From Thioploca ingrica (lineage in GTDB: Bacteria; Pseudomonadota; Gammaproteobacteria; Beggiatoales; Beggiatoaceae): a stretch of DNA of 64,000 nucleotides. A model generated the notes under the pieces. The model was not told where the DNA came from and did not search any database. It saw only the letters and a list, made by a program, of their open reading frames with translations. Positions 1 through 64,000 of this stretch are shown piece by piece. Numbering within the stretch: position 1 is the stretch's first letter; each line of letters begins with the position of its first letter. The position numbers were made by a program, and so were the translations under genes. The DNA is taken from positions 4,092,001 through 4,156,000 of the forward strand of contig AP014633.1 of NCBI GenBank assembly GCA_000828835.1. Direction: 5' to 3'.

Positions 1-297
1 CGGTTAGAACAGAGAGTCGGTGAAATCAGGTTAAGCTATGGTACCACTGGCGGAATAGAATGAGGGTGCTACCCAAGCCCCTCCCTTTCTATGCCGTTCG
101 ATCATCAGTTTATCTCAATCGAGTTAGATAACCGGTGAACTTCAAACAAGAGAATACAGGCGAATAACGGTTTAGTACATCGCCTATTCGAAGGATCGAA
201 GGGCCGGCTTAAGCAAAAAAACCAGCCCGAGCGACTGAAGCGTCTCAATCCGAGAGGGTTTTTTCGCTTCCGACCAAGCAAATATAGGAGGAATTTG
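1..297. other. Non-coding leader region with hairpins, no gene seen
   Basis: No convincing reading frame lies here. Several stems can be drawn: GTTTATCT against AGATAAC around 110-140, AGGCGA against TCGCCT around 158-188, and GGGCCGG against CCAGCCC around 201-230. The segment ends in the ribosome binding site of the following gene. It may be a structured 5' leader or the end of an element that starts before the window. I do not recognise a known riboswitch class. Confidence 0.35.
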
Positions 298-2103
298 ATG
301 AACACGATTTTAAAGGTGTTATCTATTTTAAGTGTATTTTCAATTATTAATTTAGTCCAGGCCGGTGAATCCGGGTTACTGCTCGGTTTGCGGATCGGTG
401 GACATTATGATACCGCGGCTACATTCGATAAACCAAAGAGTTTAGAAAATTCTCAAGAATCCGTTTCTTATCGTACTTTTTGGTTAAGTGCGCAAGATGG
501 CAAGATTGAGTTAGTTGCAGAAAGAACTAATTTGTTGGTACCCCGTGAAGATGGGTTTTGGCGAATTGATGTTAAACAGAGTCGTTACAATAACTTTAAA
601 GAAGATTTTATTTGGATTAATCCGGCACCGGATCCAGATGCTATTCCGAATCCTATCTTAGCGGAACAAGAAGGCGTTAACGCTTTTGATGTTTCATTGT
701 TGGTTAAAGAACAAGGGATTGAAACCCCGGCGGGTGAATATTGCAATGGTCATGCTTACCGCGATATTTTGTTCATCGGAACTAACTATATGTCGGTAGG
801 ATACGCTCGTAGCCAAATATGTAATGGTTCGGTTGGAGTTTCAACGGATAGTGCTTTACAAATGTTTTCATTAGATGAATTCAAACCGGTTAATATCTCT
901 TCTTTAGTTGAAGCACAAGAAGGAACCGTTTTCTTACGCACGGCTAAAGAATATCAAGATAAAAATAAGGATAAAAATAGTCAAGAATGGGGAGATTTCA
1001 GTGGTGGTGTCGTACGCCAACCAGGCAAATGGGTTGTTAAAGGCCATTTTCCCATCAAGAAAGACAACTACACCCATTTTGATGTGCCAATAACCCCCTC
1101 TCAATTGGTCGAATACGGTGAACTTCATCCCGATTGGGAAACGATTAAACAGCTTGTTCCAGAAGCAATTGATGCTTTTAGTTCTCCGACTAAAGATTGG
1201 TTAGTGGTATTAACCAAAACCAGTCTACTCGGTTTTACCCTGAATGAAACCGGTATCAATTCTAAACCAGTACTGCAACTCTATTTAAAGCAACCGGTCA
1301 CCGCCGTGATGGGTCATTGGGCTGAAGGGTTAAGAGTGATGAATTGGAGTGAGGAAATTAAGAACGTTGGTCCTAACCCGCGGAAAAGTTGGATTACCGA
1401 TACCCCACTCTCACCGGAAGGTCAGATGATAGGTGTCATTGTCTGTAAAACGCCGACCTTGAGCATCCGTCAAGGAATGGGGCAACATACCAAACCCATT
1501 GGCAAAGTTAAAAAAGGCGCTAAACTACCAGTTTTAAATGTGTTAGGAAGTTGGTATCAAGTTAAGGTCAATGAAGATGTTAGTGGCTATGTTCACCGGG
1601 ATGACTTTAAAATTTTACCCAGCCTGCCATATATTCAAACCAGTTGTCCGATGAGCAATTGTAATTATGGGACTTGGAAACTGAAGCAAGCGACTTTAGT
1701 GTACGCAGAACCTTCTTTACAGTCAGAATCAACCACAAAACTGGAACCGATGCAAGTGGTAGAAGCATTAAAAGGTGAAATCCATACGTTAAGATATGGT
1801 GAGATTGAAGTCGTTAACGCAATAGAACTCAACGAAGATAATCAAAAGTTGACTTTACAACCTGGCGATCGGCTTTTTGATTTAGAATCGATTGGTTTGG
1901 GAATGCACACCATTTGGTATAACGGCGAAATATATTATTTAAATAATGGTTGGGATCCTGACACAGCTAAAAACAAAACCCCCTGGGGTAAAGAACTTAT
2001 CGACCGTAAAACCGATTGGTGGGTTAAAGTCAATGTACCAGAGAAAAATTTAACTGGTTGGATTGTTAACCCCGTTGCAGATGGAATAACCAGCTCAATG
2101 TAA
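298..2103 (+). CDS. Exported SH3-domain protein
   Basis: This 601-residue protein has an N-terminal signal peptide (hydrophobic core LSILSVFSIINLVQA, cleavage near residue 22). A bacterial SH3 (SH3b) segment is visible around residues 382-447, with the pattern LSIRQG...VLNVLGSWYQVKV...GYVHRDDF. A second SH3-like stretch at the C-terminus ends in GWIVNP. SH3b domains usually bind peptidoglycan or peptides, so a periplasmic or surface role is likely. Residues 30-380 match no family I recognise. The ATG at 298 is preferred over the in-frame TTG at 295 because GGAGG sits 6 bases before it. A hairpin follows the stop codon. Function is inferred only from the domain. Confidence 0.8.
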   Translation: MNTILKVLSILSVFSIINLVQAGESGLLLGLRIGGHYDTAATFDKPKSLENSQESVSYRTFWLSAQDGKIELVAERTNLLVPREDGFWRIDVKQSRYNNFKEDFIWINPAPDPDAIPNPILAEQEGVNAFDVSLLVKEQGIETPAGEYCNGHAYRDILFIGTNYMSVGYARSQICNGSVGVSTDSALQMFSLDEFKPVNISSLVEAQEGTVFLRTAKEYQDKNKDKNSQEWGDFSGGVVRQPGKWVVKGHFPIKKDNYTHFDVPITPSQLVEYGELHPDWETIKQLVPEAIDAFSSPTKDWLVVLTKTSLLGFTLNETGINSKPVLQLYLKQPVTAVMGHWAEGLRVMNWSEEIKNVGPNPRKSWITDTPLSPEGQMIGVIVCKTPTLSIRQGMGQHTKPIGKVKKGAKLPVLNVLGSWYQVKVNEDVSGYVHRDDFKILPSLPYIQTSCPMSNCNYGTWKLKQATLVYAEPSLQSESTTKLEPMQVVEALKGEIHTLRYGEIEVVNAIELNEDNQKLTLQPGDRLFDLESIGLGMHTIWYNGEIYYLNNGWDPDTAKNKTPWGKELIDRKTDWWVKVNVPEKNLTGWIVNPVADGITSSM

Positions 2104-2114
2104 ATTGATAAATG

Positions 2115-2149
2115 GGCGTTAGGAATACCAGAAGTTCTATTCTAACGCC
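2115..2149 (+). terminator. Probable terminator after the SH3-domain gene
   Basis: A 12-13 bp stem (GGCGTTAG-AATA against TATTCTAACGCC, with one bulged G) closes a short loop just 12 bases past the stop codon. It is followed by CATTTATTAAT rather than a clean T run. It sits between convergent genes. Confidence 0.6.
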
Positions 2150-2196
2150 TCATTTATTAATAAGCAGTTTTTTGATTTTGGCAGTTAAAAACCAAC

Positions 2197-3039
2197 TTAG
2201 TTAGGTAAATGTCGTATAATCCAGTCCAGAGTACGAGATGAAAATAATCGTTTTAAGGTAGCCAATAAATAAGTTGGAACCGTCACATAATAACGTGCTT
2301 GCGGACGTGGTGCTTCCAAAGCATGGATAACTTTTTTAAGTACCGCTTCCGGTGGTAAAGTAAACGGAACGACTGCACCTTGGGTTAATAACCGTTGTTC
2401 CAACTGTGCATACACTTGGTGATGAGCGCTTGTGGGCACATCAATATATTGCTTAAACCTAACATAAGCATTGTCACGAAATCGGCTCTTAATCGGTCCG
2501 GGTTCAATCAAGGAAATATAAATACCCGTCCCGGTTAATTCCAATCGCAAAGTATCTGTTAAACCTTCCAAAGCATGTTTACTGGCGTTATAAGCCCCAC
2601 GATAAGGAAACGCGACCAAACCCAGCAGAGAACTATTTTGAATAATTCGTCCCTCGCCCTGGCGACGCATAATGGGGATAACTTGGCAAGTTAATTCATG
2701 AGTACCGAACAAATTGGTTTCAAATTGTTGTCGCAAAGCCTCACGGCTTAAATCTTCTACCGCCCCCGGTTGTCCATAAGCGCCATTATTAAACAGACCA
2801 TAAAGTTGCCCCTGAGTTTGTGCTAATACCGTTTGGACTGCTTGATGAGTCGATTGCGAATCCTGTAAGTCTAACACGAGGCTTTCTAACCCTTCCTGTT
2901 GTAACCGAACCACATCTTTAGCTTGACGTACTGTCGCAAACACCCGATAACCCCGTTGTTTTAAGCCATGAGCAACGGTATAACCGATACCACTAGAACA
3001 ACCGGTGATCAACACTGCGCGTGAAGACAATGAGAGCAT
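2197..3039 (-). CDS. Short-chain dehydrogenase/reductase (SDR)
   Basis: This 280-residue classical SDR is a soluble NAD(P)-dependent oxidoreductase. The cofactor motif TGCSSGIG is at residues 12-19 and the NNGAYG motif at 84-89. The catalytic tetrad is N109, S137, Y150 and K154 (YNASK). The C-terminal extension after residue 200, with the bulk around 215-270, resembles SDRs acting on lipids, retinol-like compounds or sterols. The substrate cannot be read from sequence. The R38 region after the Rossmann fold suggests NADP preference. The gene stands alone on the minus strand, convergent with the SH3 gene. Confidence 0.9.
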   Translation of the reverse strand: MLSLSSRAVLITGCSSGIGYTVAHGLKQRGYRVFATVRQAKDVVRLQQEGLESLVLDLQDSQSTHQAVQTVLAQTQGQLYGLFNNGAYGQPGAVEDLSREALRQQFETNLFGTHELTCQVIPIMRRQGEGRIIQNSSLLGLVAFPYRGAYNASKHALEGLTDTLRLELTGTGIYISLIEPGPIKSRFRDNAYVRFKQYIDVPTSAHHQVYAQLEQRLLTQGAVVPFTLPPEAVLKKVIHALEAPRPQARYYVTVPTYLLATLKRLFSSRTLDWIIRHLPN

Positions 3040-3135
3040 TAGTTAGCCTTATTATTTATCAATTTTTAGGATGATCGTGTCAAGTAATACCCACTCTCCA
3101 CCAACACCAGATTTCTCGCAATGGAGTTAAGCCAG

Positions 3136-3180
3136 GTAGGGTGCATTAGCGAAGCGTAACGCACCATTTCAATACCCTAC
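3136..3180. repeat. Dispersed GTAGGGTG palindrome
   Basis: Outer arms GTAGGG and CCCTAC enclose an inner hairpin (GGTGCATTAGCG against CGTAACGCACC). Related palindromes occur near 15770, 19841, 19954, 38313, 45105 and 55263, always outside genes. Confidence 0.7.
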
Positions 3181-3217
3181 CCAATCTGAGCGGGACACCA
3201 CCGGCACGTTAGTGAAG

Positions 3218-4033
3218 TTATTTAAAACCGAGCCTCGGATCATCACTCGGATGACTAAACTGCACACCTTTACCCAAAATAACCTCCGCCGCTAATTTAA
3301 CTCCCTCGCCAATCGTGACGTATTGAAGATAGCTACCCGCTTCGATTTCTAAGTCTTCCAGTAACGCCGGAGCTTGAGCGTCGCCACTGATTTCACCACC
3401 GAGTTGACCGCCAATGAGATGAGTCCCGGCCGCTAACTGAACATCGCGGAAATAGCCACCCACTTGACTAGTGTTAATGATTTGACCCGCGAGTACGCCA
3501 CCCACAATCACCGCCCCCCGAAATTCAAAATTGTCTACCGCTATGTCCCCGGGTAGATAAAGCATTTTGCTGGTGGCAATGCCCTCGCCATCATAACCCG
3601 CAGTACCAGTACCCGCTACGGTAGTTATGTTGCCGGTGCTATCTACCTTGCGAATGCGGTGGTTACTATGGTCTGCAATATATAAATTGCCGGCACGGTC
3701 TACCGCTACGCTTCTTGGATAATAAAGCATTTTACTGGTAGCAATGCCTTCGCCATCATAACCCGCAGTACCAGTACCCGTTACGGTAGTCATGTTGCCG
3801 GTGCTGTCTACCTTGCGAATGCGGTGGTTCCGAAAGTCTGCAATATACAAATTGCCAGCACTATCTACTGCTACGCCTGCGGGTCGATTGAGCATTTTGC
3901 TGGTAGCCACGCCCTCACCGTCATAACCCGCAGTACCGGTACCCGCTACGGTAGAAATAATATCTTCCGCTTGAACTAAACTTGTCCAAACACAGAATGA
4001 CAACAGTAAAAAAAGGAATCGTACCGAAATCAT
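3218..4033 (-). CDS. Secreted NHL-repeat protein with a shared C-terminal module
   Basis: The predicted product is 271 residues. It starts with a signal peptide (MISVRFLFLLLSFCVWTSLV), followed by three 55-residue NHL-type repeats (VAVDSAGNLYIADFRNHRI pattern) that would form part of a beta-propeller. The third repeat breaks off after DIAVDN. It runs straight into a ~100-residue glycine-rich module (GGVLAG..., GDAQAPALLE...). This module also ends the large secreted protein at 21627-28211. The ATG at 4033 has a GAGGAA ribosome binding site and starts a clean signal peptide. The frame stays open to an ATG at 4216 that also has a perfect AGGAGG, so a 332-residue form is possible. Likely surface protein; ligand unknown. 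Confidence 0.7.
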   Translation of the reverse strand: MISVRFLFLLLSFCVWTSLVQAEDIISTVAGTGTAGYDGEGVATSKMLNRPAGVAVDSAGNLYIADFRNHRIRKVDSTGNMTTVTGTGTAGYDGEGIATSKMLYYPRSVAVDRAGNLYIADHSNHRIRKVDSTGNITTVAGTGTAGYDGEGIATSKMLYLPGDIAVDNFEFRGAVIVGGVLAGQIINTSQVGGYFRDVQLAAGTHLIGGQLGGEISGDAQAPALLEDLEIEAGSYLQYVTIGEGVKLAAEVILGKGVQFSHPSDDPRLGFK

Positions 4034-4299
4034 TAGATTCCTCAGTAAGTCAGAAGGGAATAATTTTAGTTCAGGTGAATATTTGGAAGTGAAGGAATGA
4101 ATTGAAGTACACTCTTTTTCCCATTGAGAAGGAAAGTTAAAATGCCGCTGTCGAAGGGGGCAAGCCAGTATCCGTTGAAGAAATGATCTGTTTTTCCTAC
4201 CGTGATGAATTATCATAATGTTCCTCCTAATTAAATAGTCGTGATAAATCAGCGAAAATCATTGTCCTCCTGCGGTAATCTGAAAGTCAAGTGGAAAGA
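4034..4299. other. Leader region with a second strong translation start
   Basis: On the minus strand an AGGAGG sits 6 bases before an ATG at 4216. That frame runs without a stop into the NHL-repeat gene, but the 61 extra residues do not look like a signal peptide. The first codons (MIIHHGRK) resemble those of the large protein at 28211 (MITHWGKR), as does the leader DNA. Confidence 0.4.
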
Positions 4300-4545
4300 T
4301 TTTTGTCTCGTTCCCAAGCTTGGCATTGGTAATGCGGGTCCGTCAAGCTTTGCTTGACAAGAGAGCCGAAGTTCTCGTGTACAGATATTACCCAGCCCGT
4401 GGGTTCAATGCCATTCGCTCGCTACCAAGCTTTGCTTAGTAGTGTCTGTCCACGAAGCTTGGCTTCGCGTATTTCGCCAAGCAGAACTTGGTTGGTGGCA
4501 TTACCAAACGGAGCTTGGTAACGAGCAATGCTTCGCTGGTGGCTT
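4300..4545. repeat. Block of short AAGCTTGG-type repeats and palindromes
   Basis: The block holds many variants of CCAAGCTTGG/CAAGCTTTGCTTG. Two perfect or near-perfect palindromes are visible: GTCAAGCTTTGCTTGAC at 4342-4358 and CGAAGCTTGGCTTCG at 4453-4467. The open frame at 4422-4655 is made largely of this repeat material and is not taken as a gene. Confidence 0.6.
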
Positions 4546-4662
4546 ATTAGCGGCTGATCGTACCTTCGATAACCAGGATAAATTGCAGTAAAAGATTTAA
4601 AATAACGGTAGTTATTGTTATCCTGCGGCAATTTGGTTATTGCTAGCCCAACCAACCGAAGT

Positions 4663-6186
4663 TCAGTTCAACTTACGTTTACTGGTTGCTGCTAAAGCTT
4701 GACGCAAAGCCAGTACGAAGTGATCCATAGTTGGTACCACTAATGAATCGCTTAACAGCCACAGTTTAGCCAATAAGTTAGCTTCTCGCATTCGCTTTTC
4801 CCCGGCAATGAAAACGGTTGGAGCGGGGCGAGATAATGCCAATCGCATGACCAGCGGTAACCAGCCTTTACTACTCGTTACGTGGTACACGTGAACGCGG
4901 GACGAGTAAAATTGGGTTACTTCGGCAGCGACAGCCGGAGACACATAAACCTCGAAATGGGTATCTGGAAATGTTTTCATTAAAAACTCAATATCTTCTA
5001 CCCAACGTCCTGACGGCAAAATCATCAAGAGGCGGATTCGCTTCACAGTCTGGGATTGCCAATCCCACTTTAACAGTTTCGTTGCCGTTTGTTCGACTAC
5101 TGCTTTGTCAATATAAAGCGCTAATGGATCCAACGTTGTCGGATACTTTTCAAGACGCCAGAAATGTTCCACCATCTCAAAAGTATCCGTGTCTAATCGG
5201 CTGCTGGCTTCAACCTCCTTTTGCATAGCAGCAACCTTGAATTGCGAGGCGTAAATAGAGAGTAAGTTTAACTTCTGGTCGAAGACATTCTCGATTGGTT
5301 GTGGTTCTGGCACCAGTACTGCTCCCGACCGTTTCAACTCATTGATCACCGTTATTGTGTGAGTACGGAAATTTGAATCGTAAGGAACATCCTGGAATAA
5401 TTTAATGGTGCAATTTTTAGTTAAATCAGTTGCCTCGAACAGTGCCGAGAAGCAAGCGTTACGTGTCAACTCATGATCGGTATGGGTTCCTATCCCCAAC
5501 GGCATCCATATTTCATCTGCATCATTGTCATGCAGCACTTTCTTTACAGCTTGCTTCCAGATGTCAAGTTCGGTATCGGTCGAACGGTGATTGTCAAAGG
5601 TAGCAACCGCAACGCGGTGCTTTTTAAAGTAATCCAGCGACCAATTAGCGTCGTTATATCGGAGTGGAGCGTCCTGATAACCGAGCGCAATATGTTTACC
5701 ACCCAGTAACCGCATGAAGGTAGTCGCTTCTGCATTGCGCAATGCGGTGATCTGCTCAACATCAAAAAAGTCTCTTTCCAAGAACCAGTAGCTCGTGAAG
5801 TTACTACGGCTGGCGAAGGTAACCAGGATAAATTCGATTTCATTTCTGCGAAGCCACATAGTACCACCAACGCTCAGAACCGCATCATCACTATGAGGTT
5901 CAAAGACGAGCACCCGCCGCCGCCCTTGAGGTGGTTCACTCACACTATCACACAATCCGGTCTCGCAAAATTCAGCAATGATCTTGTTAACCTGAGAACC
6001 AAAGCGGGATCGCAGCACATTCGTGAATGGATTCTCATCCAAAGCTTTCCATACCATTAACTCTTGAGTTGATAACGATTTCAGGGGCCGATTGGATTTT
6101 AAAAAGAATAGCTGATCGCCTTCAAGTTTATAATGAGGACGTTTATAAATGGTTGTATTGGTTGCAATTGACATAGACGCGTTCAT
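4663..6186 (-). CDS. PIG-L (LmbE-like) family deacetylase with extra N- and C-terminal regions
   Basis: This 507-residue protein has the PIG-L zinc-binding motif PHSDD at 97-101 and a second histidine motif HTDH at 235-238. The family removes N-acetyl groups from sugars in glycolipid, antibiotic or mycothiol-type pathways. Residues 1-85 look like a small winged-helix or PqqD-like domain. Residues 375-507 (LLMILPSGRWVEDIEF...) look like a separate Rossmann-type domain, so the protein is about twice the family's usual length. GGAGG lies 6 bases before the ATG. The glycosyltransferase at 6208-7161 lies 21 bases upstream on the same strand, suggesting the two act on the same surface glycan. The substrate is unknown. 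Confidence 0.8.
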   Translation of the reverse strand: MNASMSIATNTTIYKRPHYKLEGDQLFFLKSNRPLKSLSTQELMVWKALDENPFTNVLRSRFGSQVNKIIAEFCETGLCDSVSEPPQGRRRVLVFEPHSDDAVLSVGGTMWLRRNEIEFILVTFASRSNFTSYWFLERDFFDVEQITALRNAEATTFMRLLGGKHIALGYQDAPLRYNDANWSLDYFKKHRVAVATFDNHRSTDTELDIWKQAVKKVLHDNDADEIWMPLGIGTHTDHELTRNACFSALFEATDLTKNCTIKLFQDVPYDSNFRTHTITVINELKRSGAVLVPEPQPIENVFDQKLNLLSIYASQFKVAAMQKEVEASSRLDTDTFEMVEHFWRLEKYPTTLDPLALYIDKAVVEQTATKLLKWDWQSQTVKRIRLLMILPSGRWVEDIEFLMKTFPDTHFEVYVSPAVAAEVTQFYSSRVHVYHVTSSKGWLPLVMRLALSRPAPTVFIAGEKRMREANLLAKLWLLSDSLVVPTMDHFVLALRQALAATSKRKLN

Positions 6187-6207
6187 ACTTAACCTCCGAA
6201 AAGATGA

Positions 6208-7161
6208 TTAAGAACGTTCCTGACGTCTAGGCAGGAAATTATAGCGGACGAAATCTCGCATAAAGTGCGGCGATTCCATTTCTCGACCGAGAAGGTACTG
6301 CCGCATGCGATGCAATGATATACAACCAGCTACGATCAAATTGAACACTATCAAACTACCGGGGCCAAAGGTCTTCTTTAGGTAGTACGCACGGGAATCG
6401 AACCAATACTTAGGGATACGTCTGTTTGGGGAAGTCATGCCCGTTGTTACGCCGCTGATATGCAACACTATGGCATGGGGTACAAAGTAAATCTCATAAC
6501 CGGCGTCTCGTACTCGCCGGCAGAGATCAACCTCTTCCCAATAGAGAAAGAAGTTCTCGTCGAACAGGCCTACCTGTTCAATCACCTCGCGCCGGATCAT
6601 CATGTTTGCGCCAGTCACCCAGTCCACCGGCATAGCTTGTTTCGGCGTTTCCATCGAAACCTGGTGATTGCGTAATAGCTTCGTCATGATGCCTAATTTC
6701 AGGTGATACTCAATTTCGCTAAGCAATGAGGGAAAGCGAAAGGTAGAACATTGCAAGCAATTCTGTTGGTCCCGCAGTGCGCCTCCGATTACCCCAACAT
6801 GAGGGTAAGCCACCATGAAGTTGAGAAGAGCAGCTACGGTTCCGGGATCAGGAATTGAATCTGGGTTAAGAAGATAGAAGTATAATGGGGGACTAGGCAA
6901 CTCTAAAGCTTCACGGAAGGCAATATTGTTACCGGCACCAAAGCCTCCGTTTACTGGGGATTCAATGAGACGCACAATGTGTCCCATCTCACGTGCGGCG
7001 ATGCCTTCACGTAACACGTGGATTGAATTATCTGGCGAGTTATTGTCAACAATCCACATTATTGCATCGCCAATGGCTTCGAGCTGCGGGATGAGTTTAT
7101 CCAGGCATCGTAGCACGTGCTCTGCACTGGTATAATTAACAGTAATGACGAGTAGTTTCAT
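6208..7161 (-). CDS. Family 2 glycosyltransferase
   Basis: This protein of about 317 residues is of the GT2 rhamnosyltransferase-like group, which transfers sugars from nucleotide sugars during polysaccharide synthesis. It starts with the family beta strand VITVNYTSAEHVL, then VDNNSPDNS. A DXD-like LNPDSIPD motif follows at about residue 105, and the acceptor-side signature WVTGANMMIRREV...GLFDENFFLYWEEVDLCRR (in two parts) comes later. A short hydrophobic stretch near the C-terminus may touch the membrane. The ATG at 7161 gives a standard N-terminus; a TTG at 7179 would add six residues. It lies upstream of the PIG-L deacetylase in a likely two-gene operon. Confidence 0.88.
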   Translation of the reverse strand: MKLLVITVNYTSAEHVLRCLDKLIPQLEAIGDAIMWIVDNNSPDNSIHVLREGIAAREMGHIVRLIESPVNGGFGAGNNIAFREALELPSPPLYFYLLNPDSIPDPGTVAALLNFMVAYPHVGVIGGALRDQQNCLQCSTFRFPSLLSEIEYHLKLGIMTKLLRNHQVSMETPKQAMPVDWVTGANMMIRREVIEQVGLFDENFFLYWEEVDLCRRVRDAGYEIYFVPHAIVLHISGVTTGMTSPNRRIPKYWFDSRAYYLKKTFGPGSLIVFNLIVAGCISLHRMRQYLLGREMESPHFMRDFVRYNFLPRRQERS

Positions 7162-7270
7162 TTTATGGTAGTGATCCAATATAACTGGTCTTATATATCA
7201 CACATTTATTAGTATACACTATTAACTGTATATTGTAAAAAATTTAACTCAATTAATTTTTCTTTCCATT

Positions 7271-8293
7271 CTATTCAATTTTGGGCAAATCCGGCGTGAG
7301 TGGATTTGAAGTGAACAAGCCATAAACTATCCACAGCGTGACCAAAATATAAGCTAATCTGGGTAGCCATGCGGCTAACATCTCGTTATGGATAGCGATA
7401 GCTTCCGATTCCAGTTTGGCATAATGAAGCATCATTTCTGCTAAACTACCGCTCTGTTCTCCGGTAGTCACCAATTGAATAGCAACCGGATCAATTTCTT
7501 TTACTGCCAAAATAGCCTCGGCAAAGGTTTGACCTTGTTGTAAATAAATAATAATTTGCTGTAGATGTTGGCGTATAATAGAATTATCAACGATTTCATA
7601 AGCTTTAGGTAAGGCCTCTAGAATCGGTAATCCCGCTTGTAGCATCAAGCCTAATGAACGCATGAAATTGCGCAAAGTTCGCCGAATATACCAGCGATTC
7701 CAATAAGGAACCCTGAGTTGAAGTTTATCCCATAAAATTCCTAAGCCGATCGGTTTAAAAAAAGGATGGCGTAACCATTGCGGTAAATGCCAAATGACCC
7801 AACCGAGTAAACCAAGTTGCAGGATCAAACCCACCGTCATACTGAGATACCCACCTAAAGTGACTTGTCCTAATACTAAGCCAGGTAAAGGTTGAATAGC
7901 AATCGCTAACAGTAACATGATGATAGGCAAAGTTAGGCGGGATTTGATTTGTTGCTGATAGCGTGCTTGTTCCTCATAAGACTGGGCTAATTGGTGAAAA
8001 ACTTCGGTGTAAATCCCGCCACTTTCAGCTATTTGAATCAACGTGGCATCTAAACCAACAAATAAACCGGCTCGCCGTCCAGCTTCCGCTAAAGATTTTC
8101 CTCGCCGGAGATAAGTTAAGGTTACTTTAGCACGTTGACTCATTTCTCCTTGGCTTTGCGTTAAGGTGGTTATACTTTCCTGCATCGGGATACCGGCTGT
8201 CTGTAACCGTTCTAATTGTAAATAAAGCTGTGCCAGTTCTGCTGGTGACAACGGTTTCTTGGGAGATTTTTTAACAGGATTAGTGGTTTTCAT
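7271..8293 (-). CDS. Type II secretion / type IV pilus inner-membrane protein (GspF/PilC family)
   Basis: The 340-residue product has two T2SF domains, roughly residues 18-120 and 205-305. They are separated by hydrophobic segments at about 123-170 and followed by a final one near 310-330. Signatures include LQTAGIPMQESI, ESGGIYTEVFHQLAQSYEEQ (interrupted) and the repeated-domain LMLQAGLPILEAL...TTGEQSGSLAEM. GspF/PilC proteins form the platform that couples the assembly ATPase to pseudopilins. It is shorter than typical GspF (about 400 residues) because the cytoplasmic N-terminal arm is reduced. No E, G or L genes lie nearby, but a GspH-like pseudopilin is at 11226-11870. Confidence 0.85.
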   Translation of the reverse strand: MKTTNPVKKSPKKPLSPAELAQLYLQLERLQTAGIPMQESITTLTQSQGEMSQRAKVTLTYLRRGKSLAEAGRRAGLFVGLDATLIQIAESGGIYTEVFHQLAQSYEEQARYQQQIKSRLTLPIIMLLLAIAIQPLPGLVLGQVTLGGYLSMTVGLILQLGLLGWVIWHLPQWLRHPFFKPIGLGILWDKLQLRVPYWNRWYIRRTLRNFMRSLGLMLQAGLPILEALPKAYEIVDNSIIRQHLQQIIIYLQQGQTFAEAILAVKEIDPVAIQLVTTGEQSGSLAEMMLHYAKLESEAIAIHNEMLAAWLPRLAYILVTLWIVYGLFTSNPLTPDLPKIE

Positions 8294-8610
8294 TGAGTGA
8301 ACATGTTATTTTATTCAAACAAAAGTTAATTGATAATTGAACAGAAAATTTATGGCTTAAAATGGCTATTTTTATGTTATAACTTATTGATAATTTTTAA
8401 TTATATTTTATAAATAATCATCGACTTCGCTAAGCAATTGTGTTAGCATCACCAGCGTACTCGCTAAAAAAATAATCTAATTACCTTATCTGGTTATATT
8501 ATACTGTTACGCTTTAAGTCGGTACACTTTTTCTCGGTTGACAATATCGAACTGAGTGATAAAAGCAGCGGTGTTGTTAAAAAGGATCACCTGATTAAAT
8601 TTTAAATGCT
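8294..8610. other. AT-rich intergenic region between divergent genes
   Basis: This is AT-rich sequence between the divergent GspF-like gene and alaC. It should hold promoters for both, but no clear pair of -35 and -10 boxes or operator stands out. Confidence 0.3.
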
Positions 8611-9819
8611 ATGAAAGACGAATTTCCTCGCATCAGTCGCCTTCCTCCTTATGTCTTTAGTATCGTCACGGAACTTAAAAAACAAGCTCGGGCGAAGGGA
8701 GAAGATATTATTGACTTTGGTATGGGCAATCCGGATCAGCCTACACCTAAACATATTGTGGATAAATTGATCGAAGTCGCTCAACGTAAAGATACGCACC
8801 GTTATTCTGCTTCTAAAGGTATTCCACGGTTACGTCGTGCTATTACGAATTGGTATGCTCGTCGGTATGATGTCTCGTTAAATCCCGAAACCGAAGCGAT
8901 AGTCACGATTGGCTCTAAAGAGGGTTTGTCACACTTAGCATTGGCAACCGTTGGTCCAGGTGATTCGATATTAGTACCCAATCCAGCTTATCCCATTCAT
9001 CCCTATGGATTTGTTATTGCAGGCGCTGATATCCGCCATGTTCCGTTAGTTCCGGGGATAGACTTTTTTACCGAGTTAGTTAAAACCATTACCAGTTCTT
9101 GGCCACGGCCAAAAATGTTAGTGCTGAATTTTCCCGGTAATCCAACTACCCAATGTGTTGAATTAGAATTTTTCGAGCAAATTGTTGAAATCGCTAAAGA
9201 ACATGAAATATGGATTTTGCATGATTTAGCCTATGCTGACCTGGTTTTTGATGGTTATGTAGCCCCTTCTATTTTGCAGGTACCCGGTGCTAAAGACATC
9301 GCCGTTGAGGTTTTTTCGATGTCGAAAAGCTATAATATGCCGGGTTGGCGGATTGGTTTTATGTGTGGCAATCCAACCCTTATTGCTGCTTTAGCCCGGC
9401 TAAAATCTTATTTAGATTACGGTACTTTTACACCGATTCAAGTCGCGTCTATTGCGGCATTAGAGGAATCACAAGATTGTGTACGGGAAATTTGTGAGAT
9501 GTATTGTCAGCGGCGCGATGTGTTATGTGAAGGTTTAAATGCTTTAGGTTGGACGGTAGAAAAACCTAAAGCCACTATGTTTGTGTGGGCGCCGATACCT
9601 GAACCTTATAAAGCAATGGGATCTTTAGAATTTTGCAAAAAATTATTGGTAGAAGCCAAAGTGGCGGTATCACCGGGGATTGGCTTTGGTAGCTATGGAG
9701 ATGATCATGTGCGGTTTGCGCTGATTGAAAATCCACATCGAACTCGCCAAGCATTACGTGGAATTCGGGACATGTTTAGAAAAGATAAAATAGAAAAACC
9801 CGAAATAGAGTTGCCGTAA
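8611..9819 (+). CDS. alaC: Alanine aminotransferase AlaC
   Basis: This 402-residue fold-type I PLP aminotransferase makes alanine from pyruvate and glutamate. It aligns closely with E. coli AlaC throughout: LPPYVF near the start, the substrate loop around 97-131, [11 protein letters not shown] at 174-184, and HDLAYAD at 204-210. The PLP lysine is K239 in [12 protein letters not shown]. The C-terminal [20 protein letters not shown] signature is intact. It is followed 49 bases later by hom, as in several gammaproteobacteria. Confidence 0.93.
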
Positions 9820-9868
9820 TACGCTTACTTAAGTGATGGGAAATTTACAAGCATAACAAGGACAATAC

Positions 9869-11185
9869 ATGTTAAATCCGGTCAAAGTTGGCATCTTAGG
9901 ATTAGGTACCGTGGGTGGTGGCACAGTGCATATTTTACAGCATAATGCCGAAGAAATTGCCCGTCGTGCTGGACGAGGGATAGTGGTTACTCATGCTTGC
10001 GCCAAAGAAATCAATCAAACGTATCCCTACAGTACGGATAACCTCGTGCTGACGGAACAACTTATTGATGTCGTTAATAACCCAGCAATTGAAATTGTGG
10101 TCGAGCTATTGGGAGGTACCACGATAGCGCGAGACATGACGATGCAAGCCATTGCTAATGGTAAACACGTGGTAACAGCCAATAAAGCCTTAATTGCTAA
10201 GCACGGGAATGAGATTTTTGCTGCTGCGCAACAACAGGGAGTTATAGTGGCTTTTGAAGCGGCGGTAGCGGGTGGGATACCTATTATTAAAGCGGTACGC
10301 GAAGGGTTAGCAGCTAATAAAATTGAGTGGGTAGTTGGCATTATCAATGGGACCAGCAACTTTATTTTATCGGCCATGCGCGATAAGGGCAGTGAATTTA
10401 ATGAAGTGTTAGCAGAAGCGCAGCGCCTAGGTTATGCTGAAAAAGATCCCACTTTTGATATCGAAGGGGTTGATGCTGCTCATAAGTTAACTATTTTAGC
10501 TTCGTTGGCTTTTGGTATTCCTTTGCAATTTGATAAAGTTTATCTAGAAGGAATTACTAAAATTGCCCGAGAAGATGTCCGCTATGCGGATGAATTAGGC
10601 TATCGAATCAAGCTACTCGGTATTACTAAACGAACTGAAGCCGGTATTGAACTCCGAGTCCATCCGACGTTTATTCCTAACCGCCGTTTATTAGCCAATG
10701 TGGATGGGGTAATGAATGCGGTGTTAATCCAATCGGACGCCCTGGGTCAATCGCTTTATTATGGTGCTGGTGCTGGCGCTTTACCAACGGGTTCAGCTAT
10801 TGTAGCTGATTTAGTGGATGTGACCCGTACTTTAACCACGGATCCCGGCAACCGAGTCCCTCATCTGGCTTTCCAGTCGAATGCCTTAGTCGATTTACCG
10901 ATTTTACCGATTGAAGAAATCACCAGCGCTTATTATCTGCGGATGACTGCTGTAGATACTATAGGCGTTATGGCACAAGTGACTCATATTTTGAGTGAAA
11001 ATCGGATTAGTATTGAAGCCATTATTCAAAAAGAACCGATTAGTGGCGAAAAACAAGTTGATGTGGTTATGTTAACCCATCAAGTTAAAGAAAGACAACT
11101 CAATCAAGCTATACAAGCGATTGAGCATCTAGAAAGTATTTCGGGAAAAGTGACTAAAATTCGCGTAGAAACACTAGAACATTAA
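9869..11185 (+). CDS. hom: Homoserine dehydrogenase
   Basis: This 438-residue cytosolic enzyme reduces aspartate semialdehyde to homoserine for threonine and methionine synthesis. The NAD(P) motif GLGTVG is at residues 11-16. The catalytic domain carries GIINGTSNFIL and the FDIEGVDAAHKL stretch. A C-terminal ACT domain from about residue 350 (TAVDTIGVMAQV...) would bind the allosteric effector, usually threonine. AAGGA lies 7 bases before the ATG. It is probably co-transcribed with alaC. The often-adjacent thrC is absent; a convergent pseudopilin gene follows instead. Confidence 0.95.
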   Translation: MLNPVKVGILGLGTVGGGTVHILQHNAEEIARRAGRGIVVTHACAKEINQTYPYSTDNLVLTEQLIDVVNNPAIEIVVELLGGTTIARDMTMQAIANGKHVVTANKALIAKHGNEIFAAAQQQGVIVAFEAAVAGGIPIIKAVREGLAANKIEWVVGIINGTSNFILSAMRDKGSEFNEVLAEAQRLGYAEKDPTFDIEGVDAAHKLTILASLAFGIPLQFDKVYLEGITKIAREDVRYADELGYRIKLLGITKRTEAGIELRVHPTFIPNRRLLANVDGVMNAVLIQSDALGQSLYYGAGAGALPTGSAIVADLVDVTRTLTTDPGNRVPHLAFQSNALVDLPILPIEEITSAYYLRMTAVDTIGVMAQVTHILSENRISIEAIIQKEPISGEKQVDVVMLTHQVKERQLNQAIQAIEHLESISGKVTKIRVETLEH

Positions 11186-11225
11186 TTACCTTTTTATGCA
11201 GTTAGTCTGCTTATAAAAATAAATA

Positions 11226-11870
11226 TTAAAATTCGATAGGTTGAATGTTAATACGCCCGATGGTATTACCCGTCAGTTGATAATATCCCCGAGTGTTTGA
11301 TTTTGTCATCAATCTGACCTCAAAAGGGGTAAATTCACCACTGGAAAGTAATAATAATTGCGGTTGATCCACCTTTTTTTCTAGTTGTAATGGTTCACTT
11401 TCTAGGTAAAAAACGAGCTGTATAGTAGGTGGCAAGGTTCGAAAGTGGAATAAATCATCATTATTCAACGCCTGCCACTTTTGCCCTTGCCATTCATAAA
11501 AACGGTAACCTTCCGGAGTAAACGCCACACCAAACTCCTTAGCTTGAAGAATGGCTTCTTGACTGGCTAGGGTTAATAGTGAAGCTAACCGCTGTGCCTC
11601 TTGTTGCAGTTGTGTTTGTTTACCATTACCCACTGACAAAGTGACAAAGCTTAAAACTACACCCATAATAATGAGTACCACCATAATTTCTATTAGGGTA
11701 AATCCCCGATTTCTAATCAAGGGATAAAATGGTGTGGAAAATGGCAGTAGGTTCAATAAATTAACTGTTTTAGCAATTTTGTTTATATCCAAGTGAAAAT
11801 GAAGTTGCCCCAGAAGTTTCCTAATAAAGTTAGGTTTTGGTTGACAACTGTCTAGCGAAAAACCGCTCAT
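11226..11870 (-). CDS. GspH/FimT-type minor pseudopilin
   Basis: The prepilin peptidase site RNRG/FTLIE sits before a hydrophobic helix (MVVLIIMGVVLSFVTLSV), typical of type II secretion pseudopilins. The GspH-like soluble domain follows (QRLASLLTLASQEAILQ, then YEWQGQKWQAL). After cleavage G/FTLIE the mature protein is about 160 residues. The frame from the ATG at 11870 would give a 55-residue leader, far longer than usual. An in-frame TTG four codons before the cleavage-site Gly would give a normal MIRNRG leader, but neither start has a good ribosome binding site. The real start may therefore be the TTG near 11730. Confidence 0.8.
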   Translation of the reverse strand: MSGFSLDSCQPKPNFIRKLLGQLHFHLDINKIAKTVNLLNLLPFSTPFYPLIRNRGFTLIEIMVVLIIMGVVLSFVTLSVGNGKQTQLQQEAQRLASLLTLASQEAILQAKEFGVAFTPEGYRFYEWQGQKWQALNNDDLFHFRTLPPTIQLVFYLESEPLQLEKKVDQPQLLLLSSGEFTPFEVRLMTKSNTRGYYQLTGNTIGRINIQPIEF

Positions 11871-12367
11871 TTTTAACGAGGATGCTTAGAATAAATCCTC
11901 TCCTGTGAAGAGTATTTTTATTTTAAAGGGGAGAGCACACCATAGGGTGAGAGAAAAAAGCTCAATTTCGAATTGAATCGATTTTTATAAAGTTAAAAAC
12001 CTCCTCTGGCTACTCATTTCTTATAGTAGTATTTCTTGGTTAAAATGCCCCCTCTCCTACTTCCATTGGTACAGATAATATTAGCGGATAAAAAAAGCTT
12101 TGACTACCGGGTTAAATACCCAAGATTATAGGAAAAATTCTGATAAAATAAAAAAAATTAGGGAAAAATCCTATTGCCATAGGAAAATTTCCTATATTCC
12201 ACTAAAAAACATGTGTTATATCTACGTAACAATTTATTTTTTCTAAGAAATAATTCACTGACAGTAATCAGAAATAATCGATAAAATAATTCTATAGCTT
12301 GCAAGTAGAAGAGGTCACTGTTACATTGAATAATTTTAACCCCAATAAAAAATAAGGAACTTACGCC
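11871..12367. other. AT-rich region with three A-tract near-palindromes
   Basis: No gene is seen here. Related elements lie near 12129 (TAGGAAAAATTC), 12159 (TAGGGAAAAATCCTA) and 12180 (TAGGAAAATTTCCTA), about 180-240 bases before the small gene at 12368. They could be operators or bent DNA. Confidence 0.3.
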
Positions 12368-12571
12368 ATGAAAATGTTACAGATAAATATCCCGGATGAG
12401 TTAATGAATCGGCTTGAAAAATTAGCTATTGAACAAGGGGGTTCAAACTATGTCAGTGTTAATACCAATGAAATTAAGGGAAAAGATGCCTTATTTACTG
12501 ATTTACTTATTTTGGGGCTTGATGAACTCGAAGCCGGTGAAGCCTCATTTCCTGATGATGAAGACATCTAA
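12368..12571 (+). CDS. Small acidic protein, possible ribbon-helix-helix type
   Basis: This 67-residue protein starts MLQINIPDELMNRLEKLA, resembling the beta strand and helix of ribbon-helix-helix DNA-binding antitoxins. It ends in an acidic tail (PDDEDI). AAGGA lies 9 bases before the ATG. There is no toxin-like partner next to it. It could be a solitary regulator or an antitoxin remnant. I do not recognise a specific family. Confidence 0.55.
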   Translation: MKMLQINIPDELMNRLEKLAIEQGGSNYVSVNTNEIKGKDALFTDLLILGLDELEAGEASFPDDEDI

Positions 12572-12861
12572 ATAGTTGATATGCAAGGCCCTAAAAGAAG
12601 AGTTATTGGTTTGGAAAGACTTATTTTAAGTAATTAATAAAATATTCTTATCTTAGGAGCATCCTCATAAGATTTATTAATAATAATTTATTACTAATAA
12701 ATTTAATTTTCCAAGTCTATTCTATTAACTTTAATTGAGGTTGCTCTTAATTCATTGTATTTTGGTAACTGATTGGAAATTTTATAATTTGCTTGGTTTT
12801 GTCAATTTTATCTAATTTGAATCAATATAGTTAAAAAATTGAGCGGGGGGGGTATGGTAGT

Positions 12862-13194
12862 TTATCGTAGCCAAGACAACCAATCATCCATATCATCACG
12901 CGGTCTTTCCGCATTATTCATCATACTCCATTGTTGGTTAATCTTTTTATATTCACTTTCAGTTATCTGAGAAATTTTGAGATGCGAACTTTCACAAAAC
13001 GGACATGTTGTAAGTCTAGTTTTAATCGGCGACGATTTTGATAGAATACCAATATATTCTCTTTCCCACCGAACGCTTAAAATCAACTCACAGTCTAAGC
13101 ATTCTGTTTGGTAATAATTAACTCGTTGACTGGTCCGTTTATGTTTACGAATAGGCATTAAACTTAATTTAAAAACGCTATCATGGCTAGTCAT
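12862..13194 (-). CDS. Small protein with paired CxxC motifs
   Basis: This 110-residue hypothetical protein is basic at the N-terminus (RKHKRTSQR). It has a probable zinc knuckle made by CLDC at residues 33-36 and CPFC at 64-67. The C-terminus is acidic and ends in DDWLSWLR. Two CxxC pairs 30 residues apart suggest a zinc ribbon. No ribosome binding site is clear for either the ATG at 13194 or the internal one at 13158. Function unknown. Confidence 0.5.
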   Translation of the reverse strand: MTSHDSVFKLSLMPIRKHKRTSQRVNYYQTECLDCELILSVRWEREYIGILSKSSPIKTRLTTCPFCESSHLKISQITESEYKKINQQWSMMNNAERPRDDMDDWLSWLR

Positions 13195-13379
13195 TAATTA
13201 TTCTTTAATTTATTTAAGTTGAGTCAATTTTTAAAAATTAATTCCTCAAAAAAATAACAGTGTCTAAGAAAAGAGATTAATACCCGTTTATTTGTCCAAG
13301 CTATGAAAAAACACAATTATTTGCTTTCAAGGCACTTTAAATTATAACTTTAAAAGTTTGGAGATAGCTTATATCAAGA

Positions 13380-13464
13380 TGGTGCCGACGGCCAGAATCG
13401 AACTGGCACGGCTTACGCCACTGCCCCCTCAAGACAGCGTGTCTACCAATTCCACCACGTCGGC
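13380..13464 (-). tRNA. tRNA-Leu (anticodon GAG)
   Basis: The reverse strand folds as a complete class II tRNA of 85 bases. The acceptor stem is GCCGACG with CGTCGGC, and the anticodon stem CTGTC/GGCAG carries loop TTGAGGG (anticodon GAG). It has a long variable arm and the T loop TTCGATT. CCA is encoded at 13380-13382. It lies just downstream of secG, the same place as E. coli leuU, so it may be co-transcribed. Confidence 0.97.
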
Positions 13465-13558
13465 TATTGTTGTCCTGGAATCCTGAATAATCAGATTCAA
13501 ATAATGAAATGTAATAAAAATCGTTTTGTTATTATTAGCTTATTGGACTACTCCCGGC

Positions 13559-14029
13559 TTACTTACCCGCTGGAACCTTTTTTTCGACATTCTCATTTTT
13601 ATTTTCTGATTTTCCTAAATTGATAGTCATTTCTTTATCACCAACTGAATTGCTATTGCTAGTTTGAGGAGTTGACAATTCAACGCTTTCTTTCGGTGTT
13701 GGCGTTGTTGATGTTTCAACTGCAGGTATTTCTGATTCAGTTGCTGGTTTTGCAGGTGTTTCTTGAGGTTGAGTAATGACACTTTTCGCTGCAACCGGTT
13801 GCCTTGAATAATAAGCTAAGGTCAAACTAGTAATAAAAAACAAGGTAGCCAAAATAGCTGTTGTGCGAGTCAAAAATGAGGCTGATCCCCGACTACCAAA
13901 TACCGTTGCGGAAGCACCACTACCAAAAGCGGCACCCGCCTCAGCTCCTCTACCATGCTGAATTAACACCAGTCCAATTAAACCAACACAGATAAAAATA
14001 TGAACAACCGCTAGTATATCATGAAACAT
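13559..14029 (-). CDS. secG: Preprotein translocase subunit SecG
   Basis: This 156-residue inner-membrane protein is part of SecYEG. It has two transmembrane helices (about residues 4-22 and 52-70) around the conserved loop [17 protein letters not shown]. The C-terminal tail from residue 75 is long, rich in Thr, Pro and Glu, and of low complexity, which makes the protein longer than the usual ~110 residues. It lies 8 bases after tpiA and before tRNA-Leu, a common gammaproteobacterial order. Confidence 0.95.
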
Positions 14030-14037
14030 ATTTTAGA

Positions 14038-14790
14038 TCACCGGGTTGCTTGGCAAATAGTTAAAAATTCATCTGCTTTTAAAGAAGCACCACCAATAAG
14101 GCCACCATCAATATCGGGCATCGCAAACAATTCACTGGCATTACTGCCTTTAACACTGCCACCATAAAGAATTTGCACTTTTGCAGCAATTTTAGCGTCC
14201 TCTTTAGCAAGATGTTGCCGAATAAACGCATGAACTTCTTGAGCCTGCTCAGGTGTTGCTGTTTTGCCGGTACCAATAGCCCACACCGGTTCATAAGCGA
14301 TCACAGCTTGTTCTAAAGCGGTAATGCCTTGTAAATGAATAACCGCGTCTAACTGCCGCTGAACGACTGGTTCGGTTTTACCCGTTTCTCGTTCTTCTAG
14401 CAACTCGCCTACACAAAGAATCGGTATTAAGCCAACTGATTGAGCACCAGCAAATTTTTTAGCGACCAATTCATCGCTTTCACCATACAAATTACGTCGC
14501 TCCGAGTGGCCGACAATGACATATTTACAGTTAAAATCCAAGAGCATATTGGCTGCTATTTCACCGGTAAATGCACCTGGTGCTTCATGAGAAAGATTTT
14601 GTGCTCCCCAAGTGATCGCTGTACCTTGGAGTACCTCTTTAATCTGTTGTAAATAAACAAAAGGCGGACACACCGCCACCTCAGTGTTGGGTATTTTACT
14701 TATCCCTTGTTTAAGGGCATCGAGCAATAATTGATTACTTTGGATAGAGCCATTCATCTTCCAATTGGCGGCTACCAGTGATTGACGCAT
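14038..14790 (-). CDS. tpiA: Triosephosphate isomerase
   Basis: This 250-residue glycolytic enzyme interconverts dihydroxyacetone phosphate and glyceraldehyde 3-phosphate. All catalytic residues are present: K11 (AANWKMN), H95 (VGHSERR) and E167 (AYEPVWAIGTG). Phosphate-binding loops YGGSVKG and GGLIGGASL are near the C-terminus. It is the first gene of the tpiA-secG-tRNA-Leu unit. Confidence 0.97.
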   Translation of the reverse strand: MRQSLVAANWKMNGSIQSNQLLLDALKQGISKIPNTEVAVCPPFVYLQQIKEVLQGTAITWGAQNLSHEAPGAFTGEIAANMLLDFNCKYVIVGHSERRNLYGESDELVAKKFAGAQSVGLIPILCVGELLEERETGKTEPVVQRQLDAVIHLQGITALEQAVIAYEPVWAIGTGKTATPEQAQEVHAFIRQHLAKEDAKIAAKVQILYGGSVKGSNASELFAMPDIDGGLIGGASLKADEFLTICQATR

Positions 14791-15233
14791 TTTGTTTCCT
14801 CATTAAAACTGGTCATAAATCTTATTGGATTTCATCTTACCTTAGAATATTAAACAATTTTTTGGTAAATGTCACTAGCTAAGGCTCAGCTATCACCATT
14901 ATTCGGTTTTCAATACACATAAAATTTACAGTGATAGCCGTAAATTTGGGGGTAGATTTCAGTAATTAATGGAGACTTCATTCATTTGAATTCAGCTAGC
15001 GTCGATCAGACTAACTAAGCGAAACTGGTTGGACAACACGGGTTGTTTTATTATAAAAGTTTGAAAGGATTTAACAATTCATACAGCAAGTTGTTTAATA
15101 GTAACAGAAAGAAGATGGGTTTAGCTTGATGCTTAACCCATCCTCTCTAGGTAATTTAATTAAGTGTAACGTACCATAAATAGAGTCAAATTAAGGTGTA
15201 TCATAGTTAACACCTCATGCACAAGGTATATGG
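14791..15233. other. Intergenic region, nothing firm seen
   Basis: The region is upstream of tpiA and downstream of the small secreted-protein gene. It holds a weak inverted pair, AGCTATCAC near 14888 and GTGATAGCC near 14931. No gene or RNA is recognised. Confidence 0.3.
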
Positions 15234-15512
15234 CTATTTCTTCTCAGTAGTGTGTTTCTTAGTCTTTGAGGTTCTTTTATGGTGTGTTGCTTTTTTATGG
15301 GATGTTGCTTTTTTATGGGGTGTTGCTTTTTTCTCTTCTATTGCTGGTTTGGTTGAACTATCAGTAGCAGGCATAGTCTCATTACGACTATCCATATTTC
15401 TCATATGATTGGAGTTTAACCCATGAGTCGTCGCTGCATTATCAGCAGCATATGCGTGTAAACCCAATAAGCTAACCATGGTAACGCTAATAGCAAACAA
15501 AAGTTTTTTCAT
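15234..15512 (-). CDS. Small secreted His/Lys-rich protein
   Basis: This 92-residue protein has a standard signal peptide (MKKLLFAISVTMVSLLGLHA, cleavage after AYA). The mature part is very polar. It ends in a repetitive stretch with units KKATPHK, KKATSHK and KKATHHK, encoded by short DNA repeats. AGGGAT lies about 9 bases before the ATG. The histidines suggest metal binding and the lysines suggest binding to nucleic acid or polyanions. It belongs to no family I recognise. Confidence 0.65.
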   Translation of the reverse strand: MKKLLFAISVTMVSLLGLHAYAADNAATTHGLNSNHMRNMDSRNETMPATDSSTKPAIEEKKATPHKKATSHKKATHHKRTSKTKKHTTEKK

Positions 15513-15894
15513 ATCTTTATATCCCTAAAAACAGGAAGTTTAGTCAACATATTACGATTCCATCTATCAGTATGATAGATTACTGCCATTATATAATATC
15601 TACTAGATCTAAACACAAGAGCCTTTCAGTTATAAAATATTTTTTTTATTTAATCTTTAGTTTATTCTTTTATGCTAGAATTTTTGGTTAGGTAGTTAAC
15701 TGAAAACACCACCAAATTAATCACTAGGTAAGAATACCTAACCCAAGCTCCCACTTCAATGCCATTAAGTTAGGGTGCATCCCAACGCGCCGTCTAATGA
15801 AACCAAATGAAATCAACAGGTGCGTAGGACGCACCCTACTTAGCAAAATCTTACTCACCCATTTCACTCTCACCAACTAGCAAAAATTTCGCGG
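15513..15894. repeat. Intergenic region with a GTAGGGTG-type repeat at 15770-15840
   Basis: No gene is seen. The arms TAGGGTGCAT...ACGCGCC and GGTGCGTAGGACGCACCCTA form an imperfect long hairpin. GCCATTAAGTTA just before it also occurs near 19367 and, inverted, near 19495. Confidence 0.55.
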
Positions 15895-17199
15895 TTAATT
15901 GGAATACCTTTTACTAATCGCATTGGCGTGAGAAGGAAAGCCTTCATATTCAGCGAATTGGCGGGCCACTTCTTTGAGTTTATCATAACCCGTTTGCGTG
16001 ACATAGCCAATGGAAGAGCGTTTTAAGAAGTCATAAACAGTAACACAGGAAAACGTTTTCGCAAAACCACCAGTCGGTAAAATAGCATTAACGCCGAGAG
16101 AGAAATTACCTAAAGTAATCGGGGTGTGCGGACCGAGTAATATTTCGCCGGCATTTACAATTTTACTCAATACCGCAAATGGCTCTTTTACTAAGACTTC
16201 TAAATGTTCTGGGGCAAAATCATTCACGAATTGCAAAGAGGCAGCTAAACTGGAGGTAAGTACGATGCCACCATAGTTAGCAAGAACAGTTTGACAAAAG
16301 CGTTGCCGCTCTTCGGGTAAATCATCTATTAAGCTCGGTAAGTGCTCTTTTACTTGGTGAGCGATTTCCCGGGAATGAGTCACGAGTAAGGCGGTAGAAT
16401 CAGGACCATGTTCGGCTTCAATCAATAAATCTAACGCTGCTATGCGCGGATCCACCGCTTCATCACATAAAATAATAGATTCACTGGGTCCAGCGGGTGT
16501 TCCGACATCAATCGTACCATATAACATCCGTTTCGCTGCTGACACGTAACTGTTGCCAGGTCCGAGTACTTTGTGCATTTTAGGAATCGTTTCGGTACCT
16601 AGAGCCATCGCCGCGATAGCTTGAGCACCACCCACTTTGTAGACTTCTTTCACGCCACAAATTTCTGCGGTGAATAAAGAAGCATCATCAACTTTACCCT
16701 CTGCGGTTGGTGGCGTGCAGACAATGATTTTAGGAACTTGGGCAATCACCGCCGGAATACACAGCATCAGCATAACTGAAGGAAATGAGCCTTTACCCCG
16801 CGGGACATAAATGCCCACTGAAGCAATCGGGGTGATTTTTTCTCCCGCCATAATGCCTTCATCGATTTGAGTAAACCACAGATCTTCTGGCATTTGAGCT
16901 TGATGGAATTTCTTAATGTTGGCTGCGGAAATTTGAATGACTTCTTTAATTTTGGGGTCAAGATTCTGCCGCGCTTGCTCAAATTCTGCCTCGGTCACTT
17001 TTAATTGCGTCACGGTCATTTTGGCTTTATCAAATTTTTCATTGTATTCGATAAGCGCCACATCGCCCTGGTCACGAACCGCTTGAATAATCGGTTGAAC
17101 CGTTGGTTGTAATGCAGCGATGTCTAATTCGGAACGTTTAAACAGTTTAGCGGTTTCAGTTGGCGATAATTGTTCTAATTCATAAAAGTTGATTTTCAT
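15895..17199 (-). CDS. hisD: Histidinol dehydrogenase
   Basis: This 434-residue enzyme catalyses the last two oxidations of histidine synthesis (histidinol to histidine, NAD- and zinc-dependent). It shows the family signatures GPGNSYVSAAKRMLYG, GPSESIILCDE and LIEAEHGPDSTALLV, plus the C-terminal glycine-rich region around LGVNAILPTGG. Two ATG codons are adjacent; the second (17199) lies at a better distance from AAGGA. An unusual HAD/IGPD-like fusion gene lies 81 bases upstream on the same strand, so both steps may be co-expressed. Confidence 0.95.
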   Translation of the reverse strand: MKINFYELEQLSPTETAKLFKRSELDIAALQPTVQPIIQAVRDQGDVALIEYNEKFDKAKMTVTQLKVTEAEFEQARQNLDPKIKEVIQISAANIKKFHQAQMPEDLWFTQIDEGIMAGEKITPIASVGIYVPRGKGSFPSVMLMLCIPAVIAQVPKIIVCTPPTAEGKVDDASLFTAEICGVKEVYKVGGAQAIAAMALGTETIPKMHKVLGPGNSYVSAAKRMLYGTIDVGTPAGPSESIILCDEAVDPRIAALDLLIEAEHGPDSTALLVTHSREIAHQVKEHLPSLIDDLPEERQRFCQTVLANYGGIVLTSSLAASLQFVNDFAPEHLEVLVKEPFAVLSKIVNAGEILLGPHTPITLGNFSLGVNAILPTGGFAKTFSCVTVYDFLKRSSIGYVTQTGYDKLKEVARQFAEYEGFPSHANAISKRYSN

Positions 17200-17283
17200 C
17201 ATGATTCCTTATGGAGTGCGGTGTTTAATCTGCTAATATAAACAATTTTATTCAATCGGTTTTACCAGAAAAAATTATTTTAG

Positions 17284-19221
17284 CTAAGAGAGGGTTGCTT
17301 TCACACCTGGCGGAACGCCTTGACGATAAGGATTAAAAGCAAAAACTTCTTTAAGCGCTTTGCCTAAATTCTGGAATAACAAAGGCCATCCGTGTTGGGG
17401 ATCAATCAATTTTGCAATATGAATCATGATGCTACAAGCTAATCCACCGGATAATCCATCTAAAAAATCATCGAGGTCTTCAGAACGAAGTTGATGATAA
17501 ATCGTTTGTCCCAGAATAAATTCTTTTTTAACACGTTCCAATGGAACCGCAAATGGCACCAATCGCCAGAATTTTCGCCCTTCGACACTGATACCAACCC
17601 GAAGCGGTTGTTGTTCCAAATCTTGCAGAGTGCCAATACTACTCCCGGCACCATTGATACCCCACCGTTGCATTCGTAAAATTAAAATCTCCAGTAAAGC
17701 TCTACCTAATACCAGTGCGGTGTCTTCCAGTACAACATGGCTGGAATTCAATACGGTGGCATTAAATCTCACTTGTAAAGTAAAACCGGCTTCTTGAGCC
17801 AATAATTCTAATAATTGTGATAATTCTGCTACGGCGATGCTGGGTGCAACATTGAAGAGGAAAACATTCGCGTTTTGTTGAGCAAAATCAACCGCGACTT
17901 CCACGTGACTTTCTGCAGTACCTCGAAATACTTTGCTATAGTGTAACGATTTCGCTAACACCCGAATTTCACCAAGCGCCGTATTTTCTTCAATTGGATA
18001 ATCAAAAGGTAATGCTTCCGGCTGTGGCGGTGCAAACAGTTTATTAAGCGCGATACCCAGCGAGCGGAAAACGCCTTCCCAAGTATGATGCGGATCTTCA
18101 ACACTACAAACCGTGATAGTCACAGACGCTCCCAATCCTTGCGCTAAGCCTTGGGCTAATTCAAGTAAAGGTTGTCCGGATGAGAGTTGTTCGCAACGGA
18201 GTGATAAAAACCAAGCTCGATCAATATTATCCACCGTATGGAATTGCAAATTAGCCTTATCCGTGATTTCAATTACTACTTCAGCACTACCATCATCAAT
18301 CATCCCCAATGCGACTGCTTCAGTTGTTTGCAGCGGCAAAGTACGAATTTTCTGTCCCAGCGTGGTACCTAAAAGCAACCAATTATTGTGGTACCAATGG
18401 AGGTTAATTTCGACACCCAAGCGCCAGGCGATATGTTCAATCATATGACTGACAAATTCATTCGGTGTTATTATTTGCTTTTGCCGCACATTGCCAAATT
18501 GTAGCGATAATTGCGCTTGCTCAAAGGCAGTGTAAACTTGGTGAGTCCATTGAGATTGTTCTAGGGTAGAAAAGTCGGCACTCCCAGTTGCTACACCAAC
18601 GGTAAAACACTGGGCACGGTAACCCGCCTCTGCACCTAATAAAGAATCTTCAATCACGACACATTGATGTGGATTCACTTCGAGTAACCGCGCCGCCAAT
18701 AAATAAGTATCGGGTGCCGGTTTTTTCTGCAATTGTTGAATATCATTACCAATGATCTGAGTAAAATAATCGCTGATTCCGGTATGACGGAGTATTTTCT
18801 CTACATCTATCGTGGGATTATTAGAAACAACGGCCATTTTCAAAGGTTGAGCATGAGCCGCTTGGAGAATATTCAAGATACCGGGGTTTAAAGTAAAAAC
18901 CCATTCTGAACGCGCTTGATTAAAGGCAGATAAAATTGCATCAAAAGGTTTCATGACTTCTGGAATTGAGTAAGTCATCTCAATAAAATTTAAAATGAGC
19001 TCCCAGAATTTAACGGGATCGTAGGCAAAAATAGAACAAATAAAGGCTTTTGATAAACTCACTTGCTCACCAAAGTGATGTTTAACCAGTTGATTACAAA
19101 TAGTAAAATCTAGACTAAGCGAATCAATTAAGACGCCATCCATATCCCAGAGGATAGCTTGGATATCGCTGGGAACCCAAAGCCGCTGTGCAATCAAAAT
19201 TGTTGGTGGTTGTGCCTGCAT
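17284..19221 (-). CDS. HAD hydrolase fused to two degenerate HisB-type dehydratase domains
   Basis: The product is 645 residues. Residues 20-225 form a HAD subfamily IA phosphatase: DMDGV at 26-30, VVSNN at 131-135, KKPAPDTY from 167, and EDSLLGAEAG at 191-200. The rest looks like two imidazoleglycerol-phosphate dehydratase (IGPD) units, each made of two halves. Half 1 keeps HMIEH (259-263) but has NNWLLLG where HHTVED is expected. Half 2 keeps DPHHTWE (376-382). Half 3 keeps SSHVVLED (493-500). Half 4 has DPQHGWP (607-613), followed by an IGPD-like end, RQGVPPGVKATL. Several metal ligands are missing. Classical HisB is about 355 residues with a different HAD type. Location before hisD argues for a role in histidine synthesis, but catalysis is uncertain. 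Confidence 0.75.
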   Translation of the reverse strand: MQAQPPTILIAQRLWVPSDIQAILWDMDGVLIDSLSLDFTICNQLVKHHFGEQVSLSKAFICSIFAYDPVKFWELILNFIEMTYSIPEVMKPFDAILSAFNQARSEWVFTLNPGILNILQAAHAQPLKMAVVSNNPTIDVEKILRHTGISDYFTQIIGNDIQQLQKKPAPDTYLLAARLLEVNPHQCVVIEDSLLGAEAGYRAQCFTVGVATGSADFSTLEQSQWTHQVYTAFEQAQLSLQFGNVRQKQIITPNEFVSHMIEHIAWRLGVEINLHWYHNNWLLLGTTLGQKIRTLPLQTTEAVALGMIDDGSAEVVIEITDKANLQFHTVDNIDRAWFLSLRCEQLSSGQPLLELAQGLAQGLGASVTITVCSVEDPHHTWEGVFRSLGIALNKLFAPPQPEALPFDYPIEENTALGEIRVLAKSLHYSKVFRGTAESHVEVAVDFAQQNANVFLFNVAPSIAVAELSQLLELLAQEAGFTLQVRFNATVLNSSHVVLEDTALVLGRALLEILILRMQRWGINGAGSSIGTLQDLEQQPLRVGISVEGRKFWRLVPFAVPLERVKKEFILGQTIYHQLRSEDLDDFLDGLSGGLACSIMIHIAKLIDPQHGWPLLFQNLGKALKEVFAFNPYRQGVPPGVKATLS

Positions 19222-19360
19222 GTCATGACGAACTTTTAAGATATAAAAATTGCATTATACCAAGAAATCGTTCCGAGTTTATAACTTACATGACTTTGAG
19301 AATGATTGGGAATCTCTTAATCTGATTAACTTACTTTCCGCAACTAAGTGAAGCGTAGGA

Positions 19361-19510
19361 TCAATGGCATTAAGTTAAGGAAAACTTTTCCTCTCTCGCT
19401 GGGAGAAGGGTGAAGGTCAAATGGGCTGGAACCCTCACCAGTTTTCCTTCACCCCAACCTTCTTCTAAATGGAGAGGAAGAGCTTCAAATCGTTTAACTT
19501 AATGGCGGTG
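19361..19510. repeat. MITE-like long inverted repeat
   Basis: The outer arms TGGCATTAAGTTAAGG and TTTAACTTAATGGC are near-inverse. Inside them, CCTCTC...GGGAGAAGGGTGAAGG pairs with CCTTCACCCC...TCTAAATGGAGAGG. This would form one long hairpin of about 140 bases and carries no gene. The rest of 19222-19566 shows nothing else. Confidence 0.6.
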
Positions 19511-19566
19511 CCGTGTAGGATGTATAAGCTTGTGTCATTCCATCCATAAGTGATTGCACCATAAAG

Positions 19567-19785
19567 GTGTATGACGCTATCGCTTATACACCCTACGAAC
19601 TGGTACGAGAACGCTTGAATGCTTCACCAACGGTTTTTGCAAGATATTTGCGGGTTTCTAAAAGGACATTGGAGAATTGGGAACAAGGCAAAGCCCGTCC
19701 GAATGGGCCGGCGGTGTTATTGCTGTTATTGGTGCAGAAATATCCGGATATGTTGGAGAGAATTGAGAAAATAGGTGTTTTTTGA
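19567..19785 (+). pseudogene. Truncated HigA/XRE-type antitoxin regulator
   Basis: The frame encodes a helix-turn-helix of the HigA/XRE group: RERLNASPTVFARYLRVSKR, then TLENWEQGKARPNGPAVLLL. Family members are usually about 95-105 residues and begin with a further domain; here only the last ~65 residues remain. The frame opens with a GTG inside repeat-like DNA and has no ribosome binding site or toxin gene beside it. It is probably a remnant left after a repeat inserted into or deleted its 5' half. Confidence 0.6.
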
Positions 19786-19840
19786 TGAGCTGTAAGAAGA
19801 TATTTTTTACTTCTCCGTTTTGTAGAAATAAATAAGCCAA

Positions 19841-19929
19841 GTAGGTCGGGTTAGCGGTAGCGTAACCCGACATTTCATGCCTTGTTTTGTCGGGTTACGG
19901 CGCAAACAGACGCGCCTAACCCGACCTAC
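19841..19929. repeat. Palindromic repeat with GTAGGTCGGGTTA arms
   Basis: Two nested inverted pairs are visible: GTAGGTCGGGTTAGCG against CGCCTAACCCGACCTAC, and CGTAACCCGAC against GTCGGGTTACGG. Together they can form a cruciform or four-armed structure. It belongs to the same general class as the GTAGGGTG palindromes. Confidence 0.7.
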
Positions 19930-19953
19930 CCGGCTAAGCTTACCTAACCAGTT

Positions 19954-20070
19954 GTAGGGTGCGTTATTAACGCACTAAAAACATTTAAGATGAACATTGA
20001 CTAGTGTTTAAGCAACTGGATTGAATGACGTTTTTGAATGGTGCGTTACGGCTAATGCCTAACGCACCCC
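19954..20070. repeat. GTAGGGTG-type repeat with inner hairpin
   Basis: It starts GTAGGGTGCGTTATTAACGCAC and ends with GGTGCGTTACGGCTAATGC, then CTAACGCACC. Both ends are hairpins. It lies between the antitoxin remnant and the hemerythrin gene. Confidence 0.65.
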
Positions 20071-20170
20071 AATTTTTTAATAATCATTTAGTTATTTATT
20101 CGATCGGGTAATTCTGATAAATCGTTATTCTGAGCAAGTACTCCCGTGAGGAAGTCTTATTTTTAGCACT

Positions 20171-20656
20171 TCAAAATATACCCTTAGAATTCAAATAACC
20201 GCCTAATTCTTTATCTGAAACTAAAATGTGATCAATTAACCAGTTAACCAGAAAACATAATATTTTGAATGTTTGGGCTTTGCCTTGACAGAAATCATTT
20301 CTGAATTCTTGAATACGAAAAATAAATTCGTCATGTTGATGTTTATGAATTTCACTAAAAGGGTACTGATGGTCTACCATCAACATTTCTTCCGTGTTGA
20401 AATGATAATGAATATAGTCAAGTAATTCATCTAACACGTAGCGTTGTATTTGGTGATCGAGTTGGTTTTCAACCACGGCACGCATTTTCCGGATCAACTT
20501 CATGAGATGCTGATGTTGTTCATCAATTTCATCAACATAAACGTTGTAGCAGTTTTTCCATATAAAGGGTTTGAAGCCCATTTTATTTTCTGGGTTCATC
20601 CCGGTTATCGTTATAGCTACTAACCTTTTATCCTCTAGTTTCATATTGTCCGTCAT
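20171..20656 (-). CDS. Bacteriohemerythrin
   Basis: This 161-residue protein carries a hemerythrin domain from about residue 30. The non-heme di-iron ligands are in place: H48 (DEQH), H85 and E89 (HFNTEE), H104 and H108 (HKHQH), H143 and D148 (DHILVSD). Such proteins bind oxygen or sense it. In microaerophilic sulfur bacteria they may deliver or buffer oxygen, or act as single-domain sensors. It has no signal peptide, so it is cytoplasmic. Residues 1-28 form an extra N-terminal segment; an in-frame ATG at residue 26 is an alternative start closer to the family length. Confidence 0.9.
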   Translation of the reverse strand: MTDNMKLEDKRLVAITITGMNPENKMGFKPFIWKNCYNVYVDEIDEQHQHLMKLIRKMRAVVENQLDHQIQRYVLDELLDYIHYHFNTEEMLMVDHQYPFSEIHKHQHDEFIFRIQEFRNDFCQGKAQTFKILCFLVNWLIDHILVSDKELGGYLNSKGIF

Positions 20657-21101
20657 ACCTGATAACCTCGTAAGTGAAGGGGATGCAAAATAGCTGATGC
20701 TATCATTAAATGATATACAAGATTTATGCCGATATAAAATGATATTTTATTTCAATGAATTAAAAATAAATTCAATTTAAGGGTGTTGATTTTAAACACC
20801 TTAACCGGTTCATTTTCAACACCCGACTGTTCATTTTCAACACCCGGTAATAATATGGATTTAGGCTGGACAAGCCGATGCCCAGTACCCAGTTGGGTGA
20901 AAGACTGACTTAAATAGCTCACCTTATTTTACTAAGATAAGCAGTTTTATAACCATAATTCCACTAAAAAAGCCAGGTAAAGTGGGGATTGCCCACGAGG
21001 AATGTAAATTCTGGTAAGGAAGATTAGCTTGGTTATCAACTGATTAAATCCCCCCTCACCCCCCTTTTTCAAAGGGGGAAACTCCTTAAGTTGATGGTAG
21101 T
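20657..21101. repeat. Intergenic region with short direct repeats and a C-rich hairpin
   Basis: No gene is seen. TTCATTTTCAACACCCG occurs twice in tandem at about 20810-20846, just after a TTTTAAACACC copy. At 21050-21078, CCCCCCTCACCCCCCTTTTT meets CAAAGGGGG to form a hairpin also found at 46471-46502. Confidence 0.55.
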
Positions 21102-21542
21102 CTAATTTTCTGGATAAAAATCCTCGTGTAGCATTTGTTCTAGGGTATAAGGACATGTTGATGGAAAACGATTCACGGAGGTATGAGTGTCCTTAGCCGC
21201 TAATTTCAAGGCGTCAGCGTAAGCATTAGCTACCGCTTCGGGTAAGTAGGGTTTTAAACCAGGATTGTTTCGTAAAAGTCTATTGACTCTTAAGCGTTGT
21301 TCGTTAATTGAACCTTCCCAACTCCCACTGCGGTGGTCAGGCTGATGTTCCCATTTCAATAGATGGGCAACTAAGATAATAAGGCGATTTTCTAATGCTC
21401 GCCGATCACTTTTTCCCCTATCTTCCAGTTCCTCAGCGATATGTTCCGCATCAATTTCGGCAAATCGCCCTTGACGTAATAATTCAGCATTATGCAAGGC
21501 CCATGAATATAAATCTGTTTCATAATCAATCGTTTTATTCAT
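21102..21542 (-). CDS. DUF29 family protein
   Basis: This 146-residue protein matches the DUF29 pattern: YETDLYSWALHNAELLRQG at the start, then HIAEELEDRGKSDRRALENR, then a helical region with HLLKWEHQP. DUF29 proteins are cytoplasmic, all-helical, abundant in cyanobacteria and Beggiatoa-like bacteria, and of unknown function. Many genomes carry dozens of copies. It is a single gene here, downstream of the giant secreted-protein gene. Confidence 0.85.
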   Translation of the reverse strand: MNKTIDYETDLYSWALHNAELLRQGRFAEIDAEHIAEELEDRGKSDRRALENRLIILVAHLLKWEHQPDHRSGSWEGSINEQRLRVNRLLRNNPGLKPYLPEAVANAYADALKLAAKDTHTSVNRFPSTCPYTLEQMLHEDFYPEN

Positions 21543-21626
21543 AAATATTTACCATTATTTAAAAGGAAGCCCAACTTATGCCACCGGGTAGTGTTGGGCT
21601 TCACCGAGTTTTAGCCCGACATATTA

Positions 21627-24600
21627 CTATTCACCAATCTTCACGGTAATCGCATCTCGATTCAAACTCAACAGTCCTGAGGTTGGTAATCGATAACCAA
21701 AATAAATATTCAATAATCCCGCTGCGGGGAATTGACCTTGATATATCGACACGGTTTGAGCTGCTTTCAAGACCACTTTGCGGAAAGTCACTAAGTTAGC
21801 CAAATCGTCATCCCAAGGTAAGATTTGATCCTGATCGTCTAGCATGTAGTAATGTGATTTACTCTCTGGCGAGTTTAATGGTCGATACTCGGCATAAACA
21901 ATGAGTTCAGCGGCTTGTCCAACGTGATCTGGATCTGGACACAGTTGACCTTTCACGGTTACGGAATCAGTGAGTTTTTGAGTCACTTGTTGCTGAAAAG
22001 CACCCTGGTTGATAGCAATACCACCACTTGTTTGCGTCAGGGTGTCAAGCGGCTTACCTTGCAAGTTGACGGCGGTTGTTCCTAACAGCGGTAGATCGGT
22101 ATTACAAGCCGGTGGTGGAATAACTTCCTCTGACTTTAGGTTTCTTGGATCGTCTCCGGGATTGATAAAGTTAACTCCCTCACCCAAAGTTACCCCTTCT
22201 GCCAATACTACATTTTCACCCATAGTGACATGAGCAAGTTGACTATGAGCTTGAATTGTCAAATGCTCCAATAACGCGGGTGCATTGGCGTCGCCGCTAA
22301 GGTTACCTTGTAAGCGCCCGCCAGTGAGATGGGTATTTGGAGCGAAGTTGACATCTTTAAAAGTACCGCCAATCAGGCTGCGATTGTGAATCGTGCCGGC
22401 TAAAGTACCGCCTTGGATTTCAGCACCGACAAAGTCAAAGTCCATCATTTGACCTTGATTGTGAATAAAACCGCTTACGGTTCCACCGATTAATAAACCA
22501 CTCGGTTCAATCGTTAAGTTGGAAACTAAGCCGTTATTGTTTAAAGTTCCGATTAAAGTTCCATGCGCAATACTGGCATTTGGGTCGGTGACGAGATTGG
22601 TAATAACTTGTCCCTGGGCATCACAGACTCTATTAACGACACCTTGCGTTGGACACTGATTCATTTGCGTTGGATCAATCGTTACCATCGCTTCTAATTC
22701 TTCGGGTTCTGGCGGTAATTCGGCTTCAGAGACCACCAGCAGCGTCGTTTCGGTGGTTGCGGTGATGTTGGGATCACTTTGAGAAGTCGCCGTGATGGTA
22801 ATCGTGTCTTCTGCACCGACTGTCGCGGATAAGATGACCTGGAGTGATAATTCCACCCGTTCTAATCCGTTAAGGGTTACCGTTGCTGGTAGCGTATTGA
22901 TTGACCAGCCTTGGGGATCCGTGACAGTTAAGGTATAGGTATCGGCGGTTGGACCAGCATTGAGTATTTCAACGTCAATGGTTTGATTCGTCACCGGTGT
23001 GCCGATAAGGGTTCCACTACTCGATAGCGCGACTTCATGAAGAATATTTGCGGGATAGGTTTCAATGCGCGAGTTGGGGGTGGTTAGATTCTGCAAATTC
23101 TTTTCTGGTTCCAATAGAATGCTATCAGAGAAAATGCGGACAGTTGGAGCGTTGAGAATGGAGGCGTTATTGTCCCTCAAATCGACTGTGCCACCTTGAC
23201 CGGCGGCGAGAGTAATGGTTTCGGTTGCGGTAATGGCATCGGCACTCAGTTGACGTAAACTGAGTTGCTGGTTATCGCCACCAAAGATAACGACTGCTTG
23301 GCTGTCTTCATAACGCATGTTGTTACCGGATAACATCATTTCGGGTTCAGAAATGGCTTTGCCATCGCCACCTGCTCTGACCACGCCAGAATTTTCCAGA
23401 TTCGGGGCGGTCATCACATTGTTACCGCCTTTGCCTTTGGTTGCTAGGTAAGCACAGCTTTTAGCATTCTTCGACCATACTCGGGCATCACCACCATAAC
23501 CGGAGCTAATCATACCGTGGTTAATCAGTTGATTGGTCGCATTGATTGTCGTGTTGCCGCCATTACCACCCACTGCGTTACCATTATTCCAGCCGTCGAT
23601 ACCCAGAAGATATTGATCACTATTGACTGAACCTCCAGGTTGCTTACCATTACATTCAAGTTCAATTTGGTAAGCATTACTGCCTACTCCACCATTACCA
23701 CCATCAGATAGCCATTGTTTGTTATTATAGGTCGGTGCGACTTCTGGACCAATGATACCTTCGTTAGTGATGAATTTGCTATTGATAGAGATACTACCTC
23801 CTTTACCACCTTTAGCGCTCATTGAATTCCCAGTAAAAAAGTTATGGGTAATATCGTTACCGCCACGACCGGCTTTGATTTTACCGATATTAGTAATCGA
23901 TTCACTGGCATTGATCACCACGTTACCGCCATTTTTAGCATGGAGGTAATTCTCCGGAAGAGTTTCGAGTCCATCAGGAATGTACCCGTTGGTACCCTCT
24001 GCGCCGAGAATATCACCCGCGTTATAAATGTGTTCAGCCTGAACTTTTAGTGATCCTTGGTTATTCTTTAAGACACCACCAGCTTTAATACAAAGGGTCT
24101 TGACTTTGATGGAATTGGTTTCAATCGTGTGGTTAGCTTGAATAAGGACTTTATCATTTACTTTGAGTTTGGTACCGACTATCCATTCGTCTCCTACTTG
24201 CCTTGCCCAAGTATTTACACTACTACCATTACCACTTTCATTCGAGCGGACGGTTATTACCAAACAGGGATCGGTGATAATGGTTCCTTCATAAGGTCGA
24301 TAATTCTGTTTAGTGATGGTGACATGAACGATATCGGTTGCTAACATCGGCTTAGATAATGGGATGGTTGTTATTCCACCGGTAGAAAGTTTTCTTCCTA
24401 AGATTTCTCCATTGCCGCTATTCTCTCTCGTAATGCTGATCAAAGCATCAGGAACATTGACGCCGACATTAATAAACTGAGTTCCTGCTGATATTAAAGC
24501 TTCATGTGAAACATTGTTAAATGGTTGTGGTTCGCTGGTCCAGATTGGCATGGTGGGATCGCCAAACCAGTGAAATATCTCGAAAGTCGTCTTGCGGGTA

Positions 24601-27600
24601 TCACTTTCTCCATACTGACTAGCAAGATAATATTTGCCATAATTGAGCACTGAACCCATTTCCCACATGGGTTTATCAAATGGGGTATGGGTTGCGGTGT
24701 ATAACTTAACAAAATCCGGCCAAATCGCATCCATTAATCCCCAAGTGAGTTGATCATTATAACCGCTGTAAGAAACCCGAGTTGCGGCAATTATTCCAAC
24801 TGCTCCACCGTTGGGGTTTCGTTCCCAAGCTTCAGAGAAATAAATAGGCAGAGCATTATTATTAGTTCCGCTATTATCGGTTTCATTATCAAACCAACCC
24901 GTTTGACAATTGATACTCCACACGACCGGTAATTTATTGCCGTTAGTTAAAGCTTGTACATCGCTGGTGGTATATTGAGGACTGACCCAGCCCCCTGGTG
25001 TTCCATGGTCTCGATGGATTACTAAGAATCTTCCTTCATTAATCTTTGTTGTTATCTGTTGTGCATTACCATTCCATGGAAAACCTGAGTCGCGGCGCAG
25101 ATAATTCGGTATGGAGTCGTCCGGGTCACCTGCTGGACCACCACCAAAATTCCACCAGTCATCATTCCAATGGGTTGGATTAATAGCGGGATCGGTAACA
25201 TAAATACGGTCAACTTGATATTGATTAAGGTAATTTGGAGCAGACAGATAAATAGCAATGTCTTCTATAGTTTGGGTAAATCGGTTGTTAGCATGTCCAT
25301 CATTCCCACCTTGACAAGGAGGGTAGTTACAATCTTGAAAGTAAGTGGCCAGAGCTACATTTTGATAAAATGCGCTTCCGGCAACGGGGTTGCTTTCATA
25401 CCCAATGATGTTATTAACTCTTCTTTTCGCTTCAGCCAGCGTATCAACCGAGAGCCTTCCTAAACTGATATCGGGAAAATAATCATCGCCATCGACGGTG
25501 GCATAATACAAATCGGTACCAATATAGCCTTCACATCCGCCGCAATATGAATTATAGGGATGCCAAGTCTTATAGTAAGGGGAAATAAATTCAGCATCAC
25601 CGATAAGTAAAACATAGGTTGGTGGTGGATTCCAATTATTATAAGCCGTTTGGATAAAATTCCGAATCTGATCAGCCGTATTACCCGTTTCGACGGTGGT
25701 TTTAACAATGGTTTCAATTCCCTTTTTTATCTTCCATTTAGCTAACGTATTAGCCGCTTCAAAAAATTTTGGAGGGGTGATAATGAGTAGAGAGTTGCCT
25801 TGTTCATAAGCCGCTTCGGCCAGTGGAACTGCAGAAAATGCCGCTACGGCTGGGGCATTCAGTAATAATTTATTAAAGATGGGTTCAAAAGCCGAACTCC
25901 GCAGCCGTGGATTTTCAATAAAGTAGTTTTTGCCACCTTGAAAGGAAACCCGGAGACGAATTTTAGAATAAATGCGTAAGGTTTGTTTGGCAGGATTAAA
26001 CTGGACCGGAAATAACCGTAAAATGACAACCGATTGACCTCGAATTACCTCCGGCCCTTCTAAGTTAACGACTTTTGCCGGATAAAATTCATCGCGGGCA
26101 TAGAACTCTTTATCGATGGTAAACGGTGGTGGTGGTGCATCCTCTAGATCGGCGGCGGGTGGTTGTGCCGGGTAGACCCAATATCCGGTTAATTCATCAT
26201 AACTGGGTTCCAGCATTTCAACCTTGACTTGGGCACCGACCGGGATTGCAATAAACTGACTAAGCATCGGCACTTGTGGCTTGCCTTCTTCCGTCGTCAA
26301 CCCCTCTTTGGGGATGTTCAATTGCTGATAGAGGTTGCCATCGCTAGCCACTTTATCAATCACATCCATACCGGGCACATTAATATTAATAGTCATTCCT
26401 TGTAAATTAGAGGAAGGTGTAGCTATTTTTGGCGGTATTCCACTGGCAGCGAGATTAGTCATGTCAAGCGGTAACCATTGGGCATCAAAATTTATCTTTA
26501 CAAAAACCGCCTCACATTGCTTATCTTTATCGATTATCACCAGACCATTTGGATCACAATCGCCTTGCCATTGTTCAAATCGCCAATTCGTTGCTGGCGT
26601 TGCCGTGAGGGTAACTTGGGTATTCGTAGCGAAACCGGCTTGACATTGGTTACCACAATCAATCCCTGCGGGTGTACTGATAACTTTACCTTGACCCACG
26701 GTGGTTATATTTAAAGAAAGTGGTGTTGCTGAAGGTGGTGTTGCCGGGGGTGGTGTTACTGCGGGTGGAGTTACCGGTGGTGGTAGAGGTGGCGGCGCGG
26801 TGCTATCGGTAGTCGTTGCAGACACTTCCGCACTGAGGTCACTGGTTAAATTGTTTTGCTGAAAACCATGTGTTGGGGTATAAGTTTGCACCACGAAATA
26901 GTAAGTGGTATTCGGTGATAAACCCGTGACGACATAGCTGGTTGCATTCTTGTCAGGAGTAGCTGACGTAGCTGGCGTGTAAGGGCCACCTGGAGTTGTG
27001 GCATATTGGACCCAATAATAACCTCCATCATTAGTGTACAATATCGGTGTCCAACTGATTTGAATACTGGTTGCTGATGAAGGCGTCGCTAAGACGTCAA
27101 GAGGGGTTACAGTTTGCGTTTGTGCCCAAGTAGGATTTTTGCTATTGAGGAAAGTGAGCAAGGCGTTATCTTGAGCCGTTAACCGATTAAAACTTAATTC
27201 TAAATAGTTTAGATTCGTCAGATTAATCAGTGAAGTTGGAATCGAACCGGTAAATTGATTACTATGTAGAGAAAAATGTTGCAACTGAGTCAAAGTGCCT
27301 ATCTCATCCGGAATCGAACCCGTGAGTTGGTTAATATCTAAATTAATCTGTTGCAACTGGGTCAAAGGACTTAAATTGGGAATCGAACCAGTGAGGTGAT
27401 TGCTGTGTAGATAAAGCTCTTGTAATTGAGTCAAAGTACTTAAATTGGGAATTGAACCGGTCAGTTGATTACCATAGCAAGAAAGAACTTGCAAATGCGT
27501 CAAAGCAGCTAAATCTGGAATCGAACCACTGAGTTGGTTATCGTCTAGGTAGAGCTTTTCTAGCTTAGTCAAATTATTGATACAATTAGGAATCGAACCG

Positions 27601-28211
27601 GTTCGTTGGCTGTTGCTCAGATTGAGACTGAGCAATGAACTCAATTGACATATCCATTCAGGAATTGGCCCACTGGTGAGTTGGTTTCCTTCTAACCAAA
27701 GCAATTGCAAGTTGGTCAAATTGCTTAAATTGGGGATATCACCGGTCAACTGATTTTGATTTAGATCCAAGAATTGCAAAGCAGTTAAACTACTTAGCCA
27801 AGTTGGAAACGGGCCACTTAATTGACCTGAACTCAAATCCAGAAGTCGCAAAGAGGTCAATGAACTTAAATCGGGAAACGAGCCACTTAGATTTTGCTCA
27901 CCTCGGTCGATTCCAATGATATGCACACCCGCCGGATTAGCTGGGCTACTACAGGAGATACCGGCCCAACTACAGGGCGTATTGGTTACATTCCAATTAT
28001 TCGAGGCATTATCAGACCAATTTGGACCATTGGTACTATTGTAAAAGTTAATCAGTATTTCACATTCAGTTGGGGGAATTTCAGTCACTGCCGTACAATC
28101 CGTTGTGGCTAATGCACTGGGAAGCCAGGATAAATTGAAGAGAATGATTGCAAATAGAAGGAGTGAGAAGTGAGTAGGAGAGAGGGTTCTCTTACCCCAG
28201 TGAGTTATCAT
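21627..28211 (-). CDS. Giant secreted LRR/fibronectin/gingipain-like (C25) protease-adhesin
   Basis: The product is 2194 residues. A signal peptide (to about 35) is followed by plant-type leucine-rich repeats (about 95-345, LTGSIP units), a fibronectin III domain (370-465), a Pro-rich linker (472-497) and an InlB-like repeat (498-570). A C25 propeptide-like region and protease domain then run to about 1225. The likely catalytic pair is H1069 (HRDHG) and C1102 (SINCQTG), 33 residues apart as in gingipain RgpB (H211/C244). Next come a Gly-rich haemagglutinin-like region (1375-1680), an Ig-like domain (1735-1828), and a module around 1905-2025 shared with the NHL protein at 3218. A terminal beta domain ends the chain. 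A GGGAG site precedes the ATG. Likely surface adhesin with protease activity. Confidence 0.82.
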   Translation of the reverse strand: MITHWGKRTLSPTHFSLLLFAIILFNLSWLPSALATTDCTAVTEIPPTECEILINFYNSTNGPNWSDNASNNWNVTNTPCSWAGISCSSPANPAGVHIIGIDRGEQNLSGSFPDLSSLTSLRLLDLSSGQLSGPFPTWLSSLTALQFLDLNQNQLTGDIPNLSNLTNLQLLWLEGNQLTSGPIPEWICQLSSLLSLNLSNSQRTGSIPNCINNLTKLEKLYLDDNQLSGSIPDLAALTHLQVLSCYGNQLTGSIPNLSTLTQLQELYLHSNHLTGSIPNLSPLTQLQQINLDINQLTGSIPDEIGTLTQLQHFSLHSNQFTGSIPTSLINLTNLNYLELSFNRLTAQDNALLTFLNSKNPTWAQTQTVTPLDVLATPSSATSIQISWTPILYTNDGGYYWVQYATTPGGPYTPATSATPDKNATSYVVTGLSPNTTYYFVVQTYTPTHGFQQNNLTSDLSAEVSATTTDSTAPPPLPPPVTPPAVTPPPATPPSATPLSLNITTVGQGKVISTPAGIDCGNQCQAGFATNTQVTLTATPATNWRFEQWQGDCDPNGLVIIDKDKQCEAVFVKINFDAQWLPLDMTNLAASGIPPKIATPSSNLQGMTININVPGMDVIDKVASDGNLYQQLNIPKEGLTTEEGKPQVPMLSQFIAIPVGAQVKVEMLEPSYDELTGYWVYPAQPPAADLEDAPPPPFTIDKEFYARDEFYPAKVVNLEGPEVIRGQSVVILRLFPVQFNPAKQTLRIYSKIRLRVSFQGGKNYFIENPRLRSSAFEPIFNKLLLNAPAVAAFSAVPLAEAAYEQGNSLLIITPPKFFEAANTLAKWKIKKGIETIVKTTVETGNTADQIRNFIQTAYNNWNPPPTYVLLIGDAEFISPYYKTWHPYNSYCGGCEGYIGTDLYYATVDGDDYFPDISLGRLSVDTLAEAKRRVNNIIGYESNPVAGSAFYQNVALATYFQDCNYPPCQGGNDGHANNRFTQTIEDIAIYLSAPNYLNQYQVDRIYVTDPAINPTHWNDDWWNFGGGPAGDPDDSIPNYLRRDSGFPWNGNAQQITTKINEGRFLVIHRDHGTPGGWVSPQYTTSDVQALTNGNKLPVVWSINCQTGWFDNETDNSGTNNNALPIYFSEAWERNPNGGAVGIIAATRVSYSGYNDQLTWGLMDAIWPDFVKLYTATHTPFDKPMWEMGSVLNYGKYYLASQYGESDTRKTTFEIFHWFGDPTMPIWTSEPQPFNNVSHEALISAGTQFINVGVNVPDALISITRENSGNGEILGRKLSTGGITTIPLSKPMLATDIVHVTITKQNYRPYEGTIITDPCLVITVRSNESGNGSSVNTWARQVGDEWIVGTKLKVNDKVLIQANHTIETNSIKVKTLCIKAGGVLKNNQGSLKVQAEHIYNAGDILGAEGTNGYIPDGLETLPENYLHAKNGGNVVINASESITNIGKIKAGRGGNDITHNFFTGNSMSAKGGKGGSISINSKFITNEGIIGPEVAPTYNNKQWLSDGGNGGVGSNAYQIELECNGKQPGGSVNSDQYLLGIDGWNNGNAVGGNGGNTTINATNQLINHGMISSGYGGDARVWSKNAKSCAYLATKGKGGNNVMTAPNLENSGVVRAGGDGKAISEPEMMLSGNNMRYEDSQAVVIFGGDNQQLSLRQLSADAITATETITLAAGQGGTVDLRDNNASILNAPTVRIFSDSILLEPEKNLQNLTTPNSRIETYPANILHEVALSSSGTLIGTPVTNQTIDVEILNAGPTADTYTLTVTDPQGWSINTLPATVTLNGLERVELSLQVILSATVGAEDTITITATSQSDPNITATTETTLLVVSEAELPPEPEELEAMVTIDPTQMNQCPTQGVVNRVCDAQGQVITNLVTDPNASIAHGTLIGTLNNNGLVSNLTIEPSGLLIGGTVSGFIHNQGQMMDFDFVGAEIQGGTLAGTIHNRSLIGGTFKDVNFAPNTHLTGGRLQGNLSGDANAPALLEHLTIQAHSQLAHVTMGENVVLAEGVTLGEGVNFINPGDDPRNLKSEEVIPPPACNTDLPLLGTTAVNLQGKPLDTLTQTSGGIAINQGAFQQQVTQKLTDSVTVKGQLCPDPDHVGQAAELIVYAEYRPLNSPESKSHYYMLDDQDQILPWDDDLANLVTFRKVVLKAAQTVSIYQGQFPAAGLLNIYFGYRLPTSGLLSLNRDAITVKIGE

Positions 28212-28423
28212 AATCAGTTTCTCCCTAACGTGTTATTTTGAAGTAGTCTTGTGACAACCAAGAGCCAAGTTCTTTAATGATTCCTATACTTTTCTTTTGA
28301 AAGTAATAATTAATTTAGTCGTCCTTTAAAAGAAAAGCAATATAGGCAAATCAGTTCGAGCCGGTCCAACTCCTCCAAAATAAAACATGATAAAATTTGT
28401 CACGCCTTATTAGTCGGAGTTAA

Positions 28424-28867
28424 TTGAAAAATATGTTATGGATCAAAGCTTTTCATATTATTTTTGTGGTAACCTGGTTTGCGGGCTTATTCTATCTGCC
28501 ACGGTTGTTTGTTTATCATGCGATGACTGACGATGCCAGCGGTCAAGAACGTTTTAAAGTGATGGAACATAAATTATATTATGCGATTACGACACCCAGT
28601 GCATTTCTTGCTATTGGTTTCGGGCTGTGGTTATTAATCGCCTATTGGTGGAACTCATTCTTGAATGTGACCGGGGTAGGTTGGCTTTATCTTAAACTAG
28701 TTTTAGTTAGTATGTTGATAAGTTATCATTTTTATTGTGGCCAATTTCTTAAAGATTTTAAGCACAATCGTAATCGCCATAGTCATGTTTTTTACCGCTG
28801 GTTCAATGAATTACCGGTGATTATTTTAATCGCTGTCATTATCTTAGTAGAAGTACAGCCGTTTTAA
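28424..28867 (+). CDS. hemJ: Protoporphyrinogen oxidase HemJ
   Basis: This 147-residue membrane protein has four predicted helices and oxidises protoporphyrinogen IX during heme synthesis. The start WIKAFHIIFVVTWFAGLFY, the LPRLFVYHA motif and the central YLKLVLVSMLISYH match the HemJ family (UPF0093/CopD-like). The frame begins at a TTG four bases after GGAG; an ATG at 28433 would remove three residues. It is transcribed away from the giant protein and converges with gmk. Confidence 0.9.
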   Translation: MKNMLWIKAFHIIFVVTWFAGLFYLPRLFVYHAMTDDASGQERFKVMEHKLYYAITTPSAFLAIGFGLWLLIAYWWNSFLNVTGVGWLYLKLVLVSMLISYHFYCGQFLKDFKHNRNRHSHVFYRWFNELPVIILIAVIILVEVQPF

Positions 28868-28904
28868 GCACTCCAGTAGGTCATTTCCGGCGACAATTGA
28901 GTTC

Positions 28905-29519
28905 CTAACTCAGCAAATCTGTTAATAATTTCTCTAGTTTGGGTGCATGGGCTAATTGGGTTAGTCGTTGGCTATGGACAATCGCTTGTAAATCTTTTAC
29001 GGCTTGAGAAAAATCATCATTGACCACCAAATAATCAAATTCAACATAATGGCTGATGTCATCCACTGCAGCCTGTAACCGTTGCGCGATCACAGCTTCA
29101 CTGTCTTTACCTCGACTGCGTAGTCGCCGTTCTAGCACTTCTCGTGACGGCGGTAAAATAAAAATAGTGACTGTATCTGGTTTTAAACGGCGAACTTGTT
29201 GCGCACCTTGCCAATCGATTTCTAGAATCACATCGGTACCGGTATGTAAGTGTTCCAGCAACCATCTCTGCGAAGTACCATAGTAGTGATCGTAGACTTG
29301 AGCATGTTCTAAAAACAAATTACAAGTTAACATGTGAATGAAGTCGTCTTCTGTCACAAAATGATAATTAACGCCATTTTTTTCCCCAGGTCTCGGTTGA
29401 CGAGTCGTGTGAGATACCGATACCGTTAAATTATCCAGGCTGGCTACTAAAGCATTCACTAAGCTGGTTTTACCCGCACCCGAGGGAGCACAAACGGTAA
29501 AAAGAGTCCCTTTAGTCAC
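28905..29519 (-). CDS. gmk: Guanylate kinase
   Basis: This 204-residue cytosolic enzyme phosphorylates GMP to GDP. The P-loop APSGAGKTSLV is near the start, and GMP-binding residues lie in SHTTRQPRPGE and GVNYHFV. EIDWQGAQQVR and RRLRSRGKDSE form the lid region. The GTG at 29519 is chosen because AAGGAGAG lies just before it, the length fits the family, and the longer frame from 29567 would overlap yicC. It follows yicC by 10 bases, a common pairing. Confidence 0.95.
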   Translation of the reverse strand: MTKGTLFTVCAPSGAGKTSLVNALVASLDNLTVSVSHTTRQPRPGEKNGVNYHFVTEDDFIHMLTCNLFLEHAQVYDHYYGTSQRWLLEHLHTGTDVILEIDWQGAQQVRRLKPDTVTIFILPPSREVLERRLRSRGKDSEAVIAQRLQAAVDDISHYVEFDYLVVNDDFSQAVKDLQAIVHSQRLTQLAHAPKLEKLLTDLLS

Positions 29520-29529
29520 AATCTCTCCT

Positions 29530-30396
29530 TTATTCAATGTTTTGAGTTTGTTCGCGCATTTGTTCAATTAATACTTTTAATTCGAGCGCATGGCGGCTGG
29601 TATAAATATGATTGGATTTAGAACTCAAGGTATTCGCTTCTCGGTGCAGTTCTTGAGCGAGAAAATCTAACCGTCTCCCCACCGATTGATCTTGGGCTAA
29701 TGCTTGTCGTATTTCGATTAAATGTGCTTCTATCCGTTCTAGTTCTTCAGCAACATCCATTTTCTGGGCGAGAATAACAATTTCTTGTTCTAAACGTTCA
29801 CCGTCTAGCTCAATCAATTCAGTCAAGCGGGTTTGTAACCGCTCGCGTTGGGTTTGCAAAATTAACGGTAATTCATTCCGAATTTGCACCACTTCTTCAG
29901 CAATGGCGTTACAACGTTGCGCTATCAAAGCGGCTAATTGTGTCCCTTCACGTTCCCGATGTCCGATCAATTGGGTGAGCGCGATTTCAAAATGATGGAG
30001 AATGGCTTCGCTCACTTTTTCTATATCAACAGAATTCGTTTCGAGCACCCCGGGCCAACGTAAAATATCTAACGCATTGAGTGTGGTATGAGTTGCTGTT
30101 AAGGTATTAATTTCTTGGATGGTGTTCCACAGTTGTTGAACTAAGGTTGTATTGAGTTGCCACTGTTGAAGATAGCTGGTGTTAGCTTGAAAATAGAGGG
30201 TACAATCGACTTTGCCCCGTTTCAATTGTTGTTGAATGCGTTCCCGTATGGTGGCTTCCAAGCGACGTACATCTTCGGGTAACCGCACACAGACATCTAA
30301 ATAACGATGATTAACTGAACGTAATTCCCAACAAATTTGTCCCCAAGTTTCTTGTCGCTCTTCCCGAGCGAAGGCGGTCATACTACGAATCATCAT
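29530..30396 (-). CDS. yicC: YicC family endoribonuclease
   Basis: This 288-residue protein starts with the family signature IRSMTAFAREE and WELRSVNHRYLDVCVRLPE. It ends with the conserved DVAEELERIEAHL...GRRLDFLAQELHREANTLSSK region. YicC proteins form hexamers and act as endoribonucleases affecting RNA turnover. The start overlaps the end of the hybrid kinase gene by 14 bases, suggesting coupled translation. gmk follows. AGGGA lies before the two adjacent ATG codons. Confidence 0.92.
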   Translation of the reverse strand: MMIRSMTAFAREERQETWGQICWELRSVNHRYLDVCVRLPEDVRRLEATIRERIQQQLKRGKVDCTLYFQANTSYLQQWQLNTTLVQQLWNTIQEINTLTATHTTLNALDILRWPGVLETNSVDIEKVSEAILHHFEIALTQLIGHREREGTQLAALIAQRCNAIAEEVVQIRNELPLILQTQRERLQTRLTELIELDGERLEQEIVILAQKMDVAEELERIEAHLIEIRQALAQDQSVGRRLDFLAQELHREANTLSSKSNHIYTSRHALELKVLIEQMREQTQNIE

Positions 30397-33145
30397 GGGT
30401 ATCCCTGGTAGAAAATTGTTTAATTAATTGTAATAACTGGCGCAAATTGACGGGTTTGCTTAAATATTCATTCATCCCGATGGCTAAACACTGTTCTCGG
30501 TCTCCGGGCATCGTTAAAGCGGTTACCGCAATGATAGGCAAATCTTGATATTCCGGATTAGCACGAATACGTTGAGTCGTTTCTAAACCGTCCATACCCG
30601 GCATTTGGATATCCATAAGAATCAAGCTGGGTCGTTCTTCAGTAAGAGCAGTTAAGGCTTCGATACCCGTATGAGCCACTTTGATACGATAACCAAAGGC
30701 AGTCAAATAATCAAAAATAATCTCAATATTATTTGGATTATCCTCGACGATTAGAATCAAAGGTGAATTATTATAAACGGATTGTGTGGACGGTAACGAA
30801 ACAACTTTTTTACCCATGAGTTTGTTAGTGTTTAAAGGTTCGACTTGATGATTCAAAGGGAGAACCACCGTAAAGCAACTTCCCTGACCAATTTGGCTGG
30901 TTACTGTGACGCTACCACCCTGTAATTCGGCCAATTGTTTGACTAATGCTAACCCCAATCCGGTCCCTTCTAATTGACTAGAGAATTCAGAAGCAATTTG
31001 TTCAAAGGGATTAAATAACCGTGTCAGAGCCGCTTTCTCGATACCAATACCGGTGTCAATTACCGCAAAGCTCATCGCGTGTCCGGCATTATCTTTTTTG
31101 ACTTCTAAACGAATCGAACCTTTTCCTGGCGTAAATTTTACCGCATTACTGAGTAAATTCACTAAAATTTGTTTAATCCGGCGTTGATCAGCTACCATAG
31201 TGGTTACTTCTGGCGCCACTTCCAAAGTGAGGTTAATTTGTTTCTTGTAAGCCAATTGTTTAACAAACACGAGACTGGCTTGACAAATTTCTTCTATATT
31301 AACCGTACCTAACTGCAATTCCACCTTGCCAGCCTCAATTTTAGCTAAATCTAAAATATCATTAATAAGCGACAACAGATATTGACCACTCGTGTTAATC
31401 GTTTGTAACGATTTCATCTGTTTGTCATTGATCTCACCATAAACTTGTTCGATGAGAATTTCTGCCATCCCTAAAATAGAATTCAGTGGTGTTCGGAGTT
31501 CATGACTCATGTTAGCGAGAAATTCATCTTTAAGTTGGTTCGCTTTTTTTAACTGGGTATTAGCCACACTTAAATCAGCAATTCGTTCTGCTATTCGTTG
31601 AGTGAGTATTGCCCGTTCTGCTTTCAAAGCGGATTCAAGTTGTTCATGTTGGGTGATATCAATAGCAAAACTGACTATGCCCATGATTTCTCCATCCCGA
31701 TCGCGAAGTAAGGAAAGTGATAATCGTGCAAAAAATATTTCTCCCGATTTTTTCAACAGCGGCATTTCAACTTCATAATTACCCGCTTTGCTCAATGGTT
31801 CTAACAGGGTTTGTGGCAAATTATCTCGATTCTCCGCAAGATATAATGAGGTAAGCGGTTGGCCATTCATTTCAGCCGCAGAATAACCATATAATCTTTC
31901 AGCTCCCTGATTCCAATAAGTAATTCGATAATGTTTATCGGTAGTGATGACCGCATCATGAATTTGGTTAATAATTTGCGCTTGTTGTTGTAATTGCTGT
32001 TCAGCTTGTTTGCGTGCGGTGATATCTCTTTCTACCGAAATGAAATGAGTAACGGCTTGGTTGTCATCATAAACCGGTTGGATACTCAGCGATATCCAAT
32101 AGCGTTGTCCGGTTTTAGTATAATTAACCAGTTCGGCTAAGATAGATTGTTGTTCACGTAAAGCGGTGCGAATTTTAGCTAGTGTGATCGGATCGGTTTC
32201 AGCACCGTGTAAAAACACGCTGGGTCGCTTACCAACCACTTCTTCAAAGGAGTAACCGGTAATTCGAGTAAAAGCTTCATTAACCCATTCGATCCGAACC
32301 ATAGCATCCGTAATTACCACAGCGTTATCAGTATATTGAGCGACTAAAGCGAGTTTTTTAATTTCTGTTTGCACTTGTTCTTGGTGAAGCAGTAAAGTGT
32401 TGAGTGCATGAGCAATTATCCCGATTTCATCATGTGCGAGTATCGGGACATAATTCTTGTTATCACTGAGTAAGCATTGTTGAATCGCCTCAGCAAGAAG
32501 ATGAAGTGGGTGTTGAATGAAACGGTCAAACCAACTATAAATAAAAATAAACAGGAGGCAGAGTAATAACACCATCCAAACTCGAATATGCCAATCTTCT
32601 GAGTAAAGAATAACTTGGAGTGGAATAGTATTTAAATGAACGGTAACCACACTCTGGGAAAAATTACTTTTTAACTGTGCACCCTCACTCAGTAACAGTG
32701 GGGTAGAAAAGCTAAATTCATAAATGTCTGGATGGTGGTGATAATTCGGTTGTTGGCTTTGTAAAGCTTGAAATAATTCTTCACCTAACTTTTTTTGTGG
32801 TAATTGGGTGAGTAACTTACCTAACCAAATGTAACGAGTGGATGCAATCACTTTAGCCGGATCATCACCAATGATGACGATCAATTTGACATCCGGTTCT
32901 GCGCCCAAGGCACTGACGAATCGGTGTAATTGCTCCGGTGATTCTACAACTTCAGCGGCTTGCCTTAGACTATTAACTAATTGTTCGGCGCGGCGCAACT
33001 CCAGATGTTGTAAATTTCCAGTCATAATATGATTAAATACCCAATTCAAGCTTGGAAGGATGACAAAGCCTAGTAATAGCAAAGGAATTAGGAGTTTCCA
33101 CTGCAGAGAATAAAATTTTTTGGGTAAGGATGGAATTGAATTCAT
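30383..33145 (-). CDS. Hybrid sensor histidine kinase (HAMP-PAS-PAS-HisKA-HATPase-REC)
   Basis: The product is 920 residues. A first membrane helix lies at 17-34, a periplasmic region follows, and a second helix is at about 188-205. A HAMP segment is next, then PAS domains at about 265-380 and 390-503. HisKA carries H548 in NMSHELRTPLNS. HATPase carries N667 and the G boxes DTGIGI and GTGLGLALV. A C-terminal receiver has E801/D802 and phosphoacceptor D845 (MDIQMPGMDG). All catalytic residues are intact, so it should autophosphorylate and pass phosphate to its own REC. The upstream substrate-binding protein gene overlaps by 4 bases, so that protein probably presents the signal. Confidence 0.93.
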   Translation of the reverse strand: MNSIPSLPKKFYSLQWKLLIPLLLLGFVILPSLNWVFNHIMTGNLQHLELRRAEQLVNSLRQAAEVVESPEQLHRFVSALGAEPDVKLIVIIGDDPAKVIASTRYIWLGKLLTQLPQKKLGEELFQALQSQQPNYHHHPDIYEFSFSTPLLLSEGAQLKSNFSQSVVTVHLNTIPLQVILYSEDWHIRVWMVLLLCLLFIFIYSWFDRFIQHPLHLLAEAIQQCLLSDNKNYVPILAHDEIGIIAHALNTLLLHQEQVQTEIKKLALVAQYTDNAVVITDAMVRIEWVNEAFTRITGYSFEEVVGKRPSVFLHGAETDPITLAKIRTALREQQSILAELVNYTKTGQRYWISLSIQPVYDDNQAVTHFISVERDITARKQAEQQLQQQAQIINQIHDAVITTDKHYRITYWNQGAERLYGYSAAEMNGQPLTSLYLAENRDNLPQTLLEPLSKAGNYEVEMPLLKKSGEIFFARLSLSLLRDRDGEIMGIVSFAIDITQHEQLESALKAERAILTQRIAERIADLSVANTQLKKANQLKDEFLANMSHELRTPLNSILGMAEILIEQVYGEINDKQMKSLQTINTSGQYLLSLINDILDLAKIEAGKVELQLGTVNIEEICQASLVFVKQLAYKKQINLTLEVAPEVTTMVADQRRIKQILVNLLSNAVKFTPGKGSIRLEVKKDNAGHAMSFAVIDTGIGIEKAALTRLFNPFEQIASEFSSQLEGTGLGLALVKQLAELQGGSVTVTSQIGQGSCFTVVLPLNHQVEPLNTNKLMGKKVVSLPSTQSVYNNSPLILIVEDNPNNIEIIFDYLTAFGYRIKVAHTGIEALTALTEERPSLILMDIQMPGMDGLETTQRIRANPEYQDLPIIAVTALTMPGDREQCLAIGMNEYLSKPVNLRQLLQLIKQFSTRDTHDDS

Positions 33146-34125
33146 TGATCCGTTGCTCGTAAAACCGGTTTTGACATCACACAGTTTATAGTCCGCTGCG
33201 AAGAAGTCAAATAGCCCACTTTACGAAACGTATTGTCCATTAGAGTTAAACTCTGTTCCAAAATACCCTGGGGTTCAAAAAAGGGGCGTTGCTTAGCGAG
33301 CGGTATCATTTGCAATTGTTGATTTAATATTTGGCTAAACGCTTGTACACTAATCCCTTCACGCTCAGCCATGAGTGGATAAGCTTTATTCGGATAAGTG
33401 AGACTATATTGTACGGCTTCCTCAAGTGCTCGAATAAACGCTACCAGTTCATCAATTCGTGTTGCCAAAACGTCGGCTTGCACCACGAGAACGTCAATAA
33501 TTTCTTGAGGAATGGCTTGACTGGAAAAGAGTTGCTGGGTCTGACCGGTCTGTTGCAAAATCACTGATAGCGGTGGGTAAGTCACTACGGCGTCGACTGT
33601 TCGGTTATAAAAAGCATATTTCATGACATCTGGAGTCATGGGAACCAGGATAACATCATCAAGGGTTAAATTAGACTTTTCTAATGCCCGAGCGAGCAGG
33701 TACATGTTGACTGACCCTAATTCCAAACCAATTCTCTTACCGCGTAAATCGGCTATTTTAGTCAGCGAAGATTGAGCTAAAATAACATCACCACCCGTTG
33801 AATAATCAATAACATAGAAAATAGGTGGACAGGATTGTAAATGTTCTTTAGCCAGTAAAACTTCACTGAGGGTACTTGCCATCACATCCAATTGTCCCCT
33901 TTCAAAAGCTAAGCGGCTATCACCGAGTGATGGAAATTCAATCAATTGAACACTAATCCCCGCTTTAGCAAATAAGCCCTGTTCTTGGGCTAAAAAGATA
34001 AATTCATAACCTGGCCAAGTATTTAAGCCAATGCGTAGCAGAGCGGGTGGGGTTCGATAGCAACCCCAAGTGGATAGCAGGGTAAAAATGATAATCAACC
34101 AGTTTGCTATGCGATTGAATTTCAT
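33142..34125 (-). CDS. NMT1/SsuA-like periplasmic substrate-binding protein
   Basis: The product is about 327 residues. A hydrophobic N-terminus ends in STWGC, a possible but non-ideal lipobox. The body matches the NMT1/THI5/SsuA fold: LRIGLNTWPGYEFIFLAQEQ at the start, then GQLDVMASTLSE, LRGKRIGLELGSV, and VDAVVTYPP. Such proteins normally feed ABC importers for sulfonates, nitrate or pyrimidine precursors. No permease or ATPase is nearby. Its stop overlaps the hybrid kinase start (ATGA), so it more likely acts as the kinase's ligand sensor. The ATG at 34125 is preferred over a TTG four codons upstream. Confidence 0.85.
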   Translation of the reverse strand: MKFNRIANWLIIIFTLLSTWGCYRTPPALLRIGLNTWPGYEFIFLAQEQGLFAKAGISVQLIEFPSLGDSRLAFERGQLDVMASTLSEVLLAKEHLQSCPPIFYVIDYSTGGDVILAQSSLTKIADLRGKRIGLELGSVNMYLLARALEKSNLTLDDVILVPMTPDVMKYAFYNRTVDAVVTYPPLSVILQQTGQTQQLFSSQAIPQEIIDVLVVQADVLATRIDELVAFIRALEEAVQYSLTYPNKAYPLMAEREGISVQAFSQILNQQLQMIPLAKQRPFFEPQGILEQSLTLMDNTFRKVGYLTSSQRTINCVMSKPVLRATDQ

Positions 34126-34214
34126 AATTTTATCCAAAACATGGAGTCTCTTTGAAGTTTTTCTCGTGTTAACAGATATAGTCCGGTCGCCACAAGCGGT
34201 TGCAGCCCCTTGTC

Positions 34215-34231
34215 ACTTTAAAATCACTACC
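34215..34231. repeat. Copy of a repeat also found inverted at 41272
   Basis: ACTTTAAAATCACTACC here is the exact reverse complement of 41272-41288. The similarity continues weakly for about 40 more bases (GCAAC and ACCGG-CTA-TATC matches). It lies between the REC-pseudokinase and substrate-binding protein genes. Confidence 0.5.
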
Positions 34232-34247
34232 TCTTTTTGAGCATGAT

Positions 34248-35486
34248 CTAAAGTTTTTCTCGTTTTAACCGAATAGTAAAAGAAATCCCTTCTGCCCCGC
34301 GATTAGCTACTGTCACCGTTCCGCCCAATGATTCAATCAGGTGATAAGCGATAGAAGGACCTAAACCGGGATGTCTGCCTGGGGTAACCGAATCAGAAGG
34401 TGAGCGAAAAAAACGGGGTAAAGTATCCTCAGCGATAAGTCTACCGGTCGTATGAATACCCAACTGAATTTCCCCCTCTGATGGCTCACAGGATAATCTA
34501 ATGGTGCTGTCTGGATTAGAAAACTTCACCGCCGCTTTGAGTAATTCCATGATAGCTTCAGCACACAGTCGTTTACAATGATTATCCGATTTGAGATTGT
34601 CTTTAAGGGCAAGAGTATAACTTTCCACTTCGTCTTCCTCGATAGCAATAAAATCAGCAGAAATCAAAGTATACAACTCCTCTTGACCAATAGCTTGCCC
34701 ACCACAGGTCGGAATTTCTCCTAGCAACACCTGACGAGAATTGGCAAAATCACGACTCGCTGCCATAGCAGTCGCTAATATATTACGTACACTGGTCAGT
34801 TCAAAAGGATAGATATGAGTCGCTGGATCAATCTGAGTCACTAACAGCGATTGTTTTATGCTTTCAAGTAAATGGTTCACTTCATGGACGCCATCAACGA
34901 AGCGTTGTTTAAATGCAGTTAATACCCCCTTAAACGGTCTTTGCAATTCATAATACAGTGAACTCAAGACTTCATCTTTAATTCGGTTAAGTTTTTCTAA
35001 TTGTTCTTTAGCTTCAATCAGTTCTTGGGTTCTTTCCTTAACTTGCGCTTCTAAAGTATGGTTATACTCTTCAATCTGGTGAAGATAAGCTTGTTCTCGA
35101 TCATGCCAGAATTTTCTTTCTAAACAAGCTCCAATTCTGGCTTTGAGTAAAGTTGAATTAAACGGTTTAGTTAAGTAATCATCTGCACCCATTTTTATAC
35201 AATTAACGACACTATTTATCTCATCTAATGCCGAGATCATAATGACCGGAATATCGCGCCAAGCCGGGTTATCTTTGATTTGACTTAATACTTCGTATCC
35301 ATCCATTTCTGGCATCATGACATCTAACAGCACTAAATCAATTGGTTGTTTAGCAATTATGTTCAAAGCGATAACACCACTCGCTGCTAAAATAGGCGTA
35401 TGTCCTAAAGCAGCCGCTAAATTTTCCAAGGTTTCCCGATTGGATTGGATATCATCAACGATAAGGAGAGTAGCTGCACGTATCAT
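34248..35486 (-). CDS. Response regulator fused to a degenerate histidine-kinase core
   Basis: The product is 412 residues. An intact receiver domain (D11/D12, phosphoacceptor D55 in LLDVMMPEMDG, K107) is followed by a coiled coil (130-170) and a HisKA-like helix with YYELQRP, where the phospho-histidine is replaced by Y179. The HATPase-like end lacks the N-box Asn (LLKAAVKFS), and its G boxes are altered (HTTGRL and PGLGPSIA). It therefore receives phosphate but should not act as a kinase, and may instead sequester or modulate a partner. It lies between the PAS protein and the substrate-binding protein/hybrid kinase pair. No clear ribosome binding site. Confidence 0.8.
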   Translation of the reverse strand: MIRAATLLIVDDIQSNRETLENLAAALGHTPILAASGVIALNIIAKQPIDLVLLDVMMPEMDGYEVLSQIKDNPAWRDIPVIMISALDEINSVVNCIKMGADDYLTKPFNSTLLKARIGACLERKFWHDREQAYLHQIEEYNHTLEAQVKERTQELIEAKEQLEKLNRIKDEVLSSLYYELQRPFKGVLTAFKQRFVDGVHEVNHLLESIKQSLLVTQIDPATHIYPFELTSVRNILATAMAASRDFANSRQVLLGEIPTCGGQAIGQEELYTLISADFIAIEEDEVESYTLALKDNLKSDNHCKRLCAEAIMELLKAAVKFSNPDSTIRLSCEPSEGEIQLGIHTTGRLIAEDTLPRFFRSPSDSVTPGRHPGLGPSIAYHLIESLGGTVTVANRGAEGISFTIRLKREKL

Positions 35487-35615
35487 ATTAATAAATAAGT
35501 GATTAGTAAGTTTTTAAGGCACCTGAGTTTGATAACAACTTCAGCAGTTGAAATTGGGTTAAGGTTAATATTAATCAGCCGTTGTTGAAATAGCATTATA
35601 AATAAATCGGTTATG

Positions 35616-38042
35616 CTAATAATCCTGGTCCTCCAACTCAGCTTGTAAATAGTGACGATGAGTAATATCTTGAATAATGACAATGAAATGGCCACTATAA
35701 GGTCCTGTTTCTAATAAATGGGCAGTAAGTTCAAACAACGCTGCTTCTACGGGGAGTGGTACAGCAGATAATGAAGACAATACGCCTTCAAACATGGGCG
35801 CTAAAATAGCCACCATGGGCCCAGTTAAAATCGAGTTATTGGTTTGAATTGGCGTAATCATGGGTAAATAGTGTTGTGCAATCGGATTAGCTAAAATGAT
35901 GCGTTTATTAACATCCAATAACAGTACCCCAATCGGCAAAGATTGCACTAGGTTTTCTAAATTCTTTTGTTCCTGGGTAAGCGCGATACGAGAACGCTTC
36001 AAGGCATTCACCAAATGATTAACTAACGTATAGCAAATGCGTAACTGACTTTCTGAGAAAGCATTAGTTGCTTGGGCACCGAGCCAAAGGACGCCATTAA
36101 TCGGTTGATTGATTTGATGTGAAGGTGGAAAGTTAATCAGTAAAATTTGGCGCTTGGTTCCTAAACTCTTGATTTCTTGGTGAGGATTAGCATATTCCTT
36201 GAGACGACTCATCGGAATATCTTCTAGTAAATGACTAGACCCACCGAATTTGGCTACAATAGTCGTTAATTCTGCTTTAATTTCAGTGAATACGGCTTCA
36301 GTTATCCGATGTCGTAATACTAAACATAAATCACTGCTACCTTCCTGAACAAGAACTAAGCTACTACAAGAAATAGTCGGTATCAATCGGTATAAATGTT
36401 CATATAACACTTCGGCAATTTCATCTAACGACAACGCCCCACTAATATCTCTTGAAAATTCATATAATTGGTGAATCTCAAAATTGCGCCGCTGGAGTTG
36501 TTTCTTACTTTCACGTAAAGCGGATTCCGCTTGTTTATGTTGACTAATATTGCGTGATGAAGTCACTAACTTGATAATTTGTTGGTTTTTATTCAGGATT
36601 GGAGTAACATAAGTTTCAAACCACACATATTGACCATTTTGACAACGAATTCGATATTCCACTACATTATCAATTTGACCGGCTTTACCTTGTTCATAAG
36701 CTTTTTTGAGCTTGTCAGGATCATCCGGGTGAAGCAGCGAGTAAGGAGATTTACCCAGTAATTCCTCTGGGTGATAACCTAACAAGCGAGTAACCGAAGG
36801 AGACAAATGGAGATAAGCCCCATCGACTTCATGTAAACAGATGAGATCATGGTTGTTTTCTGCCAGCATCCGATACAACTCTTCATTTTTACCGAGGATT
36901 TCTCGTCTTTGCTCACGGGAGGTGACATCACGTACTAAAGATAATAAAGACAATGGCTTACTGGATTGAGCAAACCGGGCAGAGAGTTGCCATTCGCAAT
37001 AAATGACTTGACCGGTTTTAGTGTAATTGCGCGTCATTCGAGTCAATTGCGTCTGGTGAGGCGGGTGTAATTGAGCCAATTCCTGTGCCATGATGCTGGC
37101 ATCCTCCTCATAGATAAATCGCCAGTCAGTAAGCTGTTTGCCCATTAATTCTGATGCTGACCAACCAAAAATTCGTTCGGCTTGCGATGACCAACGTTGT
37201 AACCGCAATTGCGCATCCCACTCCATCACCGCACAAGGAATATTATCGAGATGAAAATTTAAATCGGCATAATTTTCCTTGACATTTCTTTCCTGTTGAC
37301 GCGGTTCAGTCACATCGTCTATCAAAGTAAAGGCAAAATTAGGTTGTAATATGTTTTCCGGTATCCACGTGACATAACCATTCACCCATTTTATCGAACC
37401 CCCTTTGTGAACACAGCGGCTAGCAATGGGAAAGTAATTATTTTTTCTACTTCTCACTTGTTCAAAGGCTTGAAGATTTTTATCGCTATCTTCTGAATGG
37501 CTAATATCCGCAAACGATTTTCCCACTAATTCTTGGCGGGTGTAGCCTAATATTTTTTCAGCCGCCGCATTACTTTGTGATGCAAAGTAACCTTTTAAAT
37601 CCATTAATATAATTCCGATTGGCGCATGTTCAAATAAGGTCCGAAACCGAGCTTCACTCACCCGCAAAACCGCTTGCATTTTTTGTAATTGCAGATTTTG
37701 TTGTTGTAATTCCTGTTGTTGCTGTAACCCATTGACGACAAAAGGCATCCATTGCCATAAACCGACAAAGAGTAAGATTTCACTGATCACTTTAATTAAA
37801 GCAGTTCCCACCGCATTGAATGGAAAAGAAGAAGAGGATATCGGTACTTGTTCCCAGAAACGGGGAGTATCATCCAAAGTGAACAAGTAAATGACATCTC
37901 CCAAAGTAACGAGAATTAAACCGATAAATATTAAATACCATCCAAGCTGTCGAGTGATTTTATGATGTATTCCTATCCATCCAAAATAGCTAGCGATGGC
38001 TAAACTTAACCACACTTCTAAGCTGACTAAGATAGTATGCAT
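35616..38042 (-). CDS. Membrane multi-PAS/GAF sensor without output domain
   Basis: The product is 808 residues. Three hydrophobic segments lie in the first 105 residues. A coiled stretch (LQQQQELQQQNLQ) is followed by PAS domains at about 130-250, 260-385 and 390-510. A GAF-like region spans 530-680, and a last PAS at about 690-800 ends in DITHRHYLQAELEDQDY. The chain stops exactly where a HisKA domain normally begins. It probably signals through another protein, perhaps the REC-pseudokinase 129 bases downstream, or is a truncated kinase. Confidence 0.85.
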   Translation of the reverse strand: MHTILVSLEVWLSLAIASYFGWIGIHHKITRQLGWYLIFIGLILVTLGDVIYLFTLDDTPRFWEQVPISSSSFPFNAVGTALIKVISEILLFVGLWQWMPFVVNGLQQQQELQQQNLQLQKMQAVLRVSEARFRTLFEHAPIGIILMDLKGYFASQSNAAAEKILGYTRQELVGKSFADISHSEDSDKNLQAFEQVRSRKNNYFPIASRCVHKGGSIKWVNGYVTWIPENILQPNFAFTLIDDVTEPRQQERNVKENYADLNFHLDNIPCAVMEWDAQLRLQRWSSQAERIFGWSASELMGKQLTDWRFIYEEDASIMAQELAQLHPPHQTQLTRMTRNYTKTGQVIYCEWQLSARFAQSSKPLSLLSLVRDVTSREQRREILGKNEELYRMLAENNHDLICLHEVDGAYLHLSPSVTRLLGYHPEELLGKSPYSLLHPDDPDKLKKAYEQGKAGQIDNVVEYRIRCQNGQYVWFETYVTPILNKNQQIIKLVTSSRNISQHKQAESALRESKKQLQRRNFEIHQLYEFSRDISGALSLDEIAEVLYEHLYRLIPTISCSSLVLVQEGSSDLCLVLRHRITEAVFTEIKAELTTIVAKFGGSSHLLEDIPMSRLKEYANPHQEIKSLGTKRQILLINFPPSHQINQPINGVLWLGAQATNAFSESQLRICYTLVNHLVNALKRSRIALTQEQKNLENLVQSLPIGVLLLDVNKRIILANPIAQHYLPMITPIQTNNSILTGPMVAILAPMFEGVLSSLSAVPLPVEAALFELTAHLLETGPYSGHFIVIIQDITHRHYLQAELEDQDY

Positions 38043-38543
38043 GATTTCAATACCTCATTGAGTAGCAATTTTAGAAAATCATTGTGTATTCATCATAATC
38101 TTTTAGAAGGGGTAATTAAAGTGCTGATTCTTAATCGTACCTACTGATCTTTTCTGGGGTTAATCTTATTTTGATAGGCACGAGATGATCCAAACCAGCT
38201 TTTTCAGAATTGAGCAATCAATCAAACGATTTTCAAATTCATCTTTTTGGACGTCACCGACACAAATACTCACTTGAGCTTTATAACGGTTTAGAATCCA
38301 CTAAAAGGATAAGGTGCGTTACGCTATACTAGCACACCTACCTTGAAATCAACTAGTTATAACAACGGTCCGAACTATTGTGAATGAGAAGTAATCATTT
38401 TACTTGCTATTTCTAAGAGTCGATGATAACGTTCATAATTGAATTTATCTTGTAGAAAAAACCAACTGGGTAATATTTTTCTGCTCTCAATCGGTTGGAC
38501 AATTGACAAATAGGGACTATTGATTATTCTATAACCACCTCTG
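38043..38543. other. Intergenic region upstream of tRNA-Ser
   Basis: No gene is seen. A short GTGCGTTACGC-type repeat lies at 38313-38339 (GGTGCGTTACGC...GCACACC). The promoter for the downstream tRNA is expected close to 38500. Confidence 0.35.
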
Positions 38544-38634
38544 GAGAGGTACCGAAGCGGTCATAACGGCGCCGACTCGAAATCGGATGGGGGTTAATAC
38601 CCCACGCGGGTTCGAATCCCGCCCTCTCCGCCAT
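38544..38634 (+). tRNA. tRNA-Ser (anticodon CGA)
   Basis: A complete class II tRNA of 91 bases. The acceptor stem is GGAGAGG with CCTCTCC, the anticodon loop CTCGAAA reads CGA, and a long variable arm (GGGGTTAATACCCC) is present. The T loop is TTCGAAT, followed by discriminator G and an encoded CCA. Confidence 0.97.
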
Positions 38635-38647
38635 CCCAGTTTTAATG

Positions 38648-41122
38648 TCAATAATTAGGGATAGTTTGTTGTTCTAACTGGTGGGTTAATAAAATCCGTC
38701 TTTCTTCCAAAGCCATTTGAGCCTGTTGTCGTGAGCGAATATCACGAATAATAGTGAGTAATCGTTTCTGCTCACCACATTCAATGACACTGCCATAGAT
38801 ATCAACGAGTATTGTTTGTCCTGATTTAGTCAAAATTGGAGCTTCATAAAGGTTGCAGGTACCGGTGGTAAAGCTGTCTTGTAAACAAGCGTTTTGACTG
38901 GCTGCATACAGAAGAGAAATATTGCTTTGTAACAACTCCTCACGTTGATAGCCAAATAATATTTCGGCTATGGTATTGGCTTCTAACACGTTACCTTGGT
39001 TGTCTAAAATTAAAATGGCTTCTTTAGCACTATTCAGGAGTAAATGGTATTTTTGTTCCGTTTCTTGGAGGGTGGTGGCGATTTGTTTCAGTTCAGTGAT
39101 ATCCGTACTCGTGCCAGTGAAGCGATAAGGTTTGTCATTTTGATCTCGTAAGCTGTGACCACGCATCAGTATCCAATGAATATGCCCCGTTGGATCTTGT
39201 ACCCGGTATTCAATTTCATAACGAGGAATAACCCCTTGTAAATACTGTTCAATTGCAGCTTTTAACCGGTCTAAATCCTCTGGATAAACGTGCTTAAACC
39301 AATCAGCCATTTGCAAATTAGCCGCAGGTTCATTTAATCCTAACAACGTTTTAAAATGAGGTGAAATGTAAAGACGATCATGATTAATATGCCAATCCCA
39401 TATTCCTACTTTACCTCCACCCATCATCAATAGATAAAATTCTTCATTTTCACGTAACACTTGTTCTGATTGCCAACGTTTAGCGGCATCACGTAAAATA
39501 ACAATAAATAAAGTTCCTTTCTGTTGATCTAATTTAGAAACAGAACCTTCAATAGGAAATTCGCTACCATCTTGGCGTTGACCAAAAATACCCAGTGACT
39601 CATCGAGATGGCGAACAGTCACCGGCTCATGAGTAAATTCAGTAAAGTATTGGTGATGCTTAGCTTGTAACCGTGAAGGGACTAGGGTATCGAGCGGCAT
39701 ACCCATAATTTGTTTACTCGTATAACCAAATAGGCGTTCTGCACCCTGATTAAACAAAATAATCTGTTGGAGTTGATCAACGGTAATAATGGCTTCGGGA
39801 GCAATATTAAGAATGCTGGCAAACCGGGCTTCACTTTCGCGTAGGGCAATTTCAATTTGCTGACGTTCTTCCATTTTTTGCTGTAATTGCTGATTCGCTT
39901 GGGTGAGTTGATTAGCACGTTGTACGACCATTTCCTCTAAATGATTACGATATCGGGTTAATTGTGCTTCCGTTTGTTTAGTCTCGCTAATATCGGTTAA
40001 AGTTCCGACATAGCCCATAATTTCATCGTCAGCAGTCCGTTCTGCTACTGCTTGAGCGGTTACCCAAATCACGGTACCATTGGGGTGTTTAAATCGATGT
40101 TGTGATTTGAATATTTGGTTATGGTTTATCGCTTCTTGCCATTGGCTTAAAACCTGTTTGCGATCATCGGGATGTACCGCTTTAATCCAGCCTTTGCCTA
40201 CCGCTTCTTCGGCGGCTAATCCGGTGATCTCGACTCCCTTTTTATTGATACTACTATCGTAACCCTGCATATCCACATAGAAAATCCCGACCGGTGCTAC
40301 TTCCATAATCAGCCGTAGATGTTCTTGATTGACCCACAGTTGCCGAACGGCTTGGTTAAGTAGCGAGAATAAATAATAGGATAAGAGGAAAAAAGCAGCT
40401 AGTCGTAATAAATGCCAAAATACCCAGGTGGCATCCCAAGCATTCCATTCATGGGCCAGTTGAAATAAAACAGTAGCTAATCCTAATAAAAAACAGTGGC
40501 TTGAAAATAATAAATGCCCAAAATCACTAGAAAATGGGGTGCGGAAAAAATACCAGGCAGCCAAAAAAAAGCCAATTCCACCAATCGTATTTAATGGAAT
40601 GATATACCAGTGGGTTTCAGTTTCCTCTATCCATGGCATCTGGGTAGAAAAAGCTAATGATAAAATCCCCAAAGTAATACTCAGTAAAATAACAATGATA
40701 AAAGCGATTTTGTTTTGACAAAAGTAATACCGAAATCGATTCGGTAACCAAACTAAACCAAACCAAACGCCTACGATACTGGTTGTTATACTTTGTAATA
40801 AAACTAAACTATCTCCCATCAATACTAAGGCATGTAACCCATCTAATAATCCCATACCCAGCAGTGCACAACCAATCCATAATTGAGTAGAGTCAATACT
40901 TTTAAGTTTCTTCAGTACCCATAAGAGTAAAGTGAGAGAAATAGCCATAAAAGCACCGACTATTTGCAAACTGGCATGCAAAAGTATTTGGTCCCATTGC
41001 CACATAGGTAAAAAATGCTGAATAATCAAACTAATCAGTAATAGCAAAACGGTCACGACTACCAACAAGCTCGTGCCAGTCAAAAACATTTGAGATTCTG
41101 AATATTGATCATCTTGCAACAT
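38648..41122 (-). CDS. Membrane multi-PAS sensor without output domain
   Basis: The product is 824 residues. About eight membrane helices in the first 260 residues form a MASE-type integral sensor. PAS domains follow at about 270-385, 430-550, 555-680 and 690-800, joined by heptad linkers. Signatures include VGIFYVDMQG, LFGYTSKQIMG and DITELKQI. The last residues are EERRILLTHQLEQQ and then a stop, just before where a kinase or GGDEF domain would start. It must signal by protein contact. A GGAG lies 12 bases upstream of the ATG, farther than usual. Confidence 0.85.
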   Translation of the reverse strand: MLQDDQYSESQMFLTGTSLLVVVTVLLLLISLIIQHFLPMWQWDQILLHASLQIVGAFMAISLTLLLWVLKKLKSIDSTQLWIGCALLGMGLLDGLHALVLMGDSLVLLQSITTSIVGVWFGLVWLPNRFRYYFCQNKIAFIIVILLSITLGILSLAFSTQMPWIEETETHWYIIPLNTIGGIGFFLAAWYFFRTPFSSDFGHLLFSSHCFLLGLATVLFQLAHEWNAWDATWVFWHLLRLAAFFLLSYYLFSLLNQAVRQLWVNQEHLRLIMEVAPVGIFYVDMQGYDSSINKKGVEITGLAAEEAVGKGWIKAVHPDDRKQVLSQWQEAINHNQIFKSQHRFKHPNGTVIWVTAQAVAERTADDEIMGYVGTLTDISETKQTEAQLTRYRNHLEEMVVQRANQLTQANQQLQQKMEERQQIEIALRESEARFASILNIAPEAIITVDQLQQIILFNQGAERLFGYTSKQIMGMPLDTLVPSRLQAKHHQYFTEFTHEPVTVRHLDESLGIFGQRQDGSEFPIEGSVSKLDQQKGTLFIVILRDAAKRWQSEQVLRENEEFYLLMMGGGKVGIWDWHINHDRLYISPHFKTLLGLNEPAANLQMADWFKHVYPEDLDRLKAAIEQYLQGVIPRYEIEYRVQDPTGHIHWILMRGHSLRDQNDKPYRFTGTSTDITELKQIATTLQETEQKYHLLLNSAKEAILILDNQGNVLEANTIAEILFGYQREELLQSNISLLYAASQNACLQDSFTTGTCNLYEAPILTKSGQTILVDIYGSVIECGEQKRLLTIIRDIRSRQQAQMALEERRILLTHQLEQQTIPNY

Positions 41123-41564
41123 GTCAGAGAGTGACTCCTATCAGTTGTCAGTTATCAGTGATACAGTTATATTCAATGCGGTTCAAATGCCACCTATTTT
41201 TGACCTAATTATCTGTAATATAAGTTAAAAATTTATACCCTCACCACTTATTGAGTCGGTAGTGCTAAAGCGGTAGTGATTTTAAAGTAACCCGAGATTG
41301 AACCCCTGATTGCAACTAACCGGGCTAGTATCACTACCCGTTTAGTACTAACATTGAATATAAGCTGCTATAATAACTAATAACTAATAATGGTTAACTG
41401 ATAACAAATTTGAATACGAAGTAGTATAATCCTATTTTATTGGCTAAGTTTAAAATAAAATTAAACAGTGATAAAATTAACTTTTAATTCCCTCAATAAT
41501 CATTTTTTCTAGCCTAATTTTTTAAATTAATTATCTCGTCTTTTCCCCTACTTGAGATTAAATT
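41123..41564. repeat. Intergenic region carrying the second copy of the 34215 repeat
   Basis: GGTAGTGATTTTAAAGT at 41272-41288 is the exact inverse of 34215-34231, and the next ~45 bases keep partial similarity. The region also provides promoters for the divergent PAS-sensor gene and typA. Nothing else is recognised. Confidence 0.45.
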
Positions 41565-43382
41565 GTGATTACCAAGTTGCGTAATATCGCTATTATTGCC
41601 CATGTTGATCATGGCAAAACGACATTGGTTGATAAACTTCTACAACAATCTGGAACGCTCACTAACCGAAATATGGCTATTGAACGGATTATGGATTCTA
41701 ATGAATTAGAAAAAGAGCGTGGAATTACTATTCTAGCCAAAAACACCGCCATTCGTTGGCAAGATTATCGAATCAATATTGTCGATACCCCGGGTCATGC
41801 TGATTTTGGTGGTGAAGTTGAACGGGTATTATCCATGGTGGATTCGGTACTGTTGTTGGTTGATGCGGTAGACGGTCCGATGCCACAAACCCGATTTGTG
41901 ACTCAAAAGGCATTAGCACGTGGATTTTGCCCCATTGTAGTTATTAATAAAGTTGACCGGGATGGTGCTCGTCCAGATTGGGTTTTAGATCAGACTTTTG
42001 AATTGTTTGATCGGTTAGGTGCAGATGATGTCCAATTGGATTTTCCGGTGATTTATGCTTCAGCACTCCTTGGCTATGCCAGTCAAGATAGTACTGCGCG
42101 GCAAGGTAACATGCAACCTTTGTTGGCCACGATCATTGAACATGTTCCGATTCCAGCTGTCGATCCAGAAGCGCCCTTTCAACTCCAAGTCAGTGCCTTA
42201 GATTATTCTAGTTATGTTGGTGTTATTGGCATAGGACGAATTAATCAGGGACAAATTAAAACCAATACGTCAGTGACTATCGTTGATGCTAAAGGTCATC
42301 AGCGTTCCGGACGAATATTACAAGTTTTCGGTTTTCATGGTTTAGAACGAGTGGAATTGCCACAAGCTTCCGCCGGAGATATTATTGCCTTTACCGGCGT
42401 GGATCAGTTAAATATTTCTGATACCCTTTGTGATCCTGAACATGTGGTAGCGCTACCGGCACTCACGGTGGATGAGCCGACGGTCAGTATGACTTTTCAG
42501 GTCAACACTTCACCTTTTGCCGGCAAAGAAGGCAAATATGTTACTTCGCGTCACTTACGCGAACGACTCCAACGGGAATTGTTACATAATGTCGCGCTTC
42601 GAGTCAGTGATACGGAGGATCCCGATAAATTTTTGGTCTCTGGACGAGGTGAATTACATTTAGGAATTTTGATTGAAAATATGCGCCGCGAGGGTTATGA
42701 ATTAGCCGTATCTCGTCCCCGGGTCATTCTAAAAGAAATTAAGGGGGTACTTCATGAGCCTTATGAAAGTCTTACGATTGATGTGGAACAGACTTATCAA
42801 GGCACTGTCATGGAATTATTAGGTGCACGAAAAGCTGAACTCATCAATATGCAACCCGATGGTAAAGGACGAGTCCGGCTCGATTTCATTATTCCGGCGC
42901 GCGGATTAATTGGGTTTCGCACGGAATTTTTAACGGCAACTTCGGGTACCGGATTGATATATCACGTGTTTGAGCGCTATGACCCAGTGAAACCGGGGCA
43001 AATTGGACAACGGATTAATGGGGTATTAGTTTCTAATGGTGAGGGTAAAAGTTTAGCTTATGCCCTGTTTAACTTACAAGAACGGGGACGCTTATTTATT
43101 GCGCCGGGTGAAGCAATCTATGAAGGAATGATTATTGGCATCCATGCACGTGGCAATGATTTAGTAGTTAACCCACTGAAAGCAAAACAGTTAACTAACA
43201 TTCGTGCCGCCGGTTCTGACGAAAATATTTTACTGACACCACCCATTAAAATGTCATTAGAACAAGCCATTGAATTCATTGATGATGATGAATTAGTCGA
43301 AATTACGCCCAAAGCCGTTCGGTTGCGTAAACAACTGTTAAAAGAACACGAGCGTAAACGGGCTTCTAGAGCCATTGCTTAA
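41565..43382 (+). CDS. typA: Translational GTPase TypA/BipA
   Basis: This 605-residue ribosome-binding GTPase is involved in 50S assembly and stress or low-temperature growth. G1 HVDHGKTT is at residues 13-20, DTPGHADF forms G3 and [10 protein letters not shown] forms G4. The central domains and the conserved [20 protein letters not shown] follow. The C-terminal part carries [18 protein letters not shown] and the basic end [13 protein letters not shown]. It starts with GTG. Length is typical for the family. Confidence 0.96.
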
Positions 43383-43430
43383 TTATTGAGGAATTAAGTG
43401 GTTGAACCAACAGTGAGTTAACTTGTTGAT

Positions 43431-43482
43431 TTGACATCCTCCCCGCCCTAAAGAACGGGGATTCCTGATTTCTCAGGAGCCG
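43431..43482 (-). mobile_element. Relic of an IS200/IS605-family (TnpB-type) element end
   Basis: Read on the minus strand, the hairpin with arms CCCCG/CGGGG and the ending GGCGGGGAGGATGTCAA matches the typical right end of tnpB elements. No tnpB or tnpA gene remains nearby, so this is a non-autonomous or decayed fragment. Confidence 0.5.
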
Positions 43483-43697
43483 GTGGTGGTGCATCGCTGC
43501 TGCCGGCTAGTTCCTGCTACTGATGATTCTTATTCGCTATTTTTTAGGCTGATCAGTACGGATTTGCTATCCCGATCCGGTATTTTACTTCGTTTCATAC
43601 GGACATGGTGGGAAATACACACCCTACTTAGATATTTATATATTTTATATATTAATAAAAAAATTCCATAAAGATTTATTCCCACATAAAAACTGAT

Positions 43698-43804
43698 ATT
43701 TGACACCAGTGTCAAATTCCGCACCGCAACAATTTTCTCCAATTTGACACCAGTGTCAAATTCATTCTCGTTAATTTCCGTGCCACTTTGACACCAATGT
43801 CAAA
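43698..43804. promoter_or_regulatory. Array of three palindromes at exact 44-bp spacing
   Basis: ATTTGACACCAGTGTCAAAT occurs at 43698-43717 and again at 43742-43761. The variant TTTGACACCAATGTCAAA lies at 43787-43804. Their centres are 44 bases apart both times, with unrelated DNA between. This looks like an operator array for a dimeric regulator acting on the LamG gene that starts 160 bases later. The spacing is near four helical turns. Confidence 0.6.
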
Positions 43805-43967
43805 TTTGGCATCAAAATCAATTGGCATATTTTTTTATTATTTAATTTCAGAGTGTTACTAATTGGACACTTTAGTAAAAGACTAAAAGTATTTTTCTCT
43901 CTAGAATTGGTTTGTCTTTCCATTTGGTGGAGAGTTTTGAATTTCAATATTAAAGAGGAATGTGTTG

Positions 43968-45050
43968 ATGAATACCTTAAAGTTAAAACGAGTTACTTTT
44001 CCACTCCAGTCCGTGGTAGTAAGAAGCATCCTATTTTTAGGTCTAATCGGAAATGTCGTCAATGCCGCCGCGAATTTGGATCAAGGGCTGATTGCTTATT
44101 ATTTGTTTGACGGGAATGCGCAAGATACCAGTTCCAGCGGTAATCACGGCACAGCATTTGGCGGCGTTACTTATGTTGCGGGTAAAAATGGACAAGCTGC
44201 CCATTTTGATGGCAAGACCGGTTATATCGAGTTGAAAAATACTTTGGATGGAACTCAAGGACTTACCTTTGCTTTTTGGGTAAACAATGAAGGTGTTATT
44301 GTTGGTCAGAACAATGGGGCAATAATTAGTAAATATGACTGGCGGATAGGACGACATTTTCTCATCAATACTTACGATAAAAAGTTATGGGCTCACTTTT
44401 ACAAAACAGCAAACGGTAATGTTTATTATGGAGATACTATTTGCTGTGCTGAATTAGAAATTAACCAGTGGCATCATGCAGTTATAAATGTTATTAAAAA
44501 CGACATCCAACTCTATTTTGATGGTGTCAAAGTACAACAAACTTCAAGGGAATTTTCTACTTATAATCCCGATTCTAATGTAAAAACCTACTTTGGTAAT
44601 ATTTTCTATGGAGGAGAAGGAGATAATAATCACTTTCATGGTGCCCTGGATGAATTTCGCATTTACAATCGCCCTCTTTCCGACTGCGAAATTGAAGAAC
44701 TTTATTCCGGTAATGCAGTTTGTAATCTTCCGCCTTTGTCAGCAATTCTAACTTCCTTTAATGCTGAAACGAATTCGGCGGGTAATGGCATTTTCGTGAA
44801 ATGGGAAACCACTGAAGAAAGAGACAGCAGTTTCTTTCGTCTCTGGCGATTCATCAAAGTCAGTGATGGAAAATATATTAATCCGACTCTCCTGGTTGAG
44901 AAACTGGCTAGCGGAAACCCCACGATTTACTCTTATGAAGATTGGAGCGTTGAATCTGGAAAAATCTATACTTATCGATTGAGTGAAGTCGAAGTAGATG
45001 GAAATGAAGTTTTCTATTTGGATGATTCAGCCGAAGCCACTGCTCAATAA
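43968..45050 (+). CDS. Secreted LamG-domain (concanavalin A-like) protein
   Basis: The product is about 360 residues. A signal peptide ends near residue 35 (LIGNVVNAAA). A LamG-type jelly-roll domain runs at about 38-245: GLIAYYLFDGNAQDTS, AHFDGKTGYIEL, WHHAVINV, LYFDGV and GALDEFRIYNRPLS. Such domains bind carbohydrates or proteins. Residues 260-360 look like an immunoglobulin- or FN3-like domain (VKWETTEERDSSFFRLWR), a type common at the C-terminus of secreted proteins in this group. The ATG at 43968 is 9 bases after GAGG. Three evenly spaced palindromes upstream probably control it. Confidence 0.78.
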   Translation: MNTLKLKRVTFPLQSVVVRSILFLGLIGNVVNAAANLDQGLIAYYLFDGNAQDTSSSGNHGTAFGGVTYVAGKNGQAAHFDGKTGYIELKNTLDGTQGLTFAFWVNNEGVIVGQNNGAIISKYDWRIGRHFLINTYDKKLWAHFYKTANGNVYYGDTICCAELEINQWHHAVINVIKNDIQLYFDGVKVQQTSREFSTYNPDSNVKTYFGNIFYGGEGDNNHFHGALDEFRIYNRPLSDCEIEELYSGNAVCNLPPLSAILTSFNAETNSAGNGIFVKWETTEERDSSFFRLWRFIKVSDGKYINPTLLVEKLASGNPTIYSYEDWSVESGKIYTYRLSEVEVDGNEVFYLDDSAEATAQ

Positions 45051-45104
45051 CTGAATGATTATTAAACTAATAAAATCACTTCGCTATTACTCATTCTGAA
45101 ACAA

Positions 45105-45129
45105 GTAGGGTGCTTAGGACGCACTCTAC
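45105..45129. repeat. Short GTAGGGTG hairpin between convergent genes
   Basis: GTAGGGTGC and GCACTCTAC flank a 7-base loop, with one mismatch in the stem. It lies between the 3' ends of the LamG and FHA-ABC genes, where it may also stop transcription from both sides. Confidence 0.6.
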
Positions 45130-45134
45130 TCATA

Positions 45135-46379
45135 TCATATAACCGGTGCAGCCACAGAGTACTGCGGTGATTCCGGTAGCGGCGCAATAAACTCAGCAAA
45201 TTCCGGTTTACTCCGATCTTGGATAAAAGCATGAGTGATTTTCTGGTTGTAATCCGAATCAGTTAATATTTCCAGTAAATATTCCGCTGGATTTCGATCT
45301 CGCGCTTCGGTAGCCGTAATTTTTTGAAAATACGAGGTTGCCTGTTGACTCGGTCCATAATAAGTTAGGCTACCTTCTTGATTCATCAGGAGTAAATTAT
45401 CAAAGCGGTGAAAAGTATCTCGGCTGGGTTGATGTATCGTGATAATCGTGGTTAATTCCTGCTGTTTGGTTAAGCGTTGCAACAACTCCATGATATTATC
45501 GGCATCAACTGAAGATAGACCCGAAGTCGGTTCGTCGAGTAATAAAATCAGTGGCATCGCTATCAATTCATGAGCGAGGTTGGCTCGTTTTCTTTCACCA
45601 CCGCTTAAGCCACGAATCCCCGCTTGAACCGAACCAATGACCGTATGTAAAAACTTTTCTAAGCGTTGTTCTTCTTGAAAACCAAGACTTTGAGCGGTTT
45701 GACGAATCAAGTGCTCCCGTATTTCAGTTCCTAAATGAATAAATTGCAATCTGAGGCAGTAATCGAGAGATTGGTAAACGGTTAATTCGGGAATCATCAC
45801 ATCATCTTGGGGAAGGTAACCGAGCCATTCGCGTACTTGTCCATATTGTTGATGAACGGGGATAAATTCGTGGTGTTTATTAACCCAGACTTGACCCCGA
45901 TCCGGTAACCGATAGCCGCTAACTAAATCGAGTAAAGTACTCTTACCACAACCCGCTGCGCCCATAATCGCTGTTATCGTGCCCGGTTGAGCTTGTAAAT
46001 AGGCGCCGTTACAAATTAATTTGCCGGCTATGGAGTAATATAAAGGTGTCGTCGCTATCCCGACACGGGAACGCCCACGAAATAACTGTGCATCAATTCC
46101 AATGGGCGTTTGACCGAATTTAATTTCATTGGGTTGGGAAGGAATGGGAATAATTTCTACCCACTTTTTTTTAGGCAAGCGGTGATCATTAATAAAAATG
46201 CCTTCTTTGGAGGTCAAATCTTTTATAAATAACCGATCACGCACGCGTTTAAGAATCGCTTGTTTTGGGGTAATACTGGGTACTTCAGTGGGTGTTAACC
46301 GAATGTTACAGGCTTTGCTACTCCCAATGAGAATTTCAAAATCACCGCTTAACCCAATTGATTTATAATTTTTCTCCAT
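45135..46379 (-). CDS. FHA domain fused to ABCG-type ATPase
   Basis: The product is 414 residues. The N-terminal FHA domain (about 10-85; GSSKACNIRL, IKDLTSKEGIFINDHRL) would read phosphothreonine. The ABC ATPase follows: Walker A GAAGCGKST, signature LSGGERKR, Walker B LILLLDEPTSGL and a switch His in TIHQPSRD. It belongs to the ABCG/White group. Related proteins continue into an ABC2 membrane domain, but this one stops about 70 residues after the ATPase and no permease lies nearby. It may pair with a permease elsewhere under Ser/Thr kinase control. Confidence 0.85.
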   Translation of the reverse strand: MEKNYKSIGLSGDFEILIGSSKACNIRLTPTEVPSITPKQAILKRVRDRLFIKDLTSKEGIFINDHRLPKKKWVEIIPIPSQPNEIKFGQTPIGIDAQLFRGRSRVGIATTPLYYSIAGKLICNGAYLQAQPGTITAIMGAAGCGKSTLLDLVSGYRLPDRGQVWVNKHHEFIPVHQQYGQVREWLGYLPQDDVMIPELTVYQSLDYCLRLQFIHLGTEIREHLIRQTAQSLGFQEEQRLEKFLHTVIGSVQAGIRGLSGGERKRANLAHELIAMPLILLLDEPTSGLSSVDADNIMELLQRLTKQQELTTIITIHQPSRDTFHRFDNLLLMNQEGSLTYYGPSQQATSYFQKITATEARDRNPAEYLLEILTDSDYNQKITHAFIQDRSKPEFAEFIAPLPESPQYSVAAPVI

Positions 46380-46470
46380 AACTAATTAATAAAATTAACT
46401 CTATTTTTAGTGCTCCATTTATATTAGGTAAAAAGAAATGAGAGGATTTTGGGAAATTAGCCTTTGGGAA

Positions 46471-46502
46471 ATCCCCCCTAACCCCCCTTTTTCAAAGGGG
46501 GG
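46471..46502. repeat. C-rich hairpin repeat
   Basis: CCCCCCTTTTTCAAAGGGGGG preceded by CCCCCTAA. A sister copy lies at 21050-21078 and a degenerate one near 59631. It is located between aroB's 3' end and the FHA-ABC gene's promoter region. Confidence 0.6.
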
Positions 46503-46533
46503 AATCAGAGAACAATTGGGTGTGTAAGATGAG

Positions 46534-47622
46534 TTAATTAAATGATATCGACAGCTCACTTAAACAGTGTCTTAATAAATTCGGATCATATTGATCGGTG
46601 ATAATGGCTTGTCCAAGACGCGGTAATAACACTAACCGAACTTTACCTTCGCGAACTTTTTTATCGACTTTCATCCCTTCTAGTAGTTGTTCAACCGCTA
46701 AACCAGTGGGTAATTGAATGGGTAAAGCCATCCGGTTGAGTAGTGTTTTGATACGGGTTACTTCTGTGGCTTGAAGCCATCCCAATTGAGCCGAAAACTG
46801 AGCGGCTAGACACATCCCAATAGCAACCGCTTCACCATGCAAAATTTGTCCATAACCTACTCCGGTTTCAATCGCATGTCCAAAAGTGTGACCTAAGTTA
46901 AGTAACGCTCGTCGTCCCGTTTCTCGCTCGTCTTCGGCTACAATATTCGCTTTATTTTGACAGGAACGAGCAATCGCAAAACTGAGGGCTTGGGCGTCAC
47001 GGGCAAGTAAATCAGCAGCATGTTGTTCTAGCCACTCAAAAAATTCCAAGTCATTAATTAATCCATATTTAACCACTTCGGCTAAACCGGCACTGAGTTG
47101 TCTATTATCTAGTGTTTGTAAAGTATCGGTATCTATCACGACACATTGCGGTTGGTGAAAAGCACCGATCATATTTTTACCGAGAGGATGATTAACGCCG
47201 GTTTTACCACCGACAGAAGAATCGACTTGAGCCAGTAAAGTGGTTGGAATTTGGATAAAGGGTACACCCCGTTGATAACAGGCAGCCGCAAAGCCGGTCA
47301 TATCACCAACCACCCCTCCACCTAATGCGACTAAGGTTGTTTGACGATCAAAGCGATCTCGAAGAAGGGCATCGAAAATTTGGTTTAATACCGTTAAATT
47401 TTTATATTCTTCGCCATCGGGTAAGATAACGCTACTCGTCTGGAAATTAGTAAAAGCAGCCCGCGTTTTGTCTAAGTATAAAGGCGCTACCGTCTCATTA
47501 GTCACTATCAGTACTTGCTTACCTTTAAGGTGTGGTGCGACTAAGGTACTTTGCCCTAACAAAGCTTGACCAATATGAATCGGGTAACTTCGCACCCCTA
47601 AATTAACTTGTAATGTATTCAT
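46534..47622 (-). CDS. aroB: 3-dehydroquinate synthase
   Basis: This 362-residue NAD- and metal-dependent enzyme performs the second step of the shikimate pathway, DAHP to 3-dehydroquinate. It carries [48 protein letters not shown] and the metal-binding GHTFGHAIE. Length is typical. It follows aroK with a 20-base overlap, the usual aroK-aroB arrangement. Confidence 0.96.
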
Positions 47623-48163
47623 CTTTACCCAAAATTTTTCTTAAATGTTTGAGAACTGCTTTGACAACTTGACGTATGGTCCGATGCCCCGTTTCTATGG
47701 TGACATGAGCCACACTTTGGTATAACGGATGCCGCTCAGTCATAATTTGTTCTAATTTTGTCCTGGGGTTTTCTATTTGTAATAAAGGTCGATTACGGCT
47801 ATGTGCAGTGCGTTCTAATAAATCCTCTACAGAAGCATGTAAATAAATGACATAACCTCTCGTTTGGAGATGATGACGATTTTGCTCATTTAAGACCACT
47901 CCCCCACCGGTAGATAAAATAATATTGGATAAAGTCGTCAATTCCGCAATCACAGCTTGTTCACGTTTTCTAAACCCAATTTCACCTTCAAATTCAAAAA
48001 TGAGAGGTATTTCAACCCCGGTACGGTTTTCAATTTCACGATCACTGTCGATAAAAGTTAGACCGATTTCATCCGCAATATGACGACCAATCGTGGTTTT
48101 ACCTACACCCATTGGTCCAACGAGAAAAATATTATTATTAAGTATTATCGGTTCACCGAGCAT
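47603..48163 (-). CDS. aroK: Shikimate kinase
   Basis: This 186-residue enzyme phosphorylates shikimate. The P-loop GPMGVGKTT is near the N-terminus, followed by DSDREIE (shikimate and Mg binding), RKREQAV, the GGG motif in LSTGGGVVL and the lid RNRPLL. The ATG at 48163 is chosen because AAGGAA lies 6 bases upstream; the frame opens with a TTG at 48208. It overlaps aroB by 20 bases and they are likely co-translated. Confidence 0.95.
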
Positions 48164-48478
48164 CAATAATTCCTTAAAAAAACTTGATTTTTTTTTTAAG
48201 TATGCCAAACTAATTAATTATTTTTTAAATTTAGACCGGCTTCAAACCGGGTTAGTTGTTTTCTTTAAATCCCACTCGCTTTATTAGCCAAACAGAAAAT
48301 GGGTAGTTCGATTAATTTTCCTTGGAACTGGATATTCAAAGAGATTTGTTGTTCCGAACACTTGACTTCAGGGTGTCCGCCTGACCAATAGATAGAGATA
48401 ATATAGAACAGCTTGAATATTGATTCCACTAAAATCCATAAAACTTTAGCCTATAATCGCTTAGATTGTTCAATTCCA

Positions 48479-49213
48479 ATGACTTCAGGTGACTCAGTTC
48501 AGCGTTTCTTACGAGTTGACGCCTGGCGTGGTAGCGCTTGTTTATTAATGATTTTTTATCATGGTTGCTACGACTTAACTTATCTAAATATCATCACTTT
48601 TGATTTTTATCACCATCCTTTCTGGTTAAGTTTGCGGATTTTAATTGTCAGCTTATTTGTCAGTATTGTTGGTGTTAGTCTATTTCTCGCTACCCTTTAT
48701 GGTGTTCATGCCCGTGCTATCGTCAAACGAGTGGTTATACTATTAAGTTGTGCCCTGTTAATTAGCTTAGTCAGCCTCATTCTTTTCCAAGAACGGTTTA
48801 TTTTCTTTGGTATTTTACACTTTATCACTCTCGCTAGTATTCTCGGATTATTATTTAGAACCTATTTTAGGCTTAATATTATTTTAGGTACAGCCCTATT
48901 GATTATGGGTATAACAATACAACATCCGCTTTTTAATCAACCCTTTTGGCAATGGATAGGTCTAATGACTTACAAGCCAGCCACCGAAGATTATGTTCCC
49001 TTGATCCCTTGGTTTGGAATGGTGCTATTAGGAATCGCTTTAGGTCACCGTTTATACCGACAAGGTTATCTTTATAACCCCCCGATTTCAATTTGGGAAA
49101 AGCGACTCGCTAAAGTTGGACAACACAGTTTACTGATTTATATGTTACATCAGCCACTTTTATTGGGAAGCTTATTAGTATTGAAAAAGTTGCATTATAG
49201 TATAATTAATTAA
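48479..49213 (+). CDS. DUF1624 / heparan-alpha-glucosaminide N-acetyltransferase-like membrane protein
   Basis: The product is about 244 residues with seven or so membrane helices. The DUF1624 motif RVDAWRGSACLLMIFYHG opens the domain. The region continues with FFGILHFI and PWFGMVLLGIALG and ends with the HSLLIYMLHQPLL motif, all typical. The family moves acetyl groups across a membrane onto sugars. The ATG at 48479 has no ribosome binding site, but a TATAAT 22 bases upstream suggests a very short leader. A TTG at 48413 would give a 266-residue form. Confidence 0.8.
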   Translation: MTSGDSVQRFLRVDAWRGSACLLMIFYHGCYDLTYLNIITFDFYHHPFWLSLRILIVSLFVSIVGVSLFLATLYGVHARAIVKRVVILLSCALLISLVSLILFQERFIFFGILHFITLASILGLLFRTYFRLNIILGTALLIMGITIQHPLFNQPFWQWIGLMTYKPATEDYVPLIPWFGMVLLGIALGHRLYRQGYLYNPPISIWEKRLAKVGQHSLLIYMLHQPLLLGSLLVLKKLHYSIIN

Positions 49214-49429
49214 AATATTATTTGATTACCTAGTTCTCAATGGAGTTATTATTTTTTCAGCGAATCCGCTTTTCTTTAGCTCAGAACGAGAAAATGATTT
49301 CATTTATGCACTAACTCACTCTATGTTACACTTTCAGTCGTTTTGAATAAGTCGATGAAAATTCTAAGTTGGGCTGTGCAAACTATCTCATTAAAACAAA
49401 ATTAACACAACGCCAATGCGGAGATAACA

Positions 49430-49834
49430 ATGAAGATCAATGAAATTTGCACTGATATTATTGAAGATATGAACTTTGCTTTGGGTTGTGCAGTAATCGA
49501 CTTAAACAGTGGTTTATTAGTGGGAATTGCACATCGATCTCCCTATTTTTCTCAATCTAATTTAGATACGGCTGCGGTGGCGGCAGTGGAAATGTTCCGA
49601 GGTAGAACGGTAATGGCGATTGAACAAATGATTTCTCATATGCGAGGTAAAGAGGAATACTTGATGATCGAAGAGATTCAAATGACCACTAAAAATACTT
49701 ATCACTTTATGGCGGTTATTCCAGAAAAACCCAATAATATGGTTGTACTTATCACGACTAAAACCATTAGTTTAGGAATGGGGTGGTCTACTTTGCGGAT
49801 AGCTTTACCAAAATTAGCACCGTTTTGTTCATAG
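49430..49834 (+). CDS. Roadblock/LC7-like protein (copy 1)
   Basis: This 134-residue single-domain protein has the alternating helix-sheet pattern of Roadblock/LC7 proteins: GCAVIDLNSGLLVGIAH, then an AAVAAVEMFRG helix, then TYHFMAVIPEKP and MVVLITTK strands. Roadblock proteins such as MglB regulate small GTPases. GGAG lies 7 bases before the ATG. The gene is about 60 percent identical to the one at 50205 and lies 3 kb from an MglA-like GTPase gene. The GTPase-regulator role is inference. Confidence 0.65.
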   Translation: MKINEICTDIIEDMNFALGCAVIDLNSGLLVGIAHRSPYFSQSNLDTAAVAAVEMFRGRTVMAIEQMISHMRGKEEYLMIEEIQMTTKNTYHFMAVIPEKPNNMVVLITTKTISLGMGWSTLRIALPKLAPFCS

Positions 49835-50204
49835 CGGAGGGTAATACTAATTACTATTCCAAAGTCTTCTATAAAATTAACCATCATCTCAGGGCGTTTT
49901 CACTTAAAATAACATCCTGCCGATAGTATCAATGAGTAATCTCTTGAAATCTAATGAGTCCAAATTGAACAACATCTTGAACAAAATGACTCCATTACCA
50001 GCAGTCGCAACCTAAGCGAATTATGGAATTTAACTCACCGAGTTGATTCAGTGGCTGCCATAATGGATTCTTATTCCCCGTTCACTATCGGGAATTCATG
50101 GGAATGACCAACGATTGATTGTACAATCGATTATTTTAAACCGTATTTTTAATCGAATTCACGTTAATTAGCAAAATTTTAGGTATACGAATCATAGGAG
50201 CAAA
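49835..50204. other. Spacer between the two Roadblock-like genes
   Basis: No gene or clear repeat is seen in these 370 bases. The length and the separate ribosome binding site of the next gene suggest that copy 2 has its own promoter. Confidence 0.3.
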
Positions 50205-50612
50205 ATGATGGATATTAACGATATTTGTGCAGAGATTGTTCGTAATGTAGATTCTGCTTTAGGTTGTGCCGTGGTCGACTTAAATAGTGGTTTACTTTTA
50301 GGTGTTTCACATAATGTACCCTATTTTACTCAGTCTTACCTGGATGCGGTTGCCGCAGCAGCAGTGGATATGTTTCGTGGTAGAACCGTGAGTACGGTAG
50401 AAGATATGATTGGAAATATGCGTGGTAATCTGAGAAAAAACCTGATCAAAGAAATCCAGATGACGACTGATAATACTTACCATTTTATGACAGTCGTTCC
50501 CGATAAACCCAATGCGTTAGTCGTACTTATCACCAGTAAAAAAGCGAATTTGGGCATGGGATGGTCTCATATCCGCAACGCTGTGCCTAAGTTAACCCCT
50601 TTATGTCCCTAA
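50205..50612 (+). CDS. Roadblock/LC7-like protein (copy 2)
   Basis: This 135-residue paralogue of the protein at 49430 shares GCAVVDLNSGLLLG, PYFTQSYLDA, DMFRGRTV, EIQMTTDNTYHFM and LGMGWSHIR. GGAG is placed for either of two adjacent ATG codons (50205 or 50208). The two copies probably arose by local duplication and could form a heterodimer. Role inferred as for copy 1. Confidence 0.65.
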   Translation: MMDINDICAEIVRNVDSALGCAVVDLNSGLLLGVSHNVPYFTQSYLDAVAAAAVDMFRGRTVSTVEDMIGNMRGNLRKNLIKEIQMTTDNTYHFMTVVPDKPNALVVLITSKKANLGMGWSHIRNAVPKLTPLCP

Positions 50613-50693
50613 AAAGGGGTATTCATTGGTTTGGGGCGCAGGGTGTATTTCTGCGCCTACAGAGTGGCGAGTTAGGGTTAACTGGATTTATTG

Positions 50694-52223
50694 CTATTCG
50701 AATCGCTTTTTAAGAAGCCCAATTAAGGTTTCCGGAAAACCGTAATTTTCCATGTCAGTAATCGTAGTGGCTATATTATAAGGTAAGTTATGATAATAAA
50801 TCTTCCGTTCGTGTTGATCATAAATCGCAAACTGAGCACCAAAAGGCTGACTGCGTGGTTGCCCGATTGAACCTGGACAGATCAAAGCATGATCAAATTG
50901 TTTTAAATCAACGACTCTATCATAAATAAACTTATCTTGATGCTGACTACGTCCATAAACCCCGGGCTTGTGGGTATGACCGTGAAAACAAATAGGTATA
51001 TTTTTACGTTGTAACACATCTAAATTATCTGAATAAGTCATTTCATAAACATAGGCATTAAAAAAAGTGGGATCAATCGGTGCACCATGTACGGCTAACC
51101 AATGATCATGGTGAATCAGCGGTGGTAAACTAGCCAGCCAACTTTTTTGGGTGGCACTGACGTGGTCAATACTCCATTGTAGTGCCCATATCGCTGGACG
51201 AGAAAAGTTATTTTCCAATTGCTCATTTGCTAGACTATGATCATGATTGCCTTTAATAAAACTAAAATTTAGGGTTTGCAATTGTTCAATACATTGACCG
51301 GGGTGAGGTCCATAACCCACAATATCTCCCAGTACAATACCCGTTTGAATCCCTTTTAAGTTAAGGAAATCAAGGACCACCTTGAGCGCGGGGAAGTTAG
51401 CATGAATATCTGCCAATACCGCAATATAACGAGCTTGACTCAAATGCTGAGTTGGAGAAGTGATTTGATGAACAATTAATTGATTAATAAAACTGTTCAA
51501 GCGCTGGCGGTGTGATTCGGTTGGCATATAAACTTCTTTTAACAATTCAGCCAACACAATCAAATCATGAGCATCGTTGAAATGTTTTAAAATGAGATCA
51601 TGGACAATTTTGCCAAGTTGATCAGCAACAGCAGACTCTAACCAAGCGAGTGAGCGAAAATAAACGCCTAACATTTGTGCACTGGAAATAAAACGATCCC
51701 AAGTATAAATATCATCATCTAAATAAAATAATTGTTGCTCGGCGCTGACACCAAAGTTAGATAAGCCTTCATCCAACCGAACTTTCATCTGCTTAGCTAA
51801 GCGAAAGTAGTGATCAAAGAGTTGACTGAAATAATTGAGCGCTTGAGAAATATCGATAGTGTCTTGAGTTAACAAATCATGCAGCGGTTGTAATCGTGGA
51901 CAAATGCTCCCAATTAAAGCTGTCGATTGAGTATCGGTTTCAGCCACAAACCAAGTTTTATGAGGATGATAGATTTGATAATGTTTTTCTTTAGCTAAAG
52001 TTTGTTCAGCCCAACGTTTAGCAAAAATCGGTTCTAAGCGAATTTCACAACGGATTTTAAGTATAGCGTCTGGTTCAATATAAATCTGGGTACTGGGACG
52101 ACCGGTAAAAGTATTTCCATGTAATAAAGACTGGGGTTGTGTGTTAAGTAGTCGTAAAATATCAGCCGGCTCATAGGGCGAATCGGCACCCACTGCACCA
52201 ATTAAGGTAATGTGATAAGTCAT
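50694..52223 (-). CDS. Kinase-like domain fused to calcineurin-like metallophosphoesterase
   Basis: The product is 509 residues. Residues 30-190 show an eukaryotic-like or aminoglycoside-kinase-like core: K56 (ILKIR), E79 as a possible helix-C Glu, D151 and N156 in LDEGLSNFG (D to N spacing of five as in HRDLKPEN), and a metal Asp around 169-171. Residues 265-470 form a metallophosphoesterase: D272/H274 (ADIHANF), D300 (GDIVGYGP), GNHD at 325-328, H379 and GHTH at 415-418. Both opposing activities may sit in one chain. The ATG at 52223 is 7 bases after AAGGA; a TTG lies two codons upstream. It is divergent to the MglA-like GTPase gene. Confidence 0.78.
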   Translation of the reverse strand: MTYHITLIGAVGADSPYEPADILRLLNTQPQSLLHGNTFTGRPSTQIYIEPDAILKIRCEIRLEPIFAKRWAEQTLAKEKHYQIYHPHKTWFVAETDTQSTALIGSICPRLQPLHDLLTQDTIDISQALNYFSQLFDHYFRLAKQMKVRLDEGLSNFGVSAEQQLFYLDDDIYTWDRFISSAQMLGVYFRSLAWLESAVADQLGKIVHDLILKHFNDAHDLIVLAELLKEVYMPTESHRQRLNSFINQLIVHQITSPTQHLSQARYIAVLADIHANFPALKVVLDFLNLKGIQTGIVLGDIVGYGPHPGQCIEQLQTLNFSFIKGNHDHSLANEQLENNFSRPAIWALQWSIDHVSATQKSWLASLPPLIHHDHWLAVHGAPIDPTFFNAYVYEMTYSDNLDVLQRKNIPICFHGHTHKPGVYGRSQHQDKFIYDRVVDLKQFDHALICPGSIGQPRSQPFGAQFAIYDQHERKIYYHNLPYNIATTITDMENYGFPETLIGLLKKRFE

Positions 52224-52352
52224 ATACAATTCCTTTAAAATAAACGACTTTTTTCAAGTAATGAAAAAGCCGACGGCTTGCTGCGTGTAAATAATATTTG
52301 TAACATGATACCCAACTGAGAACAGACAGCGTAGATTAAGGATTGGTAAAGG

Positions 52353-55208
52353 ATGGCGATAATTGATATCGAACGCGATGTTATCGTAGTTCGGATAGTG
52401 TATGATGGTCCACCATTTTCTGGTAAAACTACCAGTGTTCATGCACTCGCAAAAATTCTGGATAAACGTGATACCGTTTTTTCCCCTCAAGAAGATCCTT
52501 TGAGTAAAACACTTTATTTTGACTGGATGGAATATTGTGGTGGATTCTTTAAAGGGTACAGTATCTCTTGTCAAATCATTAGTGTGCCTGGACAACTTTC
52601 GTTAATGGAACGTCGTCATTTTCTGTTACGCACAGCAGATAGTGTGGTTTTTGTCCTGGATGCCAGTGAAGCCAATACTGAGATTGCTTTAACTTATTTT
52701 AATGATTTACAACAACTGCTTTCCCCAGAAGACCACCACTTCGTTCAGGTCATTATCCAAGCCAATAAACAAGATAAACCCAAAGCTTTGTCTGCTTTAC
52801 AATTGAAACAGACGCTATTCCCAGATTATCCCAACATTAAAATCGTTGATTCAGCAGCGATAGCCGGTAAAGGTATTCGAGAAACGTTTGTTTTAGCTGT
52901 TAGGCTGGCGTTGGAGCGAGCCGAAGTTTTAATGGTAAAAGGTCAATTGGATCATGGTCATCCGGAAATCGATAGTGGTGAAGATTTATTTACTCAGCTA
53001 CAGAAAGATCTATTTCTCCAAACAACGCCTTTAAAATCTGAAGCAATTCCGCTGGTTGAATCAAACTCAGCAGAGCAAACTGAACTCGTCACCACGAATA
53101 TTGCTTTCCAATCCGATCAAGATATTATAACAGAAGAATCAACTCAAGAAATTGATACCGCTTATGGTACCGAAAATCAGTTAGAAGAACTGAATTCTGA
53201 GTCAACGGCATTGTTTGAACAACTGGATAATAATCATGAAGATGTCATTGCAGCGGCTGACTCCACCGCCACCCTTGAATCTGCCGAATCGCTTGCAGAA
53301 TTAACCGAAATCACGGCTACACTTCCACCAACACCCAGCGATATAGAACTCAATGAATTGCCTTTGGAATTGGTTGATTTATTTGAACCATTCACAGAAT
53401 TTGAAGATCCTGATGATGAGTGGAATGAAGAATGGGTAGAACCCTTGCTCGGAACAGAAGCCTTTACCGAAGAAGAAGAGGAATTTTTTAACCAATTAAT
53501 AGCGAGTAGTCAAATTGCTGAAGAAGAAATAGAAGAAGATTTTGAAGAGCCCCTTTATTCCGAAACGGTAGGAACTACATTTGCCGATGCTAACCAATTA
53601 ACTGAAAAATCTATATCATTTTTTGATGACTTAGATCAAAGTGACGCAACCACAATTGCGGATTTATCTCTAGAACATCCTCTTCCCACGACGACTGAAG
53701 TGAGTGAATTATCACCTCCTTCAATGTATTCAAACTCAAAAACTTTTGAAGATTTAGCAGCAGAAGATTTAGCAGCAGATGATTCTCATATTGATTCATC
53801 TACCGCGACTAATGAATTGCTCACTTCAACCTCAGCAGCAATAGAACCGCCCAGTTTACTAGAACCAGCGCTGGTTAAAGATTGGATGGAATTAGATGAT
53901 TCCAAACCAACCGAAGCGCTTGAACCATTATTACCCACCAAGCCAACAACAACGGAGTCAGTGGTAGTTGAAGCCGTTGAACCAATTGCTTCAACCTCAG
54001 CCGCAATAGAACCGCCCAGTTTACTAGAACCAGCGCTGGTTAAAGATTGGATGGAATTAGATGATTCCGAACCAGCCGAATCGCTTGAACCACTACCCAC
54101 CGAGCTAACAACAACGGAGTTAGTAGTAGCTGAAGCCATTGAACCGATTACTTCAACCCCAGAAGCAATAGAACCGCCGAGTTTCCTAGAACCAGCGCTG
54201 GTTAAAGATTGGATGGAATTAGATGATTCCAACTCAGCCGAAGCGCTTGAACCATTGCCCACCGAGCCAACAACAACGGAGTCAGTGGTAGCTGAAGCCA
54301 TTGAACCGATTGCTTCAACCTCAGCCGCGCTTGAACCGCCGAGTTTACTAGAATCGCTGGCGGTTAAAAATGACGTGGAATTAGATGATTCCGAGGTAAC
54401 CCATCTACCTTTTATGGCTAAAGAAGAGATAAGCACCTTACCGATTTTACTCGAAACCACACCGCTATCCACAGAACCAGCACTTTCTCCAAAGGTATCT
54501 CTCCCACTTGTTCCTAATGAAACCATATCAAATCAATGGATTTGGCCACCGCTAGCTGGGCGAACTTGGATACAAACCATTTTTCATGCGCCAACTCAGA
54601 TTGCTCAAAAATCTAATGGCATATGGATTATCGAAGCCACCAATAACTGGTCTGGCTTTTCCAAGGCAGAATGGTTATACCATGATATTCAATTAGCCAA
54701 ACAAGCACTACATGATCATATTCGCATGCACCTACAGTGTAGTCCGCTGTTGTCAGAAAAACGTGGTATCGTTATAGCTGCTGATGAAGAAAATTGGCGT
54801 TTATGGCAACTGGTTCAGTTAGAAACAACCTTAGCGACCCATTTGCTTATGGCTTTGCAAGAAAACACCATGGACAAATTAGCCTTAGAAGTATTTAGAT
54901 GTGTTAGCCATTACGCAGAGGTGTATTTACGTTGTGCCCAATATCCCTCCTATCTCGATTTGAACCTGGAAAATATTGGCAGCAATCAAGAACGACAATT
55001 AGTTTATGTCGGAATAGTCGATTCAATTTTGCCGGTGAATGAACGAACTCAAGCCGGATTGCTTGACTCGATTAAGCAACTGTTAATTGAGCCCATTAAA
55101 CAGGCTAAAGATAATCTAGATATAGCGGCTATCGTTAATGAATTAGAAAAAATTGATGGTTTTGGACAACACTACCTTTTAGAAGTATTGATTCAACTAT
55201 TTCGGTAA
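52353..55208 (+). CDS. MglA-like small GTPase with acidic repeat tail
   Basis: The product is 951 residues. Residues 10-190 form an MglA/Ras-type GTPase: G1 GPPFSGKTT (19-27), TLYFDWM switch I (53-59), VPGQ instead of DxxGQ (78-81, as in MglA), NKQD (138-141) and a possible G5 around DSAAI. Residues 200-725 are highly acidic and disordered and include four repeats of about 54 residues (IEPPSLLEPALVKDWMELDD). A distinct C-terminal domain (725-951) is unknown. MglA proteins set cell polarity and gliding direction with Roadblock regulators. The neighbouring Roadblock-like genes support that reading. Confidence 0.8.
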   Translation: MAIIDIERDVIVVRIVYDGPPFSGKTTSVHALAKILDKRDTVFSPQEDPLSKTLYFDWMEYCGGFFKGYSISCQIISVPGQLSLMERRHFLLRTADSVVFVLDASEANTEIALTYFNDLQQLLSPEDHHFVQVIIQANKQDKPKALSALQLKQTLFPDYPNIKIVDSAAIAGKGIRETFVLAVRLALERAEVLMVKGQLDHGHPEIDSGEDLFTQLQKDLFLQTTPLKSEAIPLVESNSAEQTELVTTNIAFQSDQDIITEESTQEIDTAYGTENQLEELNSESTALFEQLDNNHEDVIAAADSTATLESAESLAELTEITATLPPTPSDIELNELPLELVDLFEPFTEFEDPDDEWNEEWVEPLLGTEAFTEEEEEFFNQLIASSQIAEEEIEEDFEEPLYSETVGTTFADANQLTEKSISFFDDLDQSDATTIADLSLEHPLPTTTEVSELSPPSMYSNSKTFEDLAAEDLAADDSHIDSSTATNELLTSTSAAIEPPSLLEPALVKDWMELDDSKPTEALEPLLPTKPTTTESVVVEAVEPIASTSAAIEPPSLLEPALVKDWMELDDSEPAESLEPLPTELTTTELVVAEAIEPITSTPEAIEPPSFLEPALVKDWMELDDSNSAEALEPLPTEPTTTESVVAEAIEPIASTSAALEPPSLLESLAVKNDVELDDSEVTHLPFMAKEEISTLPILLETTPLSTEPALSPKVSLPLVPNETISNQWIWPPLAGRTWIQTIFHAPTQIAQKSNGIWIIEATNNWSGFSKAEWLYHDIQLAKQALHDHIRMHLQCSPLLSEKRGIVIAADEENWRLWQLVQLETTLATHLLMALQENTMDKLALEVFRCVSHYAEVYLRCAQYPSYLDLNLENIGSNQERQLVYVGIVDSILPVNERTQAGLLDSIKQLLIEPIKQAKDNLDIAAIVNELEKIDGFGQHYLLEVLIQLFR
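53815..54405 (+). repeat. Tandem in-frame repeats inside the MglA-like gene
   Basis: Four units with periods of 165, 162 and 162 bases; the fourth is degenerate. The core encodes EPPSLLEPALVKDWMELDDS followed by an EALEPLPTEPTTTESVV-like stretch. The copies are near-identical at DNA level, so repeat number may vary between strains. Confidence 0.85.
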
Positions 55209-55262
55209 TTTCGGCAATGAGCAATAATGGCTTAAAACAATTCTATTTCATTAGTTAAGAAG

Positions 55263-55300
55263 GTAGGGTGGGCAACGGTAAAGCGCGTTGCCCACCCTAC
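55263..55300. repeat. Perfect GTAGGGTGGGCAAC hairpin between convergent genes
   Basis: GTAGGGTGGGCAAC and GTTGCCCACCCTAC form a perfect 14-bp stem around a 10-base loop. It lies between the 3' ends of the MglA-like gene and rne, so it may also act as a two-way terminator. Confidence 0.75.
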
Positions 55301-55346
55301 TATTTATCTCGTTTCTTCAATGATCGGGATCAATTGATGACACGTC

Positions 55347-57431
55347 CTAATGAATTTCTTCCTTAAGACGATTTTCTTTCACTTCAGCCACTTCGTTGCC
55401 ACTATTGGGGTTAGTCATTTCTACCGCTGTAGAGACTGAAGTGGTTTCTAGGTTTCCCATTTCAGGACGTTTACGACGGCGACCACGACGCACATAAGTC
55501 GAATTTCGACCATTGTCTGTTCTTCTGGCTATTTCGGCTTCGGTTGAATTACTATTCAACTCAATCGCTGGCATTGGATTGCGTGTTCTAGGCGTATGGC
55601 GAAAACGTCTTTGGTTAATGGAGCGGTTACTAGTGGGTCGACCCAGGCGAGATGGGTTGGATAATTCGGTAGAGGGAACTTGAGTTTTCTCCTCGCTATC
55701 TTTGCGAAATAATCGATTCCAGAAACGTCTTATCAAACTAATTTGTTGTCCAGCCGATTTAAAATGAGGCATCGGGGGGTTAGTGTGTATGACTCCTTTT
55801 ACAGCCGGTTCTTCATGAATTTCTGGTTGAGTGGGTGCTTTATACTGATCAAGCACCGGTTCAGGCGGTGGCGTAATTAAATTGTAACTCGCTTTGTTGT
55901 TGATAAATTCGTTTTTGTCATCCTGTCGCACCCGTTGTACTTCATAGCGTGGGGTTTCCATATTGGGATCAGGAACAATTATAATACTGATTTTTTGGCG
56001 GTTTTCGATTTCTCGTATCGTATAACGCTTGTCATTGAGTAAATAAGTCGCTACCACTACCGGGACTTGAGCAATAATTTTAATCGTTTTTTCTTTCATC
56101 GCTTCTTCTTCCAGTAATCGCAAAATAGAAAGCGATAAAGATTCCACCGCTCGAATAGTCCCTTGCCCGCTACAACGTGGACAAACGGTATGACTGGATT
56201 CACCGAGAGAGGGTCTGAGTCGTTGCCGTGACATTTCTAACAATCCAAAACGCGAAATACGTCCTACTTGGACTCGTGCCCTATCCATTCTCAAGGCTTC
56301 TTTCATGCGGTTTTCAACTTCACGTTGATGTTTGTGACTCAGCATATCAATAAAATCAATAACCACGAGTCCTCCAGAGTCACGGAGGCGAAGTTGCCGA
56401 GCAATTTCCTCCACTGCTTCAAGGTTAGTTTGTAGAGCCGTTTCTTCTATATCACCGCCTTTGGTGGCGCGAGCAGAGTTAATATCAATAGACAAGAGTG
56501 CTTCAGTATGATCAAGGACAATGGCACCACCCGAAGGTAATTTGACTTCACGTTGAAAAGCGGATTCGATTTGGCTTTCAATTTGGTAGCGGGTAAAAAG
56601 TGGTACCTTATCTTGATATAATTTCACTTTACTGAGATGTTGCGGCATGACCCGTTGCATGAATTCAGAAGCTTCTTCATGAATCTCTTGATTATCAACC
56701 AAAATTTCACTAATATCTTCCCGCAAGTAATCTCGAATAGCACGGATAATAATATTACTTTCCTGATAAATAAGAAAAGGGGCAGATTGTTGTTGAGCGG
56801 AGGCTTCGATTGCTTGCCATAACTGCAAGAGATATTCTAAATCCCATTGTAGTTCTTCAGCGGTTTTACTCACACCGGCAGTACGAAGGATTAAACCCAT
56901 GCCTGGCGGTATTTCTAAAGTACTTAAGGCTTCGCGCGCTTCACTACGCTCCTCTCCTTCAATCCGACGTGATACCCCACCGGCTCTCGGATTATTCGGC
57001 ATCAGGACTAAATAACGTCCAGCTAAACTAATAAAAGTCGTTAAAGCAGCACCTTTATTACCACGTTCTTCTTTATCGATTTGGATAATGATTTCTTGTC
57101 CTTCTTTCAAGACATCCTTAATGCTTGCACGAAGGGGTATGTCGGTTTCTTCTGTAGTGGGTTCAATATCCTCTAATTTATCCAACAACTGGGGCTGAAA
57201 ATAACTTCGATTAATATCTTTCAGTGGTAAAAAACCGTGTCGATCCGCCCCAAAATCAACAAAAGCCGCTTCTAAACTGGGTTCTAAGCGAGTAATTTTA
57301 CCTTTATAAATATTCGATTTAGTTTGCCTACGTCCGGTAGTTTCAATATCAAAATTATGTAATTTTTGGCCATCAACCATAGCCACCCTTAATTCTTCTG
57401 GTTGGGTGGCGTTAATGAGTATTCTCTTCAT
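55347..57431 (-). CDS. rne: Ribonuclease E
   Basis: This 694-residue endoribonuclease is the core of mRNA decay and rRNA/tRNA processing. The S1 RNA-binding domain spans about 35-125, the 5'-sensor follows, and the DNase I-like catalytic domain includes VVIDFIDM. The Zn-link [11 protein letters not shown] lies near residue 405. After residue 515 a basic, proline- and asparagine-rich tail replaces the much longer scaffold of E. coli RNase E, so degradosome binding sites are probably reduced. AAGGA precedes the ATG by 8 bases. It is divergent to rluC, as in E. coli. Confidence 0.94.
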
Positions 57432-57950
57432 ATTGTTAATCCTTATTCTTGAATCAAAGCACTCAACGGGTGGTAGGAGTTCAAAGTCAAAAATAGTGTT
57501 CTTTATTCTTTACTTTACTTTTTAACATTTGCTGCTGGGAACATACTATTACCTTCCTGGGCACGATAGGTAATCTGTTCTAACCCTATCCAAAGGTTAC
57601 TCAGATAGCGCATTAGGTTCTCCCAACACCATGAATCGCTGATTCAAATACTGTATTGACTACAAATTAATGGGTTGCCTTGATGTGATATAATTCTGTG
57701 GTTATTGAGTCAGTTGTTATTTGACCTCTTCATCCTAAACATCATTTTTTTTGGTTTTACCCAATTTAAGTTCAATAACTGACTCAATGACCCGTGTATC
57801 TGCACCAAGGACATCCATTTCATCAAGGGTGAATAACACGACCCAATAAGCTTTATCAATGCGTGTTTAATTACCCGAAACTATTAAAAGTTATACCATC
57901 ACAACTATAACAGTGTTAGATAGGGGTATCAAACTGTTATAATTTTAATT
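57432..57950. promoter_or_regulatory. rne/rluC divergent control region with a long inverted repeat
   Basis: ATTGAGTCAGTTGTTAT (57704-57720) pairs with AATAACTGACTCAAT (57774-57788). This could form a stem in the rne 5' leader, where E. coli rne is autoregulated by hairpins. On the plus strand TATAAT at 57938-57943 lies 7 bases before the rluC ATG, suggesting a leaderless mRNA. Confidence 0.45.
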
Positions 57951-58919
57951 ATGGAATCATCTACTTTAACACCAAACACAGTTGCTTACCTGCAAATTAC
58001 CAGTGAACAAGCTGGGCAACGGATTGATAATTTTTTACACACTCACCTTAAAGGGGTACCTAAAACTCATCTTTATCGGATTTTACGTACCGGTGAAGTG
58101 CGGGTGAATAAAAGTCGCATTAAACCAACTTACCGTTTACAAAACGGCGATGTTATTCGGTTACCGCCACTTCATTTTCAACCGACCTCTACCCAATCCC
58201 CGGCTGTGACTCAACAACAGCAATTAGCTCAGACTATTTTATATGAAGATAACCGCCTGATTGTTATCAATAAACCCGCTGGGATGGCGGTACACGGTGG
58301 TAGTGGTATTCAGGCGGGAGTTATTGAAGCATTACGTGCTTTATACCCGCAGTTACCGTATTTGGAATTAGTCCACCGTTTAGATCGTGATACCTCTGGT
58401 TGCCTTATGATTGCTAAAAAGTCAAGTATGTTAAGGCGGTTACATGACTTACTCCGCAATGGTGAAATTGATAAACAGTATCTGGCATTAGTACAAGGTT
58501 ATTGGAACCCAAATTTGACCCAAGTGGAACTGCCGTTACGTAAAAATATTCTGAGTTCCGGTGAACGGATTGTACGGGTACAAGTCAGCGGTAAACACTC
58601 CGTCAGCCAATTTCAAGTTGAACGTCACCTAACTACCACGACACTCTTGCGAATCAAACCGTTAACGGGACGCACCCATCAAATTCGAGTTCATACTGCC
58701 CATGTTGGGCACCCTATTGCGGGTGATAATAAATATGGTGATGATACCTTTAACCAAAAGATGCGGCAACTTAAACTGAATCGTTTATTTTTACATGCAG
58801 AAAAACTCAGTTTGACTTTACCGGAACTCAATTTTCAGTTGGCGGTAGTAGCACCTTTACCTCCGCGCTTAACACAAGTTTTACACCATTTGGATACAGT
58901 TCATGTCAAAACGGTTTAG
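57951..58919 (+). CDS. rluC: 23S rRNA pseudouridine synthase RluC
   Basis: This 322-residue enzyme modifies uridines 955, 2504 and 2580 (E. coli numbering). An N-terminal S4 RNA-binding domain (about 15-75; RIDNFLHTHLKGVPKTHLYR) precedes the catalytic domain, which has NKPAGMAVHGG and the catalytic Asp in HRLDRDTSG. The LTGRTHQIRVH motif confirms the RluA/C/D family. A TATAAT box ends 7 bases before the ATG with no ribosome binding site, suggesting leaderless translation. It overlaps the following HAD gene by 17 bases. Confidence 0.93.
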   Translation: MESSTLTPNTVAYLQITSEQAGQRIDNFLHTHLKGVPKTHLYRILRTGEVRVNKSRIKPTYRLQNGDVIRLPPLHFQPTSTQSPAVTQQQQLAQTILYEDNRLIVINKPAGMAVHGGSGIQAGVIEALRALYPQLPYLELVHRLDRDTSGCLMIAKKSSMLRRLHDLLRNGEIDKQYLALVQGYWNPNLTQVELPLRKNILSSGERIVRVQVSGKHSVSQFQVERHLTTTTLLRIKPLTGRTHQIRVHTAHVGHPIAGDNKYGDDTFNQKMRQLKLNRLFLHAEKLSLTLPELNFQLAVVAPLPPRLTQVLHHLDTVHVKTV

Positions 58920-59556
58920 TTTACTCGTCTTTGATTGGGATGGCACGTTAATGGACTCACAAGCCCGTATCGTGGCGAGTTTTCAAGCAACCATTGCCCA
59001 ATTAGGTTTAGAACCACGTACCCCAACACAAATTCGTCATATTATCGGTTTAGGTTTGGATATAGCCATCGCTACTTTATTTCCGCAAACTTCTGCTTTA
59101 TTACGTCAACAAATTGCACAATATTATCGTTCGCACTTTTTTAACTTGAATTTACCAATGCCTTTATTTCCGGGTGTAGCAGAAACTTTACAAACTTTGC
59201 ATACTGCTGGCTATAAACTCGCTGTTGCTACAGGCAAAAGTCGAGCCGGGCTTAATCTGGCACTGGCGGATTCTGGATTAAGCAACCTATTTCATGGTTC
59301 TCGTTGTGCAGAAGAAACCGGTTCAAAACCACACCCGCAAATGCTACAAGAGATTATGGCAGAATTAAATGTATTACCCCCAGCTACTTTAATGATAGGT
59401 GATACCGAATATGATTTACAAATGGCCAATAATGCCAAAGTTGGAGCAGTTGCAGTGACTTATGGTGTCCATGATAAAGCACACTTATTGACTTTTCAGC
59501 CGTTAATTTGTTTAGATACTTTACCCGAATTACTGGATTGGTTACCGACTCACTAA
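58903..59556 (+). CDS. HAD family phosphatase
   Basis: This 217-residue HAD subfamily IA hydrolase resembles phosphoglycolate phosphatases. The nucleophile motif DWDGTLMD is at residues 11-18, the second Thr/Ser is in VATGKSRAG, the Lys lies in GSKPHP and motif IV is GDTEYD. It overlaps the end of rluC, and sppA follows 248 bases later, an order known from Pseudomonas. The real substrate is unknown. Confidence 0.9.
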   Translation: MSKRFSLLVFDWDGTLMDSQARIVASFQATIAQLGLEPRTPTQIRHIIGLGLDIAIATLFPQTSALLRQQIAQYYRSHFFNLNLPMPLFPGVAETLQTLHTAGYKLAVATGKSRAGLNLALADSGLSNLFHGSRCAEETGSKPHPQMLQEIMAELNVLPPATLMIGDTEYDLQMANNAKVGAVAVTYGVHDKAHLLTFQPLICLDTLPELLDWLPTH

Positions 59557-59602
59557 AAAAAAGTAACCACCAGTCCTCTTATCTGTTTATAATTTATAAA
59601 TA

Positions 59603-59687
59603 ACTCACTTAGGTTACGCACGACTTCATCTACCTCCCTTTATCAAAGGGAAAATGGGAAAAAAACAGGTTGGTGCGTAACGTGAGT
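59603..59687. repeat. Inverted repeat with GTTACGCAC arms
   Basis: ACTCAC...GTTACGCAC pairs with GTGCGTAAC...GTGAGT. The interior holds the degenerate C-rich unit CTCCCTTTATCAAAGGGAAA. It lies between the HAD gene and sppA, which may be transcribed separately. Confidence 0.6.
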
Positions 59688-59804
59688 AAATAATTATTAT
59701 ATTTTAATAGCTCACTTCAGTTTCAGTAAGTAGCGATAAAAAAATAATAACAACTTAATTTTTAATAAAATTTTTACTCATCACTCGACAGGATAAATAA
59801 CTTT

Positions 59805-60836
59805 ATGTCAGTAACAGAAAATCAAGAAATACCTCCTCATGTAGAAACAGCGACTTCTCCACCGCAGGTGTGTAAAGAGGATAATTGGGAACGTGATATT
59901 TTAAATCGTCTCGCTTTTGCTACGCTTAATGAACAACGTCGCCACCGACGTTGGCGTATTTTCTTTATATTTTTATTTTTTATTTACTTATTTCTCATTT
60001 ATTTCACTGTTTATCAACCAGAATGGAATAATTTAGTCACCGTAGAGGATGACATCACCAACACCGGTAAACATACTGCCTTAATAGAAATAGACGGCGT
60101 TATTGCAACGGATACCGAAGCCAGTGCTGACAAAATTGTATCTAGTTTACAAAAAGCCTTTAAAGATAAAACCACAGCCGGTATTATCCTGCGAATTAAT
60201 AGTCCCGGTGGCAGTCCAGTGCAAGCGGGTTATATTAATGATGAAATTAACCGCTTACGCAAACAATATTCTGCTATTCCGGTCTATGCGGTCATAACGG
60301 ATATTTGTGCTTCGGGTGGCTATTATATCGCTGCGGCAGCGGACAAAATTTATGCCGATAAAGCCAGTGTAGTGGGTTCTATTGGCGTATTAATGAATGG
60401 CTTTGGTTTTGTACAAGCAATGGATAAATTAGGAATAGAACGCCGTCTCCTGACTGCCGGGGAACATAAAGGATTTTTAGATCCTTTTTCGCCAATGAAA
60501 CCGGAAGATATTGATCACATTAAAAATTTGTTGAATGATATTCATGCTCAATTTATCAATGCCGTTAAAACCGGACGGGGGGAACGTTTAAAGGGAGCAG
60601 ATGAAGCCAAATTATTCTCTGGTTTGGTCTGGACCGGTGAACAAGCGGTAAAATTAGGTTTAGTCGATGCGTTGGGCAGTGCCAGCTACGTCGCCCGTGA
60701 GATTATTAAAGCAGAAAAAATCAAGGATTTTACGCCGAAACCGAATTATTTAGATCGTTTCGCTGAACGTTTAGGTACCACCTTAGCGGAAAGTTTTTCT
60801 CGACAACTCAAAGTCACGGGTGCAACGATTCAGTGA
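59805..60836 (+). CDS. sppA: Signal peptide peptidase SppA (S49 family)
   Basis: This 343-residue inner-membrane serine protease degrades leftover signal peptides. A membrane helix lies at about 50-70 after a cytoplasmic N-terminus. The nucleophile S170 lies in DICASGGYYIAAAAD and the likely general base K222 in GEHKGFLDPF. NSPGGSP is also present. Its length matches the short single-domain SppA/SohB-like form. It follows rluC and the HAD gene. Confidence 0.92.
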   Translation: MSVTENQEIPPHVETATSPPQVCKEDNWERDILNRLAFATLNEQRRHRRWRIFFIFLFFIYLFLIYFTVYQPEWNNLVTVEDDITNTGKHTALIEIDGVIATDTEASADKIVSSLQKAFKDKTTAGIILRINSPGGSPVQAGYINDEINRLRKQYSAIPVYAVITDICASGGYYIAAAADKIYADKASVVGSIGVLMNGFGFVQAMDKLGIERRLLTAGEHKGFLDPFSPMKPEDIDHIKNLLNDIHAQFINAVKTGRGERLKGADEAKLFSGLVWTGEQAVKLGLVDALGSASYVAREIIKAEKIKDFTPKPNYLDRFAERLGTTLAESFSRQLKVTGATIQ

Positions 60837-60992
60837 TCCGCTTGCTACCCTGTTTATTCAAGGTAAAAGTGTTATACTAAAATCTAACTAAGGAATACCA
60901 TTCGTATTGGTGCCAAGTCAGTTTAAATAAATCAAACCGGATTGATTAATAAAGGCTAAGCTAAATCTAAAGCTAAACTGTAGTATTTTATT

Positions 60993-61607
60993 ATGCCACC
61001 ACGCAACGTTCGTCGACCCATTACTGATCACTACGACCCCAAACAACGTATTGTGGGGGGAATAGTACTATTTTTGTTAATGCTACTTATTTACAGTCTG
61101 TTAAAATTAGTACTCGGCTTTTCCTCCGTTCCAGAAGGGCGGTTTGAAATTGGTGCCCCTTTAACTGCAGAAATTCTCAGTAGCGCCAGTGGGTTAGATA
61201 AAAAACAGACTTTGCGAGCCACGGATAGTTCGATTGCCTCACCTCAAATAAACTATCCACTACCATCAGGATTTGTTTTCTTGGATCTGAAAGGTAACCC
61301 GACGCAAAAGGAAGTTTATCAGGCAGCTACTCCAGCCGGATCAGCAGAAATATATACTACAGCAACGAGTGGCGAAGAAAAATGGTACGTACAGGCAGCC
61401 AGTTTCAAGGATGAAGCGCTGGCGCAAAATTTAGTACAGAAAATTAAAGATAATCATATTGCTACCGAAGCGCATATTGTCCAAAGCAGTAATGGTTGGT
61501 ATGCAGTGCGGCTTCCGCCTCAAAGCGAGCAAGAAAAGGTTAGACAACAACATCAACAATTACGAGATGTGTTGAGAATTAATGGGATAATTAAGAAATT
61601 AAATTGA
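60993..61607 (+). CDS. Membrane protein with SPOR domain
   Basis: The product is 204 residues with a short basic cytoplasmic N-terminus, a membrane helix at about 21-43, a periplasmic linker and a C-terminal SPOR domain (about 128-195; EEKWYVQAASFKDEALAQN, AHIVQSSNGWYAVRL). SPOR domains bind denuded peptidoglycan at division sites. The last 278 bases of the gene are the start of a duplicated 954-base unit, so a second copy of the SPOR part exists downstream. Confidence 0.85.
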   Translation: MPPRNVRRPITDHYDPKQRIVGGIVLFLLMLLIYSLLKLVLGFSSVPEGRFEIGAPLTAEILSSASGLDKKQTLRATDSSIASPQINYPLPSGFVFLDLKGNPTQKEVYQAATPAGSAEIYTTATSGEEKWYVQAASFKDEALAQNLVQKIKDNHIATEAHIVQSSNGWYAVRLPPQSEQEKVRQQHQQLRDVLRINGIIKKLN

Positions 61608-62283
61608 TAAATAGTCTATTGAGGGAATAGTTATGCTTCGTTTAGTAGCGATTGCAGCAGGAGGAGCGGTAGGTGCAGTGCTACGTTTTGGGTTAACCAA
61701 TGGGGTACATGCGTTATTAAACACTAAGTTTCCGTATGGTACCTTAGTGGTCAATGTATTAGGCTGTTTGGCTATGGGGTTTTTATCGGTGGTGATGTTA
61801 GAACGTTTTGTCAGCGTAGAATGGCGCGCTGCCTTACTGACCGGTTTATTAGGTGCTTTTACCACTTTCTCGACTTTTTCATTAGAAACGTTGAATTTAC
61901 TAAACCAAGGTGAATCGACTAAAGCATTACTGAATATTTTTCTTAGCTTCAGCTTGTGTTTGTTGGCAACATGGTTAGGTTTATCTTGGGCGAGACAATT
62001 ATGAAACCTATTACTATGGTACGAATTTATCTGACCGAGGCTGAAAAGAAATTAGCGCCGTTATTAAAATACTTGCATGATGACAGCCAAGTTCTTGGTG
62101 TGACCGTGTTGAGAGGCATTAGTGGCTTTGGCAAATCGGGTAAAATTCATAGTGCTCATTTAATCGATTTATCTTTTGACTTGCCGGTGATAGTTGAATT
62201 TTTTGATACGCCCACCAAAATTGATCATATTTTACTGCAATTACAGACTTTAATTGAACCAGGACATCTCGTTCATTGGTCTG
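61330..62283. repeat. 954-bp tandem duplication, copy A
   Basis: This segment is repeated immediately as 62284-63237. I saw one difference (T at 62153, C at 63107). The three-base microhomology CTC marks each boundary (61330, 62284, 63238). The unit covers the SPOR domain, crcB and most of the DUF190 gene. Confidence 0.95.
61633..62004 (+). CDS. crcB: Fluoride channel CrcB/Fluc, copy 1
   Basis: This 123-residue membrane protein has four helices and exports fluoride as a dual-topology dimer. Fluc motifs are GAVGAVLRFGL, PYGTLVVNVLGCLAMG and TTFSTFSLET. GAGGG lies upstream of the ATG. The stop overlaps the DUF190 start (ATGA), suggesting translational coupling. It is identical to copy 2 at 62587. 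Confidence 0.93.
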   Translation: MLRLVAIAAGGAVGAVLRFGLTNGVHALLNTKFPYGTLVVNVLGCLAMGFLSVVMLERFVSVEWRAALLTGLLGAFTTFSTFSLETLNLLNQGESTKALLNIFLSFSLCLLATWLGLSWARQL

Positions 62284-62561
62284 CTCCAGCCGGATCAGCA
62301 GAAATATATACTACAGCAACGAGTGGCGAAGAAAAATGGTACGTACAGGCAGCCAGTTTCAAGGATGAAGCGCTGGCGCAAAATTTAGTACAGAAAATTA
62401 AAGATAATCATATTGCTACCGAAGCGCATATTGTCCAAAGCAGTAATGGTTGGTATGCAGTGCGGCTTCCGCCTCAAAGCGAGCAAGAAAAGGTTAGACA
62501 ACAACATCAACAATTACGAGATGTGTTGAGAATTAATGGGATAATTAAGAAATTAAATTGA
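62001..62561 (+). CDS. Chimeric DUF190-SPOR protein made by tandem duplication
   Basis: The product is 186 residues. Residues 1-94 are DUF190 ([37 protein letters not shown]). The chain then crosses the duplication junction in frame into the SPOR domain copied from the gene at 60993. DUF190 proteins accompany CrcB and are thought to be regulatory (P-II-like fold). The SPOR part lacks its membrane anchor, so the chimera is cytoplasmic and its SPOR domain probably idle. It may be a by-product of the duplication. Confidence 0.85.
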   Translation: MKPITMVRIYLTEAEKKLAPLLKYLHDDSQVLGVTVLRGISGFGKSGKIHSAHLIDLSFDLPVIVEFFDTPTKIDHILLQLQTLIEPGHLVHWSAPAGSAEIYTTATSGEEKWYVQAASFKDEALAQNLVQKIKDNHIATEAHIVQSSNGWYAVRLPPQSEQEKVRQQHQQLRDVLRINGIIKKLN

Positions 62562-63237
62562 TAAATAGTCTATTGAGGGAATAGTTATGCTTCGTTTAGT
62601 AGCGATTGCAGCAGGAGGAGCGGTAGGTGCAGTGCTACGTTTTGGGTTAACCAATGGGGTACATGCGTTATTAAACACTAAGTTTCCGTATGGTACCTTA
62701 GTGGTCAATGTATTAGGCTGTTTGGCTATGGGGTTTTTATCGGTGGTGATGTTAGAACGTTTTGTCAGCGTAGAATGGCGCGCTGCCTTACTGACCGGTT
62801 TATTAGGTGCTTTTACCACTTTCTCGACTTTTTCATTAGAAACGTTGAATTTACTAAACCAAGGTGAATCGACTAAAGCATTACTGAATATTTTTCTTAG
62901 CTTCAGCTTGTGTTTGTTGGCAACATGGTTAGGTTTATCTTGGGCGAGACAATTATGAAACCTATTACTATGGTACGAATTTATCTGACCGAGGCTGAAA
63001 AGAAATTAGCGCCGTTATTAAAATACTTGCATGATGACAGCCAAGTTCTTGGTGTGACCGTGTTGAGAGGCATTAGTGGCTTTGGCAAATCGGGTAAAAT
63101 TCATAGCGCTCATTTAATCGATTTATCTTTTGACTTGCCGGTGATAGTTGAATTTTTTGATACGCCCACCAAAATTGATCATATTTTACTGCAATTACAG
63201 ACTTTAATTGAACCAGGACATCTCGTTCATTGGTCTG
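62284..63237. repeat. 954-bp tandem duplication, copy B
   Basis: Second copy of 61330-62283, nearly identical. It restores an intact DUF190 gene after a second crcB. Either a very recent amplification or an assembly duplication. Confidence 0.95.
62587..62958 (+). CDS. crcB: Fluoride channel CrcB/Fluc, copy 2
   Basis: This 123-residue protein is identical to copy 1 at 61633, with the same Fluc motifs and ribosome binding site. Its stop overlaps the intact DUF190 gene. Two identical copies would raise dosage rather than give the heterodimers known in some Gram-positive bacteria. Confidence 0.93.
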   Translation: MLRLVAIAAGGAVGAVLRFGLTNGVHALLNTKFPYGTLVVNVLGCLAMGFLSVVMLERFVSVEWRAALLTGLLGAFTTFSTFSLETLNLLNQGESTKALLNIFLSFSLCLLATWLGLSWARQL

Positions 63238-63269
63238 CTCAAGTTAATGATAACAACGATAATAGCTAA
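62955..63269 (+). CDS. DUF190 family protein (intact)
   Basis: This 104-residue protein keeps the normal DUF190 end ([16 protein letters not shown]). It carries the same N-terminal domain as the chimera at 62001. It overlaps crcB copy 2 by 4 bases and precedes serS by 5, so the ancestral order was SPOR-crcB-DUF190-serS. Probably helps regulate fluoride export; the exact role is not known. Confidence 0.88.
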
Positions 63270-63274
63270 CCGAT

Positions 63275-64000
63275 ATGCTCGATCCACAACTGTTACGTAA
63301 TGATTTAGAACAAGTGAAAGCCACCTTGGCGTTGCGTGGTTTTACCGTTGACTATGAAATTTTAGCGCATTTAGAAGCCGCCCGGAAACAATGTCAAATA
63401 GAAACTCAACAATTACAAAATGAACGTAATCGCCATTCTAAAGCCATTGGTCAAGCTAAAAGTGCGGGTGAAGATATTACCCCGTTACTGGAACAAGTTT
63501 CCCAATTAGGCGAACAACTGAAAGCCAAAGAAGACAAATTGTTGGCTATTCAGGCGCATTTGAATGATATCCTCATGAGAATGCCCAACCTTCCTCATGA
63601 AACGGTACCGGTTGGAACAAGTGAAGGCGATAATGTTGAAATCCGTCGTTGGGGAACTCCCCCAGTTTTTACCTTCACTCCGCAAGATCACGTTGATTTA
63701 GGTCATCAATTGGGCTTACTCGATTTAGAAATAGCGGCGAAAATCACCGGGGCACGTTTCTCCTTTCTCCGTGGCTCATTGGCGCGGTTACATCGTGTGC
63801 TAATCCAGTTCATGTTAGATTTACATACCCAAGCGCATGGTTATGTGGAGGTCTATGTTCCTTACTTAGTCAATGCCGAAAGCTTACGAGGTACTGGCCA
63901 ACTCCCTAAATTTGTGGAAGATTTATTTTATCTGCCCTCACAAGATTACTACCTAATTCCCACGGCTGAAGTTCCCGTGACCAATATCAGCCGTGATGTC
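63275..64000 (+). CDS. serS: Seryl-tRNA synthetase, N-terminal part (runs off window)
   Basis: Only the first 242 codons are in the window, with no stop. The start [22 protein letters not shown] and coiled-coil arm (residues about 30-100) are those of SerRS, which charges tRNA-Ser. The class II core begins near residue 135, with [20 protein letters not shown] and [26 protein letters not shown] marks motif 2's approach. The start is 5 bases after DUF190, suggesting coupling. Confidence 0.96.

Follow-up and report, generated by a model that had tools for sequence, protein, structure and literature searches.

A conserved pair of Roadblock-fold and kinase-like/phosphoesterase proteins in Gammaproteobacteria, with a possible role in regulating MglA-type small GTPases

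The textbook example of cell polarity in bacteria is the MglA/MglB switch, and in Myxococcus the GTPase MglA and the Roadblock protein MglB set the polarity of gliding. In the window, as we call the whole 64,000-nt stretch analysed here of contig AP014633.1 from the gliding sulfur bacterium Thioploca ingrica, genes for two Roadblock-like proteins (RblA and RblB), a kinase-like/metallophosphoesterase fusion (KP) and a long MglA-like GTPase lie next to one another. Do these four genes form a new polarity or gliding module, as a sequence-only reading had proposed, and on which GTPase would such a module act? All four open reading frames expected within 49430–55208 were found there (Table 1). The KP gene lies on the minus strand and so points away from the GTPase gene and towards the Rbl genes, an orientation because of which the locus is not one operon; the KP and GTPase promoters presumably both lie in the short stretch between these two genes. 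A role in anti-phage defence and a phage origin were both rejected, the four genes having no PADLOC match and only weak or generic phosphatase matches in PHROGs.

Table 1. Features of the locus (window coordinates)
Feature	Position	Strand	Length	Basis
RblA, Roadblock-like protein, fast-evolving RblB paralogue	49430..49834	+	134 aa	
RblB, Roadblock-like protein, copy conserved across Gammaproteobacteria	50205..50612	+	135 aa	
KP, kinase-like domain and metallophosphoesterase fusion	50694..52229	-	511 aa	
Short intergenic stretch from which the KP and GTPase genes diverge	52230..52352	.		gene positions
GTPase-CTD protein, whole open reading frame	52353..55208	+	951 aa	
MglA-like GTPase domain of the 951-aa protein	52353..52970	+		3t12 match, motifs
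Acidic low-complexity linker of the 951-aa protein	52971..54602	+		composition, TRF
C-terminal domain (CTD) of the 951-aa protein, degenerate relative of the KP kinase-like domain	54603..55208	+		profile comparison

Rbl proteins and KP

RblA and RblB are paralogues, as had been proposed, and are 61–62% identical. RblA falls in a clade of second copies from eight host-family genomes (support 96/82), a topology that indicates a single origin of the duplication, inside the host bacterial family; relatives of RblB from outside the family are 54–72% identical to it. An AlphaFold model of RblB (pLDDT 89.7) aligned over its whole chain with the MglB structure 6hjm_K (Z 16.9, 2.1 Å over 119 residues) and retrieved MglB structures in a Foldseek search (best E 2.9e-9), so that an MglB/Roadblock fold is shown at the level of the predicted structure. 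None of 30 Rbl family members matched Pfam Robl_LC7 (PF03259), and RblA and RblB matched no Pfam family; they are therefore classed by fold alone, as a divergent Roadblock-fold family outside Pfam Robl_LC7.

KP comprises a kinase-like domain (residues about 1–255) and a metallophosphoesterase domain (about 265–510), with a model of pLDDT 94.1. The C-terminal domain matched PF00149 (E 7e-12) and, in a fold search, structure 3rqz (Z 30.8), and its metal ligands (D274, H276, D302, N328, H329, H381, H418 and H420) are invariant in 53 sequences; both the fold and the full ligand set are those of calcineurin-like metallophosphoesterases. Its nearest structure with a named activity is the Ap4A hydrolase/phosphodiesterase SapH (Z 25.7), and protein phosphatases of the PP1, PP2A and calcineurin type share the fold (Z 16–17). 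In the N-terminal half, the kinase-type residues K58, E81, D153, N158 and D171 are invariant across the same number of sequences, their spacing of 5 and 13 is kinase-like, and the order of strands and helices in the model agrees with that of a kinase. By these residue patterns the N-terminus is shown to be kinase-like, with its catalytic positions intact, and the fusion that the sequence-only reading had described is thereby confirmed. No sequence in Pfam or PDB was related to this domain, which also matched no protein-kinase family. The matches listed in the fold search span residues 255–501 and include no kinase, but since phosphoesterases fill that list it says nothing on the N-terminus.

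The long GTPase

The best PDB relatives of the GTPase domain are MglA structures (3t12, E 6.3e-18), and the domain carries the P-loop GPPFSGKTT, KTLYFDW, SVPGQ and NKQD, thus having the P-loop, TVPGQ-type G3 and NKxD G4 of Group 1 MglA. According to PMC4316618, an intrinsic arginine finger beside the G2 threonine is conserved in all Group 1 MglA. This position is Lys in the window GTPase (in KTLYFDW) and Arg in just 5 of 22 relatives, about half of the relatives also having an altered catalytic Gln. The MglA hallmarks reported earlier are therefore present and MglA is the nearest relative, but because the arginine finger is missing we file the protein as MglA-like and not as Group 1 MglA.

The linker is strongly acidic (D+E 23%, K+R 2.4%) and includes 3.5 copies of an in-frame 162-bp repeat (TRF, 53824–54394). 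When compared by profile with the KP N-terminus, the CTD gave E values of 5–8e-6, against 0.024 or worse for 17 control pairs; on this comparison, the CTD is a degenerate kinase-like relic akin to the KP kinase-like domain. It occurs in two forms, either fused to the GTPase or as its own gene between Rbl and KP, the latter in L176, L177 and L225. The 237-aa neighbours in these three loci carry a BLAST label as GTPases, which we rejected since alignment identified them as stand-alone CTDs without a P-loop. The relic at the end of the long GTPase had been missed in the sequence-only reading.

Genome distribution and the Group 3 operon

Rbl and full-length KP occur in an identical set of 24 of the 43 host-family genomes. 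Among 369 genomes of the class (Gammaproteobacteria), full-length KP was found in 14, all of them within the 17 with strong Rbl matches (hypergeometric 9e-23, a value that ignores genome relatedness). These counts leave out weak Rbl matches in six class genomes (E 1e-14 to 1e-18), in several of which the gene is from a different Roadblock-like family and lies beside an ABC-type ATPase gene, and KP-profile matches to the phosphoesterase domain only, in G032 and eight class genomes. Rbl and KP are adjacent in 10/10 KP-bearing class genomes outside the host family, and they are neighbours in seven genomes within it and in most other Rbl-bearing Gammaproteobacteria. Judged from this distribution, Rbl and KP are a real conserved module, usually encoded side by side. 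The divergent KP–GTPase gene pair is kept in nine genomes, and comparable four-gene sets (Rbl, a second Roadblock, GTPase-CTD and KP) occur in L224 and L205. Neighbourhood in related genomes, a check named beforehand, was thus borne out, and conserved co-occurrence backs the proposal of an MglA/MglB-type module with an added kinase-like/phosphatase enzyme. The notion of a duplicated regulator holds in a narrower form: the second Roadblock of L205 and L224 is of a distant family, unlike the RblA/RblB duplication, which arose once in the host family.

Most often, and in many genera, Rbl/KP lie beside an operon encoding a receiver-like protein (C5), a small GTPase with motifs LYGTPGQ and DAR, and a canonical Roadblock protein (PF03259, E 4.5e-6), in that order, which agrees with the account of Group 3 MglA systems in PMC4316618. 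The matching GTPase subtype is present in 22 of the 24 host-family genomes with Rbl/KP and in none of the 19 others. T. ingrica has its Group 3 operon elsewhere in the genome, with the GTPase gene at 1.538 Mb and thus 2.6 Mb from the Rbl/KP genes of the window, where it adjoins a PilG/H/I/J-ChpA-like cluster (CheY/CheY/CheW/MCP genes in pilGHIJ order). The same adjacency was seen in three other genomes (four in all) and is absent from most other host-family genomes examined. In Snodgrassella, mutation of a Group 3 orphan mglB affects pilus-type motility (PMC11112851). PilM (PF11104), tried as a pilus discriminator, was uninformative, being found in 343 of 369 class genomes; because it is near-universal in the class, it lends a motility reading no support. 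PilZ, GGDEF-EAL and globin genes lie close to some copies of the module.

Possible function and relation to known systems

The reading that we favour, tentatively and at slightly below an even chance, is that Rbl-KP is a regulatory module acting on MglA-type small GTPases, mainly of Group 3, that would be tuned by phosphorylation, perhaps with a pilus or gliding output. As MglB/MglC do, Rbl would bind the GTPase and tune it, either by itself or together with a canonical Roadblock protein. KP would reversibly phosphorylate one of the components, be it Rbl, a GTPase or the receiver-like protein, in a cycle that sets the GTP cycle. The GTPase-CTD protein might serve KP/Rbl as adaptor or decoy. 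Most likely, the module would control where type IV pili are placed or how they reverse, and hence filament gliding; this is the least secure step, a part in the polarity of type IV pili or of gliding being plausible. A fuller version strikes us as rather doubtful as a whole, namely an undescribed gammaproteobacterial module in which a one-chain kinase-phosphatase governs a Roadblock-controlled small GTPase, aided by a pseudokinase-GTPase adaptor, and so sets how filamentous sulfur bacteria polarise and reverse their pilus-driven gliding.

It is quite unlikely that the locus is instead a self-contained polarity module whose two Rbl proteins directly regulate the window GTPase, with KP as an accessory enzyme. 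In the window and in G041, Rbl, KP and a window-type GTPase lie close together; L224 and L205 have their four-gene sets, and the window GTPase is closest to MglA with P-loop, SVPGQ and NKQD intact. However, at the threshold used the window-type GTPase is missing from five host-family genomes with Rbl/KP, and outside the family most Rbl/KP loci carry a Group 3 GTPase in its place. Rbl/KP are found more often beside a small GTPase of Group 3, and GTPases of the window type vary at the arginine finger and frequently lack the catalytic Gln. The main switch is therefore probably not the window GTPase, and these sequence comparisons make a Group 3 GTPase the likelier candidate. The sequence-only reading is thus partly supported: the set is related to MglA/MglB, but the pairing of Rbl with the window GTPase has lost ground to a Group 3 partner.

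A GTPase module with some other output (transcription, c-di-GMP or redox signalling), merely common to surface-living Gammaproteobacteria, is unlikely in our estimate. It would fit the PilZ, GGDEF-EAL and globin genes and the fact that some carriers are, to our knowledge, not known for gliding. It would also fit PMC4316618, where a transcriptional output is proposed and the uncharacterised two-part protein of Group 3 systems is predicted to have a winged-helix part; the pil-chp-like cluster in four genomes and the Snodgrassella phenotype (PMC11112851) argue against it. Very unlikely is a KP that works on nucleotides or small molecules (by Ap4A-type hydrolysis coupled to a small-molecule kinase, for instance), its product being sensed by the Roadblock/GTPase pair with no protein phosphorylation cycle: SapH is the nearest named activity and no protein-kinase family matches the kinase-like domain, but protein phosphatases share the phosphoesterase fold, and a protein substrate would fit the conserved linkage with Roadblock and receiver-like proteins.

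On the favoured Rbl-KP reading, phosphorylation would control a variant of the switches by which surface movement is steered. Since carriers include culturable Marinobacter, Marinobacterium and Solimonas, the module can be tested without uncultured sulfur bacteria. If its output is motility, it would open a way to study how gliding reversal is controlled in Beggiatoa-type filaments, a process of which we know no molecular account. As the sequence-only reading had sensed, the system is an unfamiliar one: no describing paper was found in the literature searched (most subscription papers lay outside its scope), which contained no description of the Roadblock–metallophosphoesterase pair, work on Roadblock proteins and Xanthomonas/Lysobacter twitching included, and no worked-out mechanism for Group 3 MglA systems of beta/gamma-Proteobacteria.

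Among known systems, the MglA/MglB/MglC/RomR module of Myxococcus xanthus (Group 1) resembles the locus in its MglA-like GTPase domain, its MglB-fold proteins and its more than one Roadblock protein, but the window GTPase has Lys at the arginine-finger position, which is variable among its relatives, and we know of no counterpart of KP or the CTD there. The actinobacterial conservons (Group 2: histidine kinase, Roadblock, CvnC and GTPase, as described in PMC4316618) likewise couple a phosphorylation enzyme to a Roadblock–GTPase pair, but that enzyme is a membrane histidine kinase, whereas KP is a soluble kinase-like/phosphatase fusion without detectable similarity to it. Structure 3rqz and SapH, an asymmetric Ap4A hydrolase, share the fold and metal site of the KP C-terminus but match only this half, KP having an extra kinase-like domain. 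Group 3 systems are like the module loci in having a receiver-like protein, a GTPGQ/DAR-type small GTPase and at least one Roadblock protein; they differ from the locus in that Rbl lies outside Pfam Robl_LC7 and the window GTPase is of another type, with a long linker and a kinase-like relic. No kinase or phosphoesterase partner is named for them in the text consulted of PMC4316618. The conserved pair of a Pfam-invisible Roadblock-fold protein and KP would give Group 3 systems a regulatory input that is concrete and testable.

Roadblock-like proteins and the kinase-like/phosphatase fusion

The Thioploca ingrica genome, a single contig of 4.81 Mb whose bases 4,092,001–4,156,000 form the window, belongs with the filamentous sulfur bacteria, among which gliding is common; its nearest genome in the comparison set (G041) is from the same genus. 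The genes for the two small Roadblock-like proteins RblA and RblB, the fusion protein KP and the long GTPase are a cluster, not a single operon, with KP and the long GTPase divergently transcribed 123 bases apart and KP convergent with RblB. About 3 kb from RblA lies a fusion of an FHA domain to an ABC-type ATPase, a possible phospho-threonine reader. Elsewhere in the window, a ~954-base stretch is repeated in tandem, either a true duplication or an assembly artefact; two 123-aa ORFs have the same translation there, and the ORFs adjacent to them have identical tails.

Coordinates of the four clustered genes and of other features in the window
Feature	Position	Strand	Description
RblA	49430-49834	+	Roadblock-like
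RblB	50205-50612	+	Roadblock-like
KP	50694-52229	-	kinase-like + metallophosphoesterase
Long GTPase	52353-55208	+	MglA-like GTPase
162-bp repeat	53824-54394		3.5 in-frame copies
FHA-ABC ATPase	45135-46379		domain fusion
~954-base repeat	60993-63269		tandem
123-aa ORFs	61633-62004 and 62587-62958		same translation

RblA and RblB are paralogues (61–62% identical) with no Roadblock match in Pfam or NCBIfam, and the sole notable PDB relative of the Rbl profile (30 members) was Myxococcus MglC (E 0.02). The AlphaFold model of RblB, of good quality (66 input sequences; pLDDT 89.7), had MglB chains as its top structural relatives over the full length (Z 16.9, 2.1 Å, 119 residues), and MglB was also the best Foldseek match (E 2.9e-9). 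The computation shows that RblB, as modelled, has a Roadblock fold. RblB relatives of ~54–72% identity occur in Marinobacter, Marinobacterium, Methylococcales, Chromatiales, Competibacter and a Zetaproteobacterial MAG, a striking conservation at the sequence level. RblA clusters with second copies from other family genera (support 96/82) in a tree of few columns, of which a rough reading would be one RblA/RblB duplication that eight genomes have retained and after which RblA changed faster than RblB. A second Roadblock-like family, distant from Rbl and without a Pfam label, was seen at L152, L154, L155, L158, L205:6442 and L224:2099; in several genomes its gene lies next to one for an ABC-type ATPase.

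The C-terminal half of KP is a metallophosphoesterase (PF00149), matching the structures 3rqz (Z 30.8) and SapH (Z 25.7), with all metal ligands invariant among 53 relatives. No sequence relatives of the N-terminal half were found in Pfam or the PDB; its residues K58, E81, D153, N158 and D171 are all invariant in the same relatives and show protein-kinase spacing (five from D153 to N158, then 13 to D171). In the KP model (pLDDT 94), K58 lies on a strand and E81 in the next helix, with strands and helices ordered as expected for a kinase. On these residues and this model we term this half kinase-like, and it may have kinase activity.

Co-occurrence and adjacency of Rbl and KP

Rbl and full-length KP occur in an identical set of 24 of the 43 family genomes, a count that leaves out a phosphatase-only match in G032; in G002 KP comes as two fragments. 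Of the 24, 19 carry the long GTPase, as does one genome outside them. Among 369 genomes sampled across the class, 17 had strong Rbl matches, and 14 of these, and no others, also had full-length KP; Rbl and KP were adjacent in all ten KP-bearing sample genomes outside the family. Hypergeometric values for the co-occurrence (1e-12 and 9e-23) assume independent genomes, which these are not, though the adjacency seen over many families is independent of these figures.

The sequence-only reading had proposed, as a check, to look for the four genes as neighbours in related genomes, and this check is borne out: within the family KP and the GTPase form an adjacent, divergently oriented pair in nine genomes and Rbl adjoins KP in seven, with comparable four-gene sets at L224 (a Methylococcales MAG; Rbl, second Roadblock, GTPase with the C-terminal domain, KP) and L205 (a gammaproteobacterial MAG), where the second Roadblock is from the distant family and is not RblA. 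Globin genes were seen near Rbl/KP at L202, L203, L210, L221 and L248, an arrangement reminiscent of Methylacidiphilum HGbRL, in which globin and Roadblock are fused (PMC4476040).

The long GTPase and its C-terminal domain

For residues 1–200 of the long GTPase, MglA is the closest solved structure (E 6e-18). The initial sighting of a Roadblock pair, a kinase–phosphatase fusion and an MglA-like GTPase was sound. The P-loop GKT is present in 22/22 aligned window-type GTPases, the G3 glutamine is changed in about half, and the arginine-finger position of MglA is Lys in the window protein and Arg in only five of the 22. Two genomes of one genus (G005, L092; G006, L091) have both G3 and G4 altered, with P-loop and C-terminal domain (CTD) kept, and their GTPases have probably lost GTP hydrolysis. 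The acidic linker (540 residues), which leads from the GTPase part to the CTD, carries the 162-bp repeats.

Profile comparison of the CTD with the KP kinase-like domain gave 84–86% probability (E 5–8e-6), against E 0.024 or worse for 17 control pairs; the CTD is shown by computation to be, in sequence, a degenerate relative of that domain. It is a stand-alone gene between Rbl and KP in three Methylococcales MAGs. Because the CTD is both fused to the GTPase and a separate neighbour of Rbl/KP, the long GTPase is tied to the Rbl–KP pair.

Group 3 systems and the proposed circuit

The commonest setting of Rbl/KP is after an operon that encodes a protein of ~340 aa, a small GTPase of ~175 aa and a canonical Roadblock (PF03259), an order found in Marinobacter, Chromatiales, Competibacteraceae, Marithrix, Thiomargarita nelsonii and others. 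This operon fits the Group 3 MglA system as presented in PMC4316618, in which an unknown protein with parts resembling a receiver and a wHTH is joined by a GTPase that carries GTPGQ, DAR and an altered G4 and by one or two MglB. The window genome has such an operon at 1.5375–1.5396 Mb, outside the window. Of the 24 Rbl/KP genomes, 22 carry the matching GTPase subtype (identity of 61% or more); the 19 other genomes all lack it and have, at most, paralogues that are further removed. Association of Rbl/KP with Group 3 systems is thereby shown by computation, and the initial choice of the window GTPase as partner of Rbl needs changing, Rbl/KP being most often with the Group 3 operon.

Three Group 3-type GTPases were seen in the window genome, at 1.5379, 1.5399 and 2.4903 Mb (L244, L245), the first two as a tandem pair. 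The operon there adjoins two CheY-like genes, a CheW-like gene, an MCP gene and one more, which we take, from gene order, to be putative pilG-pilH-pilI-pilJ-chpA; NCBIfam gave these genes general families only. Four genomes, from three genera, share this adjacency, which is absent in most others examined.

In the best-supported reading, Rbl would probably act on the Group 3 GTPase as MglB/MglC do, alongside or replacing the canonical Roadblock, KP would put phosphate on, and take it off, some module component, and the long GTPase–CTD protein may be a circuit adaptor in some lineages. Group 3 systems usually have several Roadblocks per GTPase. Mutation of an orphan Group 3 mglB is linked to changed pilus-dependent motility in Snodgrassella (PMC11112851), and full MglB GAP activity in Myxococcus requires a second factor, RomY (PMC9481161). 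On these grounds, pilus or gliding polarity is a fair guess at the output; because some copies have PilZ, GGDEF-EAL and globin genes nearby, the output may instead be transcription, c-di-GMP or redox. No description of the Rbl–KP pair was found in the accessible literature searched, and the sequence-only reading was fair in not recognising the system from described ones. The module is thus best seen as GTPase signalling of the MglA/MglB type to which a kinase-like/phosphatase enzyme has been added.
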